Below, piece after piece: positions 1 through 64,000 of a stretch of 64,000 nucleotides of DNA. The notes under the pieces are model-generated. The model was not told where the DNA came from and searched no databases. It worked only from the letters and a program-made list of their open reading frames with translations. The stretch covers positions 186,001 through 250,000 of the forward strand of contig NZ_SJSN01000001.1 in assembly GCF_004331675.1 (NCBI RefSeq), given 5' to 3'. Both the position numbers and the translations under genes were made by a program. Position 1 is the first letter of the stretch. Each line of letters opens with the position of its first letter. The stretch is from Pedobacter frigidisoli. GTDB taxonomy: Bacteria > Bacteroidota > Bacteroidia > Sphingobacteriales > Sphingobacteriaceae.

Positions 1-1
1 T

Positions 2-1309
2 TATCGCTTTAAAAAGGATAAACCAATGCTGATGCAAGAATATCTTGATGCATTGGCGACCATGCCGCAGGTTTTAGCGCAAGCAGAGGCCATACTGCCG
101 ATGATATTTGAGGACAAGGCCGATTATCAAACTTTTCAGACTGCAATTTTAAGAAAGGTTCAAAAAGAACCCGATGCCGAAATCTATATTCAGTTGCTTA
201 CTTGGAATTATATTCAACAGCAGGAATTTGACATGGCCCTACGCCAATTAATTGCTTTCGATAAAAGAACAAAAGCCGATGGAGGAACCTTATTTAATGC
301 CATTTATACCTTTGTTGATAACGGCGCATACGAAACTGCGATTAAAGCGTACGATTATTTGTTGACCAAGGGAAAGGATAATCAATATTATTTGCCATCG
401 AAAATCGAGCTGTTAAATACGAAGTATAATCTTCAAACTACAGGAAAGTACCAATTGGCTGATCTTGATTTATTGGCAAAAGATTACCAGACCTTGTTAG
501 ATGAGAACGGAAAAAATAAAACCACATTATTCGCCATTAAGAAGCTAGCAAATTTGCAGGCGTATTATTTAAATCAAGCACCAAAGGCTGAAAAAGGATT
601 GGAAGAAGCACTGCAGATTCCGGGGATTAATGCACAAGATATCGGTCAGTTGAAACTGGATTTAGGCGATATTTATATTTTAACCAACCAACCTTGGGAA
701 GCTTTTTTGGTTTATGAGCAAGTGAGTAAGCAATTTGAGGGACAACCGATAGGTAACGAAGCCCGTTTCAGAAGCGCTAAACTGTCTTTTTACCAAGGGA
801 ATTTCGAGTACAGCAATGGACAATGCCTAATCTTAAAGGCCGCAACTTCTCAATTAATCGCTAACGACGCATTAAACTTAAGTTTGTTAATATCGGATAA
901 TATTCAAACGCCAGCCGATAGCAATGCCTTAAAAATGTATGCAGACGCAGAAATGTTATTGTTCCGCAACCTGCCTATACTGGCTGTTAAAAAATTGGAT
1001 AGTATCGCGATTACCTATCCTGGCAACGGACTAACAGATGCCACAATGATGAGTAAGGCCAAAATTTTTATAAAAGCCGCCGACTACCAGAAAGCTGCAG
1101 ATATTCTAAAAAAGTTAACCGATGATTTTAAGGATGGAATTTGGACTGATGATGCGCTTTTTACCCTTGCAGATTTGTATGAGAAAAAGCTGAACGATAT
1201 AGCCCAAGCTAAGATTTATTTCCAGAAACTGATAACGGATTACCCTGGAAGCATGTTTAGTGCAGAGGCCCGAAAAAGATTTAGAAATTTAAGAGGTGAT
1301 GGGGTTTAA
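2..1309 (+). CDS. TPR-repeat protein, 5' end cut by window edge
   Basis: The reading frame is open from the first complete codon of the window, so the ATG at 26 is probably internal and the true start lies outside. At least 435 residues are visible. They are almost entirely helical and show tetratricopeptide-like spacing (A..Y..L, A..LL..), most clearly at the C-terminus, where the 'A..YFQKLI.DYPGS..A..R' pattern resembles the BamD/YbgF type of TPR. There is no catalytic motif and no membrane segment in the visible part. TPR arrays are scaffolds for protein-protein contacts; the partner cannot be told from here. It is followed convergently by a small membrane protein. The TPR fold is likely; the cellular role is unknown. 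Confidence 0.8.
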   Translation, partial: YRFKKDKPMLMQEYLDALATMPQVLAQAEAILPMIFEDKADYQTFQTAILRKVQKEPDAEIYIQLLTWNYIQQQEFDMALRQLIAFDKRTKADGGTLFNAIYTFVDNGAYETAIKAYDYLLTKGKDNQYYLPSKIELLNTKYNLQTTGKYQLADLDLLAKDYQTLLDENGKNKTTLFAIKKLANLQAYYLNQAPKAEKGLEEALQIPGINAQDIGQLKLDLGDIYILTNQPWEAFLVYEQVSKQFEGQPIGNEARFRSAKLSFYQGNFEYSNGQCLILKAATSQLIANDALNLSLLISDNIQTPADSNALKMYADAEMLLFRNLPILAVKKLDSIAITYPGNGLTDATMMSKAKIFIKAADYQKAADILKKLTDDFKDGIWTDDALFTLADLYEKKLNDIAQAKIYFQKLITDYPGSMFSAEARKRFRNLRGDGV

Positions 1310-1317
1310 TCCATCAA

Positions 1318-1977
1318 TTATATTATGATTGTTTTATTCTTGAAAATATTCTCCAGTTTTTCTGCAGATAAAAAAGATAAAATAATTGCCGATAATCCAA
1401 TGAAAGCGAATACGATAATAGCTAAACATATTCCAGTTTCCCAAGGTATAGAACCTTTTGTTAATACGATGCATTTATCCGAGATCTTATAACCACCATC
1501 AACCAGTATCTTTTTACTTTCATCGTCTATTACATCATTATCAAACTTCCCCTTAACATGGGCATTTTTCATAAAATAATCTTCAATATCTACATCAGCC
1601 ACCTTATCATCAATTACAACAACAAAACATTCAGTTTCTTTTAACTTACTCACGTCTTGATTATTTTGATAAACAGGATAAACTATTGATGCCAATGATG
1701 TATCGCCCGACTTACCAATACGCAAATTTTCTACATAGAGATCTCCATAAGCACTAACATCAGAAACACCAAAATATCTTGGCAACCTCTCTTTCTCGAT
1801 ATTTTTTACCTCAGCAAGTGTGTAATTTTTAATATTTTTAATTTGCTGATTAAAAACCAGATCAGGAATGGCTTCTAGAATTAAAGCGATTGCTAGACCA
1901 ATTCCGATCAAACGGTAAATGATCCCTAAGTGTTTAATATAAACGATGCATTTAATAAGAAATTTCATTCGGAGCAC
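1318..1977 (-). CDS. Hypothetical membrane protein with two helices
   Basis: This 219-residue protein is not recognised as a named family. It has a hydrophobic helix at about residues 18-40, an extracytoplasmic-looking central domain of about 130 residues, and a second hydrophobic helix at about 182-205 ending in a short charged tail. An alternative start at Met4 is equally possible. The central domain has no cysteine pair or catalytic signature that I can name. It stands alone on the minus strand between a TPR gene and an acetyltransferase gene, with about 50 bp to the latter. The ORF is long and lacks a better competitor in other frames, so it is probably real. Confidence 0.6.
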   Translation of the reverse strand: MLRMKFLIKCIVYIKHLGIIYRLIGIGLAIALILEAIPDLVFNQQIKNIKNYTLAEVKNIEKERLPRYFGVSDVSAYGDLYVENLRIGKSGDTSLASIVYPVYQNNQDVSKLKETECFVVVIDDKVADVDIEDYFMKNAHVKGKFDNDVIDDESKKILVDGGYKISDKCIVLTKGSIPWETGICLAIIVFAFIGLSAIILSFLSAEKLENIFKNKTIII

Positions 1978-2030
1978 TAATAATTTCTTGAAAGTAAATA
2001 TTTGAGATGAAAGAAAAAAATATCAACTAT

Positions 2031-2588
2031 TTATTTTTTCCAATTCCAAACTACCACATTCCACTCAACGTCGCTGTTATCGGTGTATGTGCTAATTACT
2101 TCGAAACCAATACGTTTGTGCGCATGCATCGAACGTAAATTTATGCTAGCGATTTCGGTAATGGCAAAATCGTAGTGATCGCTAAAATGATCTTTATAAG
2201 CTTTATAACATCGATCAAATAAGCCTTGACCACGATAATTTTTATCTACACAAACTTGGCCAACAACAATATAATGATAAGTAGCTACAGATTTCTCCTG
2301 GAATAGAATATGATCAAAACTTTCGTACATTTCTACTAACCTACGAATGTCGTTTTTCGATTCTTCAGTCATTCCAAGTACATAAGCAATTACCATATCG
2401 CCATCCTTGGCAATAATATTTGGCTCGTACTTGTGCATCCTGTTCAAATCATCGAGCGTATGAGAAATGGTCACAAATCCTTGCGCCTTAATTTCCTCTG
2501 GAGACAAATCCTTTCTGAGGTTTTGCTTCTGAAGCGCTATAATCCCCTCTAGATCTTTTGTTGTGGAAGAAATGTCGATTGAAATCAT
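2031..2588 (-). CDS. GNAT-family N-acetyltransferase
   Basis: The 185-residue protein has the acetyl-CoA-binding motif A of GNAT enzymes near residues 113-126: a beta strand 'VGQVCVD' followed by the pyrophosphate loop YRGQGLF and a helix. The later segment IASINLRSMHAHKRIGFE is the usual motif B with the conserved N...A...Y/I-GF pattern. GNAT enzymes transfer an acyl group from CoA to an amine; the acceptor cannot be read from sequence. It lies 10 bp downstream of a small membrane protein on the same strand, so the two may be co-transcribed. Family assignment is firm, substrate unknown. Confidence 0.85.
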   Translation of the reverse strand: MISIDISSTTKDLEGIIALQKQNLRKDLSPEEIKAQGFVTISHTLDDLNRMHKYEPNIIAKDGDMVIAYVLGMTEESKNDIRRLVEMYESFDHILFQEKSVATYHYIVVGQVCVDKNYRGQGLFDRCYKAYKDHFSDHYDFAITEIASINLRSMHAHKRIGFEVISTYTDNSDVEWNVVVWNWKK

Positions 2589-2598
2589 TGCATTTTAA

Positions 2599-2862
2599 TT
2601 AGGCATCAAGGGCAATTATTGTGAGCGTTAGTAGGAGTATGAAGCAAATACCTGCAAGAATAAGGATTCTGGCACCATGTTGCCTGTCGGTTAACGAATA
2701 TACAAACCCTTTTTCACCTGAGGCTGTTATTCGTTTTTTCTTCATTAAATCCCAGCCAATAACTATACCTAAAATGCCACCAAATATTGCTGTTAGGTAA
2801 CCAGTATAAATATAATTTCGCGTAGAATTGTCAACTTTGTGAGCGTTGTTTGTTTGTATCAT
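2599..2862 (-). CDS. Small two-helix membrane protein
   Basis: This 87-residue protein has a polar N-terminus, a hydrophobic helix at about residues 18-40 rich in glycine (GGILGIVIGW), a basic stretch with KKKR, and a second hydrophobic helix at about 66-85. I do not recognise a named family. Similar small helical proteins are common in Bacteroidota and are usually left as hypothetical. It is followed after 10 bp by the GNAT gene on the same strand and is divergent from the DUF4286 gene, with about 100 bp of shared upstream DNA. Confidence 0.6.
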   Translation of the reverse strand: MIQTNNAHKVDNSTRNYIYTGYLTAIFGGILGIVIGWDLMKKKRITASGEKGFVYSLTDRQHGARILILAGICFILLLTLTIIALDA

Positions 2863-2956
2863 GCTTGAACAATAGGGAATGCAAATCTAAAAGTTTAGTT
2901 AAAACAAAACGAATAAAAATGAGAATGAACAAACTTAATAAAACAGAGATATTAAT

Positions 2957-2964
2957 TACCTTTG
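2957..2964 (+). promoter_or_regulatory. Bacteroidota -7 box (TACCTTTG)
   Basis: TACCTTTG matches the TAnnTTTG -7 consensus of the Bacteroidota primary sigma factor and ends 5 bp before the ATG of the DUF4286 gene. No convincing -33 element is seen. The very short or absent leader fits this phylum, where Shine-Dalgarno pairing is rarely used. Confidence 0.6.
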
Positions 2965-2968
2965 CGCC

Positions 2969-3271
2969 ATGCTTTTATACAATGTTACACTGATTTTAGA
3001 TGATACAGCAGCCGAAGAATGGTTGCAATGGATGCAAGAAACCCATATTCCAGAAGTTATGGCAACAGGCATGTTTGTTTCGCATAGACTACTAAAAGTT
3101 ATAGATTCGCCAAATGAGGGCGTAACGTATTGCGCACAATATGTGGCAGAAACCATGGAGAACTACACTGAGTATCAAGATGTTTATGCACCAAATTTGC
3201 AAGCCGATTTAAACGAAAGATTTAAAAATCGTTTTGTGGCTTATAGAACTTTGATGGAGTTTGTGAGTTAA
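2969..3271 (+). CDS. DUF4286 family protein
   Basis: The 100-residue protein matches the DUF4286 family: it begins with a hydrophobic beta strand (YNVTLILDD), then a W..WM...HIPEVMATG segment and a YCAQY strand. These proteins are predicted to have the ferredoxin-like dimeric alpha-beta barrel fold. No activity is established. A -7 box ends 5 bp upstream of the ATG, supporting this start. It converges on the MazG-like gene. No operon partner is evident. Confidence 0.8.
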   Translation: MLLYNVTLILDDTAAEEWLQWMQETHIPEVMATGMFVSHRLLKVIDSPNEGVTYCAQYVAETMENYTEYQDVYAPNLQADLNERFKNRFVAYRTLMEFVS

Positions 3272-3292
3272 ACCTGACTAAATATTTCAGAC

Positions 3293-3619
3293 TTATCTTA
3301 ACTTATCATTATTCTTATGCCTATCCGCATCGCGGATGGTTTTCTTTTCGAGGTTTTTTTCTAGTGCTTCTGTTAAGTTAATGCCAGTTTGATTGGCTAA
3401 GCAGATTAGCACGAACATCACATCGGCCATTTCATCGGCAAGGTTTACTTCCTCATCACTTTTTTTGAAAGACTGTTCACCATATTTCCGGGCCATGATC
3501 CGAGCAACCTCACCAACCTCTTCCATCAAAATGGCGGTATTGGTTAGCTCATTAAAATACCTAATACCTGTGGTTTTGATCCATTGATCAACTGTTTCCT
3601 GTGCCTGGTTAATGGTCAT
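3293..3619 (-). CDS. MazG-like nucleotide pyrophosphohydrolase
   Basis: The 108-residue protein has the all-helical MazG/dUTPase fold signature: a helix with EEVGEVAR near residue 29, and a second helix with LADEMADVMF near residue 60. These give the E-x-x-E and E-x-x-D side chains that bind magnesium. Family members hydrolyse (d)NTPs to monophosphate and pyrophosphate and are thought to clean abnormal nucleotides. The length fits the single-domain form. Its start overlaps the 3' end of the glycosyltransferase gene by 11 bp, so the two are translationally coupled. Substrate is not predictable. Confidence 0.85.
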   Translation of the reverse strand: MTINQAQETVDQWIKTTGIRYFNELTNTAILMEEVGEVARIMARKYGEQSFKKSDEEVNLADEMADVMFVLICLANQTGINLTEALEKNLEKKTIRDADRHKNNDKLR

Positions 3620-5216
3620 GTTTTTCTTCTTCTATTTCTTGGTTGATTCTTTTGTTAATATCTATTTTAGCACCTTGTAAAAGAAATACACTTGCGCCAA
3701 CTTCTCGTGAATATGGATTTTTGATTTCGCCGATCTTGGTAATTTTCTCAAAAAAAGGTTGTTCCTTTCTCCTTTCGGGATCTTCTTCATCCGCCTCGCG
3801 AATTAAAATTAAATCCTTTATTGGTCTATCCATTCTAAACCAATACAGATAATCTGCATTGTATGATACGGCACCAATATTTTTATATTTGGAGTAATAG
3901 TTTACTGCACCAGCCAAACCATAATTATCAGCCCTGATTAATAAGGCTGATTTATCGGCAACCTGTTCATAAGCTAAATCAGTTAAATGAGCAATTTCTT
4001 TCCAGCCCTGCATATCTGCATAGTCTTGCGGCAATTGATGATTTTTTCCATCCTCCCAGCGCAACATTCCTACCATTTCAAATCTTTTTTGGTTTGCGAT
4101 GATTTGTTTTGGAGAATAAAGGGGCATCAACAATGGAAGAAAATAGATATGCAGCCCAATATTGAAAGCCAAAAGCAGAACAATCCAAACATATCGCTTA
4201 TATAAAATCGCACCAAAATACGCAGATCCAAAAGCCAGTAAAACTGGATATAAACCCAATGCATAGTAATCTTTCGCTTTAAAATAGCTGAAGATAATTA
4301 AGGTAAAAATGTAAGTTAACATTACCCATCGATATTTTCTGAACGGCTTATAAAAAATTAGCGAACCAATTCCACCCAACAAAATAAGAATGCTGGCAGC
4401 AAAAAACAGAAATTGATTTTTGAAAAAATCTAGGCGATTAACATGAACCAATTGCGTTTTAGCCAATAATTTCATGTGTACAAGTACTGGAAAATCATTT
4501 TTAATTTGCCAAAAAATATTTGGGGAAACGATAATTAAACCCAAAATAATGGCGAAATAGAAATGCTTATTGGTGAAAATTTTTCGAGTTGGTGTAATTA
4601 CTATTGCAGGCAACAAACCCATTATCAAAAAGAGAATATTGTATTTGTTGAGGAAACCAAACGCCACCCAAATAGCGAAATAATAAAGATATTTTGGTTC
4701 GTTTTTGTCAAAGTATTTTATGAGGTAGAAGAATGTGGCTGTCCAAGCCAAAACATCAAATGAGTTGGGTTGATAAAGTGTATTTAACCTTAAAAAGGCA
4801 GAACAAATGCAAGCTATAGCAACAAAACATTTAGCCAATAAGTTTCCATTTAAATGTTCGACTATTTTCCAGCCAAACAAAATGGTCGATGCGCCAAAAA
4901 GAGCAGGAAAAAATTTAACCCAAAAAACACCATTTCCAAGTAATTTGATAATTAACGAGTTTATAGATATTAATGGCGGCACCGAAGTAAAACCAGCCGC
5001 CAAATGGTTGGCCTGATCCAAGTGTAAAAATTCATCGCGATGAAGTTCGTAAGCATTATTAACCAAAACATAGCTTAAAACAAATTTGAGCGCAAGAAAT
5101 AAACCAAGAACCCCCCAACCCCTCCGATGAATCGGAGCAGGCTCTAAAGGGGACTTTTCCGTTCCAGTGTTAAGCTCATCTGCCCCTAAATGGAAACTTG
5201 AATTTCTATCTATCAT
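3609..5216 (-). CDS. ArnT/PMT-like GT39 glycosyltransferase, repeat-derived N-terminus
   Basis: The 535-residue polytopic membrane protein resembles the PMT_2/ArnT group of lipid-linked glycosyltransferases. Near residue 59 it has the conserved acidic luminal motif HRDEF, followed by about ten or more hydrophobic helices and a C-terminal periplasmic domain. Such enzymes move a sugar from a polyprenyl phosphate carrier onto lipid or protein. Residues about 20-38 (TEKSPLEPAP..RRGWGVLG) are not family-like: they are the translation of an intergenic palindromic repeat at 5103-5162 that has a second copy at 55148-55205. Either the repeat is read in frame, or translation starts further in. Acceptor and donor are unknown. 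Confidence 0.82.
   Translation of the reverse strand: MIDRNSSFHLGADELNTGTEKSPLEPAPIHRRGWGVLGLFLALKFVLSYVLVNNAYELHRDEFLHLDQANHLAAGFTSVPPLISINSLIIKLLGNGVFWVKFFPALFGASTILFGWKIVEHLNGNLLAKCFVAIACICSAFLRLNTLYQPNSFDVLAWTATFFYLIKYFDKNEPKYLYYFAIWVAFGFLNKYNILFLIMGLLPAIVITPTRKIFTNKHFYFAIILGLIIVSPNIFWQIKNDFPVLVHMKLLAKTQLVHVNRLDFFKNQFLFFAASILILLGGIGSLIFYKPFRKYRWVMLTYIFTLIIFSYFKAKDYYALGLYPVLLAFGSAYFGAILYKRYVWIVLLLAFNIGLHIYFLPLLMPLYSPKQIIANQKRFEMVGMLRWEDGKNHQLPQDYADMQGWKEIAHLTDLAYEQVADKSALLIRADNYGLAGAVNYYSKYKNIGAVSYNADYLYWFRMDRPIKDLILIREADEEDPERRKEQPFFEKITKIGEIKNPYSREVGASVFLLQGAKIDINKRINQEIEEEKHDH
5103..5162. repeat. Palindromic G/C-rich repeat inside GT39 5' end
   Basis: The segment contains CCGATGAATCGG, flanked by C-rich and G-rich arms (AACCCCTCC and CTCTAAAGGGGAC). 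It matches the copy at 55148-55205, where the same arms and core (CCGAT..ATCGG) occur. Here it lies in frame in the first 40 codons of the glycosyltransferase gene. Confidence 0.8.
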
Positions 5217-5264
5217 AATATTGTTTAGTTGTTTTCACAATCCCTATATTTACCATCGCTTATT

Positions 5265-5290
5265 GCTCCCCCTTCAGGGGGCTGGGGGGG
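5265..5290. repeat. C/G-rich hairpin repeat downstream of dtd
   Basis: The sequence GCTCCCCCTTCAGGGGGC, followed by a G run, folds on itself. It begins directly after the dtd stop codon when read on the minus strand. It is of the same kind as the elements at 13443, 59852 and 59922 and could act as a 3' end hairpin for dtd. Confidence 0.75.
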
Positions 5291-5743
5291 TTACTCTTTA
5301 TTCTTCGAATCAATCAAAATGGTAACAGGTCCATCATTTACCAGAGCGATTTTCATATCAGCACCAAAAATTCCTGTTTGTATTTTCTTCCCCATTAAAG
5401 TAGATAGTTTTTCAATCATTTTTTCGTAAAGTGGGATAGCAATATCTGGTCTTGCCGCTCGGGTAAAACCAGGCCTATTTCCTTTTTTTGTAGATGCGAA
5501 CAAAGTGAATTGACTAATCAAAAGAATATCTCCATTTACATCTGCCAAAGCTTTATTCATCATTCCATTTTCATCTCCAAAAACCCGCATACCAACAATT
5601 TTTTGTGCAAGCCAATCTAAATCCTCATTTGTATCAGCATCCTCAATCCCTAAAAGTACCAGAAATCCAGTTTCAATTTGGCCAGTAATGTCGCCATCAA
5701 CTGTGCAACTTGCTTGTGTAACTCTTTGTAAAACTGCTCGCAT
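5291..5743 (-). CDS. dtd: D-aminoacyl-tRNA deacylase
   Basis: The 150-residue protein is a full-length DTD. It hydrolyses D-amino acids mischarged on tRNA, a chirality proofreading step in the cytosol. Both family signatures are present: SQFTLFA, with the active-site threonine, near residue 78, and NDGPVT near residue 138, the Gly-cisPro motif that excludes L-amino acids. It starts MRAVLQRV, as DTDs do. The gene is divergent from a lipoprotein gene with 3 bp between ORFs as predicted, and the stop abuts a C/G-rich hairpin repeat. Confidence 0.95.
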   Translation of the reverse strand: MRAVLQRVTQASCTVDGDITGQIETGFLVLLGIEDADTNEDLDWLAQKIVGMRVFGDENGMMNKALADVNGDILLISQFTLFASTKKGNRPGFTRAARPDIAIPLYEKMIEKLSTLMGKKIQTGIFGADMKIALVNDGPVTILIDSKNKE

Positions 5744-5773
5744 TTTATGTTACTTTTGATCGATAAAATTGAT

Positions 5774-6799
5774 ATGCGCAAGATAAGTATTTTAGTGATT
5801 GCTGTGTTTTTCTTCTTCGGCTGTAAGCAGAAATTTACGATTTACCCAACCTTTTATTATTGGAAAACTGATTATAAAAATAAGAAAGCAGAAACCAATT
5901 ATCTCGAACAATTTAAATCAAAATCGCTCTACGTTCGAATAATGGATATAGACTTTAATCCAGATATTCAGCAACCTACTCCAGTTTCGCCCATCAATTT
6001 TTCTGATCCTCTGCCTAAACAGATTGATATTATTCCAGTCGTATTTATTGTAAATCACATCTTCGATAAAATCGATACTAAACAAAGTGATTTGCTGGCA
6101 GATCGAATAGCAAAATTTGTGGATGCAAAAGTTAAACAAGCAGGGAAATCTAATTATACCGAACTGCAAATAGATTGCGATTGGACTAAAACTACTCGTG
6201 ATCGATATTTCTCCTTCCTTGAAGAATTAAAAAAACATCCCATTTTAAAAGGCAAAACCATTTCTGTTACCTTGCGACTTCATCAGGTTAAAAATATCAT
6301 TTCAAGCGGCATTCCCCCAGTAAAAAAAGCGTTGCTCATGTGCTACAACATGGGTAATCTAAGAAAGTATGGAGAACAAAATTCCATTCTCGATCAACAT
6401 GAAATGGATGTTTATTTGAAAGATTTCCTAGAAAATTATCCATTAAAACTAGATGTTGCTCTACCAATTTTTGAGTGGGCGGTAGTTTTTCGGAATCAAC
6501 AATATGCAGGAATTTCAAAACGAATTACTCAAGCTAAAATCGATGATAAGAAACTATTCAAACAACGAGGAACTTCAATTTTATATGATCTTCTGTTAGA
6601 CTATCCTGCCGCTGGATTAAAACAGGGAGACGTAATTCGATGGGAAAAAATTTCTCCTCAAAATTTATTTGCAACATCCAAATTTTTATCACGATATTTA
6701 AAACCAGAAGAACGAAATCTCGTTTTCTATCATCTCGACACCGACCTTTTAAAACATTTTACGAATGAAGAACTTCAAAAAGTTATCGCTAATTTTTAG
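5774..6799 (+). CDS. Hypothetical lipoprotein
   Basis: I start this gene at the ATG at 5774, not the upstream ATG at 5747, because this gives a clean signal peptide (MRKISILVIAVFFFFGC) with the lipobox cysteine at residue 17. The mature protein is about 325 residues. It alternates strands and helices like a TIM barrel: ELQIDCDWT, TISVTLRLHQ and LDVALPIFEW resemble barrel strands carrying acidic and aromatic residues at their ends, as in glycoside hydrolase-like folds. I do not recognise a named family. Its 3' end overlaps the next gene by 35 bp, so both are probably made together and act at the cell envelope. Confidence 0.7.
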   Translation: MRKISILVIAVFFFFGCKQKFTIYPTFYYWKTDYKNKKAETNYLEQFKSKSLYVRIMDIDFNPDIQQPTPVSPINFSDPLPKQIDIIPVVFIVNHIFDKIDTKQSDLLADRIAKFVDAKVKQAGKSNYTELQIDCDWTKTTRDRYFSFLEELKKHPILKGKTISVTLRLHQVKNIISSGIPPVKKALLMCYNMGNLRKYGEQNSILDQHEMDVYLKDFLENYPLKLDVALPIFEWAVVFRNQQYAGISKRITQAKIDDKKLFKQRGTSILYDLLLDYPAAGLKQGDVIRWEKISPQNLFATSKFLSRYLKPEERNLVFYHLDTDLLKHFTNEELQKVIANF

Positions 6800-9194
6800 C
6801 GTTTTCTTAATTACATTTTTCGGCGAAATTGCCGTAAACATTGCCTGTGGTGGCGAAGTAGATCCTTACGATTATTACATTTCCTATTTCCACAACAACG
6901 TTGAGGGTAATGAATACACGCCTTTTGCCTATAATCAGATGGCTTATTTAAATAGCGAGGATGATGTAGCGAGTGAATCGGAAATTAATAGCCGTGAATG
7001 GGCGAAATATTTAGATGTTAAGGAACAAGATGTACATAAAATCATGTATAACGTTGATAGTGCAACGAGCAGTAAGCTTGCGCATTATGATGGAAAACTT
7101 TCCGAGTTACCAGACAGTTTGCAAAAAAATACTTTCATACAAGGTTTAGAAAAACACAAAGCTGCTTTGAAATATTACAGCTTCGCCAAAAGCTGCGAGC
7201 CTTATGCGGCTATCAATTTCGATCTGTGGGATCCGAAACCTCGCGACAGCACGCAAATGGATATTAAAGCTAAAGAGGGATTGAAATTAAAGGAATTGGA
7301 AAAAGACGATTTTTTGAAGTTAAGATACGCCTACCAAGCCCAGCGAATGTTTCATTATGCGGGCTTGCACACCGATAGTAAAAATGTTTACGATAAATTT
7401 ATCAAAACAAATAATACAAATAGTGCAGTTAAAGGCTGGGCTTTAGCGTTGTATGCTGGTTCGATTCGCCGTTTAGGTAATCCTGATGAATCTGCGTTTC
7501 TATTTTCTAAAGTTTTCGCTAATAATCCAGAGCGAAGAGTTCAAGCTTATAAAAATTATTACTATAACAGCGCTCCTGTAAATGGAGCATTGAAATACGC
7601 TAAAACAAATGAGGAGAAAGCGAATATTTGGGCGATAAACGGATTTGGAAATCCAAATTTCAACATTGAAAGTTTAAACAAGGTTTATCAGTACGAACCA
7701 AAAAGCGAACTGAACGGTGCGCTTTTGGTTAGAGAGGTTAATAAACTCGAACAAGCATTAATTGAGGCGAATGATATTGCAAGAATATCTTATAGTTATT
7801 ATTTCTCTGAAAATAACCCGAAACAGCGGGATAGTGTTAAAAATATAAACCTAAAACAACTGAATTTAGTAAGAAATTTTGCTGTTAAATTGGCTACCGA
7901 AAAGAAATATCCACAACCTGAATTGGGAACTTTAACCGCCGCTTATCTATCTTGGATGGAGAATAAAGATTTCTTGGCTTCAAATTATTTAGCGATTCTA
8001 AATCCAGATAAACTTCCTGAAAAGTTACGCGATCAATACCGAATTACTGATTTATTGATTAAGGCTAAAAACATCAAAAAAGGAAATCCTTTCAATGAGA
8101 ACGATTTGTTGCCAACTTTAAAATGGCTGGACGAAAAGCGATTTGCAGAGAATGAAACTCAAGTTAACGATTGGGCGAATGAGGATAAAAGATTTAGCAG
8201 AACCACCAGAAATTTTTATCAGCAAATATTGGCGCCGGCATATTTAAAATTAGGTGATACGGCTAAAGCGGCTTTAGCAATGGTTAAGGGAGATTTGGAA
8301 TCGAGAACATTGAAAGAAAATTCCTTGTTCAAAAACATAAGCTACCAAACCACTTCATTTTGGCAACAATATTTAAGTCCGAAAAGCATGCAAGGTTTAG
8401 TTGTGTACAAAACCAAAGCCGCTGGAAGTGACCTAACTGCAATGTTGGCAAAAGCTTTAAATCAATTTAAAAATGATGATTTTTATGAGCTTTATGGAAC
8501 TACCTATTTGAGAACGCATCAATACGATAAAGCGGTTCAAATGTTTGCTAAAGTATCGCCAAATTACAGCTATTTCAACCCTGAAAACTATTATGCTGAT
8601 GATGCAAATTCGAAATTATATGCCAACCCTTTTATTCAAACGATAAATGATTTTCCGAAAAAGTATGTTTCAGCAAAAGCATCGATTACTAAAAAAGCAT
8701 TTGCTGCAGAAATGCTACGCTTGCAAAAATTAACAGTGAGTGATAAAACCAATGCTGCATTGTATTATTTTAAAATGGCGAACGCGGTTTATCAAACGGG
8801 ATACTATGGAAATAGCTGGTTTTTAATCAGTTACGATTGGTCGACTTACGATAATATTAGTCCGGCGAGATATGGTTACGACGTAGATTACAAGAAAGCA
8901 CAAACCGCAAAGACTTGGTACTTAAAGGCAAGAGCCTTAAGCACAGATCCTGATTTCGAAGCCAAATGTACTTTCATGCTGGCCAAATGTGCGCAAAAGC
9001 AAATTATCTTAAATTCGAAATTAAACTCATTCAGTTATTGGGATAAGGATGATGTGAAGTTTAAAAATTTCATTAAAGCGAATTACAACAATCCGTACTT
9101 TAAAGAATTGAAGTTAACCTACAGCAAAACGCCGTTTTATCGAGTTGCTGCTGGCGATTGTAGTTATTTGGGAGATTTTATAGCGAGGAAATAG
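6765..9194 (+). CDS. Large exported helical-repeat protein, function unknown
   Basis: The 809-residue protein begins with a signal sequence (MKNFKKLSLIFSVFLITFF), and a cysteine at residue 28 (NIACGG) may be lipidated. The rest is helical with irregular TPR-like spacing, e.g. MFHYAGLHTDSKNVYDKFI, and the LYGTTYLRTHQYDKAVQMF unit near residues 575-595. Acidic and aromatic residues are frequent. I cannot name a family. The 35-bp overlap with the upstream lipoprotein gene argues for one operon and one process. The 5' end is certain enough because the signal peptide starts at this ATG. It could be an outer-surface scaffold for the lipoprotein. Confidence 0.7.
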   Translation: MKNFKKLSLIFSVFLITFFGEIAVNIACGGEVDPYDYYISYFHNNVEGNEYTPFAYNQMAYLNSEDDVASESEINSREWAKYLDVKEQDVHKIMYNVDSATSSKLAHYDGKLSELPDSLQKNTFIQGLEKHKAALKYYSFAKSCEPYAAINFDLWDPKPRDSTQMDIKAKEGLKLKELEKDDFLKLRYAYQAQRMFHYAGLHTDSKNVYDKFIKTNNTNSAVKGWALALYAGSIRRLGNPDESAFLFSKVFANNPERRVQAYKNYYYNSAPVNGALKYAKTNEEKANIWAINGFGNPNFNIESLNKVYQYEPKSELNGALLVREVNKLEQALIEANDIARISYSYYFSENNPKQRDSVKNINLKQLNLVRNFAVKLATEKKYPQPELGTLTAAYLSWMENKDFLASNYLAILNPDKLPEKLRDQYRITDLLIKAKNIKKGNPFNENDLLPTLKWLDEKRFAENETQVNDWANEDKRFSRTTRNFYQQILAPAYLKLGDTAKAALAMVKGDLESRTLKENSLFKNISYQTTSFWQQYLSPKSMQGLVVYKTKAAGSDLTAMLAKALNQFKNDDFYELYGTTYLRTHQYDKAVQMFAKVSPNYSYFNPENYYADDANSKLYANPFIQTINDFPKKYVSAKASITKKAFAAEMLRLQKLTVSDKTNAALYYFKMANAVYQTGYYGNSWFLISYDWSTYDNISPARYGYDVDYKKAQTAKTWYLKARALSTDPDFEAKCTFMLAKCAQKQIILNSKLNSFSYWDKDDVKFKNFIKANYNNPYFKELKLTYSKTPFYRVAAGDCSYLGDFIARK

Positions 9195-9225
9195 AAATAG
9201 CTGCAAGACTTTTGAAAAAACTGAA

Positions 9226-9609
9226 ATGGCGGTAATCAGAATATTCGGAATTTCGTTAGTGCTGATGGGAGGTTTTCTAGCGTACGGACTTTTAGGCTCA
9301 TACCGACCAATTTTGTTCGGAACAAAAAGGGAAGCTACAATTGTTGCTGTTAAGCGTTTTGACAATAAGAGATTTACATACGTATATTATCCTGTATTTC
9401 AATTTGCTCATCAGAACAAGACAATTAGAATTATAGATAAAAGCGGTGATGTGAAAGAAGATAGTGTTGGCTTAAAAGCATTTATTTATTACGATGAAAA
9501 TTATGGCATTAGTCGAGGTTTCACATCTGTTATTATAATATTTTCCATTATTAGTATTTCTTGCCTATTTTTTGGTCTGGTTGCGCTATTATATAAGGGA
9601 AGAATTTGA
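9226..9609 (+). CDS. DUF3592-like membrane protein
   Basis: The 127-residue protein has an N-terminal hydrophobic helix (about residues 5-25), a soluble beta-rich middle with the pattern 'ATIVAVKR....YYPVFQF' and 'VKAFIYYDENY'-like strands, and a C-terminal hydrophobic helix (about 98-122). This arrangement matches DUF3592 proteins, which hold a small extracytoplasmic beta domain between two membrane helices. No function is established. The gene follows the large exported protein after 31 bp on the same strand and may belong to that operon. Confidence 0.65.
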   Translation: MAVIRIFGISLVLMGGFLAYGLLGSYRPILFGTKREATIVAVKRFDNKRFTYVYYPVFQFAHQNKTIRIIDKSGDVKEDSVGLKAFIYYDENYGISRGFTSVIIIFSIISISCLFFGLVALLYKGRI

Positions 9610-9701
9610 GCTACAAACAGGTAATAGACTTTATTTTTCCAAACGAAATGATGTTGAGGATATCAGCCTTAAACCTAATACCCTCAACCTTTTACCTCAG
9701 G

Positions 9702-10754
9702 TTACCACCTAATCAGCGCACTAGCCCAAGTAAAACCAGAGCCAAAAGCGGCAAGGCAAACTAGATCGCCATCTTTAATTTTTCCAGCTTCCCATGCCTC
9801 GCATAAAGCAATAGGAACGGATGCCGCAGTAGTGTTTCCGTATTTTTGAATGTTATTGAAAACCTGATCATCGCTTAAACCCAACAGGTTTTGAACGTAT
9901 TGACTGATCCGTAGGTTTGCTTGATGTGGAACCAACATATCAATATCTTTTTCAGTTAAATTATTGGCGGCTAAAGCTTCTTTAATTACCTCTGGAAATT
10001 TAACAACTGCTTTTTTAAAAACCGCCGGACCATCCATATAAGGCAAAGCAGCACCACTTTCCAAAATTTCAGGAGTCATGAACAATCCACCCAATTCTTG
10101 ATCGGGAAAGGCAGGTTTATCTTTCATCCATTTATTGGCGTGAGAGCCTGGATAATACATGGCTAGAATTTCAGCATCGGCACCATCACTGTGTAAGTGA
10201 GTACTTAAAATCCCCTTACCTTTTTCATCTGTAGGCTGTAAAACTACTGCTCCTGCCCCATCACCAAAAATTACCGAAACATTACGGCTACGGGTTTCGA
10301 AATCCATGGCGAACGAATGTTTCTCGCTACCCACCACTAAAACATTTTTATACATGCCCGTTTTTACAAACTGATCGGCAACAGAAAGCGCATAAACAAA
10401 TCCTGAACACTGGTTACGAATATCCAAAGCGCCAATTTCACCCATCCCCATTTCACGTTGCAATAAAACGCCGCAACCAGGAAAATAATAATCAGGACTT
10501 AAAGTAGCGAAAACGATAAAATCCACATCTTTAGCTGTAATTCCAGCTCTTTCTATTGCGATTTTAGCAGCCTCAATCCCCATGGTAGTAGTGGTTTCTT
10601 CATTCCGATCGGCAAAACGGCGTTCCTTAATGCCAGTTCGCTCCTGAATCCACTCATCGTTGGTTTCCATGAACCTACTTAAATCATTATTGGTGTACAC
10701 ATTTTTCGGAACGTAGTAACCTATTCCCGCTATTTTAGATTGATGCATGCTCAT
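9702..10754 (-). CDS. 3-oxoacyl-ACP synthase III family protein
   Basis: The 350-residue thiolase-fold protein has the KASIII catalytic triad: Cys116 in DIRNQCSGF, His277 in VPHQAN and Asn307 in KYGNTTA. It condenses an acyl-CoA with malonyl-ACP. A second KASIII at 18012, in the fatty-acid operon, is the obvious housekeeping FabH. This copy stands alone and is longer (insert around residues 195-235), so it may serve branched or unusual starter units, or act as a replacement enzyme. The start MSMHQSKIAGIGYYVP matches the family's first strand; Met3 is an alternative. Minus strand, divergent from clpS. Confidence 0.9.
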   Translation of the reverse strand: MSMHQSKIAGIGYYVPKNVYTNNDLSRFMETNDEWIQERTGIKERRFADRNEETTTTMGIEAAKIAIERAGITAKDVDFIVFATLSPDYYFPGCGVLLQREMGMGEIGALDIRNQCSGFVYALSVADQFVKTGMYKNVLVVGSEKHSFAMDFETRSRNVSVIFGDGAGAVVLQPTDEKGKGILSTHLHSDGADAEILAMYYPGSHANKWMKDKPAFPDQELGGLFMTPEILESGAALPYMDGPAVFKKAVVKFPEVIKEALAANNLTEKDIDMLVPHQANLRISQYVQNLLGLSDDQVFNNIQKYGNTTAASVPIALCEAWEAGKIKDGDLVCLAAFGSGFTWASALIRW

Positions 10755-10909
10755 GTTATTATTTGGTTAACAAATGTATTAAAAGAGATGGAAGATGTGT
10801 GAGGTAAGATGGAAAATGTAATTCAAAATTTATAAAATGATTTATAGGGTAGTCGTCAAGATTCGCAACCATCTTCCATTTAACATATTACATCTTCCAT
10901 AAAATTAGT

Positions 10910-10917
10910 TATTTTTG
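10910..10917 (+). promoter_or_regulatory. -7 box of clpS (TATTTTTG)
   Basis: TATTTTTG fits the TAnnTTTG consensus and ends 4 bp before the clpS ATG at 10922, implying a leader of only a few bases. Confidence 0.55.
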
Positions 10918-10921
10918 CGGC

Positions 10922-11203
10922 ATGTCTACAGAAACCAAAGAAGAGACCTTTACGCTCGAAGAAATTTTAACTTCCCTTAAAACCGTACATCGCCTTATTT
11001 TGTGGAATGATGATATTAATACTTTCGATCATGTGATTTACTGCATGATGAAGTATTTAGATTATAACGAATCTCAATCAGAAAAAATTGCCTGGAAAGT
11101 GCATAATGATGGCAAATGCCCAGTTTTGGAGGGTTCTTTTACAGAGATGGAAGTTTACCGTAAAATTTTGCAACAAGAGGGGTTGACAGTTTCGGTTGAT
11201 TAG
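10922..11203 (+). CDS. clpS: ATP-dependent Clp protease adaptor
   Basis: The 93-residue protein is a ClpS adaptor, which binds N-degron substrates and hands them to ClpA/ClpC-ClpP in the cytosol. The family core is visible: LILWNDDINTFDHVIYCM (the usual 'NDD.TP..FV...L' region, here with D and N) near residue 27, and a helix ending in HNDGKCPVLEGS near residue 60. The histidine of the metal/degron pocket (KVHNDGK) is present. The disordered N-terminus is short. A Fic gene follows on the same strand after 38 bp; whether they share a transcript is unclear. Confidence 0.9.
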   Translation: MSTETKEETFTLEEILTSLKTVHRLILWNDDINTFDHVIYCMMKYLDYNESQSEKIAWKVHNDGKCPVLEGSFTEMEVYRKILQQEGLTVSVD

Positions 11204-11241
11204 CTTAATTCTCCCCATTACTCTATTTGTTCAAGTAACAT

Positions 11242-11796
11242 ATGAAAAATATTGACAAAAAAAGTTTGGAAAATGCTTTCCGTTTATTTGATAGTGGAGA
11301 TATCTATAAAATAGAAATTGGCACCACTAAAGGATTACAAGATATTCATCAATATTTGTTTGCCGATTTATATGATTTTGCTGGCAAAATACGAACATTA
11401 AATATTTCTAAAGGCGGATTTAGGTTTGCAACAGCTTTGTATTTAAACGAAATTTTAGCAAAGGTGGAACAAATGCCAGAAAATACTTTTGAAGAAATTG
11501 TTGTCAAGTATGTAGAAATGAACATTGTACACCCATTTATGGAAGGTAATGGCAGAACCATGCGCATCTGGCTAGACATGATTTTAAAAGAAAGAATTAA
11601 AAGATTAGTAAATTGGCAATTTATAGACAAGACACTTTACTTACAGGCTATGGAACGTAGTCCAATTAATGATCTGGAGTTAAAAACCTTACTTTCAGCT
11701 AACCTGACCGATGATGTGAGTAACAGAGAAGTTATCTTCAAAGGTATAGAACAATCTTACTACTACGAAGGGTATGAAAAAGAAAATGATGATTAA
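11242..11796 (+). CDS. Fic-domain protein adenylyltransferase, class III
   Basis: The 184-residue protein carries the Fic active-site loop HPFMEGNGR at residues 97-105, with the catalytic histidine 97 and the phosphate-binding GNGR. The substrate-docking flap GGFRFATAL lies before it. Near the C-terminus, S172-YYY-E176-G177 fits the inhibitory motif [S/T]xxxE[G/N], and its position after the active site defines class III (as in NmFic). Fic proteins move AMP from ATP onto a target hydroxyl; some class III members are reported to act on DNA gyrase or to auto-modify. No antitoxin gene is next to it, which fits self-inhibition in cis. Target here unknown. Confidence 0.9.
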
Positions 11797-11800
11797 GGAA

Positions 11801-12400
11801 TTAACCCTCCAAGCCTTTCAATAAAATTGCCAACTCTGCCTGCGTACTTTGCGTTTTATCTTTTGCATACCAACCATGAAGTTTCTCAGCTAAAATCGGC
11901 ATTTCTGTAGTTTCTTTTCGCCACTCTTTTAAAAGCTCCTGCAAAATTTGTGGTCTTGGCGCCCATGTAGCTAAAACTTGATCAGCTTCTCCATTCAGCA
12001 CAACTAAAACCGGAATTGCTCTTCCGCCATTGGTTAAATGCGCATCAATTAAAGGAAGATTTTTATCGCGAAGTACAAATTTCAAATCAATTCTTCCTAA
12101 AGAGGCTTTTGCGATTTTATTGAAAACCGGAACAATTTGAGCAGCATCGCCACACCAACCCTCAGTAATTACCAAGAATTTATAATCTGATTTTAAATGA
12201 TTAATGGTTGATGTTAATACATCAGTCAAGCTAATCGTCTTATCAACGCGACTCATCCTTTGCACATTCATTTTAGTATAGTGCAAATCGTAAGTTACAT
12301 CACCTGTAGCCTTTCCCTCTAACAAAAGTCGATCTATCAAAGCACGGTATGTTTGATAATCCATTCCTTGCTTGCTGAAAATTTCGCTGTAATTAACCAT
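11801..12400 (-). CDS. Thioredoxin-fold protein with WCGDA motif
   Basis: The 199-residue protein is like the Thioredoxin_9 family. The usual WCxxC redox centre is replaced by WCGDAAQ near residue 106, so one cysteine remains. The following PVFNKIA and 'LPLIDAHLTNGGRAIPVLVVLN' segments match the thioredoxin core, including a cis-proline before a strand (AIPVLVV). With a single cysteine it is unlikely to be a standard dithiol oxidoreductase; a thiol-transfer or chaperone role is possible. It converges on the fic gene with 4 bp between stops. The family function is not known. Confidence 0.8.
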   Translation of the reverse strand: MVNYSEIFSKQGMDYQTYRALIDRLLLEGKATGDVTYDLHYTKMNVQRMSRVDKTISLTDVLTSTINHLKSDYKFLVITEGWCGDAAQIVPVFNKIAKASLGRIDLKFVLRDKNLPLIDAHLTNGGRAIPVLVVLNGEADQVLATWAPRPQILQELLKEWRKETTEMPILAEKLHGWYAKDKTQSTQAELAILLKGLEG

Positions 12401-12544
12401 GATGTTTTAAATTATGTGGCAAAGGAAAGGAGAAATTCAATGAAATTAATCATTGATTTGCAAGAAAAAAGCTAGATAAATTTATTACACAACGGTTAGC
12501 TAGACAACTCTGCAACAGAAGTTTCCTGCAGATTTTGGCTAATT

Positions 12545-12618
12545 TAAACCCGATTGAAATGGAAAGCCCACATCCCGATTTTTCATCGGGAGAGGACTTG
12601 AAATGAAAGGCGGGGCTG
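12545..12618. repeat. Composite repeat R, copy 1
   Basis: It begins TTTAAACCCGATTGAAATGG and ends GGCGGGGCTGCT, with an inner hairpin (CCCGATTTTTCATCGGG). The same ends occur at 14817, 15965, 36567, 36857 and 54894. The gap 12401-12655 contains this element and no gene. Confidence 0.7.
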
Positions 12619-12655
12619 CTACAACCTAAATACACAGAAACCTGCTTTACAAAAA

Positions 12656-13441
12656 CTAAGCTTCCATCAACTTACTTACATGCTGTGTCAACGCCACAAA
12701 ATCCTCAACCGTTAATTGCTCAGCACGTTTTTCAAAATAAATATGATCATCCATTTTATCTTTCGGCATTACAGCAGAAACCGCGTTGCGCAAAGTTTTT
12801 CTACGTTGATTAAAACCTGCCTTAACTACACGCCAGAAAAGTTTCTCATCACAATCTAGATTTTCAACTTCATTTCGCGTTAAGCGAATAACAGCAGAAT
12901 GCACTTTTGGTGGCGGATTGAAAGTTCCCGGTTTAACCGTGAACAGGTATTCAATTTTGTAATAAGCTTGAAGAAAAACACTCAGAATTCCATAATCTTT
13001 TGTTCCTGCAGGTGAGGCGCATCGCTGTGCAACTTCCCTTTGAAACATACCCACCATTTCTATCACCTTGTGGCGATTATCTAAAATCTTAAATAAAATT
13101 TGCGAAGAAATATTATAGGGAAAGTTCCCGATGATGGCAAATTTATCTGGAAAAATTGAATCAAAGTCCATCTTCAAAAAATCACCATTAATTAAACGAT
13201 CGCCTAACTGTGGGTATTTTTCATTCAGAAAGTGAAACGACTCTGTATCAATATCAATAAGGTAAGTTTCTAAATCTTGGCGTTGCAACAAAAAATCAGA
13301 CAGAATTCCCATTCCAGGGCCAACCTCCAAAACCTGATTATACTTATCGGTACTAATCAAACTTTCTACAATGCGATTTGCAATGCCTTTATCGGTTAAA
13401 AAATGCTGACCTAAATGTTTTTTCGCTTTTACTAAACTCAT
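12656..13441 (-). CDS. rsmA: 16S rRNA dimethyladenosine transferase
   Basis: The 261-residue protein is RsmA/KsgA, which dimethylates two adjacent adenines (A1518/A1519 in E. coli) in the 3' hairpin of 16S rRNA during 30S maturation, using S-adenosylmethionine. The start KAKKHLGQHFL is characteristic. The SAM-binding loop EVGPGMGILS is at 39-48, and the catalytic NFPYN at 106-110 is the family's N-[LIF]-P-Y motif. The helical C-terminal domain has FNQRRKTLRNA. A C/G-rich palindromic repeat directly touches the start codon on the upstream side, where a ribosome would bind. Confidence 0.95.
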   Translation of the reverse strand: MSLVKAKKHLGQHFLTDKGIANRIVESLISTDKYNQVLEVGPGMGILSDFLLQRQDLETYLIDIDTESFHFLNEKYPQLGDRLINGDFLKMDFDSIFPDKFAIIGNFPYNISSQILFKILDNRHKVIEMVGMFQREVAQRCASPAGTKDYGILSVFLQAYYKIEYLFTVKPGTFNPPPKVHSAVIRLTRNEVENLDCDEKLFWRVVKAGFNQRRKTLRNAVSAVMPKDKMDDHIYFEKRAEQLTVEDFVALTQHVSKLMEA

Positions 13442-13442
13442 A

Positions 13443-13463
13443 CCCCCAACCCCTAAAGGGGCT
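13443..13463. repeat. C/G-rich hairpin repeat at rsmA start
   Basis: CCCCCAACCCCTAAAGGGGC contains CCCCTAAAGGGG and lies 1 bp upstream of the rsmA ATG, read on the minus strand. It is of the same type as 59852-59881. Confidence 0.75.
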
Positions 13464-13597
13464 TTAAAATTTCAAATGATTACTGCAAAGATAGGCTTAA
13501 TATTTCTTTGCGAATAACTTCGTGTTCTTTGCGGTTTCATTTTTTTTAACGTCTTTAAACGAAAATCAGTAATTTGCGCTAAAATTTCCCAGTAATT

Positions 13598-14677
13598 ATG
13601 AGCAATAAACTTAAAATTGGCATCAGTATAGGCGACGTGAACGGCATAGGTTTAGAGGTAATCATCAAAACTTTATCTAACCCTGCTATTTTAAATTATT
13701 GTACACCAATCGTTTATGGCCATACCAAGGTTTCTTCTTTCCACAGAAAGGCAAACAACCTTGGCGATTTCAATTTTAATGTGATCAATCATGCTAACCA
13801 AGCCCAATTAAAAAAGGCTAACATGATCAATTGCTGGGAGGAAGATGTAAAAATCGAACTCGGACAAGTAACACAAACCGGCGGAAAATATGCGCTTTTA
13901 TCGTTAGAGAGAGCAACTGCCGATTTAGTAGCTGGCGATATTGACGCCTTGGTTACTGCTCCAATTAACAAGCACAATATTCAATCAGAAACTTTTTCTT
14001 TTCCTGGTCATACGGAATATTTGCAAGAAAAAAGTGGTAGCAAAGATGTGTTAATGTTCTTGATTAGCGAGAATCTACGTGTTGGCGTGGTTACTGGCCA
14101 CATTCCTGTAAAAGATGTTTCAACGGCAATTACTAAAGAAAAAATCCTCAATAAAATAAAACTGATTAACGAAAGTTTAAAGAAAGATTTCTGGATCGAG
14201 AAACCAAAAATTGCGGTTTTAGGATTAAATCCGCATGCTAGCGATAACGGTTTATTGGGTACAGAAGAGGCAGAAATTATTACTCCGGCCATTCAAGAGG
14301 CTTACGATAAAGGTATAGTTTGTTTTGGCCCTTATCCTGCCGATGGCTTTTTCGGAAATGGCAGCTACAAACAATTTGATGCTGTTTTGGCCATGTATCA
14401 CGATCAGGGTTTAATTCCTTTCAAAACCTTGGCTTTTCATAACGGCGTAAACTATACGGCAGGTTTAAACTTCGTTCGCACCTCGCCAGATCATGGTACA
14501 GGTTATGATATTGCTGGAAAAGACCTTGCCGATTCTACATCATTTACTGAGGCTTTATTTTCGGCAATCCACATCGTAAAAAATCGTAGAGAGCAGGAGG
14601 AATTGTTAAGTAACCAATTACGTGGCGGCGGCAAGATTGTAGAAACACAATTCGATATCAAGGATGATGCATCGTAA
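13598..14677 (+). CDS. pdxA: 4-hydroxythreonine-4-phosphate dehydrogenase
   Basis: The 359-residue protein is PdxA of the DXP-dependent vitamin B6 pathway, which oxidises 4-phosphohydroxy-threonine with NAD; the decarboxylated product feeds PdxJ. Metal-binding histidines are visible at 168 (TGHIP), 213 (NPHA) and 268 (YHDQG), matching the three zinc ligands of the E. coli enzyme. The substrate loop PGHTEYL is at 136-142. The start GISIGDVNGIG (usually GDPxGIG) is typical of Bacteroidota. Length is slightly above the E. coli enzyme. Divergent from rsmA, a common arrangement. Confidence 0.94.
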   Translation: MSNKLKIGISIGDVNGIGLEVIIKTLSNPAILNYCTPIVYGHTKVSSFHRKANNLGDFNFNVINHANQAQLKKANMINCWEEDVKIELGQVTQTGGKYALLSLERATADLVAGDIDALVTAPINKHNIQSETFSFPGHTEYLQEKSGSKDVLMFLISENLRVGVVTGHIPVKDVSTAITKEKILNKIKLINESLKKDFWIEKPKIAVLGLNPHASDNGLLGTEEAEIITPAIQEAYDKGIVCFGPYPADGFFGNGSYKQFDAVLAMYHDQGLIPFKTLAFHNGVNYTAGLNFVRTSPDHGTGYDIAGKDLADSTSFTEALFSAIHIVKNRREQEELLSNQLRGGGKIVETQFDIKDDAS

Positions 14678-14816
14678 TGATGTTTTAGTTATCAGATGAA
14701 TATCTGCATATTGTCCATATTCATCGGATGACTATTTGGATCCATAAAACCAACCAGCAAATAAATTCTAAGTGATTTTTTTGTAAAGCAAGGCTCTCCA
14801 TTTCATCGGCTCCGCT

Positions 14817-14877
14817 AGTCCTGCTTTCCGTTATATCCCAGATGAAAAATCTGGGGATACCACTTCAATCAGGTTTA
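14817..14877. repeat. Composite repeat R, copy 2
   Basis: It runs AGTCCTGCT at one end to CAATCAGGTTTA at the other, the reverse orientation of copy 1, with an inner hairpin (CCCAGATGAAAAATCTGGGG). The gap 14678-14974 holds this repeat and a -7-like box TATTTTTG at 14876-14883. I see no convincing gene in it. Confidence 0.65.
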
Positions 14878-14974
14878 TTTTTGTTAAATTGTGCTAATAA
14901 CCAAAATTTAACAGTTATGCGACAAATACCTGTATCACACATGTATTCATCGCTTTACAAACAAAATAAAAGCC

Positions 14975-15814
14975 ATGTCAAAAATTTCTCCAATTATAAA
15001 ACCTGAAGATTTAACTTGGTTAAATCAGGATGATGAAATTGTTATTATCGATGCCAGTGCCGGTTCAAAAGCTCGCTATGATGGGCAACATTTAGCAGGC
15101 GCAATTTTCGCCGATGTGAACGAGGATTTAGCTAATATTGGTGATTTTGCTATTGGTGGCCGACATCCTTTACCAACTGCCGATCAATTCTCATCAGTTT
15201 TACAAAAGCTTGGGATTACAAAAAATAGCTATGTTATTGTTTACGATGATAAAAACGGCGGTAATGCTGCCGCAAGATTATGGTGGATGTTGAAATCTAT
15301 TGGGCATGAGAAAGTTCAGGTGATAGATGGTGGATTTCAAGCGGCCGTGAAAGCAAATTTCCCTACAACAAACAAAGTTGAAACGCCAAAATCGGTCGAA
15401 AAATATGAAGTTAAACCTTGGAATCTGCCACTATCAAATATTGATAAAGTAGAAAAAGTTGCCAAAAGCGAAGATTACATTGTGATTGATGTTCGAGATG
15501 CCAATCGCTTTGCTGGTTTAACAGAACCGATCGATACGATTGCGGGTCACATTCCTGGCGCTGTAAATATTCCCTTTACCGAAAACTTAGATACTGATGG
15601 TCGCTTTCTTTCTCCTGAAGTTTTAAAGGAAAAATATACTGCTGCTCTAGCTGATATAAGATCTGAGCATGTTATCGTTCATTGTGGATCAGGAATTACA
15701 GCTTGTCACACGCTTTTAGCTATGGATTATGCAGGTTTGCCTATTCCTAAACTTTACGTTGGTTCGTGGAGCGAATGGAGCAGAAATAACAAGGAGATGG
15801 TTTTGGCTGAATAG
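14975..15814 (+). CDS. Rhodanese-type sulfurtransferase
   Basis: The 279-residue protein has two rhodanese domains. The N-terminal one (about 5-130) is inactive, and the C-terminal one (about 150-275) holds the active-site cysteine 237 in HCGSGITAC. CG-S/G-xTA is the loop of 3-mercaptopyruvate sulfurtransferases, whereas thiosulfate sulfurtransferases have CRKGV-type loops, so mercaptopyruvate is the more likely substrate. It moves sulfane sulfur to an acceptor such as thioredoxin or cyanide. The interdomain signatures GGRHPLP and the GHIPGAVNIPF 'CH2A' motif are present. It stands alone between repeats. Confidence 0.9.
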   Translation: MSKISPIIKPEDLTWLNQDDEIVIIDASAGSKARYDGQHLAGAIFADVNEDLANIGDFAIGGRHPLPTADQFSSVLQKLGITKNSYVIVYDDKNGGNAAARLWWMLKSIGHEKVQVIDGGFQAAVKANFPTTNKVETPKSVEKYEVKPWNLPLSNIDKVEKVAKSEDYIVIDVRDANRFAGLTEPIDTIAGHIPGAVNIPFTENLDTDGRFLSPEVLKEKYTAALADIRSEHVIVHCGSGITACHTLLAMDYAGLPIPKLYVGSWSEWSRNNKEMVLAE

Positions 15815-15964
15815 ATACAACTTACGAAGAGCCAAGAGCCAAAGCGTAGGATGGTTTCAAAAGTTTCTGGCGTGATCCATCTGGAAGATTTAAGAAGCTT
15901 CCCTCAAGCACTTTCCACCAAAACTTCGTTAGTCGATTGGGTTTATGCACCAGCCCAAGTGAGG

Positions 15965-16061
15965 TAAACCCGATTGAAATGAAATCCTTTTATTATTTCA
16001 CTGTCTTCACTTATTATCGTTTATCATTAAAGAATAAAAGATTGAAATAAAAAGCGGGACT
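15965..16061. repeat. Composite repeat R, copy 3
   Basis: It begins TAAACCCGATTGAAATGAAA and ends AAAAGCGGGACTAATGG. The gap 15815-16215 (about 400 bp) holds this element, a few short direct repeats (AAGAGCCAAGAGCC near 15827) and the promoter of the L32 operon; no gene is seen. Confidence 0.7.
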
Positions 16062-16185
16062 AATGGAACCGAAAAGTGATGAAACTGATTTTCAAAAAAT
16101 TATGATTTAGACTAATAAGCCAAAAACATGCTTTATTAAGATCAACAATTTTCAAAAAACATTTTTAATCTAATTTATTTATCCC

Positions 16186-16193
16186 TACATTTG
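16186..16193 (+). promoter_or_regulatory. -7 box of the DUF177-rpmF-plsX-fabH operon
   Basis: TACATTTG matches TAnnTTTG and lies 22 bp before the TTG start of the DUF177 gene. No clear -33 partner is seen. Confidence 0.6.
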
Positions 16194-16215
16194 CAGGCTA
16201 AAATTTTACAGTACT

Positions 16216-16746
16216 TTGAAGCCACTAAAACAATTTTCATTACCGTTTACCGGATTAAAATTGGGAACTCATCAGTTTGAATATGAGCTAGATGACGCCT
16301 TTTTTAATGCTTTCGAGTACTCGTTAATTAAAAGTGGAAATTTAAAAGTAGACTTGGAACTTGAGAAACAAGAGACCATGATGCTATTAAAATTCAAAGT
16401 AATTGGAACAGTTAATTTAGATTGCGATAAATGTTTATCTGAGTTTCCATTACCTATAAATTTGTACGAAAGACAGATTGTAAAATTTGCAGAAGCTGAA
16501 ATGGAAAGTGACGATGAAGAAATTATCTCGTTAAGCCGTAAAGAGACTGCAATTGATATATCAGGTCCACTATACGAGATGATCAACGTAGCGGTGCCCT
16601 ATATCAAAAACTGCGAACAAGCAGGTAAAGATTGCGATCAGGAAATGATTGATCGCTTAAATCAACTATCTATTGATAAGCAGGCTGAAGAAAATGAACA
16701 AAATAGCGACCCACGTTGGGAAGCACTTAATAAGTTAAAAAAATAA
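16216..16746 (+). CDS. DUF177 (YceD-like) protein
   Basis: The 176-residue protein matches DUF177/YceD, the family encoded just upstream of rpmF in most bacteria and linked to large-subunit ribosome or 23S rRNA maturation. The cysteine-containing LDCDKCLSEF near residue 75 and NCEQAGKDCD near 133 fit the possible metal site of the family. The C-terminal end DPRWEALNKLK is highly typical. The start is TTG at 16216; no ATG is available before the conserved first strand. rpmF follows after 15 bp in the same operon. Confidence 0.9.
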   Translation: MKPLKQFSLPFTGLKLGTHQFEYELDDAFFNAFEYSLIKSGNLKVDLELEKQETMMLLKFKVIGTVNLDCDKCLSEFPLPINLYERQIVKFAEAEMESDDEEIISLSRKETAIDISGPLYEMINVAVPYIKNCEQAGKDCDQEMIDRLNQLSIDKQAEENEQNSDPRWEALNKLKK

Positions 16747-16761
16747 TTAGATTATACACCA

Positions 16762-16953
16762 ATGGCACATCCAAAACGGAAAATCTCGAAACAGAGAAAA
16801 AATAAAAGAAGAACACACTATAAAGCTGTGACTCCTTCTTTCGCAACATGCTCAGCAACAGGTGCTATCCACGTACCTCACCGTGCTTACAACGTTGATG
16901 GTAACCTATACTATAACGGTAAATTGGTTATCGAAAATACTCAGATTGGGTAA
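16762..16953 (+). CDS. rpmF: 50S ribosomal protein L32
   Basis: The 63-residue basic protein has the L32 start MAHPKRKISKQRKNKRR, which is the family signature, followed by a C-terminal strand pair. It is a structural part of the large ribosomal subunit. The zinc-binding cysteines found in some L32 proteins are absent except one (FATCSATG), which is usual in Bacteroidota. Position between DUF177 and plsX is the classic order and links ribosome supply with lipid synthesis. Confidence 0.96.
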   Translation: MAHPKRKISKQRKNKRRTHYKAVTPSFATCSATGAIHVPHRAYNVDGNLYYNGKLVIENTQIG

Positions 16954-17054
16954 TTTTCTTAAAAAATTGTTTGTGTTTTCAGCGGCTTTAGTCATACCTT
17001 AGTCAACTGAAAATTTTAGGATTTTACCTAATCTAACACAAACAGATTTTTTCT

Positions 17055-17993
17055 ATGAAAATAGGCCTCGACATAATGGGCGGAGACTATGCTCCCAAAG
17101 CAATTGTTTTGGGAGCAATAGCAGCTCATCAATCGCTAAACGCTGGAGAACATTTAGTTCTTATCGGCGATACCGAACAGATTAAACCGATTCTCGCAGA
17201 AGAAGGCTTTAATCCGGATCATTTTGAATACGTTCATACTGATGAAGTAATTGGTATGGGCGAACACCCCACCAAGGCAATCGTTCAGAAACCCAAATCG
17301 AGCATAGCAGTAGGCTTTAACCTTTTAAAAGAAGGCAAACTAGATTCTTTCGCAAGTGCTGGTAACTCTGGCGCAATGTTGGTTGGCGCTGTATTTAGTG
17401 TTAAAACCATTCCGGGCATTATCCGCCCATGTTTATGTACCATTCTTCCGAAAATTAAAGGTGGCACAGGCTTACTTTTAGATGTAGGCGCAAATGCCGA
17501 CTGTAAACCCGATATTTTATTACAATTTGGCGTTCTAGGTAGTTTATACGCAGAAAATTTACTTCAGATAAGTGATCCAAGAGTTGCCTTAATGAATATT
17601 GGCGAGGAAGATGAGAAAGGAAACATGTTAAGCATGGCTACTTTCCCATTAATGAAAGACACAAACTTATTTAACTTTGTTGGTAACGTTGAAGGAAGAG
17701 ATTTATTTAACGAAAAGGCCGATGTAATTGTTTGTGATGGCTTTACCGGAAATGTAATGCTTAAATTAGCAGAATCATTCTACGTACTTACCATAAAAAA
17801 AGGATTGAAAGATGAGTTTTTCGATCGTTTTAACTACGAGCAATATGGTGGTAGTCCAGTTTTAGGCGTTAATGCTCCCGTTGTTATCGGACATGGAATT
17901 TCTAGTCCGCTGGCTGTTAAAAATATGGTTCTTCAATCAAGAGAGATGATCACCACCGGCTTGGTAGAAAAAATTAGAATGGCATTTAAATAA
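17055..17993 (+). CDS. plsX: Phosphate acyltransferase
   Basis: The 312-residue protein is PlsX, which makes acyl-phosphate from acyl-ACP for PlsY in phosphatidic acid synthesis at the membrane face. The start IGLDIMGGDYAPKA is the family signature, and conserved blocks SAGNSGAMLVGA, LLDVGAN and VCDGFTGNV are present. Length fits the family. It lies 101 bp after rpmF and 18 bp before fabH, in the usual operon. Confidence 0.95.
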   Translation: MKIGLDIMGGDYAPKAIVLGAIAAHQSLNAGEHLVLIGDTEQIKPILAEEGFNPDHFEYVHTDEVIGMGEHPTKAIVQKPKSSIAVGFNLLKEGKLDSFASAGNSGAMLVGAVFSVKTIPGIIRPCLCTILPKIKGGTGLLLDVGANADCKPDILLQFGVLGSLYAENLLQISDPRVALMNIGEEDEKGNMLSMATFPLMKDTNLFNFVGNVEGRDLFNEKADVIVCDGFTGNVMLKLAESFYVLTIKKGLKDEFFDRFNYEQYGGSPVLGVNAPVVIGHGISSPLAVKNMVLQSREMITTGLVEKIRMAFK

Positions 17994-18011
17994 TTTATTA
18001 AAATTTTTAAA

Positions 18012-19010
18012 ATGAGTAAAATTCAAGCTGCTATTACAGCAGTAAATGGTTATGTCCCCGACTATGTGCTTACAAACGCAGAGTTAGAAACCATTGTTGA
18101 CACTTCGGATGAATGGATTACCAGCAGAACGGGAATAAAGGAACGTAGAATTTTAAAGGGAGAGGGATTAGGCACCTCAGATATGGCTGTTCATGCTGTA
18201 AATGGTTTACTAAAAAAGAGGGGTATCGATGCAAAGGAAATTGAATTAATTATTTTTTGCACTACTACTCCAGATTTTACTTTCCCAGCAACGGCCAATG
18301 TTTTGGCCGATAAGATTGGGGCATCAAATGCTTGGGGCTACGATTTACAGGCAGCTTGCTCTGGCTTTATCTTCGGATTAGCTACTGGAGCATCTTTTAT
18401 AGAATCTGGCAGACATAAAAAAGTGTTGGTAGTTGGTGGCGATAAAATGTCATCGATCATTAACTACGAAGATCGTACAACCTGTATTATCTTTGGTGAT
18501 GGTTGCGGATGTGCTTTATTAGAACCAAACGAAGAAGGTTTAGGCATTATTGATTCGATTACAAGAACTGATGGTTCTGGAAGAGATTTTCTTGGTATGA
18601 AAGCAGGTGGATCGGTTATGCCGGCAACCCACGAAACTATTGATGCAAGATTACATTTTGCGCACCAAGAAGGACCGACAGTATTTAAATTTGCGGTAAC
18701 CAACATGGCCGATGTTGCTGCAGAAATTATGGAACGCAATGGTTTAACAGCTGATGATGTTGCATGGTTAGTACCTCACCAAGCCAATAAACGCATTATT
18801 GATGCAACCGCAAACCGCATGGGCGTTACCACAGATAAGGTAATGATCAACATAGAACGTTACGGAAACACTACCAATGGAACTATTCCTTTATGTTTAT
18901 GGGAATGGGAAAGTAGGTTAAAAAAAGGCGATAATATCGTTTTAGCTGCATTTGGTGGCGGTTTCACTTGGGGTTCTATTTACCTTAAATGGGCTTACGA
19001 TAGCAATTAG
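18012..19010 (+). CDS. fabH: 3-oxoacyl-ACP synthase III
   Basis: The 332-residue protein is the housekeeping FabH that starts fatty acid synthesis by joining an acyl-CoA to malonyl-ACP. Catalytic residues are Cys116 (LQAACSGF), His256 (VPHQAN) and Asn286 (RYGNTTNG). The conserved C-terminal GGGFTWG is present. It lies directly after plsX and before accB/accC, which make malonyl-CoA, so it belongs to the fatty-acid block. A second, more divergent KASIII is encoded at 9702. Confidence 0.95.
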
Positions 19011-19179
19011 TCTTTCGTATAAAGTTGATAATTTAGGGACGATAGTTATTAGCCACAATGGCGATAAACAATGAAGCATAATACCATTAACCATAAACGA
19101 ATTGAAAGAAAATTTAAAACAAAAAAAGTATAACTTAGTTAAATCATTAACACTATTTTTTACATAACTAGCCTAAAAA

Positions 19180-19656
19180 ATGGATATCAAACAAATACAG
19201 GAACTGATTAAATTTGTTTCTCGTTCTGGAGTAAATGAGGTTGCGATTGAGCAAGAGAACTTCAAAATTACGATTAAAACAAACCAAGCACCAACTGTTG
19301 TGCATGCAACAATGCCACAAGCACCGCTTTTACAAGCTGCAGCTCCAGTTGCCACTGCGCCTACTGCACCAACTGCCGATACACCGGCTGTACCTGCTGC
19401 AGAAGATACATCAAAATACATTACAGTTAAATCGCCAATGATTGGTACTTTCTATCGTTCTGCAAGTCCAGATAAACCTATGTTTATTAACGTAGGCGAT
19501 GAAATTGCGGTTGGTAAAGTTGTTTGTATTATTGAGGCAATGAAACTTTTCAACGAAATTGAAAGTGAAGTTTCTGGCCGTGTGGTTAAAATATTAGTTG
19601 ATAATGCCTCTCCAGTAGAATATGATCAACCTTTATTTTTAGTAGAACCTATTTAG
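19180..19656 (+). CDS. accB: Biotin carboxyl carrier protein of acetyl-CoA carboxylase
   Basis: The 158-residue protein has an N-terminal helical pair (residues 1-38), a flexible Ala/Pro/Thr-rich linker (about 38-75) and a biotinyl domain with the biotin-accepting lysine 122 in IEAMKLFNEIE. It carries CO2 from AccC to the carboxyltransferase in the cytosol. The 'thumb' segment SPMIGTFYRS is present, as in E. coli-type AccB. accC follows after about 110 bp. Confidence 0.95.
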   Translation: MDIKQIQELIKFVSRSGVNEVAIEQENFKITIKTNQAPTVVHATMPQAPLLQAAAPVATAPTAPTADTPAVPAAEDTSKYITVKSPMIGTFYRSASPDKPMFINVGDEIAVGKVVCIIEAMKLFNEIESEVSGRVVKILVDNASPVEYDQPLFLVEPI

Positions 19657-19767
19657 AAATTGATTTCGCAGATCTAAGATGATTGCATTGATTAAAGTTA
19701 TTTTAAGATAAATAATCAAAAAATCGGTGTAATCCTTTCCATCGGTGTAATCATCAATTAAAAAACT

Positions 19768-21111
19768 ATGTTTAAAAAAATACTAATTGCCAACAGGGGA
19801 GAAATCGCTTTGCGAATTATCCGAACCTGTAAGGAAATGGGCATCAAAACGGTTGCTGTTTACTCTACCGCAGATCGCGAAAGTTTACATGTACGTTTTG
19901 CTGATGAGGCTGTTTGTATTGGCCCACCGCCAAGTAAAGATTCTTATTTAAATATCCCAAATATTATTTCGGCAGCAGAATTAACAAATGCCGATGCCAT
20001 ACATCCAGGTTACGGTTTCTTATCCGAAAATGCTAAGTTTTCTAACATCTGTCGTGAATATGGTATAAAATTTATTGGCGCAACGCCAGAGCAAATTAAT
20101 GGCATGGGCGATAAAGCTTCTGCTAAAGAAACCATGAAAATAGCGGGTGTACCTACTATTCCAGGTTCTGAAGGTTTGCTAACCAGCGTAAAAGAAGGTA
20201 TTGCTATTGCCAACGAAATGGGCTACCCAATTATCCTTAAAGCAACTGCTGGTGGTGGTGGCCGCGGAATGCGAGTAGTTTGGAAAGATGAAGATTTTGA
20301 AAATGCATGGGATAGTGCTCGTCAGGAGTCTGGTGCTGCATTTGGTAACGATGGCTTATATTTAGAAAAATACATTGAAGATCCACGCCACATTGAGATT
20401 CAAATTATTGGAGATCAGTTTGGGAAAGCCTGTCATTTATCAGAGCGTGATTGTTCTATTCAACGTCGTCACCAAAAGTTGGTAGAGGAATCGCCATCGC
20501 CATTTATGACGGATGAGCTTCGTGTAAGAATGGGTGAAGCCGCAATTAAAGGTGCAATGGCCGTAAATTATGAAGGCGCAGGTACAATCGAGTTCTTGGT
20601 TGATAAACACCGTAACTTCTACTTTATGGAAATGAACACCCGTATTCAGGTAGAGCATCCAGTTACTGAAGAAGTAATCAACTTCGATTTAATTAAGGAA
20701 CAAATAAAGGTTGCTGCTGGAATTCCAATTTCAGGCAAAAACTACTTCCCAGACATGCATGCGATTGAATGCCGTATCAATGCAGAGGATCCAGCTAACA
20801 ATTTCCGCCCATCACCAGGAAAAATCACCAATTTCCATTCACCTGGAGGTCATGGTGTACGTGTAGATACGCATGTTTATGCAGGATATCAAATTCCATC
20901 TAATTACGATTCGATGATAGCAAAGTTGATTTGCGTTGCACAAACACGTGAAGAAGCGATTTGTACAATGGAACGTGCCTTAGGCGAATTTGTAATTGAA
21001 GGTGTTAAAACAACTATTCCTTTCCATTTACAGTTGATGAAAGACCCTAACTTTAGAGCTGGTAATTTTACGACCAAGTTTATGGAAACATTTGAATTTG
21101 TAGAGAGTTAA
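19768..21111 (+). CDS. accC: Acetyl-CoA carboxylase, biotin carboxylase subunit
   Basis: The 447-residue protein is AccC, an ATP-grasp enzyme that carboxylates biotin on AccB with bicarbonate and ATP. The start [20 protein letters not shown] is the family signature. The glycine-rich ATP loop [10 protein letters not shown] is near residue 165, and the catalytic [14 protein letters not shown] near 290. The length is that of a single-domain subunit. A strong intrinsic terminator follows after 25 bp, which ends the fatty-acid block. Confidence 0.96.
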
Positions 21112-21136
21112 AAAAATCTATACATTATGATACAAT

Positions 21137-21170
21137 GGCTGTTCAAAATACTTGAGCAGCCTTTTTTTTT
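21137..21170 (+). terminator. Rho-independent terminator after accC
   Basis: The stem GGCTGTTCA pairs with TGAGCAGCC (one G-U pair) and is followed by nine T residues. Confidence 0.85.
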
Positions 21171-21279
21171 GCCATCTGCAATGCAACATACTGAAATATC
21201 CATCAAACATTTTTCATCAACCAGTGTTCGAAAAATATGATAGTTTAAAGTCTTTTAAATAGCATTTTTAAGATTTGCT

Positions 21280-21357
21280 AGCGTTAACGATGGAAGTGAC
21301 ATCCTTTTTGGCTTTTTCTGCCAAAAAGATATAGCGGACAGCGTGTTAAAACGCCCA
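21280..21357. repeat. Palindromic element in the accC-LVIVD gap
   Basis: The core CTTTTTGGC (21304-21312) pairs with GCCAAAAAG (21320-21328), and the outer arms GCGTTAAC and GTGTTAAAACGC also pair partly. It is a single copy in this window but built like the other interspersed elements. Apart from the terminator and this element, the 402-bp gap 21112-21513 shows no gene. Confidence 0.5.
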
Positions 21358-21513
21358 AATTATTAATTGCACAGATTTATTATTCGAGCACAAGTTATCA
21401 ATACACTTTTCGAAAAGGATAGGTTTTAAGTCTCCTAATTAAATTTAAAATTTAACGACCTATATTGTAGCGTTTTAGCCACAGCTTACGTTTTAATATA
21501 AAAACCTCACATT

Positions 21514-22722
21514 ATGAAAAAAAATCTATTTAACGCGGTTCCGCTCTTACTTATTTTTGCCCTATTCACCCAATGCAAAAAATCGGATGAATATGAAATG
21601 ATACGGATCATGAAAATGATTTCCGTTGAACAAATGAGAGCAATGCCTGTAGGAATTACTAAGGCTGTCCAAGCGAAGGCTACAGGAAAAATATATATTT
21701 ATAATGATTATCTCTTTATTAACGAACCAAATGAGGGTATTCATATCTTTAACAATTCAAATCCAAGTGCTCCCGTAAATGTTGGTTTTCTACAAATTCC
21801 TGGAAACGTAGATCTGGCCATTCACAATAATGTACTTTATGCCGATAATTTTATTGATTTACTTGCTTTCGATATCTCGAACATGAGCAATATCAAGCAA
21901 GTTAAAAGAGTGACTAATGTTTTTCAACAATTGTACACACCAGGGGCTCAAAAATATCTTTACATCTATAAAGACACTTTAGTAAAGAAGCAAAATAACA
22001 AAACGGGTGTAATGAATGATGCTTACACAAGTATTTCTTCTATGTCTAGTAGTTCCTCCGGACAAGGTGGTTCTATGGCAAGGTTTACTCTATTAAATGA
22101 TTATTTATATACTGTTGGTATTGCTAATTTAAGCTTGTTTGATGTGAAAACCGCATCGAACCCAACTTTTGTGAAATCAATTAGTTTGGGTTGGGGTGTT
22201 GAAACAATTTTTCCTTACGAAAACAAATTATTTCTGGGCACCAATACAGGCATGCATATTTTTAGCACAGCTGATGCTGCCAATCCTGTTAAACTTTCTA
22301 CCTACAGCCATATTTTCGCTTGTGATCCTGTGGTTGTACAAGGAAAATATGCTTATGTTACTTTACGCACAGGAACAAATTGTAGGCAAGCGAGTAATCA
22401 ATTAGAAGTTGTAGATATTGAGGACCCGACAAAACCAAAACAGGTGGCTGTTTATCCAATGCAAAGCCCACACGGCTTGAGTGTAAATGGCAACAATTTA
22501 TTCCTTTGCGAGGGCACTTATGGTATCAAGAGCTTTAACATTACCGATAAAAATAAAATTGCAGATAATTTGCTACAGCATTTAAATAGCATCAAAAGCT
22601 TTGATGTTATTGCTGGGCCTAAATCCTTAATCGTTACTGGCGAGGACGGAATATATCAGTTCAACTACAGTAATGCGGCAAATTTGAAGCAACTGAGCTT
22701 CATTAAAGTTGATAATAAATAA
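21514..22722 (+). CDS. LVIVD-repeat lipoprotein
   Basis: The 402-residue protein has a signal peptide ending in the lipobox FTQC (Cys21). The rest is made of LVIVD-type beta-propeller blades. Repeated 'G.HIF...NPSAPV.VG', 'SLFDVKTASNPTFVKSI' and 'LEVVDIEDPTKPKQVAVY' units show the strand-'D.S.P..P' pattern. Serine-rich SSMSSSSSGQGGS near residue 175 is a loop. LVIVD proteins are surface lipoproteins of unknown ligand in Bacteroidota. No partner is encoded beside it. Confidence 0.88.
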   Translation: MKKNLFNAVPLLLIFALFTQCKKSDEYEMIRIMKMISVEQMRAMPVGITKAVQAKATGKIYIYNDYLFINEPNEGIHIFNNSNPSAPVNVGFLQIPGNVDLAIHNNVLYADNFIDLLAFDISNMSNIKQVKRVTNVFQQLYTPGAQKYLYIYKDTLVKKQNNKTGVMNDAYTSISSMSSSSSGQGGSMARFTLLNDYLYTVGIANLSLFDVKTASNPTFVKSISLGWGVETIFPYENKLFLGTNTGMHIFSTADAANPVKLSTYSHIFACDPVVVQGKYAYVTLRTGTNCRQASNQLEVVDIEDPTKPKQVAVYPMQSPHGLSVNGNNLFLCEGTYGIKSFNITDKNKIADNLLQHLNSIKSFDVIAGPKSLIVTGEDGIYQFNYSNAANLKQLSFIKVDNK

Positions 22723-22862
22723 ACCATTAAGTTAATTTTAGAGAAATTATTCAAGCTTCAAATTGACAAGGAGTTATTATCGTTCCATATTTTAATAGTT
22801 ATATTCAATTTTTGAAATCAATTCTCACAATAATATAAACTATTTCTATATTTAACACGTAG

Positions 22863-22895
22863 ATACCATTCTATTCATTTAGAATGGTATTTTTG
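22863..22895 (+). terminator. Hairpin with T-run, overlapping a -7 box, before tatC
   Basis: ATACCATTCT (22863-22872) pairs with AGAATGGTAT (22881-22890) and is followed by TTTT. The same bases form TATTTTTG (22888-22895), a match to the -7 consensus ending 8 bp before the tatC ATG. It may therefore terminate read-through from the LVIVD gene and begin tatC transcription. Confidence 0.6.
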
Positions 22896-22903
22896 TTTTC
22901 AAC

Positions 22904-23788
22904 ATGAGCGACACTAAAGAAAAATCATCACTATTAAAGGCTATCGGGAATAAAGGGACAACATTAGAGGCAGAAATGTCTTTTTTTGACCACCTCGATG
23001 TGCTGCGTAAACATTTAATCAGAGCCGTAATTGCCATCGGTGTATTCACCGGTATCGCTTTTTATTTCAATGAAGAAATCCTAGATAAAGTAATTTTTGG
23101 TCCAAAAAAACCTGATTTCTGGACTTATCGAATGATGTGTAAGCTGGTGGAGCATTTTCCATCATTGGGTAAGGATATGTGTATCACCAAAATTAATGGT
23201 GAAATTATCAATACAGAAATGGCGGGTCAGTTTAATTTACAGCTAAACGTTTGTGTAATGTGCGGTATTGTGGCTGGCTTCCCATATTTGTTGTGGGAAA
23301 TTTGGCGTTTTATTAAGCCGGCATTGCATGAGGTAGAACGTAAATCGGCAAGTGGTTTTGTTTTCTTTGCTTCTATGCTCTTCATTATCGGTATCCTGTT
23401 TGGATATTTTGTTGTTTGTCCGCTATCGGTTAACTTCTTAACTGGCTATACTGTAAGCGCCGAAATTAAAAACACTTTTACTGTCGATTCTTATCTCTCA
23501 TCAGTTTCTACCTTAACCTTGGGAACAGGTATTATTTTCGAACTACCCATAATCATTTTCATTTTATCGAAGCTTGGATTAATGACGCCGAAACTCATGC
23601 GTTCGAGCAGAAGATATGCAGCTGTAATTATCTTAATTATTGCGGCAATCGTTACGCCAACTCCAGATATTATGACGATGTTGATTGTGGCAACTCCCCT
23701 ATTCTTACTTTATGAATTGAGCATCTTTGTATCGGCTTATATTGAGAAAAAGAAGAAAAAAGCTGATGCCGCTTTCTATGCTAACTAA
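22904..23788 (+). CDS. tatC: Sec-independent protein translocase TatC
   Basis: The 294-residue membrane protein is TatC, which recognises twin-arginine signal peptides and exports folded proteins. The signature MSFFDHLDVLRKHLIRAV near residues 25-42 and the conserved ExE-like cytoplasmic loop region (LLWEIWRFIKPALHEVERK) are clear. It has six predicted membrane helices, the last ending in a lysine-rich tail. Bacteroidota TatC has a longer loop after helix 1, seen here (about 60-110). No tatA is in this window. rpiB follows after 39 bp. Confidence 0.95.
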   Translation: MSDTKEKSSLLKAIGNKGTTLEAEMSFFDHLDVLRKHLIRAVIAIGVFTGIAFYFNEEILDKVIFGPKKPDFWTYRMMCKLVEHFPSLGKDMCITKINGEIINTEMAGQFNLQLNVCVMCGIVAGFPYLLWEIWRFIKPALHEVERKSASGFVFFASMLFIIGILFGYFVVCPLSVNFLTGYTVSAEIKNTFTVDSYLSSVSTLTLGTGIIFELPIIIFILSKLGLMTPKLMRSSRRYAAVIILIIAAIVTPTPDIMTMLIVATPLFLLYELSIFVSAYIEKKKKKADAAFYAN

Positions 23789-23833
23789 CAAAAACATTAC
23801 GAATAGATTTTAGAATTCTATATAAATTTGGAC

Positions 23834-24271
23834 ATGTCTGAGAACAAGATAAAAATCGCAATTGGTAGCGATCATGCTGGTTTCGAATTTAAAGAAGTGC
23901 TGAAAAATTTTCTAAAGAATTATGATGTGAAGGATTTTGGAGCGTTCTCTTTAGATTCGGTTGACTATCCAGATTTCGCACACCCTGTTGCATCTGCAGT
24001 AGAAAGTGGTGAATATACCTACGGTATTTTATTGTGTGGCTCTGCAAATGGTGTGGCCATTACCGCAAATAAACATCAGCATATTAGGGCAGGCTTATGT
24101 TGGGAAAACGAAGTTGCATCTTTGGTTCGTAAACATAATGATGCAAATGTTTTGTGCATTCCAGCTAGATTTGTATCAGAAGAATTAGCAAAAGAAATTA
24201 CCACAACCTTTTTAACAACTGCATTTGAAGGTGGTCGTCATCAAAACAGGGTCGAAAAAATATCTTGCTAA
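23834..24271 (+). CDS. rpiB: Ribose-5-phosphate isomerase B
   Basis: The protein (145 residues from ATG 23834) is RpiB, which interconverts ribose-5-P and ribulose-5-P. The conserved start KIAIGSDHAGFEFK, the DFG...VDYPDFA segment and the active-site cysteine loop LLCGSANGVAIT are present. I prefer the ATG at 23834 over the TTG at 23828 because the family begins directly at that methionine. It follows tatC and precedes a peptidase gene after about 30 bp. Confidence 0.94.
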   Translation: MSENKIKIAIGSDHAGFEFKEVLKNFLKNYDVKDFGAFSLDSVDYPDFAHPVASAVESGEYTYGILLCGSANGVAITANKHQHIRAGLCWENEVASLVRKHNDANVLCIPARFVSEELAKEITTTFLTTAFEGGRHQNRVEKISC

Positions 24272-24301
24272 CAGAAACTCAACTAACTATTATCAAAAAT
24301 A

Positions 24302-25936
24302 ATGAATAAAAAATTTTTAACCCTTAGCTTGGCATCGCTCCTTACCGCGAGTTGTTTTGCACAAGTAAAGCCCCTTATCCCGAATAAGGATGCGATTAAA
24401 TTCAGTAAGGCCATCAACCCTGAAAATGCTTATAAACATTTATCAATTTTAGCTTCTGATGAATATGAAGGTCGCGAGACTGGAACCAAAGGCGCTTGGA
24501 TGGCTGCAGATTATATCCGTGATTATTTTAAATCCTTAGGTTTAAAAGGGCCTGTTGATGGTGGTTATTTTCAAAAAATTGATTTGGTTAATCTTAAGCT
24601 TAAGCAAAGTCAATTAACGGTAAATGGTCAGCCAAAAGAATATTTAAAAGACTATTTGGTTTATCCAAATACGATTAGCGATAATGGTTTCATGTTCTCT
24701 GGAGATGATATCGTTTTTGTTGGCTATGGTTTGAAGAAAGATACTTACAACGATTTTGCCGGAACCAATATTGAAAGTAAAGTTGTTTTGATGTTTGCGA
24801 ACGGTGATCCGACACTTAAACCAGGCGAACGTATGGACAGAAGTTCGGTAATGGAAATGCGTAAACAAAGAGCAGATTATTTTGCTCAAAATAAAGTAAA
24901 AGCCATTATTACTATCGACCCAACAATTGACAGATTAACAGAAAATTTTAAAAAGAATTTATCTGATGGGCAGGTAATTGTTAAAACCAATAGCGTTTTA
25001 GAAGCTGCGAGACAAAACGTTATTCCACGTATTTCTATTTCTCTTGCTTTAGCAAACGAGCTTTTGAAAACACAAAACACAACTGTTGCCGACTTACAGA
25101 AAAAAATTATGGATAGCAAAACACCTGCATCTATGGCTTTAGCTACCCCGTTTTCGGCAAGTGGATCAAAAAGTGAAACGCCTGTACGTTGCGAAAATGT
25201 ATTGGGTTTTTTAGAGGGAACAGATCCAATTTTGAAAAAGGAAGTTGTTGTGCTTACTGGTCATTATGATCATATTGGTTTGGTTAAAGACCCTAACGCT
25301 ACTGATAAGGTAAACAATGGAGCTGATGATGATGGTTCTGGAACTACTGGCGTTTTATTAATGGCAAAGGCATTTACTGATGCTAAAAAAGCAGGAAAAG
25401 GTTCTAAACGCAGTATTTTATTTATGACTGTTGTTGGTGAAGAAAAAGGACTGTGGGGTTCTGAATGGTATTCTGAGCATCCGGTTTTCCCGATAGCGAA
25501 TACAATTGCTGATTTGAATACAGATATGATTGGCCGTACTGGTGAAGAATATTTAGGCAAGCCAGATTCTGCAAACTACATTTATTCTGTAGGCTCGAAC
25601 ATGTTAAGTAGCGAGCTTGGTAAATTGAGCGAGCAGGTTAATGCGACTTACACAAAAATGAAGTTGGATTATAAATATGATGATCCAAAGGATACTGAGC
25701 AAATTTATTACCGTTCCGATCATTACAACTTTGCAAAGGTTGGTATTCCAATTATCTTCTATTATGATGGTATGTTAGAGCAAGATTATCACAGACCTGG
25801 CGATGAGGTGAGTAAAATCAACTTCCCACTTTTGACCAAGAGAGCTAAATTAACTTACTATACTGCTTGGGAATTGGCAAATAGACCTAAACGCCCAGCC
25901 GTAGATATGGATGGAAAAGGAAATCCAAAGAAATAA
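24302..25936 (+). CDS. M28-family zinc aminopeptidase, exported
   Basis: The 544-residue protein has a signal peptide (residues 1-20, ending SCFA) and an M28 catalytic domain in its C-terminal half. Zinc-ligand motifs are GHYDHIG, NGADDDGSG, VVGEEKGLWGSEWY, DMIGR and YRSDHYNFAKVGIP, in the usual order. Before them is a PA-like insert (about 120-280, SKVVLMFANGD). It is likely to remove N-terminal amino acids from peptides in the periplasm or outside. Full-length, with no truncation. It ends in a terminator at 25952. Confidence 0.9.
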   Translation: MNKKFLTLSLASLLTASCFAQVKPLIPNKDAIKFSKAINPENAYKHLSILASDEYEGRETGTKGAWMAADYIRDYFKSLGLKGPVDGGYFQKIDLVNLKLKQSQLTVNGQPKEYLKDYLVYPNTISDNGFMFSGDDIVFVGYGLKKDTYNDFAGTNIESKVVLMFANGDPTLKPGERMDRSSVMEMRKQRADYFAQNKVKAIITIDPTIDRLTENFKKNLSDGQVIVKTNSVLEAARQNVIPRISISLALANELLKTQNTTVADLQKKIMDSKTPASMALATPFSASGSKSETPVRCENVLGFLEGTDPILKKEVVVLTGHYDHIGLVKDPNATDKVNNGADDDGSGTTGVLLMAKAFTDAKKAGKGSKRSILFMTVVGEEKGLWGSEWYSEHPVFPIANTIADLNTDMIGRTGEEYLGKPDSANYIYSVGSNMLSSELGKLSEQVNATYTKMKLDYKYDDPKDTEQIYYRSDHYNFAKVGIPIIFYYDGMLEQDYHRPGDEVSKINFPLLTKRAKLTYYTAWELANRPKRPAVDMDGKGNPKK

Positions 25937-25951
25937 TTAAGTAAAAATATT

Positions 25952-25980
25952 AAGCCTCTCGATTATTCGAGAGGCTTTTG
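25952..25980 (+). terminator. Terminator after the M28 peptidase, copy A
   Basis: AAGCCTCTCGA, loop TTAT, TCGAGAGGCTT, then TT. A near-identical hairpin stands at 26666-26696, on the far side of the DUF2281/PIN pair. Confidence 0.85.
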
Positions 25981-26003
25981 CTTTTAATATCCTATCACAA
26001 TCA

Positions 26004-26036
26004 GTTTGAAATATCAATTTAAAAATATTATTTTTG
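26004..26036 (+). promoter_or_regulatory. Promoter of the DUF2281/PIN module
   Basis: TTTG at 26004-26007 and TATTTTTG at 26029-26036 are 21 bp apart, fitting the -33 TTTG / -7 TAnnTTTG pattern. The ATG is 15 bp downstream. Confidence 0.6.
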
Positions 26037-26051
26037 ATAAAATCAAAACTT

Positions 26052-26261
26052 ATGAGTCAAGCGCAAATTTTTGAAAAGATAAAGAGAATACCCGCTGCTT
26101 ACCAACAAGAAGTAGAGGATTTTATTGATTTCATCTTACAGAAAAAAACAACAAAAGAATTAGGGGAAAATAAAAAAAGAAAAATTGGTTTGCTTAAAGG
26201 AAAAATGAAAATGAGCGCTGATTTTGACGAACCCTTAAATGATTTTAAAGATTATATCTAG
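26052..26261 (+). CDS. DUF2281-like antitoxin
   Basis: The 69-residue protein (from the ATG at 26052; the TTG at 26034 is less likely) has the DUF2281 helix pattern AQIFEKIKRIPAAYQQEVEDFIDFIL, which is found in antitoxins paired with PIN or RelE toxins. The C-terminus is basic, then has a short motif (FDEPLNDFKDYI) usual for toxin-neutralising tails. Its TAG stop shares one base with the GTG start of the PIN gene, so the two are translated together. Confidence 0.8.
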   Translation: MSQAQIFEKIKRIPAAYQQEVEDFIDFILQKKTTKELGENKKRKIGLLKGKMKMSADFDEPLNDFKDYI

Positions 26262-26647
26262 TGAAACAATATCTTTTAGATACACATACTTTACTGTGGA
26301 TGCAGGATGATAACAATATGTTATCAAACAAGGCAAGAGAAATTCTTGAAGATAGCAGTTGTAATTTGTATCTTAGTGTAGCAAGTTTTTGGGAAATTTC
26401 GATAAAACAATCACTAGGAAATCTGAAACTGGAATATACCTTGGATGAACTTTCAGAATCTTGTTCATCAAATAACATTCTCATTCTACCAATACAGATA
26501 AGTGCCCTTAACAAACTTAAAAACTTACCCTTTTTGCACAGAGATCCTTTTGATAGGATTATTATTTCTACAGCACTTGATATGAATTTTAGCCTCATCA
26601 CGAAAGATATAAATGTGCATAGATACGATGTTAAATTAGTCTGGTAA
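26261..26647 (+). CDS. PIN-domain toxin (VapC-like)
   Basis: The 128-residue protein is a PIN-domain ribonuclease. Acidic residues of the active site can be placed in YLLDTHTLLW (Asp7), SFWEISIK (Glu near 45), and HRDPFDRII (two Asp near 95), with a further Asp in ITKDINVHRYD. Such toxins cut RNA, often tRNA or rRNA. The start is GTG at 26261, overlapping the antitoxin stop by one base. Its frame is intact, unlike two other toxins in the window. Confidence 0.88.
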   Translation: MKQYLLDTHTLLWMQDDNNMLSNKAREILEDSSCNLYLSVASFWEISIKQSLGNLKLEYTLDELSESCSSNNILILPIQISALNKLKNLPFLHRDPFDRIIISTALDMNFSLITKDINVHRYDVKLVW

Positions 26648-26665
26648 TATAATTATCAAAATATT

Positions 26666-26696
26666 AAGCCTCTCGATTATTCGAGGGGCTTTTTTA
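26666..26696 (+). terminator. Terminator after the PIN gene, copy B
   Basis: AAGCCTCTCGA, loop TTAT, TCGAGGGGCTT, then T run. It differs from copy A at 25952 by one base in the stem and shares flanking AAATATT. Confidence 0.85.
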
Positions 26697-26728
26697 TGCA
26701 CAATACTTTTGCTGGCAATAGAAATTCC

Positions 26729-26736
26729 TATCTTTG
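26729..26736 (+). promoter_or_regulatory. -7 box of lutB (TATCTTTG)
   Basis: TATCTTTG matches TAnnTTTG and ends 4 bp before the first ATG; TTTG at 26708-26711 could serve as the -33 element, though at a short 17-bp spacing. Confidence 0.55.
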
Positions 26737-26740
26737 AAAC

Positions 26741-28129
26741 ATGATGAAAACTGCCGAGGAATTTTTAGAGAAATCTGATGAAAAAGCTTTCGATTTACCG
26801 CATCGTAAAACCATTAACCATAATATTGGAAAATATAATGTTGCTGTAGAACGGGGGTTATCAAAGTTCGAAAATCTCGAGGCATCGAAAAAGAAAGCAC
26901 ATGTTATAAAATGGCGTGTGATGGAAAATCTTGATAAATTTCTGCCAGAATTTGAGTCTAATTTTCAACGCAGGGGAGGTAAAGTGATTTGGGCAAATGA
27001 TGCCGAAGAAGCTCAACAGGAAATCCTCAACATCATCAAAAGGAGTAATGGCAAAACGGTTATCAAATCTAAATCGATGACTACAGAAGAAATTCATTTG
27101 AATGATTTCCTCGAAAAAAATGGCATTGAATCTTTAGAAAGCGATTTAGGTGAATATATTGTTCAATTGCTTGGGCAGGCTCCTTATCATATTGTTACGC
27201 CAGCAATGCACTTAAGCGCTACAGATATTGCTCAATTATTTCACGATAAATTCCGAACGCCAATTGATGCAACTCCGCCGCAATTAGTTCAAAAAGCAAG
27301 GGAATTACTTCGCGATAAATATTTAAATGCGGATATAGGTATTAGTGGCGGTAATTTTTTAATAGCCGATACTGGAAGCATTGCGTTAACAGAAAATGAA
27401 GGAAATGCTCGTTTGAGTACCACTTTTCCAAAAATACATATTGCCATTGTGGGTATCGAAAAGGTAATTCCATCAATAGCTGATTTAGATTTGTTTTGGC
27501 CTTTGCTTGCTTCACATGGAACAGGACAAAACTTAACCGTCTACAATACCATTTTAAGCGGTCCTCGCCAGCCAAACGAAACCGACGGGCCAGAAGAAAT
27601 GTACGTTATCCTTTTAGATAACGGTCGTACGAATTTGCTAGCTCAAAAAGAACAGCGCCAAGCGCTTTACTGCATCCGTTGCGGCGCTTGTTTAAATGCT
27701 TGTCCGGTTTATAAAAATATTGGCGGCCATACTTATAACACTACTTACAGTGGACCAATCGGCTCGGTAATTACACCTCATTTTAAGGGTATGGAAGAGT
27801 TCAAACACTTAAGCTACGCATCCAGCCTTTGTGGAAAATGTTCTGAAGTTTGCCCTGTTAAAATAGATATCCATAAAATGTTATTGCTAAATCGCAGAGA
27901 TGCAGCAGCAACACACGAAAATGGAAAAGTTGAAGAAATGGGCTGGGGAATGTTTAACCGAATGATGCAGAAACGTAAATGGATGGACTTTTTCAGCGGG
28001 AAATTTAAAAACTTTATGCTTAAAACATTCTTCAAAAAAAGTTGGGGCAAGTACCGTGAGATGCCAAAAGTTGCCGATAAATCTTTTGCAAAACAGTGGG
28101 AAGAGTTGAAGAAGAGTAAGGAGGATTAG
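26741..28129 (+). CDS. lutB: LutB/LldF-type iron-sulfur protein
   Basis: The 462-residue protein is LutB-like (YkgF family). It has an LUD-domain core (residues about 60-290, DLGEYIVQLLGQAPYHIV) and two ferredoxin-type clusters near residues 310 and 364 (CIRCGACLNACP and CGKCSEVCP), then a C-terminal tail. LutABC oxidises L-lactate in the cytosol. lutA and lutC are not adjacent here, so this looks like a solitary gene or one arm of a split set. The double ATG at the start gives two nearly equal starts. The gene is followed by a DUF4160/DUF2442 pair. Confidence 0.9.
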   Translation: MMKTAEEFLEKSDEKAFDLPHRKTINHNIGKYNVAVERGLSKFENLEASKKKAHVIKWRVMENLDKFLPEFESNFQRRGGKVIWANDAEEAQQEILNIIKRSNGKTVIKSKSMTTEEIHLNDFLEKNGIESLESDLGEYIVQLLGQAPYHIVTPAMHLSATDIAQLFHDKFRTPIDATPPQLVQKARELLRDKYLNADIGISGGNFLIADTGSIALTENEGNARLSTTFPKIHIAIVGIEKVIPSIADLDLFWPLLASHGTGQNLTVYNTILSGPRQPNETDGPEEMYVILLDNGRTNLLAQKEQRQALYCIRCGACLNACPVYKNIGGHTYNTTYSGPIGSVITPHFKGMEEFKHLSYASSLCGKCSEVCPVKIDIHKMLLLNRRDAAATHENGKVEEMGWGMFNRMMQKRKWMDFFSGKFKNFMLKTFFKKSWGKYREMPKVADKSFAKQWEELKKSKED

Positions 28130-28192
28130 CAAGAATCTTGCCTATTATACATTTTGAATTCGTAAATTCACATTTAAGCTTGTTTTAAATTT

Positions 28193-28426
28193 ATGCCAAC
28201 ACTTTTCATCGTCTTTGGATTAAGATTTTTCTTTTATTCCAATGAACATTTACCAATTCATATACATGTTAGAAATGCTGATGGCGAGGCTAAATTTGAA
28301 GTTGAAGAAGTTAAATTAATTTCAAACAAAGATCTTAAAAATAAAGACGTTAGTTTGGCGATTGCTTTGATTGAAGAGAACAAAGAAATTATCATTAATA
28401 AATGGAATGAATATCATGGAAATTAA
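28193..28426 (+). CDS. DUF4160 protein
   Basis: The 77-residue protein matches DUF4160: it begins MPTLFIVFGLRFFFYSNEHLPIHIHV, with the family's conserved 'R..FYS.EH.P.HIHV' signature. DUF4160 and DUF2442 proteins are commonly encoded as a pair and are suspected small toxin-antitoxin partners, but a function is not established. The stop overlaps the next gene's start by 11 bp, showing tight coupling. Confidence 0.8.
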   Translation: MPTLFIVFGLRFFFYSNEHLPIHIHVRNADGEAKFEVEEVKLISNKDLKNKDVSLAIALIEENKEIIINKWNEYHGN

Positions 28427-28658
28427 TGTAATTAAAGTTTGGTTTGATGATAAAAATATTTTCATTAAAACAAGTGCTGATGAAGTTAAAAGTCATCCGC
28501 TGAATTGGTTTCCAAGGTTACAAAAAGCTAAGATATCTTCATTGGAGAATTTTACACTTTCTCCTTTTGGAATACATTGGGAGGAGCTTGATGAGGATTT
28601 AAGCTTTGAGGGCTTTTTTAACTTTACTACTCAAAATTCAGTTTTAGAGAAAAAATAA
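28416..28658 (+). CDS. DUF2442 protein
   Basis: The 80-residue protein matches DUF2442 (NVIKVWFDDKNIFIKTSADEV..., with the conserved 'P..WFPRL..A' and a C-terminal 'HWEELDEDLSFEGFF'). I start at the ATG at 28416, which overlaps DUF4160 by 11 bp, rather than at 28371, because the family begins with this strand. Likely the partner of DUF4160. Confidence 0.8.
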   Translation: MEINVIKVWFDDKNIFIKTSADEVKSHPLNWFPRLQKAKISSLENFTLSPFGIHWEELDEDLSFEGFFNFTTQNSVLEKK

Positions 28659-28678
28659 CCAGCTCTTTTCAAGATTAT

Positions 28679-30655
28679 ATGCAATTCAACCGCCGCGATA
28701 AAGACGACAAATTCTTATTGAATTTATACAAAAGATTGCTTTATCCTCGAATGGTTGAGGAGAAAATGCTGAAGCTTTTGCGTCAAGGTAGAATTGGCAA
28801 ATGGTTTTCAGGAATCGGGCAGGAAGCGATAGCCGTGGGTTCTACTTTAGCGATGCAAAGCGATGAATACATCTTGCCAATGCATCGTAATCTTGGTGTA
28901 TTTACTTCGAGAGATATTCCTTTAAAAAAGTTAATGGCGCAATGGCAAGGTAAACTTTCAGGTTTCACCAAAGGCCGCGACCGCTCCTTTCATTTCGGCA
29001 CACAAGATTATAAAATTATCGGGATGATTTCTCATCTCGGTCCGCAAATGGCTTTGGCCGATGGGATTGCCTTGGCTGATGTTTTGGCCAATAAACAAAA
29101 AGCAACATTGGTTTACACAGGCGAGGGCGCAACAAGCGAGGGCGATTTTCACGAAGCCGTTAACGTTGCTGCTGTTTGGAATTTACCAGTCATCTTCCTA
29201 ATTGAAAATAATGGTTACGGTTTATCTACACCCAAATCCGAACAGTTTAGATGTAAAAATCTGGTTGATAAAGCAATTGGCTACGGGATTGAGGGAATTC
29301 AAATTGATGGAAATAACATTCTTGAGGTTTACGATACCATCAATCAATTGGCAAATGAAATTAGAAAAGACCCGCGACCAGTTTTGGTAGAATGTTTAAC
29401 ATTTAGAATGCGTGGCCACGAAGAAGCGTCAGGCACCAAATATGTTCCGCAGGAATTATTTGATGAATGGGAAAAGAAAGACCCCTTAAGCAATTATGAA
29501 TCTTATCTAATTGAACAAGGTGTTTTAAATCAGGATGCTGTTATCGACATCAAACTTAAAATCAAAAAAGACATCGAATTAGAAATCGAAGAAGCTTTCG
29601 ATGAGCCGGAACCCGAAGCAAATTCGATTCAGGAGCTGGCGGATATGTATTTCCCTTACGAACAAAAAGTAATTGCGCCAAGTCAATCATCCACAGAAAA
29701 AAGATATTTAGATGCCATAACCGAGGGTTTGGATTTAGCCATGCAAAGATATCCAAACCTGGTTTTAATGGGACAGGATATTGCAGATTATGGCGGCGCT
29801 TTCAAAATTACCGATGGCTTTACGGCAAAGTATGGCAAAGGACGAGTTCGAAACACGCCAATTTGCGAATCGGCTATTGTTGGCGCTGGTTTGGGCTTAT
29901 CTATTAACGGCTACAAAGCTGTTGTAGAAATGCAGTTTGCCGATTTCGTAACCGTTGGTTTCAATCAAATTGTAAATAATTTAGCTAAAACACATTATCG
30001 CTGGGGCGAAAAGGCCGATGTTGTAGTTCGGATGCCTACGGGAGCAGGAACGGGCGCAGGGCCATTTCACTCACAAAGCAATGAGGCTTGGTTTACCAAA
30101 ACACCAGGTTTAAAAGTAGTATATCCCGCTTTCCCTGAGGATGCAAAAGGTTTGTTATTGGCCGCAATCGAAGACCCAAATCCTGTTCTTTATTTTGAAC
30201 ATAAATATTTATACAGAAGTTTAGTCAGTGCTGTTCCCGATGGTTATTATACAACGGAAATTGGCAAGGCTGTTAGGTTGGCCAATGGCAATAAGTTTGC
30301 CATTATTACTTACGGTTTAGGCGTTCACTGGGCTTTAGATTATATCAAAAACAATCCTGAATGTGGTGCAGCTCTAATTGATTTACGAACATTGCAGCCT
30401 TGGGATAAAGAAACGGTTGCAGCGGTTGTAAAATCTACAGGAAGAGTTTTAATCTTGCATGAAGATACGTTAACCAATGGTTTTGGTGCAGAAATTTCTG
30501 CATGGATTGGCGAACATTGTTTTCAATATCTAGATGCTCCGGTTTTGCGTTGTGCCAGTTTAGATACAGCAATTCCAATGAGTAAAGTATTGGAAGAAGA
30601 TTTTCTCGCAAAATCTAGATTAGCAGAAACGATTGATAAATTATTGAAATATTAA
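28679..30655 (+). CDS. Fused E1 alpha/beta 2-oxoacid dehydrogenase
   Basis: The 658-residue protein joins both E1 subunits of a 2-oxoacid (probably branched-chain) dehydrogenase. The alpha half (about 1-310) has the thiamine diphosphate motif GEGATSEGDFHEAVNVA with the ENNGYGLS segment. The beta half (about 335-658) has the MGQDIADYGGAFK start, then TPICESAIVGAGLG and a C-terminal transketolase domain. E1 decarboxylates the 2-oxoacid and passes the acyl group to E2; neither E2 nor E3 is next to it. Fused E1 proteins of this kind are common in Bacteroidota. Branched-chain substrate is inferred. Confidence 0.9.
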   Translation: MQFNRRDKDDKFLLNLYKRLLYPRMVEEKMLKLLRQGRIGKWFSGIGQEAIAVGSTLAMQSDEYILPMHRNLGVFTSRDIPLKKLMAQWQGKLSGFTKGRDRSFHFGTQDYKIIGMISHLGPQMALADGIALADVLANKQKATLVYTGEGATSEGDFHEAVNVAAVWNLPVIFLIENNGYGLSTPKSEQFRCKNLVDKAIGYGIEGIQIDGNNILEVYDTINQLANEIRKDPRPVLVECLTFRMRGHEEASGTKYVPQELFDEWEKKDPLSNYESYLIEQGVLNQDAVIDIKLKIKKDIELEIEEAFDEPEPEANSIQELADMYFPYEQKVIAPSQSSTEKRYLDAITEGLDLAMQRYPNLVLMGQDIADYGGAFKITDGFTAKYGKGRVRNTPICESAIVGAGLGLSINGYKAVVEMQFADFVTVGFNQIVNNLAKTHYRWGEKADVVVRMPTGAGTGAGPFHSQSNEAWFTKTPGLKVVYPAFPEDAKGLLLAAIEDPNPVLYFEHKYLYRSLVSAVPDGYYTTEIGKAVRLANGNKFAIITYGLGVHWALDYIKNNPECGAALIDLRTLQPWDKETVAAVVKSTGRVLILHEDTLTNGFGAEISAWIGEHCFQYLDAPVLRCASLDTAIPMSKVLEEDFLAKSRLAETIDKLLKY

Positions 30656-30665
30656 AAATACTTTT

Positions 30666-30730
30666 GCCAAGGAGACACAGAAATCACGGAAAATATTTTT
30701 TAACTCCGTGTCAATCCGTGTTTCCGCGGC
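30666..30730. repeat. Inverted repeat between E1 and adenine deaminase
   Basis: The left arm GCCAAGGAGACACAGAAATC and the right arm starting TCCGTGTCAATCCG and ending CCGCGGC are imperfectly complementary. The element looks like another interspersed palindrome and fills most of the gap. Confidence 0.5.
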
Positions 30731-30749
30731 CAATTCATAAAAACACCGA

Positions 30750-32387
30750 ATGAGCAATTTTAAAATTGAGGGGAACATAGTTGATATTACAAAGCGAAAT
30801 ATTTTCTTTGGTGAAGTTGAGGTGGAAGATGGGAAAATAAAATCTTTAAATAAACTTTCTGAAACTAAAATTGATGCTCATTTTATCCTCCCAGGCTTTA
30901 TTGATAGCCACGTTCATATTGAAAGCAGCATGTTAATTCCTAGCGAATTCGCAAGGTTAGCAGTCATTCATGGAACGGTTTCTACCATCAGCGACCCGCA
31001 CGAAATTGCAAACGTTTGTGGTATGCGGGGTGTAGAATTTATGATTGAGAATGGCAAAACCGTCCCTTTCAAGTTTAACTTCGGCGCTCCAAGTTGTGTT
31101 CCTGCAACAATTTTTGAAACCGCTGGGGCAGAGTTAAATCACGATGATGTGAAAGCACTTTTGGAGCGTCCTGAAATAAAATACCTCAGTGAGATGATGA
31201 ATTTCCCAGGTGTGCTTTATAAAGATGTGGAGGTTTTAAAAAAGATTGCTGCTGCACATGATTTGGGTAAACCAGTCGATGGTCATGCGCCAGGTTTACG
31301 TGGTGATGCTGTTCAACAATATATCAACGCAGGAATTTCTACCGACCATGAATGTTTTACTTCAGAAGAAGCTTTGGATAAACTACAACGTGGAATGAAA
31401 ATTCTTATCCGTGAGGGAAGTGCAGCCAAAAATTTCGAGGCGCTTATTGATTTGCTAAACGATTGGTCAGAAATGATGATGTTTTGCAGTGATGATAAAC
31501 ACCCCGATAGCTTAGTTGAAAGTCATATTAACGCACTCTGCGCCAGAGCAGTTGCAAAAGGAATCGATGTTTTTAATGTTCTTCAAGCAGCTTGTATCAA
31601 TCCAATTCTTCATTATAAATTGGATGTTGGTCAAATGCAAATTGGAGATTATGCTGATTTTATTGTGATTGAAGACTTGAAAAACTTCAAGGTCAAACAA
31701 ACTTATATCGATGGAATTTTGCTTGCTGAAAATGGCAAAATGATTGGCGATTGGGTTAAACATTCAAAAGAAAAAGAGTCTGTTAATTACTTCGATTGCA
31801 GTTTTAAAAAGGTTGAAGACTTTGTATATGCTTTTACAAAACAAGAAGAAATTCCTGTTATTGAGGCTTTGGATGGTCAATTAATTACAAACAGACTTGC
31901 TGCAAAGCCAAAAGTTTCAAATGGAAATATTATCAGTGATTTAGAAAATGATGTATTGAAAATGGTTGTGGTTAACCGCTATCACGATGCACCAATTGCA
32001 GTTTCATTCGTTAAAAATTTCGGCTTAAAAACTGGCTCAATAGCGTCGAGTGTTGCTCACGATAGCCACAACATTATTGCGGTTGGTGTTGATGACAAAA
32101 GCATTTGCGATGCCGTTAACTTAGTGATTAAGGAAACTGGAGGTGTGGTTGCTTTGGGAAATGGAAAAGAAGAAATTTTACCATTACCCGTAGCTGGTTT
32201 AATGAGTAATGAAAATGGTTATAAAGTTGCCGAAAGCTACACTTCTATCGATAAATTTGCGAAAGAATTGGGCTCTACTTTGGTCGCTCCGTTTATGACG
32301 CTTTCTTTTATGGCCTTATTGGTTATTCCGCATTTAAAGCTGAGCGATAAGGGTTTATTTGATGGAGATAAGTTTGAGTTTGTGTAA
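30750..32387 (+). CDS. ade: Adenine deaminase
   Basis: The 545-residue protein is an amidohydrolase-fold adenine deaminase that converts adenine to hypoxanthine for purine salvage. The metal motif [15 protein letters not shown] is near residue 48, with the family-specific HIESS. Further signatures are [26 protein letters not shown] and [11 protein letters not shown]. The C-terminal domain includes the '[12 protein letters not shown]' block that is specific to the Ade subfamily. Length is normal. Its stop abuts a minus-strand DUF5615 remnant, with no gap. Confidence 0.95.
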
Positions 32388-32722
32388 CTACATTATTCCC
32401 TCAATTCTATCTACAAACACATTAACCAATTTATAATCTTGATTTAATTGAATGATTTCTGGCCATAAATTCTTGAGGGTTTCATAAAATGGAGACATTT
32501 TCATATTGCCCAGTTTAACATGAATTACCTTTGGTGGTGGGGTATGCAAGAGAATTCTTGATGAAAAATCACTATCCTTTGTGATGATAGTCAGATTATT
32601 CTCTTTGGCATATTTCCATATCTGCGAGTCTGTCCATTCATCTCCTAAATCAAATTGATGAATGTATTTTGAACTATTCCAAATCGAGAAAGATTAACGT
32701 CGATTAGAAATTCGCAATCCAT
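32388..32722 (-). pseudogene. Frameshifted DUF5615 PIN-like toxin
   Basis: Read on the minus strand, the ATG at 32722 overlaps the DUF433 stop (TAATG). The first 14 codons give MDCEFLIDVNLSRF, and then the frame runs to a stop after 12 more codons. Shifting by one base at about 32680 restores a clean frame: NSSKYIHQFDLG, then DSQIWKYAKENNLTIITKDSDF, which is the DUF5615 core, and ends at TAG 32388-32390. A single missing base near TTT at 32681-32683 explains it. DUF5615 proteins are PIN/Mut7-C-like nucleases usually paired with DUF433. So the toxin is broken, unless the base is a sequencing error. Confidence 0.8.
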
Positions 32723-32958
32723 TAAGCAACAGCCTGTTTAATGATAAAGCTATGATTCATTAATTCGGTAGCATAACGCATGCATGCTGTAATATCTTCT
32801 GCTTCCAAGGATGGGTATTGTTTTAAGATTTCTTCCGTCGTTTCTCCTGCAGATAAAAACTCCATGATGGATTGTACAGTAATCCTTTTCCCTCTAATAA
32901 TAGGTTTTCCATTACAAATATCACTATCAATATAAATGCGGTCGAAAATTTGTTCCAT
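32722..32958 (-). CDS. DUF433 antitoxin-like protein
   Basis: The 78-residue protein has the DUF433 pattern: RIYIDSDICNGKPIIRGKRITVQSIMEFL, with the conserved 'GkP.I.GtRi.V' segment, then YPSLEAEDITACMRYA. DUF433 is a winged-helix-like family, usually encoded upstream of a DUF5615 nuclease, as here. The stop overlaps the start of the broken toxin frame (TAATG). It remains intact while the toxin is frameshifted. Confidence 0.85.
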   Translation of the reverse strand: MEQIFDRIYIDSDICNGKPIIRGKRITVQSIMEFLSAGETTEEILKQYPSLEAEDITACMRYATELMNHSFIIKQAVA

Positions 32959-33002
32959 AACCTAAAGTTAATCAATTAGTTTAATATTTGATATTGGTAA
33001 AC

Positions 33003-33611
33003 CTATTCTACCACAAAAACCTCTGCCAAAGGATTAAAAAGATAAATCCTTTTATCATCCAAACAAACACAACGATAACGTTTTCTAATCCGTTCGCCTT
33101 TGGTAAAGCGGCGACCATCTTTTATTTTGAAAATAGTATTTGTCGGAAGTTGTTCCAGGTGCAAGGTTTCTACTTTATCAGAATCATATTTTTTTAATGC
33201 TCGGGATAAATGTAAATCAGAACAGCTTGAAGCCGCAGGATTCGACATGTAATTATCAATCGCTGTATGAATATCCGCTGGAAAAATATTCATATCGAAA
33301 AAAGGAACCATCATTCTCTGGAAGTTCTTTTTCCACTCCAAACCATGTGGTTTTACTTTGTTTTTGAAATCGTTCCAGGTTAACAGGTGGGCAAACTCAT
33401 GTACGGTTGTAACCAGAAAAGCGTAATTATTTAAATTAAAATTTACTGAAATCCGATGTCCTTTATCGCGGTAAGGGTGGCGGTAATCGCCAAGTTTGGT
33501 AGAACGGGTTTTAGCGATTTTAAATTCGCATTGAAAATAATCTATCCACTTTGCAATTAGCGGTGCTGCAGGTTCTGGCATGTATTGCGCTAATAAATCA
33601 ACTTTCTTCAC
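33003..33611 (-). CDS. SprT-like zinc metalloprotease domain protein
   Basis: The 202-residue protein is SprT-like: the zinc-binding HEFAHLLTW near residue 78 fits HExxH-type metallopeptidases, with the C-terminal strand-rich part (KIKDGRRFTKGERIRKRYRC) common to SprT. SprT/Spartan domains in other organisms digest DNA-protein crosslinks, but this small bacterial type has no established substrate. Soluble, cytoplasmic. Divergent or tandem neighbours give no clue. Confidence 0.85.
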   Translation of the reverse strand: MKKVDLLAQYMPEPAAPLIAKWIDYFQCEFKIAKTRSTKLGDYRHPYRDKGHRISVNFNLNNYAFLVTTVHEFAHLLTWNDFKNKVKPHGLEWKKNFQRMMVPFFDMNIFPADIHTAIDNYMSNPAASSCSDLHLSRALKKYDSDKVETLHLEQLPTNTIFKIKDGRRFTKGERIRKRYRCVCLDDKRIYLFNPLAEVFVVE

Positions 33612-33644
33612 GCATGCTAAGATAAGGAATTGCTAAAATATTTC

Positions 33645-33669
33645 AACCATATAAGACATATAAGAACAT
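33645..33669. repeat. Left 25-bp inverted repeat flanking the GxxExxY gene
   Basis: The 25 bases at 33645-33669 (AACCATATAAGAC...AGAACAT) are exactly the reverse complement of 34106-34130. Inside it TATAAGA and CATATAAGA repeat directly. The GxxExxY gene lies between the two copies. Confidence 0.9.
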
Positions 33670-33690
33670 TTAAGGTTTGAACTTTAAAAA

Positions 33691-34098
33691 TTAATGTAAA
33701 AATCTATATAAATCATTTACATATGTTTTCTGACCGCTTTCATAAATATTAAGGCAATTGAAATTAATAATTAATCCCATTGGTACTTCCAAAAGCTTCA
33801 TATAAGTCAAAATTTGTGCCTCATGAATTGGCAATACTTTCTCAACTGCTTTAAGTTCAACAACAATACTTTCTTCAACAAATAAATCACACCACAATTC
33901 TGCATCAACCAAAATATCTTTATAATAAACTGGCACCAACATTTCAGATTTAAAATTTATTCCTCTTAGCTTCAATTCGTGCTTCAAGCATTTGTGATAC
34001 ACACTTTCCAACAAACCTGGACCAAGTGCTTTATGAACTTCAATTGCGGCACCATTAATTTTATAAATCAGCGTTTTTAAATACTCTTTATCCATCAT
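33691..34098 (-). CDS. GxxExxY protein (PD-(D/E)XK-like nuclease)
   Basis: The 135-residue protein belongs to the GxxExxY family (PDDEXK_3). The name-giving motif is GPGLLESVYHKCL near residues 27-38, and the core ends in the acidic/lysine strands LVDAELWCDLFV and ESIVVELKAVEKV (the D...E-x-K of the PD-(D/E)XK fold). The function is unknown; a DNA or RNA nuclease role is inferred from the fold. The gene is enclosed by a perfect 25-bp inverted repeat, which suggests that it moves, or was once moved, as a small unit. Confidence 0.9.
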   Translation of the reverse strand: MMDKEYLKTLIYKINGAAIEVHKALGPGLLESVYHKCLKHELKLRGINFKSEMLVPVYYKDILVDAELWCDLFVEESIVVELKAVEKVLPIHEAQILTYMKLLEVPMGLIINFNCLNIYESGQKTYVNDLYRFLH

Positions 34099-34105
34099 GG
34101 CTAAT

Positions 34106-34130
34106 ATGTTCTTATATGTCTTATATGGTT
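34106..34130. repeat. Right 25-bp inverted repeat flanking the GxxExxY gene
   Basis: ATGTTCTTATATGTC...GGTT is the exact reverse complement of 33645-33669 and lies 7 bp upstream of the GxxExxY start codon (minus strand). Confidence 0.9.
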
Positions 34131-34141
34131 AAATTAATGCC

Positions 34142-36415
34142 CTACTCCTCCGATGGAAAGAGCGACGCCAACACCAGCTTAATCTCGCCAAATGAATAAT
34201 CCTTACCTAAAAACTCCCGAATTGTCGCCATCGATTTTGTTTTTTGGCTCTCAACCGCATCGCTAATATTTCTGATTTTATTAGGCTTAACCAATTTAGT
34301 AACATCAATCTGTTGGGTCGAAACATAATAAGCTAAATGCCCCTCAATTGTAGTAACCGAAAAACCACGTTCTTTTGCAATTTCCTCAAGTGTTTTTCCT
34401 TGTTCGTAAAGTTCAAAACTGATTAGCTTAGTATCGACCTTTGGTTCTTTCTTTTTCTTCTCCACAGCCGATTTTACTTTCAAAACCTGCCCTTTCAACT
34501 GAATCGCTTTTTGCAATTGCTCGTTCCGTTCCGATACATTTAACAGTGCATCGGTATCGGCTTTGCTGAATTCTTTCCCGTCGATAATGGCAAGTAACAA
34601 GGCTTTGCTTTTATGCATTTTCTTCAGCTGCTCGTAAACCAAAATCTCTAATTCAAGCAGCTCTGTGAGGTAAGTTTTTATACCTTTCTCTTCTTTTACG
34701 GCCTCAATTTGAATTAAAAATTTATCAGAAACACCTTTAACCAGCGGATTAAAATATTTCAAAGCCGCCTCTACACGCTTAGAAACATTAAAAAAAGTAT
34801 GTCCCGTTTTCTCAGCAAATAGTCCTTTTAGTTGATTTATAAAAGTATCAGCCGTAGCCGTAATTTTCTGAAAATCAGCATACAATTCCATCGTCCAATT
34901 ATCATAGTGCTGTTTTGTCGATTTCTCACTTTTATCAAAAGTTTGCAGATGCTCTTTAATGTAATATCTAATTAAATTCAAATCGAAAGCAGCCAATAAA
35001 TAAGTTCTGATGAAGTCGTAACTCTCCACACTAATCTGTTCGGTTAAAACTTCAGCAGGTTGTTTTGTACTGGAAAAATAGTGGATATTTTGGTCTTGTT
35101 GCAAACCACTTTCACGCAAATGAGAAGTTAAAACCAAACCTTTTAGCGAGCGTAAACGCGAAAGCGCCACATAAGCCTGACCAGGTGCAAAGGCATCGCC
35201 AACATCAATAATGGCCTTATCAAAAGTTAAACCCTGACTTTTATGCACCGTAATTGCCCAAGCCAATTTTATCGGATATTGAACAAAAGAACCCGCTACG
35301 TTTTCTGCAATTTCGTTCGTTGCCTCATTCAGTTTGTACTTTACGTTTTCCCAAGTAAAAGGCGAAACCGAAATCACGGTACGTTCTTCTGGTAGTTCGA
35401 TTTCGATAACATCTTTTGCTATGTGATGAACAACCCCGATTTTACCATTGTAATAACGCTTTTCGGCAGTCATGTCGTTTTTAATGAACATCACTTGTGC
35501 ACCCACTTTCAGCTCTAAACTTTTCTCGTTCGGGTATGCGTACTCATTAAATTCGCCCGTAACCTTTGCATCGAAAAAGTACGATTTGGTTTTAAGCTGT
35601 GTCAATCTTTCTCGGTTGATACTGTCAGCCTTATTGTTATGCGTGGTTAACGTAATATAATTTTCGTCAGTTGATGGTTTAAAATCTTGTTTAAAATGCT
35701 GGCGTAGTAATGCCGTATCCTCGGGTGTGATTTTGTTATTTCGCAGGTTATTCAGCAAATCAATAAAAACCGAATCATCCTGACGATAAATTTTATCCAA
35801 CTCAATATAAATTGGTGGATTATTCTGCAAAGCCAAAGCATCAAAGAAATAAATGCTCTTGTAAAAACCAGCCATTACCCGCCATTCATCATTTTTTACT
35901 ACGGGTGGCAACTGATGTAAATCGCCGATAAATAGCACCTGAACCCCACCAAAAGGCACATTTCTATTTCTACGAATATATCGCAAAGCAAAATCAATCG
36001 CGTCGAGCATATCGGCCCGCAGCATACTCACTTCATCAATAACCAACAGTTCCAATTCCTGCAACATCCTGCGTTTATTGCCCTGCATATTCATGTGCTT
36101 CACAATGGTACGAGGCGTATTGAAGTTAAACGTGATGTTCTGATTCATGATATTCCCTGCCGCATCTGGGAAAAAAGCACCGAATGGCAACTGAAAAAGT
36201 GAGTGAATGGTAACCCCAGACGCATTGATTGCCGCAATGCCTGTCGGTGCACAAATCACAGCTTTTTTGTGTGTCAATTTTATCAGTTTTCGCAAGAAAG
36301 TAGTTTTACCTGTTCCTGCTTTTCCTGTTAAAAAAACGTGTTTCGAAGTGTAATTGATAAACTTGGCTGCAATTTCTGCGGCCATAGAAGTTTCCTCTAT
36401 TTGTGGCATCGGCAA
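34142..36415 (-). CDS. Pif1/RecD-like DNA helicase with C-terminal HTH
   Basis: The 757-residue protein is a superfamily 1B helicase related to Pif1. The Walker A motif GKAGTGKTTFLRKL is near residues 32-45, motif II is LLVIDEVSM near 126, and motif VI lies in 'VALSRLRSL' (about 420-430), with 'TVHKSQG' before it. After about 450 a helical region of about 200 residues follows, ending in a helix-turn-helix segment (EEIAKERGFSVTTIEGHLAYYV) of the HTH_40 type found in RecQ-like enzymes. It probably unwinds DNA during repair or replication. Length and order match the Bacteroidota-specific form. Confidence 0.88.
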   Translation of the reverse strand: MPMPQIEETSMAAEIAAKFINYTSKHVFLTGKAGTGKTTFLRKLIKLTHKKAVICAPTGIAAINASGVTIHSLFQLPFGAFFPDAAGNIMNQNITFNFNTPRTIVKHMNMQGNKRRMLQELELLVIDEVSMLRADMLDAIDFALRYIRRNRNVPFGGVQVLFIGDLHQLPPVVKNDEWRVMAGFYKSIYFFDALALQNNPPIYIELDKIYRQDDSVFIDLLNNLRNNKITPEDTALLRQHFKQDFKPSTDENYITLTTHNNKADSINRERLTQLKTKSYFFDAKVTGEFNEYAYPNEKSLELKVGAQVMFIKNDMTAEKRYYNGKIGVVHHIAKDVIEIELPEERTVISVSPFTWENVKYKLNEATNEIAENVAGSFVQYPIKLAWAITVHKSQGLTFDKAIIDVGDAFAPGQAYVALSRLRSLKGLVLTSHLRESGLQQDQNIHYFSSTKQPAEVLTEQISVESYDFIRTYLLAAFDLNLIRYYIKEHLQTFDKSEKSTKQHYDNWTMELYADFQKITATADTFINQLKGLFAEKTGHTFFNVSKRVEAALKYFNPLVKGVSDKFLIQIEAVKEEKGIKTYLTELLELEILVYEQLKKMHKSKALLLAIIDGKEFSKADTDALLNVSERNEQLQKAIQLKGQVLKVKSAVEKKKKEPKVDTKLISFELYEQGKTLEEIAKERGFSVTTIEGHLAYYVSTQQIDVTKLVKPNKIRNISDAVESQKTKSMATIREFLGKDYSFGEIKLVLASLFPSEE

Positions 36416-36566
36416 TAAGATTTTAGGTTGCTTTAGTTTGGCGGGATAATTAAAGCTAACAATTTTAGCACAAGAATAGGTATGATTTTTAATTTTCAGT
36501 TAATAATTTTCAGTTAGCTTCATTAAGTAATTGGAAATGAATGTTCAGTTTTTCATCGGGAATGGT

Positions 36567-36625
36567 AGTCCTGCTGTGCGCTTTATCCCGATGAAATATC
36601 GGGATGCTCGCTGCCATCAGGTTTA
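36567..36625. repeat. Composite repeat R, copy 4
   Basis: AGTCCTGCT at one end, GCCATCAGGTTTA at the other, with an inner hairpin (TATCCCGATGAAATATCGGGAT). Part of a repeat field in 36416-37236 where no gene is evident. Confidence 0.7.
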
Positions 36626-36657
36626 TTTAACAAAAGGATTTTTGCTTTTGGCTAAAA

Positions 36658-36824
36658 AACCACCCCTTGCCCCTCCTTGAAAATAAGGCGGGGAGCTATA
36701 CAGTGCCAATATAAAATTTAGACGGAAGTTGCCGTTTGGTTAAAAGCATAAACTTCAAAACTGGCACAAATTTGAAATAGTAGACACTACTCCCCTCCTA
36801 ATTTAGGAGGGGCAAGGGGTGGTT
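36658..36824. repeat. Paired 20-bp inverted repeat in the helicase-prfC gap
   Basis: 36658-36677 (AACCACCCCTTGCCCCTCCT) is the exact reverse complement of 36805-36824. Between them lie 127 bp of unremarkable DNA. Arms of this G/C-rich kind are widespread in Bacteroidota genomes. Confidence 0.85.
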
Positions 36825-36856
36825 AAATATTGCCCAAGAACTACTAAAGAAGTTGT

Positions 36857-37009
36857 TTAAACCCGACAGAAATGGAAATACTTTTTTTATTGCAGCAACC
36901 CTGAATATACTGTCATGCTGAGGCACGAAGCATCTGCATCCGATGAAACAGATGCTTCGTGCCTCAGCATGACAGAAGTTTAAAAAAGATTGTAATGAAT
37001 GGCGGGACT
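36857..37009. repeat. Composite repeat R, copy 5, with a nested palindrome
   Basis: It begins TTTAAACCCGACAGAAATGG and ends GGCGGGACTT. In its middle, at 36911-36974, lies a perfect palindromic pair: 36911-36936 (TGTCATGCTGAGGCACGAAG..., 26 bp) and its reverse complement at 36949-36974. A very similar nest occurs at 54894-55042. Confidence 0.85.
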
Positions 37010-37139
37010 TCTTTTACCAAAGAATTACTGCAATTGCTTTTCTAAACATGATTCTCAAGATTTTAGGATTAGCAGGATAGTGGCATAACCCTATTAAAGA
37101 TTAAAAAATTAACGAGCTCAAACAGTTAACCAATTTTCT

Positions 37140-37147
37140 TATCTTTG
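37140..37147 (+). promoter_or_regulatory. -7 box upstream of prfC (TATCTTTG)
   Basis: TATCTTTG matches the consensus and lies 90 bp before the prfC start. A 14-codon ORF (37155-37199) begins 7 bp later and may be a leader peptide, but I cannot support that further. Confidence 0.55.
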
Positions 37148-37236
37148 CAGCCTGATGAAACAAAAATATACACTTCTTATCGCAGTTAAATTCCTTTAAC
37201 TCCATTTCATCGCCATTTTTTACCCAAAATTTTATT

Positions 37237-38820
37237 ATGCTTAACCCTGAAATAGAAAAACGTAAAACCTTTGCCATTATTAGTCACCCCGATGCGGGCA
37301 AGACCACTTTGACGGAAAAATTCCTGCTTTTTGGTGGTGCCATAAACACGGCTGGTGCGGTAAAACGGAACAAGGCGAACCAAAGCAATACTTCCGATTT
37401 TATGGAAATTGAGAAACAACGTGGTATCTCGGTGGCAACTTCGGTAATGGGTTTTGAGTACAGTGGCAAGCGCATAAACATTTTGGATACGCCTGGTCAC
37501 AAGGATTTCGCCGAAGATACTTACCGAACTTTATCGGCTGTGGATAGCGTAATTTTGGTGGTCGACTGTGTAAAAGGTGTTGAGGAACAGACGGAAAAAC
37601 TGATGTCGGTTTGCCGTATGCGGAACACGCCAGTGATTATTTTCGTTAACAAAATGGATCGCGAGGGTAAGGAAGCTTTCGATTTATTGGATGAAATTGA
37701 GGAAAAACTGAATATCAGTTTATGTCCGCTTTCTTGGCCAATTGGCTTGGGGCACACATTTAAGGGTGTTTATAGCATTTATAACAAACATTTAAATCTT
37801 TTTCAACCAGATAAAACCAAAATTTCAAACTCGGTAATTGCCGTTGAAGATTTAGATGATGATAACCTGACTAACTTCTTAAAAGAAAAAGAAATTAGCA
37901 ATTTAAAGGACGATTTAGAACTCGTTGAGGGTGTTTACGGCCAAATTGATAAGGAACTTTATAACGAGGGTTTATTAGCGCCAGTATTCTTTGGTAGCGC
38001 CATTAATAATTTCGGTATTAAGGAACTTTTGGATACGTTTATCGACATTGCGCCAAGTCCGCGACACCGTGAGGCTGAAGAGCGTGATGTGTTGGTTGAG
38101 GAGAAAAACTTCAGTGGTTTTGTATTTAAAATCCACGCCAATTTAGACCCAAAACACCGTGATAGAATCGCATTTTTAAGAATCTGCTCGGGTAAATTTG
38201 AGCGCAATAAATTCTATTACCATACCCGTCAGGACAAGAAACTGAAATTCTCGAACCCAATGGATTTCATGGCAAACGAGAAAAGTATTGTTGAAGAAGC
38301 TTGGCCTGGCGATGTGGTTGGTTTGTACGATAGTGGCAACTTTAAAATCGGCGATACTTTGACCGAGGGCGAAAAACTGCAGTTTAAAGGAATTCCAAGT
38401 TTCTCGCCATCTATTTTTAAAGAAGTAGAAAACATGGACCCAATGCGAACTAAACAATTGGAAAAAGGTATAGAACAATTAACTGATGAGGGTGTGGCGC
38501 AATTATTTGTGATGCAGCCAGGAAATAGAAAGGTTATCGGTGCTGTTGGTGAACTTCAATTCGAGGTAATTAACTTCCGTTTAGAACATGAATATGGCGC
38601 TAAATGTCGTTTCCGTACGTTGAGTTACACGCGTTCGAGCTGGGTAACTTCTGCTGACAGAAAAAAATTGGATGAGTTTGTGAAACGTAAACAGCAGCAT
38701 ATTGGTTTCGATAAAGAGGCAAATCCTGTTTATTTGGCCGATAGTGAATACATGATTAATTTAACTAAACAGGATTATCCTGATATCGATTTCCATAAAA
38801 CGAGCGAGTTTAAAAGCTAG
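37237..38820 (+). CDS. prfC: Peptide chain release factor 3
   Basis: The 527-residue protein is RF3, the GTPase that releases RF1/RF2 from the ribosome after termination. The G1 motif [19 protein letters not shown] is near residues 14-32, with the RF3-typical GAI-like switch region, then [13 protein letters not shown] (G2), [15 protein letters not shown] (G3) and FVNKMDREG (G4). Domains II and III follow, with typical length. It follows a 7-bp-spaced short ORF and a promoter, and precedes the convergent GH32 gene. Confidence 0.96.
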
Positions 38821-38889
38821 TTTTAAATGAGTGAATTTTGAATGATTGAATGGTTGCTATACTCTTTCATTTAAAATTCACTCAATCTC

Positions 38890-40410
38890 TCATTTCCCTT
38901 TACTCAAATCCCAAACTTTAAGATTATTCAAAACTGCTTTTCCACCGATTGAGAAAGCAGAGAATCCAGTCGCTTTTTCATCAGGAAAAACCATTGTGGT
39001 AATTACCTTTTCGCCACCATTTCCAAAAACCTCCAGAGAAGATTTATCTAATAAAACCTGCAGTTTAATTTTACCGTTAATAGGATTCACATTGGCTGTT
39101 TGCATAATGTTCTTATCGTTTTTAATTCCTTTTTCTGAGCGTGAACAATCTACATAAAGTTGTTTCTTGGTCACATCATAACCAATTTCGATTTCTTTAA
39201 TGATGATTCCTTTATCATCTTTTAACTGAGCGATTTTAAACCCAACATTTTTGGCATCATTAACTGAAAATTCTGCATCAATCCAATATGAATTCAATGT
39301 CGGACCCAATACGGTTTCCCCGTTTAAAGCAATGTTGTTTTTAGTTGATAATTTTCCATCTGAATGCTTCGTTAGTTTATCACTTATGATGCTTGTTGGT
39401 TGCTGAAATAACCTCACACCATCGACAGTTGTTTTTAATGATAAATCTCTTGGGATCGACATTTGTCCTTTCCATGGAAAAGTTTCGTTTCCGCCAGGCT
39501 GTAACCAGCCTAATAAAATTCTTTGGTTTTTTGGGGCATCGTTCCACGGAATTCCAGCGTAAAAAGAATCGCCATCATCTACTAACAAAGTCAACTTTTC
39601 ATCATTATCATTTTTGAAAGTTTTACCATCAAAATCGCCGACAAAATATTGCATAGTTGGTCCTTTTGGTCCGAATAAGGAAATTACTAACACCCATTTG
39701 GTATTGCTTTTATTTCCATCAACAGCCAAAGGAATTATAAACGGGCATTCCCAACCACTTCCTTGGTTTCCTTGTTTGCCGAAATCGCTCAGCATTGTCC
39801 AATCCTTTAAATTAGTAGAACCGTAAAACCTGGCTTGATGCTCATCAACCATTGCAACCGTCATAATCCATTGTTTCGAAGCCTCATGCCACCAAACATT
39901 AGGGTCGCGAAAATCCTTTTTATTTAAATCGATAATAGGATTTTTGGCATAGTTGGTAAAAGTCAATCCTCCATCATTGCTGTAAGCTAAATATTGCGAT
40001 TCAATGTGTTGCTTGGGTAAATCGGCGGTGTAAAATGCCAAAATTGGTGCTTTGCCTTTGCCCAATCCACTTACATTATTTTTATCTAAAACAGCAGACC
40101 CCGAGAAAATCATGGTCGTTGTATCTTTCGTTATTTTTTCTGGAATTGCCACCGGAAGATGTTTCCAATTAACCAAATCTTTACTGGTTGCATGGCCCCA
40201 ACTCATGTGGCCCCACTTATTTTCGAAAGGATTATATTGATAGTAAAGTTGAAATTCGCCATTGAGATAAATTAATCCATTAGGGTCGTTTAGCCAATTT
40301 GATGGAGCTGTAAAATGATAAGTCGGGCGCCATTGCGGAGTTGCTTGTTGTGCAAAACTCCCCATCGAGGCAAGCAATAAAATAATAGGGATTAATTTAA
40401 GTTTAAGCAT
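38890..40410 (-). CDS. GH32 fructan hydrolase (levanase/invertase-like)
   Basis: The 506-residue exported protein is a glycoside hydrolase family 32 member. The signal peptide is residues 1-20 (ending SFA). The nucleophile Asp42 is in WLNDPNG, the transition-state stabiliser motif RDP is at 166-168, and the acid-base Glu219 is in GWECP. The five-bladed propeller is followed by a C-terminal beta-sandwich (about 340-505). It likely releases fructose from levan, inulin or sucrose outside the cytoplasm. The precise linkage is not predictable. It lies 7 bp downstream of the WYL regulator on the same strand, so the two could be on one transcript. Confidence 0.92.
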   Translation of the reverse strand: MLKLKLIPIILLLASMGSFAQQATPQWRPTYHFTAPSNWLNDPNGLIYLNGEFQLYYQYNPFENKWGHMSWGHATSKDLVNWKHLPVAIPEKITKDTTTMIFSGSAVLDKNNVSGLGKGKAPILAFYTADLPKQHIESQYLAYSNDGGLTFTNYAKNPIIDLNKKDFRDPNVWWHEASKQWIMTVAMVDEHQARFYGSTNLKDWTMLSDFGKQGNQGSGWECPFIIPLAVDGNKSNTKWVLVISLFGPKGPTMQYFVGDFDGKTFKNDNDEKLTLLVDDGDSFYAGIPWNDAPKNQRILLGWLQPGGNETFPWKGQMSIPRDLSLKTTVDGVRLFQQPTSIISDKLTKHSDGKLSTKNNIALNGETVLGPTLNSYWIDAEFSVNDAKNVGFKIAQLKDDKGIIIKEIEIGYDVTKKQLYVDCSRSEKGIKNDKNIMQTANVNPINGKIKLQVLLDKSSLEVFGNGGEKVITTMVFPDEKATGFSAFSIGGKAVLNNLKVWDLSKGK

Positions 40411-40417
40411 TTCTTTA

Positions 40418-41470
40418 CTATTTGGTTATAAATTTTTGAGGAATCGGTGGCTCCTCTTTAGCCTCGTACTGTTTAAATGTTTGTTCTAATCGCCGTTTTA
40501 TTTTCGAAATCAGCAACCTTGGTGACAGCACTTTTACACATTCCCCGAAACCCAAAATTTCTCTTTCTAATTCGTAATTTAAAACAACATCTATCCTAAA
40601 GGTAGTCGTTTTTTCATTCTTACTCAATACCACTTGAGAGGAATGTAAAGGTTTGGTAACCACATAAGGGGCATGGTCGTTTGTAAATTCCAAAATCACC
40701 TTTTGTGCTCTATCTCTTTCATTTTTGGTAACGCCGATCAAATCATCATAGTAGCGATCGAAATCTATGCCTTGATAACTTACAAATTCTTCGTTTGGTA
40801 ACTCTTGAAACTCAACAATTCTATCTAAAGCGAGGTTTAAAATTCCCGGACGCTTTTTTGCCTTGCAGATTAAAAACCATCGGTTTCTGTATTCCTTCAG
40901 CAGATATGGATAGTAAATTCCCTGTTGCGCTTGTTGTGCTTTGAACGATTTATACTCAATTAACAGCGACCGTTTGTTTAAAACCGCTTGATATAAAGGT
41001 GGAATACATTCTAAACCCTTAACCAATTTATTGCTTTCCAGCTGAATATTATTACCGCTTTGTTTAGTCGATTTGTATAGGTTATTTTCCAAACGGGCAA
41101 TCATATCGCTCATTTCATCGAAATAATTAAAGGCGTTGAACTGTTTAAGTACGCCTACAATTTCTTTCATTTTATCTACATCAGCGTTATTTATTGGTGC
41201 TTTTGTAATGCTAAAGCTCGGGTTTTCATAAGCATAAAAGCGTTTATCCTGAACCACAATTGGCGCATTATAACCCAGTTTATCGCTTCTCATCAATTGA
41301 ATATCCGCCTGAATGGTTCGTTTGCTTACGCCAGAAGTTATTCCCTCTAACTCATAAAGTGTTGCTGAAACCTTTTCTATGATATCTTCCAAGGTCCATT
41401 TACGGAATCGATTTTTCAGACAATCATCAATGGTTTTGTATCGAATTAGTGCTAGTTTATTTACGGCCAT
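40418..41470 (-). CDS. WYL-domain transcriptional regulator
   Basis: The 350-residue protein has an N-terminal helix-turn-helix region (about 1-80, ending SKRTIQADIQLMRSD) and a WYL domain at about 155-225. The core YPYLLKEYRNRWFLICK at 187-203 contains the RWFLI version of the W-Y-L triad; a C-terminal ligand-sensing extension follows. WYL proteins sense nucleotides or nucleic acids in several defence and repair regulators. It is divergent from the Ro60 gene across 285 bp containing two similar operator-like sites, so it probably controls the RNA-repair operon. It also runs into the GH32 gene with a 7-bp gap. Confidence 0.9.
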   Translation of the reverse strand: MAVNKLALIRYKTIDDCLKNRFRKWTLEDIIEKVSATLYELEGITSGVSKRTIQADIQLMRSDKLGYNAPIVVQDKRFYAYENPSFSITKAPINNADVDKMKEIVGVLKQFNAFNYFDEMSDMIARLENNLYKSTKQSGNNIQLESNKLVKGLECIPPLYQAVLNKRSLLIEYKSFKAQQAQQGIYYPYLLKEYRNRWFLICKAKKRPGILNLALDRIVEFQELPNEEFVSYQGIDFDRYYDDLIGVTKNERDRAQKVILEFTNDHAPYVVTKPLHSSQVVLSKNEKTTTFRIDVVLNYELEREILGFGECVKVLSPRLLISKIKRRLEQTFKQYEAKEEPPIPQKFITK

Positions 41471-41540
41471 TTGAATGAATTTAGATTTCAGCTAAAAATC
41501 TGACGATTTAGCTCATCTAAATATAGAAAAGTCCTCAATA

Positions 41541-41563
41541 ACTACGCAATACAATTGCGCAAT
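41541..41563. promoter_or_regulatory. Operator-like site 1 in the WYL-Ro60 gap
   Basis: ACTACGC, nine bases, then GCGCAAT. It also contains a perfect 12-bp palindrome AATTGCGCAATT (41553-41564). It shares ACTRCGC-N9-GCG with site 2. Confidence 0.5.
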
Positions 41564-41603
41564 TAGTATAGATAGAAACTAATTTGTCGATATTTTAAAT
41601 TTT

Positions 41604-41622
41604 ATTTGATTGATTATCAAAT
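41604..41622. promoter_or_regulatory. Inverted repeat in the WYL-Ro60 gap
   Basis: ATTTGAT (41604-41610) and ATCAAAT (41616-41622) form a perfect dyad with a 5-bp spacer in an AT-rich region. It may be a third protein site or part of a promoter. Confidence 0.35.
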
Positions 41623-41652
41623 AAATAATAAAGAATATCAGAATTATTTTTT

Positions 41653-41675
41653 ACTGCGCAAATCTGTCGCGTAGT
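41653..41675. promoter_or_regulatory. Operator-like site 2 in the WYL-Ro60 gap
   Basis: ACTGCGC, nine bases, then GCGTAGT: a dyad with one mismatch. It overlaps the expected -33 region upstream of a -7-like box CATCTTTG at 41684-41691, so a bound protein would block the Ro60 promoter. Confidence 0.55.
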
Positions 41676-41755
41676 CGTAGTGGCATCTTTGTAATGTCAG
41701 AACGATAGCAAATATTTAAATCTGGCAGAAATGTTAAACAATAAACTTAGCGATT

Positions 41756-43273
41756 ATGAAATTCAATTTTTTTAACACAAGAAAACAGATTACTACAAAT
41801 CATGAAAATGCAAAAGCATACACCATGACTCCCGAGTTGGAGTTGTATGCTGCCGTGGTAACAACAGGATTGAATGATTCCTTTTATGAATCTGGCAATA
41901 CTAGGTTAAACAGAATTAAGGAACTAATCGCAAAGTGTGATCCAACATTTGTTGCCAGGTTAGCCATTTATGCCCGTACTGAAATGAACTTGAGGTCGGT
42001 GCCAATGGTATTGTCGGTAGAATTGGCGAAAAGAATTTCTGGCGATTCGATTGTAAGCAAAACCGTTAGCAAAGTGGTTTTAAGAGCTGATGAAATAACG
42101 GAATTGTTAGCCTATTATCAAATTGCCAATGAAAGAAAAGGAACAAAAAAGTTAAATAAACTTTCGAAGCAAATTCAGAAAGGTTTGGTTGATTCTTTCA
42201 ATAGGTTTGATGAATACCAATTTGCAAAATACAATAGAAACACTGATGTAAAACTAAAAGATGCTTTGTTTTTGGTACACCCAAAAGCTAAAGATGGTTT
42301 GCAACAAGAGATTTTCAATAAAATCGCATCAGATAATTTGACAACACCATACACATGGGAAACTGAACTTTCTGAATTGGGTAAAACGAAATTTGAAAAT
42401 GAACATGCAAAATCTTTTGCCTTTACCAGAAAATGGGAAGCGTTAATCGAAAGCAAGAAAGTTGGCTATATGGCTTTGATGAGAAATCTTCGAAACATTT
42501 TGGATGCAAACGTTTCTGCCAGACATATAGAAATGGTTTGTTCTTATTTAAGCAATGAAAAAGCAGTTTTAAATTCGAAACAACTTCCATTTAGATTTCT
42601 TTCTGCTTACAGAGAGTTAAAATCAGCAAAATCGAGTTTTACCTCGGTAATATTAGGTGCTTTGGAAGACGCTGTAATGTGTAGTGCAAAGAACATAAAA
42701 GGTTTTGGTTTCGATACTTCAGTAGTTATTGCTTGTGATGTTTCGGGCTCGATGCAAAAACCAGTATCAGCAAAAAGCACGGTATTACTTTATGATATTG
42801 GTTTAATGCTTGCGATGTTAATGCAATCGCAATGCAAAAACGTAACAACTGGAATGTTTGGCGATAGCTATAAAGTAATCAACATGCCTAAACGAAATGT
42901 TTTAGCGAACGTAATGGAATATTACAGACGCGAGGGTGAAGTTGGTTATGCGACAAATGGTTACTTGGTAATTGATGATTTACTTCGTCGAAGAGCAGTG
43001 GTTGATAAAGTAATGATATTCACGGATACCCAAATGTGGGATAACAGTTACACAGACAATTCTTTTGCTAAATCGTGGAAGAGTTACAAAAACATAGCAC
43101 CAAATGCAAAGCTGTATTTGTTCAATTTGGCAGGCTACAAAACCCTACCGATAGATGTTAGACAAAATGATGTTTATTTATTGGCTGGTTGGTCTGATAA
43201 AATTTTCGATATACTTTCGGGTATGGAAAATGCAGTTTCTGCATTAGAGAAAATCAGTCAGATTGAAATATAA
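41756..43273 (+). CDS. Ro60 protein (TROVE and vWA domains)
   Basis: The 505-residue protein is a bacterial Ro60 homologue (Rsr type). Residues about 20-300 form the helical TROVE ring that binds misfolded RNA and Y RNAs (LYAAVVTTGLNDSFYES, ARLAIYARTEMNLRSVPMVL). A von Willebrand A domain follows, with the MIDAS motif DVSGSM at about 328-333 and a later TDTQMWD. It lacks a signal peptide, so it works in the cytosol. In other bacteria Ro60 joins the exonuclease PNPase through a Y RNA. Here five Y RNA-like genes follow directly, then RNA-repair enzymes, which is strong context support. Confidence 0.95.
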   Translation: MKFNFFNTRKQITTNHENAKAYTMTPELELYAAVVTTGLNDSFYESGNTRLNRIKELIAKCDPTFVARLAIYARTEMNLRSVPMVLSVELAKRISGDSIVSKTVSKVVLRADEITELLAYYQIANERKGTKKLNKLSKQIQKGLVDSFNRFDEYQFAKYNRNTDVKLKDALFLVHPKAKDGLQQEIFNKIASDNLTTPYTWETELSELGKTKFENEHAKSFAFTRKWEALIESKKVGYMALMRNLRNILDANVSARHIEMVCSYLSNEKAVLNSKQLPFRFLSAYRELKSAKSSFTSVILGALEDAVMCSAKNIKGFGFDTSVVIACDVSGSMQKPVSAKSTVLLYDIGLMLAMLMQSQCKNVTTGMFGDSYKVINMPKRNVLANVMEYYRREGEVGYATNGYLVIDDLLRRRAVVDKVMIFTDTQMWDNSYTDNSFAKSWKSYKNIAPNAKLYLFNLAGYKTLPIDVRQNDVYLLAGWSDKIFDILSGMENAVSALEKISQIEI

Positions 43274-43277
43274 ACCC

Positions 43278-43303
43278 ATCCCACAGTAAATTGGCTGTGG
43301 GAT
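43278..43303 (+). other. Hairpin between the Ro60 gene and the Y RNA array
   Basis: ATCCCACAG (43278-43286) pairs with CTGTGGGAT (43295-43303), 9 bp without mismatch. No T-run follows, so it is more likely a processing or stabilising hairpin than a terminator. Confidence 0.6.
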
Positions 43304-43326
43304 ATTAAATAAAAATATTGATAAAT

Positions 43327-43458
43327 AAGCAAGTGTCGTAGAGAAGAGTTACTTCGCAATTGGGATGCCCTGGTTGTAGGTTCGAGTCCTACCTCTTTAA
43401 TTAGAGTAGCTCAATGGTTAGAGCAGGAAAATAGTCTCTTTCGTAATTTACCTTGCTT
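43327..43458 (+). ncRNA. Y RNA-like gene 1, with T arm and D arm
   Basis: Outer stem AAGCAAG (43327-43333) pairs with CTTGCTT (43452-43458). TGTCGT (43334-43339), 8 variable bases, and GTTACTTCG (43348-43356) form the shared block. AGAGA/TCTCT forms an inner helix. The middle holds a perfect T arm (43376-43392, loop TTCGAGT), a short capped stem CTCT/AGAG (43393-43406) and a perfect D arm (43409-43424, GCTC/GAGC). So the order is T arm, capped acceptor-like stem, D arm. It encodes no protein. It lies just downstream of the Ro60 gene. Confidence 0.85.
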
Positions 43459-43476
43459 TATAAAAGAATGAAAATA

Positions 43477-43611
43477 TTAGATGAGTGCCGTAAAGAAGAG
43501 TTACTTCGATTCACGCCCAGGATGTTGGTTAAAATCCAACTTCCGATTAATTCGGAATAGTTTAATTAAAAAACATGGGGAAAGGTCTTTTCTTGAGTTT
43601 CGCCTTACTAA
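43477..43611 (+). ncRNA. Y RNA-like gene 2, with T-like and D-like arms
   Basis: The block TGCCGT (43486-43491), AAAGAAGA, GTTACTTCG (43500-43508) repeats gene 1. TTAG (43477-43480) and CTAA (43608-43611), plus GAG/CTT, form the outer stem. In the middle are a T-like arm (43524-43540, GTTGG/CCAAC, loop TTAAAAT, so the usual TTCG is lost), a capped hairpin TTCCGA/TCGGAA (43541-43557), and a D-like arm GTTT/AAAC (43560-43574). The CCCA/TGGG pair encloses these. The same order as gene 1, with changed bases but kept pairing. Confidence 0.8.
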
Positions 43612-43617
43612 ACACAA

Positions 43618-43751
43618 AACAGAATGCCGTAAATAAGGGTTACTTCGTCGCAAATTAAGGGGAGGAATAATGAAGTTGTAAAACCAGCAAGATTATCCGG
43701 TTCGACTCCGGCAAGACATGCCCCAAAACCTTTATTGCCTTTGTTTCTGTT
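43618..43751 (+). ncRNA. Y RNA-like gene 3, with T arm
   Basis: The outer stem AACAGAA (43618-43624) pairs with TTCTGTT (43745-43751). The block is TGCCGT (43625-43630), AAATAAGG, GTTACTTCG (43639-43647); AAATAAGG partly pairs with CCTTTATT (43729-43736). A T arm CCGG/CCGG with loop TTCGACT (43697-43711) lies inside a GGGG/CCCC helix (43659-43662, 43721-43724). A weak D-like segment precedes the T arm, the opposite order to genes 1 and 2. Confidence 0.8.
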
Positions 43752-43756
43752 AAAAA

Positions 43757-43853
43757 TTTAAGATGCCGTTGGTAAGTGTTACTTCGATTGGTTGAATATA
43801 GTGCAGGTTCGAATCCTGCTAGTAAATACTCACTTTCCAGTATTGCTCTTAAA
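43757..43853 (+). ncRNA. Y RNA-like gene 4, short, T arm only
   Basis: The outer stem TTTAAGA (43757-43763) pairs with TCTTAAA (43847-43853). The block is TGCCGT (43764-43769), TGGTAAGT, GTTACTTCG (43778-43786); TGGTAAGT pairs with ACTTTCCA (43832-43839) with one mismatch. A perfect T arm GCAGG/CCTGC, loop TTCGAAT, is at 43803-43819. No D arm is seen. 97 nt. Confidence 0.82.
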
Positions 43854-43870
43854 ATTTTACACTCCTAAAA

Positions 43871-43940
43871 AATGAGTGCCGTTGAAAAATGTTACTTCGT
43901 CCAAATTAGAAACAACACATTTTTCGCCAATAGCCTCATT
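43871..43940 (+). ncRNA. Y RNA-like gene 5, minimal, no tRNA-like part
   Basis: AATGAG (43871-43876) pairs with CTCATT (43935-43940). The block is TGCCGT (43877-43882), TGAAAAAT, GTTACTTCG (43891-43899). TGAAAAAT pairs with ATTTTTCG (43919-43926), 8 bp counting one G-U pair. The loop has no T or D arm. So only the presumed Ro60-binding stem remains, 70 nt. Confidence 0.78.
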
Positions 43941-43970
43941 AATTAAAAAATAAATTAAATTTAGAAACCC

Positions 43971-44000
43971 CCTCGGCTAGGTGAATGATGCCGGCCGAGG
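43971..44000 (+). other. G/C-rich hairpin between the Y RNA array and rlaP1
   Basis: CCTCGGC (43971-43977) pairs with GCCGAGG (43994-44000). It lies 15 bp before the rlaP1 ATG. It is one of the most G/C-rich stretches of this locus and could be a leader or RNA-processing element. Confidence 0.5.
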
Positions 44001-44015
44001 ATTAGTTAGAGAAAA

Positions 44016-44777
44016 ATGAAAACAACGATAATTAAAAAGCTTGAAGAAATAGAAAAGGCAAACGATATAACAATACTATTTGCTTGCGAGTCTGGAAGTA
44101 GAGGATGGGAATTTCCATCGCCTGATAGTGATTATGATGTTCGGTTTATTTACGTTAGGCCACTCAATTACTATCTTTCTGTTTTAGATAAGGATGACCA
44201 ATTGCGTTTTCCTATAAATGAGGAATTGGATATTTATGGCTGGGACATTAGGAAAGTGTTAAAACTTATCAGGAAATCAAACACTACCCCTTTCGAATGG
44301 CTGCAGTCGCCAATAATCTATAGAGAGAAAGAAAAATTCAGAGACGATTTATGGCAACTTTGCCAATCATATTTCTATCAGAAAAACAACATAAACCATT
44401 ATCTGGGTATTGCTCACGGTGCTTTGGAAACGATAATTAATGATGATGAAATCAAAATAAAAAAGCTTTTCTACATACTTCGTCCTTTGCTTTCAGCAAA
44501 GTGGTGTTTAGAAAAGGGCACGATAGCTCCAATGACGATAAGTCCATTATTAACTTTGATGCCTGAAAAATTACAGACAATAGTTAAAGATTTAATTGAT
44601 TTAAAATCTACTTCTGCAGAGGGGTTTATTATAAAAATCAATGCCGAGCTGAAAACATATATTAATGAGCAATTTGAACTTTGCGGTAATGGCGCTAAAG
44701 ACTTACCAAAAGAAAGCTTTGATCTTGAAAAGCTAGATATTTTCTTTAGAAATACAATAAGCCGTTATGACAATTAA
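44016..44777 (+). CDS. RlaP-type nucleotidyltransferase 1
   Basis: The 253-residue protein belongs to the polymerase-beta-like RlaP family linked to RNA repair. The active-site signature GSRGWEFPSPDSDYDVRF has GSRG at 27-30 and DSDYD at 37-41, giving the aspartates that bind two metals. The rest is helical. RlaP proteins are inferred to add nucleotides to, or otherwise modify, RNA ends; this has not been shown for most members. It follows the Y RNA array and overlaps the next gene by 11 bp. Confidence 0.88.
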   Translation: MKTTIIKKLEEIEKANDITILFACESGSRGWEFPSPDSDYDVRFIYVRPLNYYLSVLDKDDQLRFPINEELDIYGWDIRKVLKLIRKSNTTPFEWLQSPIIYREKEKFRDDLWQLCQSYFYQKNNINHYLGIAHGALETIINDDEIKIKKLFYILRPLLSAKWCLEKGTIAPMTISPLLTLMPEKLQTIVKDLIDLKSTSAEGFIIKINAELKTYINEQFELCGNGAKDLPKESFDLEKLDIFFRNTISRYDN

Positions 44778-45828
44778 AGATTTAAAGGATAAAAACTTGC
44801 TGTTGTTTGAATGTTTAAGTGGCAGCAAGGCTTACGGATTAGATACACCTCAATCAGATACTGACATCAAGGGAATTTATTACATGCCAAAAGACATGTT
44901 TTTTGGCTTGAAATATATCCCGCAAATCAACAACGAAAGTAATGATGAAGTTTACTTTGAAATTGGTCGATTTGTTGAGCTATTGATAAAAAACAATCCC
45001 AATATTGTTGAGATTTTAGCCACACCTGAAGATTGCATTTTATTTAAGCACCCGATAATGGAAAAGCTCAAACTTGAAATGGTCTTATCTAAATTGTGTA
45101 AAGATACATTTGGTGGTTATGCGTTAACTCAGATAAGAAAAGCAAAAGGATTGAATAAGAAAATTTTAAATCCGATGCCCAAAACTAGAAAAACAGTATT
45201 GGATTTTTGTTTCATTACCGAAAATTATTCATCAGTTAAAGCTAAAAATTGGCTCAAAAAACGGCATATTTTACAAGCAAATTGTGGGATTTCGAAAATC
45301 CCAAATGCTAAAAACTTATATGCTTTATTTTATGATGAGGAAAACAAATGTGGCTATAAGGGAATCGCACATAAAGAAAACTCAAATGATGTTTCTGTAT
45401 CATCTATACCGAATGGAGAAAAAGAGATATCGTATTTGTTTTTCAATCAGGATAGTTATTCATCATACTGCAAAGAATACAGCGAGTATTGGGAATGGGT
45501 AGAAAAACGAAACGAAGACCGATATAGCTTAAATAAAAGTCATGGTAAAGATTATGACGCCAAAAACATGATGCATACCATTAGACTTTTACAAGTTGCT
45601 CTTGAAATTGTTCGTGACGGAAAATTAAATGTAAAACGGAAAAACCGAGATGAGTTGTTATCGATAAAAAGAGGCGAATTGGATTATGATGAGGTATTAA
45701 AAATGGCAGAAGAATTAATGCTAAAAATTGAACAAGAGTCAGCAGAAAGTAAGTTGCCTGAAAAACCAGATGCTCAGCTTATCGAATCGATACTTGTGGA
45801 AATGAGGGCTACACTTTATGCCTATTAA
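44767..45828 (+). CDS. RlaP-type nucleotidyltransferase 2
   Basis: The 353-residue protein is a second, more distant RlaP family member. It has GSKAYGLDTPQSDTDIKGIY at residues 19-38, the metal-binding SDTD, and a longer C-terminal helical domain. It overlaps the first RlaP gene by 11 bp, and rtcB begins 10 bp after its stop, so the three are one translation unit. Two different RlaP proteins in a row suggest two separate end reactions, or a heterodimer. Substrates are unknown. Confidence 0.87.
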   Translation: MTIKDLKDKNLLLFECLSGSKAYGLDTPQSDTDIKGIYYMPKDMFFGLKYIPQINNESNDEVYFEIGRFVELLIKNNPNIVEILATPEDCILFKHPIMEKLKLEMVLSKLCKDTFGGYALTQIRKAKGLNKKILNPMPKTRKTVLDFCFITENYSSVKAKNWLKKRHILQANCGISKIPNAKNLYALFYDEENKCGYKGIAHKENSNDVSVSSIPNGEKEISYLFFNQDSYSSYCKEYSEYWEWVEKRNEDRYSLNKSHGKDYDAKNMMHTIRLLQVALEIVRDGKLNVKRKNRDELLSIKRGELDYDEVLKMAEELMLKIEQESAESKLPEKPDAQLIESILVEMRATLYAY

Positions 45829-45838
45829 AGATTAAATA

Positions 45839-47263
45839 ATGAAAAACGACATAACAGGAAAAGACCTAAAAGAAATAGGTTATTCCGAGGGGAAAATATT
45901 AGGCTTGGCTTTAGATATCTTGAAAGATAATTTCCCAGATATTGAAGAGAAAGAGTTATTAGTCCTATTTAAAAAAGTAAAAGATTATCCAGAAAGTTTT
46001 TTGGATGATGAAATATTGAGTGCTTTGGCGACAGCGATTATTGAAGAGGCAAATCCTAAATCGGATGGTACAATCGAGTTGGTTAAAAATGCCAAGGATT
46101 ATACCATTTTCGGTGCTGATTACATTGAGGATGGCGCCAGAAACCAAATGGATATTGCGATGAAACTGCCCATTTCGGTTGCTGGAGCATTGATGCCCGA
46201 TGCACATCAAGGTTATGGTTTGCCAATCGGTGGTGTCTTAGCTACCCGAAATGCCATTATTCCTTATGGCGTTGGTGTAGATATTGGTTGCCGAATGGCT
46301 TTGAGTATTTTCGATATCCCGGAAAAACATTACTTCGGAAAAGATGCGATGTACAAACGCGAATTAATTGCTTTTACCAAGTTTGGCGCTGGTCAGAATT
46401 TTAAGGGAGATGAAAAAGCCGACCACGAGGTTTTAGAAAACGAGGACTTCAATTCGACACCTTTCCTTAAAAATTTACACGGAAAAGCCTGGGCACAATT
46501 GGGTACCTCGGGCGGCGGAAACCATTTTGTGGAGTGGGGAGTTATCGATTTCGCAGAGCGAGATGAAATTCTGAATATTGATAAAGGGCGTTATGTGGCT
46601 TTATTAACACATTCAGGTTCTCGTGGTTTTGGCGCTACCATCGCCGGGCACTATACCAAATTGGCTAAAGATATTTGTAAACTTCCGAAAGAGGCGTTGA
46701 ATTTGGCATATCTCGATTTAAACTCTGCGGAGGGACAAGAATATTGGATTGCCATGAACTTAGCTGGCGATTATGCTTCTGCTTGCCATGAGGTGATTCA
46801 TAAACGACTAACCAAAGCGATTGGCGCAAAGGTTTTAGCGAAAGTAGAAAACCACCATAATTTCGCTTGGAAAGAAATGCTTGATGGAGAAGAAGTTATC
46901 GTTCACAGAAAGGGTGCTACGCCAGCTGGAAATGGTGTGATGGGAATTATTCCAGGAAGCATGACTGCACCAGGGTTTTTGGTTCGAGGAAAAGGTGAAA
47001 CAAGTGCTATCAATTCGGCATCACACGGTGCAGGCAGACAAATGAGTCGTACGAAAGCCATTCAATCGATTACGAAATCAGAAATGAAAGCGATTTTAAA
47101 AGATCATAATGTAACCCTGATTGGTGCTGGTTTGGATGAAGCACCAATGGCTTATAAGGATATCCATAAAGTGATGTCTGCACAAACTGAATTGGTTGAT
47201 GTTATCGCTAATTTCGAACCTAAAATGGTGCGAATGGCAGATGATGGAAGTCGCGAAGATTAG
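45839..47263 (+). CDS. rtcB: RtcB 3'-phosphate/5'-OH RNA ligase
   Basis: The 474-residue protein is RtcB, which joins RNA 2',3'-cyclic phosphate or 3'-phosphate ends to 5'-OH ends using GTP and Mn2+. Motifs in order: DAHQGYGLPIGG, GVDIGCRM (the metal-binding Cys), GTSGGGNHFVEWG, LTHSGSRGFG, and SHGAGR with the histidine (about 396) that takes GMP. The family ligates broken tRNA and other RNAs. As the last gene of the Ro60/Y RNA/RlaP operon it defines the locus as an RNA-repair system. A bidirectional terminator follows. Confidence 0.96.
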   Translation: MKNDITGKDLKEIGYSEGKILGLALDILKDNFPDIEEKELLVLFKKVKDYPESFLDDEILSALATAIIEEANPKSDGTIELVKNAKDYTIFGADYIEDGARNQMDIAMKLPISVAGALMPDAHQGYGLPIGGVLATRNAIIPYGVGVDIGCRMALSIFDIPEKHYFGKDAMYKRELIAFTKFGAGQNFKGDEKADHEVLENEDFNSTPFLKNLHGKAWAQLGTSGGGNHFVEWGVIDFAERDEILNIDKGRYVALLTHSGSRGFGATIAGHYTKLAKDICKLPKEALNLAYLDLNSAEGQEYWIAMNLAGDYASACHEVIHKRLTKAIGAKVLAKVENHHNFAWKEMLDGEEVIVHRKGATPAGNGVMGIIPGSMTAPGFLVRGKGETSAINSASHGAGRQMSRTKAIQSITKSEMKAILKDHNVTLIGAGLDEAPMAYKDIHKVMSAQTELVDVIANFEPKMVRMADDGSRED

Positions 47264-47324
47264 TTTGAATAATTTGTGATCAGTTAATAGCCTCCACATT
47301 AACTACGATCAAATCTTACATCCA

Positions 47325-47363
47325 AAATTAAATCTCTTCGAATAATTTGAAGAGATTTAATTT
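47325..47363. terminator. Bidirectional terminator between rtcB and the toxin pseudogene
   Basis: AAATTAAATCTCTTC (47325-47339) pairs perfectly with GAAGAGATTTAATTT (47349-47363), a 15-bp stem with A- and T-rich ends usable from both sides. Confidence 0.75.
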
Positions 47364-47367
47364 CTAA

Positions 47368-47658
47368 TTAGTAAAACATTGGTTCTTGCCTGTTATCCCA
47401 AAAGAAAAGAATTTCAATCTTGTCAGATTTAACTTCATAAAATACTGATGAAAGTTTTTTAATTAATCCCTGCCTAATATTTGAATCAAACTCCGTTTCT
47501 TTAAAAAGTTAAGGTGAGTTAGAAATTAACTCTAAGGTTTTGATTGTATTTCTTTTGAAATCGTTAAGTGCTTTATTTCCCAATCTTTCCTGTATTTGAG
47601 AACAGATAGATTCAAAAGTTAGATATGCTGTTTCTGATAATATAACAGGTAAACCCAT
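47368..47658 (-). pseudogene. RelE/ParE-like toxin with an in-frame stop
   Basis: On the minus strand the ATG at 47658 overlaps the antitoxin stop (TAATG). The frame gives MGLPVILSETAYLTFESIC, continues to ISNSP, then meets TAA as codon 50 (47511-47509). It goes on unbroken for 46 more codons with SVFYEVKSDKIEILFFWDNRQEP, the typical ParE/RelE C-terminal block, to a stop at 47370-47368. A single base substitution explains the break. The antitoxin upstream is intact. A read error is the only simple alternative. Confidence 0.82.
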
Positions 47659-47864
47659 TAAATGGATGATATTTTTACTTTAAACTCATCCAAAGACATA
47701 CTTTTTCCTTGTTCAATATCAGCTTGGCCTTTTCTTATCCCCGACACAACCTGTTCTGGCAATATATTATTTTTTTTTATTTCATAGGGAACTTCCAAAG
47801 CTTCAAGAAATGCCTTTAATGCCTTTTCTTGAATTTTATCGGGATGTACAAGATAAGTTTCCAT
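47658..47864 (-). CDS. Antitoxin, DUF2683-like
   Basis: The 68-residue protein begins with a strand (METYLVHPDKIQEKALKAFLEALEVPYEI), as DUF2683-like Bacteroidota antitoxins do, followed by a helix and a C-terminal toxin-binding end (MSLDEFKVKISSI). It overlaps the toxin pseudogene by one base (TAATG). With the toxin broken it may be a remnant or serve another, related toxin such as that at 50905. Confidence 0.7.
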   Translation of the reverse strand: METYLVHPDKIQEKALKAFLEALEVPYEIKKNNILPEQVVSGIRKGQADIEQGKSMSLDEFKVKISSI

Positions 47865-47930
47865 TTAAATCAATTTTATCTAAAATACGAATATAAATTT
47901 TATTAAGCAATGATGTTAGCTATATATGCG

Positions 47931-48782
47931 TCAAATATTAGCATTTTGAAGCGGATAAAATGTAACAACATTTTTCACTTTTTTATCTTTTGCTTTCCCT
48001 GTTGGGTTGGTCACATTTAATATACTGATATATTTTGTTTGGTCGCCTGCTGATTCAAAAACAATTACTTCCGCATAATTGGTTTCGTTATCCAATGAGG
48101 GCTGATCATTTAAAACTGTGAAATTTCGATTATTCAGTTCGCTTAAAAGCAATTCCTTGTTTTCGACCACTGGAATACGATTAAGGAATTTACGTTTTGT
48201 CATCCATTGATCGTTTATTTCAGAATATGGCTTAATAACCTGGCCATTTAAAACGGCAAATATGATTCCACCAAGAATAACGATGAATTCTCCTGCCCAA
48301 ATTACCCATAACAGTAGTCCACTTACATTACCTGTACCCTTTATGCTAAAAGATCCAACTTCGTTAAGATTAACAATTTCCTGAAAGAGTATATTTGGAT
48401 GTGTAAAAAGGAAAAAGAAATCATCAACTAATATTTTCATATCTGTTGAGCTAAGATTAAAAGTGAAACCTTTTCTACTGTAAATTATAGTATCAAAAAA
48501 TACCCATTGAATATAAAAAGCCAGTAGTCCACAAAAAACCGCAATTATAACAGCAATTTTCTTATTTCTTATCTTGCCAATCTTAACACCCAGATCGATA
48601 AAAAAACCTAAGCCCATGCCTAATAGAAAAGCGATAATGGCGATAAACCAGATGTTAGGGATCAATTGGCCCAGAATAATATAGAGTATGGGCAAAACCA
48701 ATGATGCTAAAATACCTATAGCAATGGTAATGAGAATAGCTGACGGCGAAGCGTAGCCTTGAGGCGTATATCTTTGTTCCAT
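47931..48782 (-). CDS. Hypothetical membrane protein with four helices
   Basis: The 283-residue protein has hydrophobic helices at about residues 15-38, 43-66, 76-96 and 158-183 and a soluble C-terminal domain of about 85 residues. I do not recognise a family. The C-terminal region (KKVKNVVTFYPLQN) has beta strands but no catalytic motif. The gene stands alone, between a dead toxin and an aminotransferase gene, both on the same strand. A hairpin lies just upstream. Confidence 0.6.
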   Translation of the reverse strand: MEQRYTPQGYASPSAILITIAIGILASLVLPILYIILGQLIPNIWFIAIIAFLLGMGLGFFIDLGVKIGKIRNKKIAVIIAVFCGLLAFYIQWVFFDTIIYSRKGFTFNLSSTDMKILVDDFFFLFTHPNILFQEIVNLNEVGSFSIKGTGNVSGLLLWVIWAGEFIVILGGIIFAVLNGQVIKPYSEINDQWMTKRKFLNRIPVVENKELLLSELNNRNFTVLNDQPSLDNETNYAEVIVFESAGDQTKYISILNVTNPTGKAKDKKVKNVVTFYPLQNANI

Positions 48783-48808
48783 GAAAAGCGTAAAATGAGA
48801 TTTTTATT

Positions 48809-48847
48809 TGAACACCCAAGTCAAATAATTGTTTGAATGGGTGTTCA
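48809..48847. terminator. Hairpin between aminotransferase and membrane protein genes
   Basis: TGAACACCCA (48809-48818) pairs with TGGGTGTTCA (48838-48847), and the loop itself contains TCAAA/TTTGA. The T-run (48850-48857) is on the plus-strand side, so it may not work as a standard terminator for the minus-strand aminotransferase gene. Confidence 0.5.
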
Positions 48848-48855
48848 GATTTTTT

Positions 48856-50109
48856 TTACTTCAACTTACTTAAAGCAGTTTTAATTCTTGGCAGCATATC
48901 TTTAATATCTTGCAATGTACAAGCGCCAACCGACGCCCTAAACCAAGGCATACTGTGCTCATTTCCGAAAGCAGAGAAAGGCACTAATGCTGCTCCGGCT
49001 TCTTTAATCAGATAGAAATTCACATCTGCGCTGTCTTTTAAAACCTGACCGTCTTCAGTCGTTTTTCCAATATAATCGATTTTTATGGTTAGGTAGATTG
49101 CGCCCATTGGCTCTACTGCATCAACATTAAAACCCTCGCCTTTCAATTCATTAAAGCCATTGTAAAGTGCGTTTAAGCTATCTTGAATTTGACCTTTGAA
49201 ACTGGTTAAGAAAGTATCAACCTGTGCTTTATCATTAAAATAATTAGACATGGCAACTTGTTCGGCTTTAGGTGCCCAGGCACCCATGTGCCCTACCAAA
49301 GCTTTCATTCTGTTTAGAATATCCTCAGGACCAAAACCCCAACCCACACGTACACCTGTCGCTGCTAAACACTTAGAACTACCATCTACAAAAACAGTAA
49401 ACTCACGCATTGCAGGACGTAATGAAACTGGATTTACATGCGCTTTACCAAAAGTTAAAAGCGAATAAATCTGGTCGTACATTAAATAAAGGGGTTTTTC
49501 ATCAGCTCCACGAGATGCATTTTCTTCTAAAACCACATCGCAGATTTCAGCTAAGGAATCTGCATCGAACATGGTTCCCGTTGGATTTAATGGCGAACAC
49601 AAAGCCAACAAAGTAGCCCCTTTTAAGTGCGGTTTCAATTGCGCTGCAGTCGGCATAAAATTATGCGCTGCATCCGTCTCTACTGCAATTGCTTTTGCAG
49701 AAGTTAAATGGCAATAATGGTTATTGTTCCATGATGGCGCAGGAAAAACTACGGTATCTCCGGGGTCGATTAATGCCAAATAAGTAGCATAAATTAACGG
49801 ACGAGAGCCGCCTGAAACCAAAATACTATTGGTATTATATTCCAAACCGAATCTATCTTTCAATAATTCAGAAACAGTTTCTCTTAACTGTAAAACGCCA
49901 TCTGCAGGTGGATAGTTGGTTTGATTTGCATTGTAAGCATCTACAATCCCAGCTTTTAGTTCTGTTGGAATTGGATAAATGTTCGAATCAAAATCACCAA
50001 TGGTTAAGTTAGCGATTGATGCGCCTTTACGCTTCATTTCGTTAACCTCGTTACCAATTTTTATAATTTCCGAGCCAATTAATGCACTGGCTAATACTGA
50101 AACTTTCAT
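48856..50109 (-). CDS. PLP-dependent class I/II aminotransferase
   Basis: The 417-residue protein has the fold-type I aminotransferase pattern: PADG near residue 58, 'SPLNPTGTMFD' near 177, and the PLP lysine in FVDGSSKCLAATGVRVGW near 235, with the SSK......GxRxG signature. Aspartate-type substrates are most likely given this signature. It starts at the ATG at 50109 and lies 16 bp downstream of a Fic gene on the same strand; no operon logic is obvious. Confidence 0.88.
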   Translation of the reverse strand: MKVSVLASALIGSEIIKIGNEVNEMKRKGASIANLTIGDFDSNIYPIPTELKAGIVDAYNANQTNYPPADGVLQLRETVSELLKDRFGLEYNTNSILVSGGSRPLIYATYLALIDPGDTVVFPAPSWNNNHYCHLTSAKAIAVETDAAHNFMPTAAQLKPHLKGATLLALCSPLNPTGTMFDADSLAEICDVVLEENASRGADEKPLYLMYDQIYSLLTFGKAHVNPVSLRPAMREFTVFVDGSSKCLAATGVRVGWGFGPEDILNRMKALVGHMGAWAPKAEQVAMSNYFNDKAQVDTFLTSFKGQIQDSLNALYNGFNELKGEGFNVDAVEPMGAIYLTIKIDYIGKTTEDGQVLKDSADVNFYLIKEAGAALVPFSAFGNEHSMPWFRASVGACTLQDIKDMLPRIKTALSKLK

Positions 50110-50125
50110 ATTATTATTTTAAATT

Positions 50126-50887
50126 CTACTTTAAACTATTTGGCAACATTTTTAGAAATGCCAAGCAGTTATCGTAGTTTAGTTCGTAAAAATTAACGCC
50201 TAAATTAATACTATTGTAATACTCAGGCTGATGTTCCTTGTAATATTTCTCTGATGGAATTTTCCAAAAATCGATTCCCATTTTTTTAGCTAAAAACCAT
50301 TTTTCAAGCAACCTGGCTGCTCTACCGTTTCCATCTCTAAATGGATGAATATGTGCAAAACGCAAATGAATTAATGAGGCAAAATAAAATGTTTCCTCAA
50401 TAGTGATGTCTAAAGAAAGTAAATGATTTATTTCTTTGAAGAACGCTTTCATAGTTTCCGCCACCAATTCTGCCTCAACAGCTAAGTAAACCAATCCTGA
50501 TTGACCAAAAACGCCAACTTTATCATTTCTATATTTACCTCTTAAGCTTGCAATAACTAACTGCTTTGCTAAAATTTTATGGCTTTTTAAAAAATTCTTT
50601 TCATCGAGATTTGTTTCTTGAGCTAATTTATATGCCGAAATCAAATCCTCGATTTCTTGAACCTCTTTGGTTGGTTTAAACTTTTCTTCAGAAAAACCAA
50701 GGTTCATAAATGAATTTAAATCAATTGTATTTCCCTCAATATTTGAAGAATATACCGCAGATGCCTGAGTTTGGTAGCCCAAATCTCCATTTTGTTCAGT
50801 AAGGTCAAATTTATTGACGAGATTTTCTAAATCCTTGCCAATCAAAGAATGATACTGTTCAAAATATGTTTTATCTGCGATTTTCAT
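50126..50887 (-). CDS. Fic-domain adenylyltransferase, class II
   Basis: The 253-residue protein has the Fic loop HPFRDGNGR at residues 181-189. Before the Fic domain, S47-SNI-E51-G52 fits the inhibitory [S/T]xxxE[G/N] motif in the N-terminal helix, which defines class II (as in the SoFic and FICD types). It therefore probably self-inhibits. AMPylation target is unknown. It lies immediately downstream of a RelE-like module on the same strand; a fused C-terminal domain is not present. Confidence 0.88.
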   Translation of the reverse strand: MKIADKTYFEQYHSLIGKDLENLVNKFDLTEQNGDLGYQTQASAVYSSNIEGNTIDLNSFMNLGFSEEKFKPTKEVQEIEDLISAYKLAQETNLDEKNFLKSHKILAKQLVIASLRGKYRNDKVGVFGQSGLVYLAVEAELVAETMKAFFKEINHLLSLDITIEETFYFASLIHLRFAHIHPFRDGNGRAARLLEKWFLAKKMGIDFWKIPSEKYYKEHQPEYYNSINLGVNFYELNYDNCLAFLKMLPNSLK

Positions 50888-50904
50888 TTAAAGACACTTG
50901 TATC

Positions 50905-51237
50905 TTAAAGCGACCGGATAATTTGCAATAGCACCTTTTTATCGATACTATTCTCTTCTGATTTATCATAAATGGTTAGCATATTTATAACAAATCCCTC
51001 TTCGTGATTTGAAACTAGATAAGTGATAACACGATAGCCGCCACTTTTACCCTTTCCCTTACTTTTTACCGCTAATCTAATTTTGAATAAACCGGAACCT
51101 AAATCGTTCCCTTGTAAAGGATTTGTAATTAAATGCGTTTCGAGCTCACGAAGTTCATCAACAATAGACAGATGTTTCTTTTTATAGACCTTTGCTTTTC
51201 TAATAAATGTCTCCGAATAGGCTATTCTATTAGCCAT
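50905..51237 (-). CDS. RelE-like toxin
   Basis: The 110-residue basic protein has a RelE/ParE-like pattern: N-terminal helices with ETFIRKAKVYKKKH, then strands including LFKIRLAVKSKGKGKSGGYRVITYLV, the core beta sheet with the conserved R and basic patch, and a C-terminal IYDKSE segment. RelE toxins cut mRNA at the ribosome. The start overlaps the antitoxin stop by one base (51237). Unlike the toxin at 47368, the frame is intact. Confidence 0.8.
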   Translation of the reverse strand: MANRIAYSETFIRKAKVYKKKHLSIVDELRELETHLITNPLQGNDLGSGLFKIRLAVKSKGKGKSGGYRVITYLVSNHEEGFVINMLTIYDKSEENSIDKKVLLQIIRSL

Positions 51238-51425
51238 TAAATATCGTCTAATGTTAGCGTTTTACGCTTACCCTCTTGCATCTCTTTAATTTCCCTCAGC
51301 GCTTGAGCAATTTCTGAAGTAATTTGACTTGTTGGTTCAGCTTTAACTTTAGCACCTATTTTGCTAAGGAATTCTTTTACGAATCCAGCATCTTTATCCT
51401 TAATTTCAATTGTTAAAGTTGTCAT
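51237..51425 (-). CDS. Antitoxin of the RelE-like module
   Basis: The 62-residue protein starts with an amphipathic strand and helix (TLTIEIKDKDAGFVKEFLSKIGAKV) and has a basic C-terminal half (KEMQEGKRKTLTLDDI), as DUF2683-like antitoxins do. It resembles the intact antitoxin at 47658 in this pattern. It overlaps the toxin by one base and lies just downstream of argH. Confidence 0.75.
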   Translation of the reverse strand: MTTLTIEIKDKDAGFVKEFLSKIGAKVKAEPTSQITSEIAQALREIKEMQEGKRKTLTLDDI

Positions 51426-51445
51426 AATTACAAAATTAGCAAAAT

Positions 51446-52777
51446 TTATTTAACCAAATCCTCTATTGCTTTATTCACTTTTTCAAAACCAAATTGAGAC
51501 AAAACACCTTGCATTCCTGCAGAAATTTGCTCGTTACAAAGGTTGCCGATGCTTCCCTCGTGTGTGTGATGTATTTGGCCCGATGGTGCAAAAGTACCAT
51601 TTTCTATCTGTTCACCAACAATTTTATAAGCCTCTCTAAACGGAACGCCTTGCAAAGCTAAATCATTAACCACCTCAACGCTAAACAGATAATCATATTT
51701 TTTATCTTTCAAAATATCATCTTTAATAGTGATGTTCTGAAACATAAAAGTGGCAATTTCGAGGCATTCATTTAATGATGTAATTGCAGGAAAAAGATTT
51801 TCTTTCAGCAACTGCAAATCGCGGTGATAGCCTGATGGAAGATTGGTTATCATTATCGCAATTTCGTTTGGCAAAGCCTGAATTTTATTGCAACGTGAGC
51901 GAATCAACTCAAAAACATCAGGATTCTTTTTATGCGGCATAATGCTCGAACCTGTAGTTAATTCTGCCGGAAAACTGATAAAACCGAAGTTCTGGTTAAT
52001 GAACAAACAAACATCCATCGCCATTTTGGCTAAGGTTGCAGCAACAGCACTCATCGCTTGCGCTAAAATTCTTTCTGTTTTACCACGACCCATTTGAGCA
52101 TAAACCACGTTATAATTTAAGCTTTCAAAACCTAATAATTCCGTTGTTAAGGTTCTATTTAGTGGAAATGACGAACCGTAACCCGCAGCAGAACCCAATG
52201 GATTTTTATTGGTGATTTTCCAGGCTGCCAGCATCAGTTCCATGTCATCGGCAAGGCTTTCGGCATAAGCGCCAAACCATAAACCAAAAGATGATGGCAT
52301 TGCAATTTGCAGGTGCGTGTATCCCGGCATCAATTTATCCTTATGGGTATTGCTCAACTCAATTAATAAATTAAACAAAGTTGAAGTTTGATTGACCATA
52401 TCTTCAATACAAGCCCTAAAGAATAATTTCAAATCAACTAAAACCTGGTCGTTACGAGAACGACCGCTATGAATTTTTTTACCAGCCTCTCCAATACGCT
52501 GAGTTAACAACCATTCTACCTGAGAATGTACGTCTTCAACAGAATCTTCAATAGTGAAGTTTCCAGCTTCGATTTCAGCGTAAATATTTTTAAGCTCCTC
52601 CTGAACTGTTTTTAATTCATCAGCAGTAAGCAAGTTAATGGTTTCTAACATTTGAGTGTGAGCCAAAGAGCCCAATACATCAAATTTTGCCATCTGTAAA
52701 TCCAGTTCGCGGTCTTTACCAACGGTAAACGTTTCTACGAATTTATTTACATCTATATTTTTTTGCCAAATCTTCAT
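51446..52777 (-). CDS. argH: Argininosuccinate lyase
   Basis: The 443-residue protein (from the ATG at 52777; a TTG 6 bp earlier is less likely) is ArgH, which splits argininosuccinate into arginine and fumarate, the last step of the pathway. The fumarase/lyase-family signature GSSIMPHKKNPD is near residue 283. The start MKIWQKNIDVNKFVE is family-like. A palindromic repeat lies 11 bp upstream. Confidence 0.95.
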   Translation of the reverse strand: MKIWQKNIDVNKFVETFTVGKDRELDLQMAKFDVLGSLAHTQMLETINLLTADELKTVQEELKNIYAEIEAGNFTIEDSVEDVHSQVEWLLTQRIGEAGKKIHSGRSRNDQVLVDLKLFFRACIEDMVNQTSTLFNLLIELSNTHKDKLMPGYTHLQIAMPSSFGLWFGAYAESLADDMELMLAAWKITNKNPLGSAAGYGSSFPLNRTLTTELLGFESLNYNVVYAQMGRGKTERILAQAMSAVAATLAKMAMDVCLFINQNFGFISFPAELTTGSSIMPHKKNPDVFELIRSRCNKIQALPNEIAIMITNLPSGYHRDLQLLKENLFPAITSLNECLEIATFMFQNITIKDDILKDKKYDYLFSVEVVNDLALQGVPFREAYKIVGEQIENGTFAPSGQIHHTHEGSIGNLCNEQISAGMQGVLSQFGFEKVNKAIEDLVK

Positions 52778-52787
52778 AATCAAACTT

Positions 52788-52882
52788 CGTCATTGCGAGG
52801 CACGAAGCAATCCCCTTTTTGTATAATTAAAAATACCTTACGATTCCTCAGCATTAAGATTGCTTCGTGCCTCGCAATGACG
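52788..52882. repeat. Palindromic repeat, family P1, argE-argH gap
   Basis: CGTCATTGCGAGGCACGAAG... (52788-52812) pairs with its reverse complement at 52858-52882 (GATTGCTTCGTGCCTCGCAA...), about 45 bp apart. Same family as 56001, 56354 and 57552. Confidence 0.9.
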
Positions 52883-52885
52883 GAT

Positions 52886-53950
52886 TTATTGTATTACTGG
52901 TTTCAACATATTTACATATCCCTCCACGCCCTCAGCCACTTCTCTAACGTATAAAAATTCATCGGCCATGTGCGAGCGACCAGAAAAACCTGGTCCACAT
53001 TTTACCGATGGAATATCCAATAAAGCTTGGTCTGATGTAGTTGGCGAACCATAAGTGGTTTTGCCTAATGCAACTCCTGCCTGAACAACCGGATGATTTT
53101 TATCAATTGATGATGGTTTTAGACGAATAGAGCGAGGCGTAACATCACAATCTACATTGGCACGGATAATTTCTAAAACTTCTTCATTGGTGTAAGCATC
53201 AGTAACGCGAACATCAACCGTAAAAGTGCAATTTGCCGGCACAACATTGTGTTGAGAGCCTGCATTGATAATCGTAACTGTCATTTTCAGCGGACCAAAA
53301 ACATCTGATACTTTTAGGAATTGATAACTCCTGAACCATTCAATATCTTTCAATGCTTTGTAAATTGCGTTTTCGCCCTCTTCTCTTGCCGCGTGACCAG
53401 CTTTTCCATGAGAAACGCAGTCGAGTACCAACAAACCACGTTCAGCGATGGCTAAATTCATTTCAGTCGGCTCACCAACGATTCCGAATTCTAATTCTCC
53501 TAAATCTGGCAATACCAGCTCTAAACCATTATTTCCTGAGATTTCTTCTTCAGCGGTTGCTGCCAAACAGATGTTATATTTTAAATTCTCTTGTTCGTAA
53601 TAATACAAAAACGTACCGATTAACGAAACTAAGCAACCACCGGCATCATTACTTCCCAAGCCAAATAATTTATCACCCTCAATAGCGGCGTCGTATGGGT
53701 CGCGGGTGTAACCGGAATTTGGCTTAACCGTATCGTGATGCGAATTCAACAACACACTAGGTTTACTCGCATCGAAATGCTTGTTGTAGGCCCAAACATT
53801 GTTCATTTTACGCTGCGTTTTAATGCCTCTTTCCTCCAAAAACTGAGCAATTAAATTCGCGGTTCTGTCTTCTTCTTTACTAAAAGACTGAATGCGAATT
53901 AACTGTCGCAACAAATCCAGACTTTCTTTTTGTATATTTTCTAATAACAT
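52886..53950 (-). CDS. argE: N-acyl-ornithine deacylase (M20 family)
   Basis: The 354-residue protein is an M20 zinc hydrolase. Signatures are LLNSHHDTV near residue 68 (metal-binding His and catalytic Asp), GLGSNDAGGCL near 96, ATAEEEISG near 131 (catalytic Glu and metal Glu), GEPTEMN near 157 and a C-terminal SGRSHMADEF. In the Bacteroidota pathway it removes the succinyl (or acetyl) group from N-succinyl-citrulline or -ornithine after ArgF'. It lies between argH and proC. Confidence 0.92.
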   Translation of the reverse strand: MLLENIQKESLDLLRQLIRIQSFSKEEDRTANLIAQFLEERGIKTQRKMNNVWAYNKHFDASKPSVLLNSHHDTVKPNSGYTRDPYDAAIEGDKLFGLGSNDAGGCLVSLIGTFLYYYEQENLKYNICLAATAEEEISGNNGLELVLPDLGELEFGIVGEPTEMNLAIAERGLLVLDCVSHGKAGHAAREEGENAIYKALKDIEWFRSYQFLKVSDVFGPLKMTVTIINAGSQHNVVPANCTFTVDVRVTDAYTNEEVLEIIRANVDCDVTPRSIRLKPSSIDKNHPVVQAGVALGKTTYGSPTTSDQALLDIPSVKCGPGFSGRSHMADEFLYVREVAEGVEGYVNMLKPVIQ

Positions 53951-54005
53951 AGTATCGAGTAGTTAGTATCAAGATATCGAGCCAAAACCCTCAACCTTAT
54001 AACTT

Positions 54006-54818
54006 TTAACTTTCTTTTGTGTATAAATTTCCTGCTTTTAAAGCCGATAATTTAATCCCTTTTATTAACGACGAACTAAAACCATTATGCTCCATTTCGT
54101 TTAAACCAGCAATGGTACAACCTTTCGGCGAAGTTACTTTATCTATTTCTGATTCTGGGTGAGTGCCATGTAATAAAAGTAAATCGGCTGCTCCCTTTGC
54201 CGTTTGAACTGCCATTTTAAGCGCTTCATCAGCATGAAATCCAATTTCTACACCACCTTGCGATGCCGCTCTGATTGCCCTCAAAAAGAATGCAATTCCG
54301 CAAGCACAAAGCGCAGTAGCTGAAGTCATCAAGTCTTCGTTTATTTTCACAACAGAACCAACCGTTTCAAACATTTTGGTCACATCGGCAATGTTTTCTG
54401 TCGAAGCATTATCGCTGGCCATACAAGTCATCGATTGCCCGATAGCTATTGCAGTATTTGGCATTACGCGAATCACCTCCACATCATCTCCCAGTTTCTC
54501 GCGAACCGCAGCGCAGCTTACACCAGAAATTACCGAAATAACCAAATGTTTAGCCGAATCTATGGATGCATTAATTTCATCCAAAACCGTGTTTAGCTGT
54601 TGGGGCAAAACAGCAAGAATCACAACATCCGCATCCGCAACTGCCTGTTTATTGTTGTTGCTCACTACAAATCCAGCATCTGCGAAAGATTTTAAATGGT
54701 CGATGTTTCTTCGGGTAAGCGTAATGTCGCCTGCCTTAGCGAAATCGGCTTTTACCAAGCCTTTTGCTAAAGATAAACCGATATTTCCGCTACCAATTAT
54801 GGCTATTTTTTTATTCAT
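54006..54818 (-). CDS. proC: Pyrroline-5-carboxylate reductase
   Basis: The 270-residue protein is ProC, which reduces pyrroline-5-carboxylate to proline with NAD(P)H. The Rossmann start KIAIIGSGNIGLSLAKGL and the C-terminal helical region with SPKGCTIAGLNEME (the usual 'SPGGTTIAGL') are present. proC within an arginine cluster is frequent in Bacteroidota, because both pathways start from glutamate semialdehyde. Minus strand, between argB and argE. Confidence 0.94.
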   Translation of the reverse strand: MNKKIAIIGSGNIGLSLAKGLVKADFAKAGDITLTRRNIDHLKSFADAGFVVSNNNKQAVADADVVILAVLPQQLNTVLDEINASIDSAKHLVISVISGVSCAAVREKLGDDVEVIRVMPNTAIAIGQSMTCMASDNASTENIADVTKMFETVGSVVKINEDLMTSATALCACGIAFFLRAIRAASQGGVEIGFHADEALKMAVQTAKGAADLLLLHGTHPESEIDKVTSPKGCTIAGLNEMEHNGFSSSLIKGIKLSALKAGNLYTKES

Positions 54819-54893
54819 TTGATTACACAGATTAATGTGATTTCACTAATTAATTTTTTTTGAAAAGCAATTTCAGTAATTCTATTTATGTTC

Positions 54894-55042
54894 AGTCCTG
54901 CTATTCACTTCAATCTTTTTTAATCGCTTGTCATGCTGAGGCACGAAGCATCTGTTTCATCATATGCAGCTGCTTCGTGCCTCAGCATGACAGCCCATTT
55001 AAGGTTCTGCTAAAAAAAGTATTTCCGTTTCTATCAGGTTTA
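54894..55042. repeat. Composite repeat R, copy 6, with a nested palindrome
   Basis: AGTCCTGCT at the left and CTATCAGGTTTA at the right. In between, at 54929-54992, TGTCATGCTGAGGCACGAAG... and its near-complement CTTCGTGCCTCAGCATGACA form a palindrome like that in copy 5. It occupies most of the argB-proC gap. Confidence 0.85.
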
Positions 55043-55147
55043 AGTGGCAGAAACAGTCGTTAATTGGTCTGGTTTCCCTCAATCTTATAAAACACCCCGC
55101 CCTGTGGGCACCTCCCGATAAATCGGGAGGAATTGCAAAACGCTTAA

Positions 55148-55205
55148 GCATTACGACAAGTCCCCTTTAGAGCCTGTTCCGATTTTACATCGGAAGGATT
55201 TAGGG
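55148..55205. repeat. G/C-rich palindromic repeat overlapping the argB 3' end
   Basis: AAGTCCCCTTTAGAGCCTG, then CCGATTTTACATCGG, then GGATTTAGGGG. It is the second copy of the repeat at 5103-5162 and supplies the last codons and stop of argB (NP, TAA). Confidence 0.85.
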
Positions 55206-55988
55206 GTTCATACTAGTTCCAAAAGTTCCCTCAGCGAGTTCTGCTAATTCATCAGCTTTGCCAATATATACAGTAGAAACCCCTTTTTTTATGGCCTCGA
55301 AAGCATTATGCAATTTCGGAATCATTCCTCCCTGAACCGTTCCATCAGCTTTTAAACCGTCGAATTCTTCCGCTTTAATTTCCCTAACTACTGAATCATC
55401 ATCATTTACATCTTTCAAAACACCTTTTTTCTCAAAGCAATATACCAAACGCGTTTCATATAAAGCAGACATAGCAACCGCAACAGATGATGCAATGGTA
55501 TCAGCATTGGTATTTAACAATTGCGTGTCACCATCATGCGTTATGGCACACAAAACCGGTACTAATCCTGCTTTCAGCAGACTATCCAACATAGTCGAAG
55601 AAACAGAATTCTCATCTAAATCTCCAACAAACCCGTAATCGATTTCTTTTACAGGGCGTTTTTTAGCCTTGATAATATTCCCATCGGCGCCTGTTAAACC
55701 AATGGCATTGCTGCCTTTGGCTTGTAATTGGGCAACCATATTTTTATTAATCAAGCCAGCATAAACCATGGTTACAATCCGCAAAGTTTCAATATCAGTA
55801 ACTCGACGACCATCAACCATTTTAGCTTCAATGCCTAAGCTTTCGCCCAATTCGGTTGCGATTTTACCACCGCCATGAACCAAAATTTTATCGCCAGGCA
55901 AAGCCGTAAAATCCAATAAAAACTGATGCAAGTTTTCAGAGTTATCAATTACGTTTCCGCCAATTTTTATGATTGTAAGTTGTTTCAT
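55200..55988 (-). CDS. argB: Acetyl/succinyl-glutamate kinase
   Basis: The 262-residue protein is ArgB, which phosphorylates N-acylglutamate. HGGGKIATELGES near residue 42 is the nucleotide-binding glycine loop, and the amino-acid kinase core (LVPVLCAITHDGD, NTNADTIASSVA) is complete. I start at the ATG at 55988 (MKQLTIIKIGGN). The ATG at 56006 adds six residues whose codons (ATGACGG...) are part of a palindromic repeat. The last codons and stop are also repeat-derived. Confidence 0.93.
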   Translation of the reverse strand: MKQLTIIKIGGNVIDNSENLHQFLLDFTALPGDKILVHGGGKIATELGESLGIEAKMVDGRRVTDIETLRIVTMVYAGLINKNMVAQLQAKGSNAIGLTGADGNIIKAKKRPVKEIDYGFVGDLDENSVSSTMLDSLLKAGLVPVLCAITHDGDTQLLNTNADTIASSVAVAMSALYETRLVYCFEKKGVLKDVNDDDSVVREIKAEEFDGLKADGTVQGGMIPKLHNAFEAIKKGVSTVYIGKADELAELAEGTFGTSMNP

Positions 55989-56000
55989 ATTCTGTATTTC

Positions 56001-56025
56001 CGTCATTGCGAGGTACGAAGCAATC
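56001..56025. repeat. Left half-palindrome P1 flanking the GIY-YIG gene
   Basis: CGTCATTGCGAGGTACGAAG plus CAATC; it is the exact reverse complement of 56405-56429. It overlaps the upstream-most ATG of argB. Confidence 0.9.
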
Positions 56026-56089
56026 CTAATGCGCTATTCTATTTAGTCTAGTGTCTCGAACAAATCTACCCATTCTGAATTCAAACCTT

Positions 56090-56335
56090 TTACGAGATTA
56101 TCTTTTGTTGTCTACTTCCTCCCTTTATAAGTTTTTCTTCTGCAATAGCTTCTTCAATATTTGGAAAGAATTGAAAATATACAAGATTGTAGCATTTGTA
56201 CTTTGATGTGAACCTTTTAGGATAGACATTGTTTTTATGCTCCCAAATACGGTTTCTCAACTCAGATGTAACTCCTGTATAATAAATGTTGTTAAATACA
56301 TTTGTCATTATATAAACGCATCCACCTCTTTCCAT
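56090..56335 (-). CDS. GIY-YIG nuclease domain protein
   Basis: The 81-residue protein is a stand-alone GIY-YIG (URI-type) nuclease. VYIMTNVFNNIYYTGVTSELRNRIWEHKNN contains the two name-giving strands (VYI and YTG), the catalytic arginine in 'LRNRIWEH', and EEAIAEEKLIKGGSRQQK holds the metal-binding glutamate. It nicks DNA in other family members. It interrupts the arg cluster between argF' and argB, on the same strand, and is enclosed by two perfect 25-bp halves of a palindromic repeat. So it looks like a small cargo gene. Confidence 0.88.
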   Translation of the reverse strand: MERGGCVYIMTNVFNNIYYTGVTSELRNRIWEHKNNVYPKRFTSKYKCYNLVYFQFFPNIEEAIAEEKLIKGGSRQQKIIS

Positions 56336-56353
56336 ACTATTATAATTTGTTAA

Positions 56354-56429
56354 TTGCGAGCCTGTGAAGTAATCTTAAAGCAAATTGCTAACCTAAAGTT
56401 GTAAGATTGCTTCGTACCTCGCAATGACG
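56354..56429. repeat. P1 palindrome flanking the GIY-YIG gene, right side
   Basis: A degenerate arm ATTGCGAGCCTGTGAAG at 56354 pairs with the perfect 25-bp half at 56405-56429, which is the exact reverse complement of 56001-56025. Confidence 0.85.
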
Positions 56430-56436
56430 AGCTATT

Positions 56437-57408
56437 TTACAACTCCTCCAACATCGCCTTAATTACAGCTTGTGCTGCCCATAAACGATTTCCTGCCTCA
56501 TGAATTACCAACGAATTTGGTCCATCCAAAATTTCAGAAGATAACTCCAAATCACGTCTAACGGGCAAACAGTGCATCACTTTTGCATCATTTGTGAACT
56601 TCAATTTTTCATTATTCATCATCCAGCCATCGGGATAAGTTAAAACCTTACCATATTCTTTGTAGCTGCTCCAGTTTTTCACATAAACATAATCGGCGCC
56701 AGATAAAGCTTCTTCTATATTATATTGAATATCTGCACCTGGTGTAAAATCTTCCGAAAGTTCATAACCCTCGGGTTGAGCGATTGTAAAATCAATCATT
56801 CCCTCGGCTTGTGCTTTACACATCCACTCTGCAAAAGAATTTGGAACTGCTTGTGGCAATGCTTTTACATGAGGCGCCCAAGCTAAAACAACTTTTGGTT
56901 TACGACCGTCTGGTTTCTTGGCCCACGTTTCATGAATGGTAATAATATCAGCAAAACTCTGTAAAGGATGGCGAGTTGCACTTTCTAAACTCACTACAGG
57001 GACAGCGCAATATTTCACAAATTTGTTAAAGAAATCTTCACTGTAGTCTTCCTCACGATTGTTTAATTTTGGGAAAGAACGTAATCCTAGAATATCGCAA
57101 TATTGACCCATTACTGCTGCAGCCTCACGAATATGCTCAACAGTAGAGCCATTCATTACTACACCATCTTGAGTTTCTAAAGCCCAACCCTCTTTATCCA
57201 AATTCATTACCATCACATTCATACCTAAGTTTAAAGCAGCCTTTTGAGTACTTAAACGGGTACGCAAACTAGGATTCATAAAAACCAACCCTAAGGTTTT
57301 ATTTTTACCCAAACTTTGATGTGCGTAAGGATTTGCCTTTAATTTAAGCGCATCGTTTACAAATTCTTTGATGCTCGAAACATCATGTACGGAAGTGAAA
57401 AGTTTCAT
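56437..57408 (-). CDS. argF': N-succinyl(acetyl)-ornithine carbamoyltransferase
   Basis: The 323-residue protein is a carbamoyltransferase of the ArgF' type. NPSLRTRLSTQKAAL (45-59, carbamoyl phosphate site, S-x-R-T-R), NGSTVEHIREAAAVMG near 86-101, HPLQSFADIITI near 148 and HCLPVRRDLEL near 278 are present. Ordinary OTCases have SxRTR and a following HPxQ too, but the DFxxxG loop is replaced, and the protein is in the N-succinylornithine context of Bacteroidota, where this enzyme acts before deacylation. The residue at the place of the known acetyl/succinyl specificity site is valine-like (V90), not glutamate; this is only suggestive. Confidence 0.88.
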   Translation of the reverse strand: MKLFTSVHDVSSIKEFVNDALKLKANPYAHQSLGKNKTLGLVFMNPSLRTRLSTQKAALNLGMNVMVMNLDKEGWALETQDGVVMNGSTVEHIREAAAVMGQYCDILGLRSFPKLNNREEDYSEDFFNKFVKYCAVPVVSLESATRHPLQSFADIITIHETWAKKPDGRKPKVVLAWAPHVKALPQAVPNSFAEWMCKAQAEGMIDFTIAQPEGYELSEDFTPGADIQYNIEEALSGADYVYVKNWSSYKEYGKVLTYPDGWMMNNEKLKFTNDAKVMHCLPVRRDLELSSEILDGPNSLVIHEAGNRLWAAQAVIKAMLEEL

Positions 57409-57551
57409 TTTTTAAAGCTTAAAGACTAAAGCTTAAAGACTAAAGTTTCCTGCGAGATTTATACAGAATTCAAAATCTAAACTTTAACCAATTATGGTCG
57501 TGAATGTTTCAACAAGCCAATTAGCATTGCTTCAACTTCATTTTAAAGTTC

Positions 57552-57633
57552 CGTCATTGCGAGGTACGAAGCAATCTTTTAGCGGTAGAAACCCACTCAT
57601 AGTTGTAAGATTGCTTCTTGCCTCGCAATGACG
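57552..57633. repeat. P1 palindrome in the argD-argF' gap
   Basis: CGTCATTGCGAGGTACGAAG... pairs with ...CTTGCCTCGCAATGACG. Same family as 52788 and 56354. Upstream at about 57412-57448 a 15-bp unit (AAAGCTTAAAGACTA) is repeated in tandem. Confidence 0.85.
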
Positions 57634-57643
57634 AGTGTATTTA

Positions 57644-58774
57644 TTATTTTACCAATTTCCCAAACGCCACCAAAAATTCATCAGCATGTGCCTTGGTTAA
57701 ATTCAAGGCTGGCAATAAACGGATAACATTTGGTTTAGCTTCGCCTGTGAAAATATGGTGTGTAAATAATAGTTCTCTCTTAACATGAGCAAGTGCTTCC
57801 GGTAATTCAATTCCAATCATCAACCCACGACCGCGAACTTCAATTACTTGCTCGAATTTTTTCAATTCCTTAATTAAGTAGTTACCGATTTCTTCAGCAT
57901 TTTTCATCAAGTTATCTTTTTCCATCACTTCTAAAACAGCTAAAGCCGCAGCGCAAGCTAAGTGATTTCCGCCAAAAGTAGTACCCAATTCACCATGCCA
58001 AGGTTTAAATTTTGGTGCAATAGAAATTCCCGCTACCGGAAATCCATTACCCATTCCTTTCGCCATGGTATAAACATCAGCTTCAACGCCAGCATAATCG
58101 TGCGAGTAAAACAAACCTGTTCTACCGTATCCGCATTGAACTGAATCGGCAATGTAAACAGCATTATATTCATCACAAAGTGAACGGATTTTTTGTAAGA
58201 AACTTTTTGAGGCTTCCTTAATTCCACCCACACCTTGAATGCCCTCGATAATTACTGCTGAAATTTCATCGCCCTGCGATTTAAAAGTTTCTTCAAGAGC
58301 AACTTCATTATTAAAAGGCAAGAAAATTACGTTTTCTGTCTGATTAACAGGGGCAACAATTTTAGGGTTATCAGTCACAGCAACCGCTAAAGATGTTCGC
58401 CCGTGGAAAGCGCCCGTAAAAGCGATTACTTTTTTTCTGCCATTATAAAAAGAGGCAAGTTTTAAAGCGTTTTCATTGGCTTCTGCACCTGAATTAACTA
58501 AGAATAACTGAAAATCTTTCTTTCCTGAAACCTGACCTAATTTCTCTGCCAATTGGGTTTGCAAAGGAATTTTAACCGAATTGGAATAAAAACCAACTTT
58601 ATTTAATTGGTCGGTTAGGCGACTTACATAATGCGGATTGGTGTGTCCAATCGAAATCACAGCATGACCGCCATATAAATCTAAATATTTTTGTTCGTTA
58701 GCATCCCAAACATTGCTGCCTGATGCTTTTGTAATTTCTATATCGTTAAGAGGGTAAACGTCGAATAGTTGCAT
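57644..58774 (-). CDS. argD: Acetyl/succinyl-ornithine aminotransferase
   Basis: The 376-residue protein is ArgD, a class III PLP enzyme that makes N-acyl-ornithine from the semialdehyde. The PLP lysine is in YTMAKGMGNGFPVAG near residue 222, and 'NSGAEANENALKLA' near 92 is the family core. AFHGRT near 122 and VQCGYGRTG near 192 are also present. Length fits. Minus strand, between argC and argF'. Confidence 0.94.
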   Translation of the reverse strand: MQLFDVYPLNDIEITKASGSNVWDANEQKYLDLYGGHAVISIGHTNPHYVSRLTDQLNKVGFYSNSVKIPLQTQLAEKLGQVSGKKDFQLFLVNSGAEANENALKLASFYNGRKKVIAFTGAFHGRTSLAVAVTDNPKIVAPVNQTENVIFLPFNNEVALEETFKSQGDEISAVIIEGIQGVGGIKEASKSFLQKIRSLCDEYNAVYIADSVQCGYGRTGLFYSHDYAGVEADVYTMAKGMGNGFPVAGISIAPKFKPWHGELGTTFGGNHLACAAALAVLEVMEKDNLMKNAEEIGNYLIKELKKFEQVIEVRGRGLMIGIELPEALAHVKRELLFTHHIFTGEAKPNVIRLLPALNLTKAHADEFLVAFGKLVK

Positions 58775-58790
58775 TTTTTAGGAGTTATTT

Positions 58791-58847
58791 TGTCATTCTT
58801 AGCTTGCGAATCTCTTTTGTAGGTGCTTCGACAAGCTCAGCATGACA
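58791..58847. repeat. P2-like palindrome in the argC-argD gap
   Basis: TGTCATTCTTAGCTTGCGAA and GGTGCTTCGACAAGCTCAGC...ATGACA are partly complementary. It is a degenerate member of the TGTCATGCTGAG family. Confidence 0.65.
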
Positions 58848-58852
58848 TGTGA

Positions 58853-59902
58853 TTAAAAATAAGATGCCTTCAGACGCAAACCTGCGGTTTCTTCCAAGCC
58901 AAACATTAAGTTCATATTCTGAACCGCTTGTCCGCTTGCGCCTTTGAGCAAATTATCTATTACACTAATGATAAAAAGTTTATCACCATGTTTTTCCAAG
59001 TGTATCAAACATTTATTAGTGTTTACTACTTGTTTTAAATCGATGTTTCGCCGACTAACGTGTGTGAATTGCGCCTCGGAATAAAAATCAGTATAAAGTT
59101 GGTAAGCTTCTTCTTCACCAAGAGTACACTCAATGTACATTGCTGCTAAAATTCCTCTGGTAAAATCTCCCCTTTGAGGTATAAAACTCAATCCCTTTTT
59201 ATCTGATTGATAACCCAATTGCTGTAATGACTCGGTTATTTCATCTAAATGTTGGTGCTCAAAAGCTTTATAAATCGATAGATTATTGTTCCTCCAACTA
59301 AAATGAGAAGTCGCTGCTAAACCTTGTCCAGCTCCTGTGGAGCCTGTTGTAGCATTTATATGAACTTCACTTTTAATTAAACCTTTTGCAGCCAAAGGCA
59401 ATAATCCCAATTGAATACAAGTAGCAAAACAACCTGGGTTAGCAATGTTGCTTGCCGTTTTAATTTTATCGCGATTTAATTCAGGAAGACCGTAAACGAA
59501 GTCTTTAGTCTGAAGTTCGGAGTCCGGAGTCGAAAAACTAGCATTTGCTGAAAGTCTAAAATCTTGTGATAAATCGATGATTTTTATACTATCGTTAATC
59601 GGATTAGCAGCTAAAAATTTTTTCGCATCGCCATGGCCAACGCAAAGAAACAATACATCAATATCTTGAGGAACATCGCTAACAAACCTTAAATCCGTTT
59701 CGCCGATTAAATCAGTATGTACATCAGAAATTAAATTCCCTGCATTACTAGTACTATTTACGAAAGCAATTTCAACATTTGGATGATTGATTAGGATACG
59801 TAGCATTTCGCCACCTGTGTAACCTGCACCACCAATTATTCCTGCTTTAATCCCCAAACCCCTAAAGGGGCTTTCCGTTCCGTCGTTTATGTTTTGTGCC
59901 AT
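58853..59902 (-). CDS. argC: N-acyl-glutamyl-phosphate reductase
   Basis: The 349-residue protein is ArgC, which reduces N-acylglutamyl phosphate to the semialdehyde. The NADP loop KAGIIGGAGYTGGEML starts at residue 19, and the catalytic cysteine is in SNIANPGCFATCI near 155. The usual ArgC begins at about Lys19. Residues 1-18 (MAQNINDG... SPFRGLGI) are coded by a C/G-rich palindromic repeat at 59852-59881 together with the start codon. An internal non-ATG start near the repeat edge is also possible. Confidence 0.94.
   Translation of the reverse strand: MAQNINDGTESPFRGLGIKAGIIGGAGYTGGEMLRILINHPNVEIAFVNSTSNAGNLISDVHTDLIGETDLRFVSDVPQDIDVLFLCVGHGDAKKFLAANPINDSIKIIDLSQDFRLSANASFSTPDSELQTKDFVYGLPELNRDKIKTASNIANPGCFATCIQLGLLPLAAKGLIKSEVHINATTGSTGAGQGLAATSHFSWRNNNLSIYKAFEHQHLDEITESLQQLGYQSDKKGLSFIPQRGDFTRGILAAMYIECTLGEEEAYQLYTDFYSEAQFTHVSRRNIDLKQVVNTNKCLIHLEKHGDKLFIISVIDNLLKGASGQAVQNMNLMFGLEETAGLRLKASYF
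59852..59881. repeat. C/G-rich palindrome within the argC 5' end
   Basis: CCCCAAACCCCTAAAGGGGC followed by TTTCCGTTCC. It encodes ESPFRGLG of ArgC in the minus-strand frame, and its GGAACGGAAAG edge resembles the start of the GT39 insert near 5152. Confidence 0.85.
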
Positions 59903-59918
59903 ATTTTTACTTTGGGTT

Positions 59919-61127
59919 TTAAGCTCCCCCTTTAGGGGGCTGGGGGGTATTAACTTTATGCCAAATCATTACCTGGTTACCGAAAATTTTAGAGAAACCT
60001 TTAACGTCTTCTCCACTCCATGCATTGTTCATTTCGCCGTAGCTTCCAAATTTATTGCTCATCAAATCGTGGTTAGATTCAATACCAATAATTTGGAAAC
60101 GATAAGGCAATAACTCTACAAATACTTTACCGCTTACCACTTTTTGGGTATCAGCTAAGAAAGCTTCGATATTCCGCATAATTGGGTCGTGGAATTGACC
60201 TTCGTGTAACCAATTACCGTAGAAAGAGGACAATTGCTCTTTCCAACTCAACTGCCATTTGGTTAAAGTATGTTTTTCTAAAGTATGGTGTGCTTTGATA
60301 ATGATAATTGGAGCCGCAGCCTCGAAACCAACGCGACCTTTAATACCGATAATCGTATCGCCAACATGAATATCACGACCAATGCCATAAGGTTGAGCAA
60401 TGGCTTGCAATTTTTGGATCGCTCTAACAGGCTCTAAAGTTTCGCCATCAATGGCTACTAATTCACCTTTCTTGAAAGTTAGTTCAAGCTTACGAGATTC
60501 AGTTTCTGAAACCTGAGTTGGCCAAGCGCTTTCCGGTAAAGTTTCGTTGGAAGTTAAAGTTTCCTTTCCTCCAACAGAAGTTCCCCACAAACCTTTATTA
60601 ATCGAATATCTTGCTTTTTCTGCACTATATTCTACACCGTGTTCAGCTAAATATTCTATTTCCGCTTCGCGGGATAATTTCAAATCTCTGATTGGTGTGA
60701 TGATTTCAACTTCTGGAATAATGATATTAAAAATCATATCGAAACGCACTTGATCGTTACCTGCACCTGTACTTCCGTGAGCTACATAATCTGCACCGAT
60801 TTTTTTAACGTAATTGGCAATCGCTGTAGCCTGACTAACACGTTCTGCACTAACTGAAAGTGGATAAGTAGCATTTTTAAGTACGTTACCATATATCAAA
60901 TACTTAATGCATCCATCATAATAACTTGCAGTTTCATCTACCACAGCATGAGATTTTACACCTAAAGCATTGGCTCTTTTCTCTATTTCTTGTAATTCTT
61001 CGTCAGAAAAACCACCAGTATTTACAATTACGGAGTGAACCTCTAAACCACGATCTTGAGCAAGATAAATACAACAAAATGAGGTATCAAGACCTCCGCT
61101 AAATGCTAAAACAACTTTTTTCATCAT
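59919..61127 (-). CDS. argG: Argininosuccinate synthase
   Basis: The 402-residue protein is ArgG, which joins citrulline and aspartate with ATP. The PP-loop AFSGGLDTSF is at residues 8-17. The C-terminal end NTPQPPKGGA (393-402) is not family-like: it is the translation of the C/G-rich palindrome at 59922-59948, which also supplies the stop. The repeat has therefore lengthened the protein by about ten residues. The start is the double ATG at 61127. Confidence 0.95.
   Translation of the reverse strand: MMKKVVLAFSGGLDTSFCCIYLAQDRGLEVHSVIVNTGGFSDEELQEIEKRANALGVKSHAVVDETASYYDGCIKYLIYGNVLKNATYPLSVSAERVSQATAIANYVKKIGADYVAHGSTGAGNDQVRFDMIFNIIIPEVEIITPIRDLKLSREAEIEYLAEHGVEYSAEKARYSINKGLWGTSVGGKETLTSNETLPESAWPTQVSETESRKLELTFKKGELVAIDGETLEPVRAIQKLQAIAQPYGIGRDIHVGDTIIGIKGRVGFEAAAPIIIIKAHHTLEKHTLTKWQLSWKEQLSSFYGNWLHEGQFHDPIMRNIEAFLADTQKVVSGKVFVELLPYRFQIIGIESNHDLMSNKFGSYGEMNNAWSGEDVKGFSKIFGNQVMIWHKVNTPQPPKGGA
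59922..59948. repeat. C/G-rich palindrome at the argG 3' end
   Basis: AGCTCCCCCTTTAGGGGGCT, followed by GGGGGGT. Read on the minus strand it gives PQPPKGGA and then the stop. Confidence 0.88.
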
Positions 61128-61130
61128 AAT

Positions 61131-61180
61131 TTGAGATGTGAGATGTTGAGATATTGAGATATGAGATATGAGATATTGAG
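61131..61180. repeat. Tandem GAGATAT-like minisatellite upstream of argG
   Basis: TTGAGATGTGAGATGTTGAG, then ATATTGAGATATGAGATATG, then AGATATTGAG: about seven imperfect units of 7-8 bp, occupying most of the 91-bp gap. Confidence 0.75.
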
Positions 61181-61218
61181 CGCAACTATTCTCAAATCTA
61201 ATTTCTTCTAAATCATCT

Positions 61219-61917
61219 CTATTTAAATAAAAGGGTAAATAAAAATAAAAGGGATTTTAATCCAGATTTTGGCTTAGGCTTAACAACTAACTGTTGCTTA
61301 ATCCGCATAAAGCGCTCGTATAATTTTGGCTTTCTTTGTAATTCTTCAGCAAATTTTTTCGCTGCATCGTGTTTTTGAGTGGCAGGATCGTAAAGCATGG
61401 CAGTGCACATACAGTTTTTACGTTCCTTCATTTTCAAAATCTCGAAGTTTACACAGCTTTGGCAACCTTTCCAAAATTCTTCGTCTTGTGTTAACTCAGA
61501 ATAAGTAACCGGCTCGTAACCTAAATCAGAGTTAATCTTCATTACAGCTAAACCAGTGGTTAATCCAAAAATCTTTGCTTTAGGATATAAGGTTCTAGAA
61601 AGATCGAAAACCTTTTCTTTAATCGCGTGTGCTAAACCTGCCTTTCTAAATTCAGGAGCAACGATTAAACCAGAGTTGGCTACAAATTGGCCATGGCTCC
61701 AGGTTTCGATATAGCAAAAGCCTGCCCAAGTGCCATCTTTATGAAAAGCGATTACAGCCTTGCCCTCGATCATTTTGTTGGCAACATATTCTGGAGAACG
61801 CTTTGCAATACCAGTACCGCGAGCTTTTGCGGATTCTGCCATTTCAGTTACAATCTGCTCTGCAAAGACATGATGCTCAGCAATGGCGACTTGTACTATA
61901 AATTCATTAATATCCAT
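61219..61917 (-). CDS. GNAT acyltransferase at the head of the arginine cluster
   Basis: The 232-residue protein has a GNAT domain in its first 150 residues: a beta strand before APEFRKAGLAHAI (motif A), and GLAVMKINSDLGYEPV near 125-140. The C-terminal part has a KGCQSCVNF-x-CMC cysteine cluster. It is the first gene of the minus-strand arginine cluster, next to argG, so it is likely to be the N-acyl-glutamate synthase (acetyl or succinyl) that starts the pathway. This is inference from position, not from substrate residues. Confidence 0.75.
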   Translation of the reverse strand: MDINEFIVQVAIAEHHVFAEQIVTEMAESAKARGTGIAKRSPEYVANKMIEGKAVIAFHKDGTWAGFCYIETWSHGQFVANSGLIVAPEFRKAGLAHAIKEKVFDLSRTLYPKAKIFGLTTGLAVMKINSDLGYEPVTYSELTQDEEFWKGCQSCVNFEILKMKERKNCMCTAMLYDPATQKHDAAKKFAEELQRKPKLYERFMRIKQQLVVKPKPKSGLKSLLFLFTLLFK

Positions 61918-62000
61918 TCGTTTTCTAACGAAAAATTAAGGTATTCTTGTTAATTGGGTTTTTAGAGAGGATCAATTCCTCATAGTATTAGTAAGATGTA

Positions 62001-62135
62001 CTAAATACGCGGCGTAAAATTTTGCCGACTTAAGGGATAATAGAATACAGGCTGAAAACGATTAATAAACAAACTCATCGCAGCAACATATTGTGCTGAA
62101 ATAACAGAAAGTTTATGTAAAAATTGTTTAATCAT
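62001..62135 (-). CDS. Putative 44-residue protein upstream of the arginine cluster
   Basis: On the minus strand an ATG at 62135 opens 44 codons (MIKQFLHKLSVISAQYV, ... SLFINRFQPVFYYPL, ... FTPRI) without a stop until TAG at 62001. The protein has an amphipathic helix and a Tyr/Phe-rich end. It lies 83 bp upstream of the GNAT gene. It could be a real small protein or a leader peptide; three arginine codons lie in its second half. No homologue is recognised. No other feature explains the 366-bp gap 61918-62283. Confidence 0.4.
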   Translation of the reverse strand: MIKQFLHKLSVISAQYVAAMSLFINRFQPVFYYPLSRQNFTPRI

Positions 62136-62238
62136 TTCTTGCGTACCAAAAGGCTTTAACTCTATTGAGGTGCAAAGGTTTAAATAATAATCGGGTTCTA
62201 CAATAGTTTTTAACTTTTTTACATTTTTATACTAAAGT

Positions 62239-62276
62239 AAAAAAGCAAAAGCTCTCCCTTAAATAGGAAAAGCTTT
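62239..62276 (-). terminator. Terminator of the minus-strand lipoprotein gene
   Basis: On the minus strand AAAGCTTTTCC pairs with GGGAGAGCTTT and is followed by a T-rich stretch. It lies 8 bp after the stop of the lipoprotein gene. Confidence 0.7.
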
Positions 62277-62283
62277 CATTTGT

Positions 62284-62826
62284 TTATTTTTTTCCTAATC
62301 CAACTGAGACCCTAGTTCCATCTAAAAAGAAGTTAAGCTTACTAGGATTTGTACCTGCAGGAAGTTGGAATTTCCATATAGCTTCTGTAGAAGCTTCAGC
62401 ATCTGGCTCAGTACTGCCACTTTCTTTACTACCTGGAACAGCTGTCTTATTATCCAGTTCTAATCTTGCATCGGAAGCAGAAACTGAAAAATATTTTTTG
62501 GCATCTAAAGTGCTTTTATTTGTAATCAATAATTTAACGGTAAGCTCGGAACCTGTAGATTTACCATCTGCATCTTGCAAAACAACAGATTTTGCTTCCG
62601 TTACCTTTACCAGTGCCTCCCTATTTTTACCAAGAATTGCCGTATCAGGACTAACTAAATAATCTACACCTTCGGGTGCATTTTCTGCTTTTGCCGGAAT
62701 AGTAACCGTAGTTTCTGTTTTTGTAATGGTGGTATCTGCTGGTTTATCTTTCTGAGATGAACCGCAAGAGGAAAGAGCTAAAACGCCCATAGATACTAAA
62801 GCGAATTTTGAGATGTTTTTAATCAT
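62284..62826 (-). CDS. Hypothetical lipoprotein
   Basis: The 180-residue protein has a signal peptide with the lipobox LSSC (Cys21), then a Lys/Thr-rich linker (about 25-50) and a beta-strand-rich domain (SELTVKLLITNKSTLDAKKYF and IWKFQLPAGTNPSKLNFFL). It looks like a small extracytoplasmic domain of the bacterial Ig-like or NEAT-like shape, but I cannot name it. Minus strand, divergent from the DUF4397 gene, with a terminator after its stop. Confidence 0.7.
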   Translation of the reverse strand: MIKNISKFALVSMGVLALSSCGSSQKDKPADTTITKTETTVTIPAKAENAPEGVDYLVSPDTAILGKNREALVKVTEAKSVVLQDADGKSTGSELTVKLLITNKSTLDAKKYFSVSASDARLELDNKTAVPGSKESGSTEPDAEASTEAIWKFQLPAGTNPSKLNFFLDGTRVSVGLGKK

Positions 62827-63150
62827 TTTTTGAGGTTTTTAGGTTTTCAAATATAGCTGTCTATTTATTATCTAATCGTTAACTTTTAAGAACGACTTTG
62901 TAAACTTTTATCGAACAGATGAATTAATTTTTTGTTTGCTCTCTCCTGATAATGAATAAATTATTTCGCCATTAAGAATTGTTTACGTTCTAACATTGTT
63001 AAATCCACAGGTAAAACTTTAACACCTGTTAACATCATTTAACATGCGTTATAATCGTTTAAACGCAATCTTTGTAATCTGTAGCGAATGTTAGTTCAAC
63101 ATCGTTTTACAAATACAGAATAATTCAAAATCAAATCCCAATAAATTATT

Positions 63151-63846
63151 ATGAAAAACTTTACACTTAAAAATTTCAGTTATTTTACAGTTATCCTTTT
63201 CTTCTTAGCCACTACATTATCTTGCAAAAAGGAAGAGACCGATACCACAATTTCTTACCTAAGAGTTATTAATGCATCTCCAACATCAGCAACTTACAAT
63301 GCCTATTTTAATGGAACGATGCTAAATACAGTTGCGCTACCTTATGCTGGAGCTGTAGCTTATTCTTCATATTCTGCAGGATCATACAACATCAACTTTA
63401 CTACCGCAAGCTCTGCTGTTAGTTTGTTTACCAAAACCATTTCACTAAATCAAAATACATCATATTCTTTTTATTTGATAAACAAGCTGGGGGCATTGGA
63501 TGGGCTAACCATCGGTGACGATCTTTCAACACCATCTTTAGATAAGGCATATATTCGTTTTATTAACTTATCGCCTGATGCGCCAGCTTTAGACTTAGCA
63601 AAATCTGCAGCAACCACATCGTTAATTACAAATAAAGCTTATAAATCAGCATCTGGTTTTATTGCTGTTGATGCAGGAACGTATGCTCTTGATGCAAAAG
63701 ACTCTAATTTAGGTGCCGTGAAAACAAGTTTAGCAAGTACTACATTTGTTGCTGGGTATCATTACGACATTATTTGTGGCGGATTGATTACACCGGCAAA
63801 TGACACAGAAAGACCGCTCAATCTTCAAGCTATTCTCATTAAATAA
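63151..63846 (+). CDS. DUF4397 lipoprotein
   Basis: The 231-residue protein has a signal peptide ending at the lipobox LSC (Cys25) and two DUF4397 units: YLRVINASPTSATYNAYFNG (about 34-53) and IRFINLSPDAPALDLA (about 137-152), each starting with the 'RV.N.SP.A...D' pattern. DUF4397 proteins are surface lipoproteins of Bacteroidota with an unknown ligand. The 324-bp gap before it (62827-63150) shows TTAAC-rich DNA (GTTAACATCATTTAACATGC near 63028) and a box CAATCTTTG at 63067, but no gene. Confidence 0.88.
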   Translation: MKNFTLKNFSYFTVILFFLATTLSCKKEETDTTISYLRVINASPTSATYNAYFNGTMLNTVALPYAGAVAYSSYSAGSYNINFTTASSAVSLFTKTISLNQNTSYSFYLINKLGALDGLTIGDDLSTPSLDKAYIRFINLSPDAPALDLAKSAATTSLITNKAYKSASGFIAVDAGTYALDAKDSNLGAVKTSLASTTFVAGYHYDIICGGLITPANDTERPLNLQAILIK

Positions 63847-63863
63847 TCACCTTTTCTTTTTAT

Positions 63864-63896
63864 AAAAATGTCTTGCTAAATTGTCAAGACATTTTT
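63864..63896 (+). terminator. Terminator after the DUF4397 gene
   Basis: AAAAATGTCTTG (63864-63875) pairs with CAAGACATTTTT (63885-63896), ending in T residues. Beyond this to 64000 I see no gene. Confidence 0.85.
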
Positions 63897-64000
63897 AACA
63901 AATCTTTCCCACTAAAATTTGTAAAATTGCTACTCCTATACAATTTAATTTTGTTTCAATAGGGGTTTGATGGCAGTTCTATATTAAACACGTCTCTTAT

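Follow-up and report, generated by a model that had tools for sequence, protein, structure and literature searches.

Predicted Y RNAs beside Ro60 in Pedobacter frigidisoli and their counterparts at related Ro60 loci

In Pedobacter frigidisoli, a stretch of 64,000 nucleotides (hereafter the window, meaning all of the DNA analysed) carries, in this order, a divergent WYL gene, the Ro60 gene, a gap of 742 bp (43274-44015) with five predicted RNA genes, two RlaP genes and rtcB. The WYL, Ro60, RlaP and RtcB calls were made with Pfam, with scores above the curated cut-offs, and together with the positions of the open reading frames they bear out a first-pass annotation of a TROVE+vWA gene, two overlapping RlaP genes, rtcB and a divergent WYL gene. 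The five RNA genes that it had placed in the gap agree with five sites of a head motif and with the folding and covariation evidence described below. The host of the array is a soil bacterium. The features are listed here; R1 is a covariance model trained on relatives of class C, including RNA 3, and L numbers designate related loci.

40418..41470, minus strand: WYL/WCX transcriptional regulator, divergent from Ro60 (WYL 40.4 bits, WCX 35.6 bits, both above the Pfam cut-off)
41543..41561, unstranded: palindrome TACGCAATACAATTGCGCA, candidate operator 1, almost unchanged in L048, L049 and L050
41655..41673, unstranded: imperfect palindrome-like TGCGCAAATCTGTCGCGTA, candidate operator 2, directly preceding a GGCATCTTTG box (41682-41691)
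41756..43273, plus strand: Ro60/Rsr (TROVE + vWA), 505 aa (TROVE 110.4 bits, vWA_Ro60 34 bits, above the Pfam cut-off)
43277..43304, plus strand: stem-loop that follows the Ro60 stop and precedes RNA 1; L048, L049, L050, L156 and L159 have it too, with changed pairs
43326..43458, plus strand: predicted Y RNA 1 of class A, in which the Ro60 stem carries a circularly permuted tRNA-like domain made up of T-arm, acceptor hairpin and D-arm (YrlA 37.2 bits, under gathering)
43476..43613, plus strand: predicted Y RNA 2, a degenerate member of class A; its T-loop reads UUAAAAU, and it has an acceptor hairpin and a worn D-arm (R1 E 3.8e-4)
43615..43753, plus strand: predicted Y RNA 3 of class C; its Ro60 stem bears an unpermuted acceptor-like stem, an arm interrupted by a 3x3 internal loop, and a T-arm (R1 E 7e-30, RNA 3 being in the R1 training set)
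43754..43859, plus strand: predicted Y RNA 4 of class T, with only a T-arm on the Ro60 stem (R1 E 4.6e-6)
43867..43942, plus strand: predicted Y RNA 5 of class b, which ends the array and consists of the bare Ro60 stem (R1 E 2.6e-7)
43971..44000, plus strand: stem-loop in the leader of RlaP1; same hairpin, pairs changed, in L048, L049, L050, L156 and L159
44016..44777, plus strand: RlaP-family nucleotidyltransferase 1 (PF10127 236.6 bits)
44767..45828, plus strand: RlaP-family nucleotidyltransferase 2 (PF10127 75.7 bits, residues 12-125)
45839..47263, plus strand: RtcB-type RNA ligase (PF01139 266.2 bits)

The two RlaP reading frames overlap by 11 nt, and their translations contain GSRGW..DSDYD and GSKAYG..SDTD, which we take to be the acidic catalytic motif of RlaP, kept in both. 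The C-terminal part of the second RlaP protein lies outside the Pfam match in the alignment; the predicted structure of this protein has a mean pLDDT of 77.4, with residues 15-36 and 46-56 below 50, and gave zero matches in the PDB at E ≤0.001. The window Ro60 scored 24.7 bits with the NCBIfam Rsr equivalog NF041674, below the cut-off of 900 bits, and four NCBIfam models matched the window RtcB, all under their cut-offs. PADLOC returned nothing for Ro60, RlaP and RtcB in the window. In the same analysis, the WYL protein matched WYL models associated with CRISPR and, in part, a model of Cas3c.

A control region common to WYL and Ro60, suggested earlier, is plausible: two palindrome-like sites of the TACGCAA/TTGCGCA type lie within the 285-bp divergent region and were found again in three relatives. 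These paired palindromes are probably the sites through which the WYL protein regulates Ro60 and the array. In Flavobacterium L060, L062, L067 and L077 a similar palindrome is located after Ro60 and ahead of the array; the arrays of L060 and L062 thereby have an operator-like palindrome of their own, and each has an ATCTTTG box as well. The Sigma-70 promoter scan gave 15 matches against 22.9 in shuffles, i.e. no excess. The stem-loop at 43277..43304 was not seen in L051, L055 and L101.

The five RNAs have in common a stem and UUACUUCG. When the window was searched for the head motif GTYGTNNNNAARNGTTACTTCG with up to 3 mismatches, it was found at 43335, 43487, 43626, 43765 and 43878, with 0-1 mismatch each; 100 dinucleotide shuffles gave a mean of 0.52 and a maximum of 3, versus five in the window, and in the whole genome, at ≤1 mismatch, the motif is confined to the five array sites. 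In the Rfam check recommended by the first-pass annotation, none of the five RNAs was named at the gathering cut-offs, and at a relaxed threshold RNA 1 matched YrlA (37.2 bits at E 3.1e-6, where gathering requires 69). YrlA at gathering was likewise absent from the window and from the 15 relatives scanned. With R1 at E 0.001, RNAs 2, 4 and 5 were matched besides RNA 3, and RNA 1 was not. Single-sequence folding gave z values of -1.0 to -3.5, four of the five RNAs only slightly exceeding their shuffles; for RNA 5 (z -3.46), 0 of 200 shuffles were equally stable. The structural support is provided by covariation across relatives.

The RNAs were grouped into four classes, whose names are labels for motifs and not for functions. 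Class A is a circularly permuted, YrlA-like tRNA mimic; class C, which has no Rfam name, is a conserved unpermuted junction with a T-arm; class T has the T-arm only, and class b is a bare stem. Judged from their sequences, classes A and C appear to hold a tRNA-like body from opposite ends. The worn RNA 2 has an intact permuted counterpart in L156, and RNA 4 was aligned with 3 counterparts from the Pedobacter group and 11 from Flavobacterium. The presence of five Y RNAs by Ro60, as had been supposed, is supported; their upper domains, mostly tRNA-like, differ and are found again as classes in other genera.

Conserved secondary structure was looked for across relatives, and classes A and C both covary. 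The class C alignment comprised 44 of 49 distinct sequences (48 and the window), after the exclusion of four matches whose upper part reached ≥95 nt. In it 98.8% of the cells are paired, and 68 cells are changed on both sides compared with 15.8 in shuffles (0 of 500), while the further pair types number 12, below the 13.9 of the shuffles. RNAalifold predicted 30 pairs for class C, 17 of them changed on both sides, in support of the shared stem; instead of a proposed GGGG:CCCC stem, it pairs columns 32-36 with 47-51, and reading class C as a tRNA that lacks the D-arm would be an argument from topology only. For class A, 42 RNAs were aligned from 72 selected out of 117 with both arms; both sides are changed in 15 of 20 pairs, and the acceptor pairs covary. 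As to the basal stem, both helices covary in class C and the lower helix only in class A; in RNAs 2, 4 and 5 it is recognized solely through the R1 match. We marked the five gap RNAs as Y RNAs because of their sequence, the covariation and the co-occurrence with Ro60: the window shows Ro60 adjacency, a basal stem and at least one RNA with a predicted tRNA-like domain.

The array is not peculiar to the window genome. R1 matches were obtained in 21 of 145 genomes of the same genus, exactly the 21 that hold Ro60 (4 of these were used for training the model, and 9 of the 21 matches are strong). Among 395 genomes of the phylum there were 17 matches, all within the 30 that are Ro60-positive; the other 13 of these 30 had none. 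Further counts were made on 80 named Ro60 loci, the closest 80 of 579 and not a random sample, in which genomes present twice (e.g. L157, L158 and L160, the same as L048, L049 and L050) were counted once. Of 81 loci, namely the window together with the named ones, 80 could be assessed, and these have 3-11 RNAs each; for overlapping heads the best per place was taken, and weak stems and upper parts longer than ~125 nt were left out. Array regions gave 443 matches, as against 59 in 1.94 Mb of control DNA. Five is not a special number of RNAs but the commonest one (21 of 81 loci). Array order and modules are maintained by class from Pedobacter to Flavobacterium, and class C, where present, occurs once and never twice per locus (48/80 named loci with the exact pattern, 62/80 with a relaxed one). 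More distant Ro60 loci, e.g. L017, L029 and L030, often have few or no heads, as judged from short stretches with a loose motif.

When Pedobacter and Flavobacterium are compared, the stem by itself tells the class of an RNA (17/20 with a null mean of 6.4, and 79/104 with one of 25.8). This link fails towards Chryseobacterium, both from Flavobacterium (28/104, null mean 30.7) and from Pedobacter (8/20, null mean 6.8). It also fails from Chryseobacterium to Flavobacterium (120/212, null mean 64.2, largest shuffle 123), and towards Sph the score was equalled by the largest shuffle (46/104 from Flavobacterium, 12/20 from Pedobacter).

The neighbouring genes are less constant. A divergent WYL gene within 3 kb was found at 34 of the 80 named loci, RtcB within 5 kb at 25, RlaP1 at 6 and RlaP2 at 5; by the same test all of them are absent at 41 loci, and therefore none is an obligate partner. 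As constant parts of the locus, RtcB and RlaP are not supported (25/80 and 6/80), and the closest relative found has the same five classes and RtcB but lacks RlaP. The gene 3' of the array also differs (a phosphoesterase in L050, RtcB in L156). At part of the loci the neighbours handle RNA (RtcB, RlaP, Hen1, Pnkp, T4-type ligases) or are tRNA arrays. Clusters of at least three tRNAs lie near Ro60 at 16/80 loci, with 144 tRNAs in the 80 loci compared with ~12 expected; the tRNA matches at 8 array loci score 31.7-76.9 bits, most above 45. An apparent exclusion between repair enzymes and tRNA arrays was rejected: p was 0.007 when RtcB, RlaP and L121 were counted and 0.26 when T4 Rnl2-type ligases (14 loci) were added, the loci being non-independent.

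Y RNAs, their tRNA mimicry and an operon of Ro60, Y RNAs and Rtc are already known. To our knowledge, in the literature covered, work on bacterial Y RNAs has dealt with one or two of them in each species. Burroughs and Aravind reportedly described RlaP-ligase RNA repair systems. According to PMC7824862, RlaP in such systems adjoins an RNA ligase and is predicted to restore lost nucleotides; in the window the two RlaP genes differ in lying directly 3' of a Y RNA array. In YrlA, the stem is the binding site for Rsr and the tRNA-like domain that for PNPase (PMC8394870). YrlA (Salmonella, Deinococcus, Mycobacterium; RF02553) shares with our locus the Ro60 adjacency, the basal stem and the permuted tRNA-like domain predicted in RNA 1, whereas the loci counted here have 3-11 RNAs, recurring classes and C, T and b heads. 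The Salmonella rsr-yrlBA-rtcBA operon likewise unites Ro60, Y RNAs and RtcB (PMC7790460), whereas the window has WYL in place of RtcR, five RNAs in place of two, two RlaP genes and an operon without RtcA; the combination of RtcB, RtcA and an RtcR with CARF and sigma-54 domains was not found at the window locus. In crAss-like phages and Arthrobacter phage Atuin, Ro60 also lies near tRNA genes, but among the phage matches listed Ro60 is only 23-42% identical to that of the window. Y RNA stems are present in csAssE-Sib; in crAss001, cr111_1, cr106_1 and Atuin none passed except one in L197, which is inside a coding gene and was taken as chance, and the exact class C core pattern gave 0 matches in viral contigs.

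The common stem, the differing heads and their recurrence in relatives suggest that one Ro60 ring may be fitted with any of several Y RNAs as interchangeable adaptors and work with exchangeable RNA enzymes, to which we assign a probability of roughly 60%. Ro60 would bind the stem of each of the five RNAs, and the upper module would dock a tRNA-handling enzyme through its T-loop or elbow (PNPase in the known cases; here RtcB, RlaP or tRNA-modifying enzymes are candidates), so that the Y RNA would decide which enzyme acts on the RNA in the ring. The tRNA-like body would be gripped at its anticodon end in RNA 1 and at its acceptor end in RNA 3, and the bare stem of RNA 5 may close or reserve the ring. 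RtcB would seal broken RNA ends, for which RlaP may first restore lost nucleotides.

It is unlikely, in our view, that the Y RNAs are instead decoys that soak up nucleases or toxins attacking tRNA, with Ro60 and RtcB mending the cuts and the modules answering different attackers. The tRNA-like modules, which lack a normal anticodon loop, and the tRNA clusters near Ro60 would fit this, as would the suggestion in PMC7790460 that YrlA competitively inhibits an anticodon nuclease; however, bare and T-only RNAs would be poor decoys, a decoy would not need the Ro60 stem, no nuclease is known at the window locus, and the split between repair enzymes and tRNA arrays was lost once T4-type ligases were counted. 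Still less probable is redundancy, with paralogues that dosage or local duplication maintains and that have no separate jobs. The varying copy number (3-11), the worn RNA 2 and the loss of the stem-class link in Chryseobacterium speak for it; against it are the class order and modules, which Pedobacter and Flavobacterium both keep, the matching class stems of these genera and the single copy of class C. We give little credence to the gap being mainly a cis-acting leader, in which Ro60 on mRNA stems tunes rlaP-rtcB expression: the next start codon is immediately preceded by RNA 5 and a conserved hairpin, but arrays are kept in front of other genes, as in L050 and L156, and those of L060 and L062 have operator-like sites of their own. 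Decayed tRNA genes can be set aside, since, despite T-arm and D-arm sequence, an Rfam tRNA score of 20.3 bits (under gathering) for RNA 1 and one class A RNA of L048 that reaches the tRNA cut-off (29.5 bits), ARAGORN found 0 tRNAs in the window, the arm order is permuted with covarying acceptor pairs, and the common stem is foreign to tRNA.

Returning to the adaptor reading, a wider version of it is tentative and, on balance, doubtful: the Ro60 of Bacteroidota might be the hub of a modular tRNA-care system, in which a ring with up to 11 Y RNAs presents tRNA-like bodies from opposite ends (anticodon-anchored in class A, acceptor-anchored in class C) and hands RNAs to exchangeable enzymes or stands by spare tRNA sets, and two annotated tRNA genes of the crAss-like phage csAssE-Sib might be Y RNAs, with an entire tRNA body clamped in the Ro60 stem. 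Some annotated phage tRNAs may be Y RNAs. The conservation of class C as a single copy suggests a job of its own for this class, and, with several recurring heads on one predicted Ro60 stem at one locus, whether Y RNAs choose the action of the Ro60 ring becomes directly testable.

The genes, the gene order and the gap size that the first-pass annotation had proposed for this locus were all confirmed, the open reading frames and Pfam domains lying where it had placed them. The window Ro60 shares 81% identity with its Pedobacter soli counterpart. The RNAs lie in the following region:

43274-44015, gap between the Ro60 and RlaP genes, with five heads of the form GYCGTnnnnAARnGTTACTTCG

The window was searched with the query form GTYGT..., allowing up to 3 mismatches, and no head match with ≤1 mismatch was found outside this gap in the whole genome. 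Each head starts an RNA of about 75-140 nt, whose 5' and 3' portions are paired with each other through two helices; next come UUACUUCG and a variable head. In RNA 4 (numbered 5' to 3') a T-arm is the sole module kept on the stem, and RNA 5 is the stem alone, with no module. A hairpin at 43971-44000, directly 5' of the gene following the array, has changed pairs and also occurs in five Pedobacter-group relatives, whatever the gene.

At the Rfam gathering cut-offs none of the five RNAs was named. RNA 1 aligned end to end with the YrlA model at 37.2 bits (gathering score, 69), and single-RNA folding of the five showed a modest gain over shuffles (z -1.0 to -3.5). Elsewhere in the window, five Flavo-1 RNAs (14813, 15962, 21276, 36855 and 54890) scored above gathering. 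The comparison of the gap across relatives that the first-pass annotation had recommended revealed conserved secondary structure, with covariation in the alignments of class C (an unpermuted T-arm junction; 44 relatives) and class A (a permuted, YrlA-like tRNA mimic; 42 relatives). In the 44 class C sequences, 98.8% of the cells of a hand-written structure were paired, versus 26-52% in slid controls; 68 cells were changed on both sides (shuffles, 15.8; none of 500 reached this count), and five pairs had two-sided change (3.3 in shuffles; 2 of 500). Further pair types numbered 12, under the 13.9 of the shuffles. RNAalifold recovered the three inner helices of the hand-written structure along with the Ro60 stem (two-sided changes in 17 of 30 pairs), but placed four other pairs where the hardly varying GGGG:CCCC stem was expected. 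The class A alignment yielded the T-arm, a six-pair acceptor hairpin, the D-arm and the lower stem, with two-sided changes in 15 of 20 pairs; the structure predicted from it lacked the upper Ro60-stem helix.

Class A runs T-arm, acceptor hairpin, D-arm, and its Ro60 stem occupies the position of the anticodon arm. It corresponds to the known permuted form, and circular permutation of a tRNA in a bacterial Y RNA is already in print (PMC11472068, in excerpt). Class C, which is a head class without an Rfam name, has the natural arm order: the GGGG:CCCC stem adjoins the Ro60 stem and is followed by an invariant AGGA linker, an arm ATANN:NNTAT that carries a GNA/AAG internal loop and is capped by an apical hairpin, and a T-arm with CCGG or CCAG and a loop that is mostly UUCGANU. 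Two variable pairs of the arm (AU/GC/GU and CG/UA) are paired in 44 of 44 sequences. The structure contains no D-arm, and the linker's invariant GG may take over the T-loop docking done by the D-loop guanines. Given the position of the Ro60 stem in class A and the natural order of class C, the two classes would grip a tRNA-like body from opposite ends.

That the gap elements form a real Y RNA array, as the first-pass annotation had suggested, is well supported; such arrays are wider than it supposed and not confined to this locus. The scan of named genomes used the best 80 of 579 relatives (64-81% Ro60 identity), so that the sample consists of close relatives. In these 80 loci and the window, the stem test detected 443 RNAs downstream of Ro60; 1.94 Mb of control sequence, taken upstream and from the opposite strand, gave 59. 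The number of RNAs per locus was three (10 loci), four (14), five (21), six (14), seven (11), eight (4), nine (2), ten (3) or eleven (1), the single locus with none (L117) being on a contig that ends ~200 nt past Ro60. By motif, class A was present in 74 of the 81 loci and class T (T-arm only) in 43; a class C or C-like head was present in 57, a bare RNA (class b) in 66, and both class A and a C or C-like head in 52. The class C core occurred as one copy in 48 of the 80 named loci (62 with ≤3 mismatches), and twice in none of them. Pedobacter and Flavobacterium have the classes in the same sequence (A, C, T, with b last), and many Flavobacterium loci have an extra bare RNA between C and T.

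Chen in 2014 reportedly described Y RNAs close to Ro60 in over 250 species, each of which had one or more that are tRNA-like; if so, several Y RNAs per species are not new. Searches of an open library listed no account of multi-class Bacteroidota arrays or of class C. Excerpts of the sources describe the Salmonella rsr-yrlBA-rtcBA operon (PMC7790460) and review Y RNA and RNA modification (PMC4726728, PMC8394870).

The covariance model R1, built on class C, was applied with strict filters in the large searches. Ro60 and R1 were each found in 21 of 145 same-genus genomes, the same 21, with R1 within ~2 kb of Ro60 among the matches listed; four of the 21 (the window genome and those of L048, L049 and L050) were in the training set. 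The best match was strong (E < 1e-20, true class C) in nine of the 21, and in the remaining 12 it had E values of 4e-6 to 2e-12, resting on the Ro60 stem or on a head resembling class C. Across 395 genomes of the phylum, Ro60 was present in 30 and R1 in 17, all within the 30, leaving 13 Ro60-bearing genomes without a match. No genome lacking Ro60 in either set had an R1 match, an absence on which the training has no bearing. The patchiness of Ro60 (21/145), together with identities to the window Ro60 of about 67-75% in Flavobacterium and about 59-62% in a second Pedobacter group, suggests that the locus spread by horizontal transfer. In that second group (L162-L164, L166, L167; Ro60 ~59-61% identical), RtcB precedes Ro60, and the first head of L162, L163, L166 and L167 is another T-arm type inside a G-rich/C-rich stem.

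The repair enzymes, which the first-pass annotation had included in one RNA-repair locus, proved to be optional partners. Among the 80 named loci, 34 had a divergent WYL gene within 3 kb of Ro60, 25 RtcB within 5 kb, six RlaP1 and five RlaP2; 41 had no divergent WYL, RtcB or RlaP. L156, the nearest relative identified (87% Ro60 identity), shares all five classes and also has RtcB, but lacks RlaP, an enzyme reported from jumbo phages (PMC7824862, in excerpt). The array adjoins a T4-type RNA ligase, Hen1, a PNKP ligase and a kinase-phosphatase in L121 (10117-14650), and an RlaP pair and Hen1 in L118 (12986-14452); the T4 Rnl2-type ligase family, of which one member was scanned, occurs in 14 loci. 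In L050, array and RtcB are separated not by an RlaP pair but by a calcineurin-like phosphoesterase (10149-10724). Open reading frames resembling a Fic-type protein and a small RelE-like protein were seen by eye at window 50126-51237. The mechanism of the locus is one that we infer. Two candidate control sites, kept in L048-L050, lie in the 285-bp WYL-Ro60 region:

41543-41561, palindrome
41655-41673, imperfect palindrome

The WYL protein would bind these candidate palindromes. In four Flavobacterium loci the stretch from Ro60 to the array contains a similar palindrome, followed by the box ATCTTTG (L060, L062) or ATATTTG (L067, L077), and because palindrome and box precede the array, a separate promoter under WYL control may serve the array in these loci.

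ARAGORN detected 144 tRNA genes in 1.36 Mb of loci (~12 expected at the density of the window genome). At least three occurred in each of 16 loci (138 genes, 137 on the Ro60 strand), which are not independent since they include related species. Arrays of 4-17 tRNA genes lie near Ro60 and the Y array in L073, L078, L081, L082, L085, L087, L088, L093, L113 and L123, and tRNA-Lys(UUU) lies inside or edges the Y array in four different assemblies (L073 10475, L078 6191, L081 10157, L123 7321). Phage csAssE-Sib (OR575929.1; L193) has three Y-RNA stems (3485, 3627, 3773) just 5' of its Ro60 gene. Stems two and three surround what is annotated as tRNA-Tyr and tRNA-Lys, each clamping an entire tRNA body by its acceptor end. 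The Tyr RNA is predicted to fold as a cloverleaf within the Y stem; for the Lys RNA, the cloverleaf was shown by ARAGORN only. Putative Y RNAs are also carried by a Listeria phage (PMC12282133, in excerpt).

Finally, heads were removed and the class of each RNA was read from the nearest stem in another genus group. The class was right for 17/20 Pedobacter stems read against Flavobacterium (null mean 6.4, largest 15), 79/104 in the reverse direction (25.8, 63) and 12/12 from the Sph group to Flavobacterium (2.8, 10). Flavobacterium to Sph (46/104; 23.2, 46) and Pedobacter to Sph (12/20; 6.7, 12) were weaker. Chryseobacterium did not follow: Flavobacterium stems read against it gave 28/104 (null mean 30.7) and Pedobacter stems 8/20 (null mean 6.8), and the reverse reading to Flavobacterium gave 120/212 (null mean 64.2, largest 123). 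There, either the heads were reshuffled or the stems drifted. Since stems identify the class between the other genera, the RNA classes appear to be old within part of the phylum.
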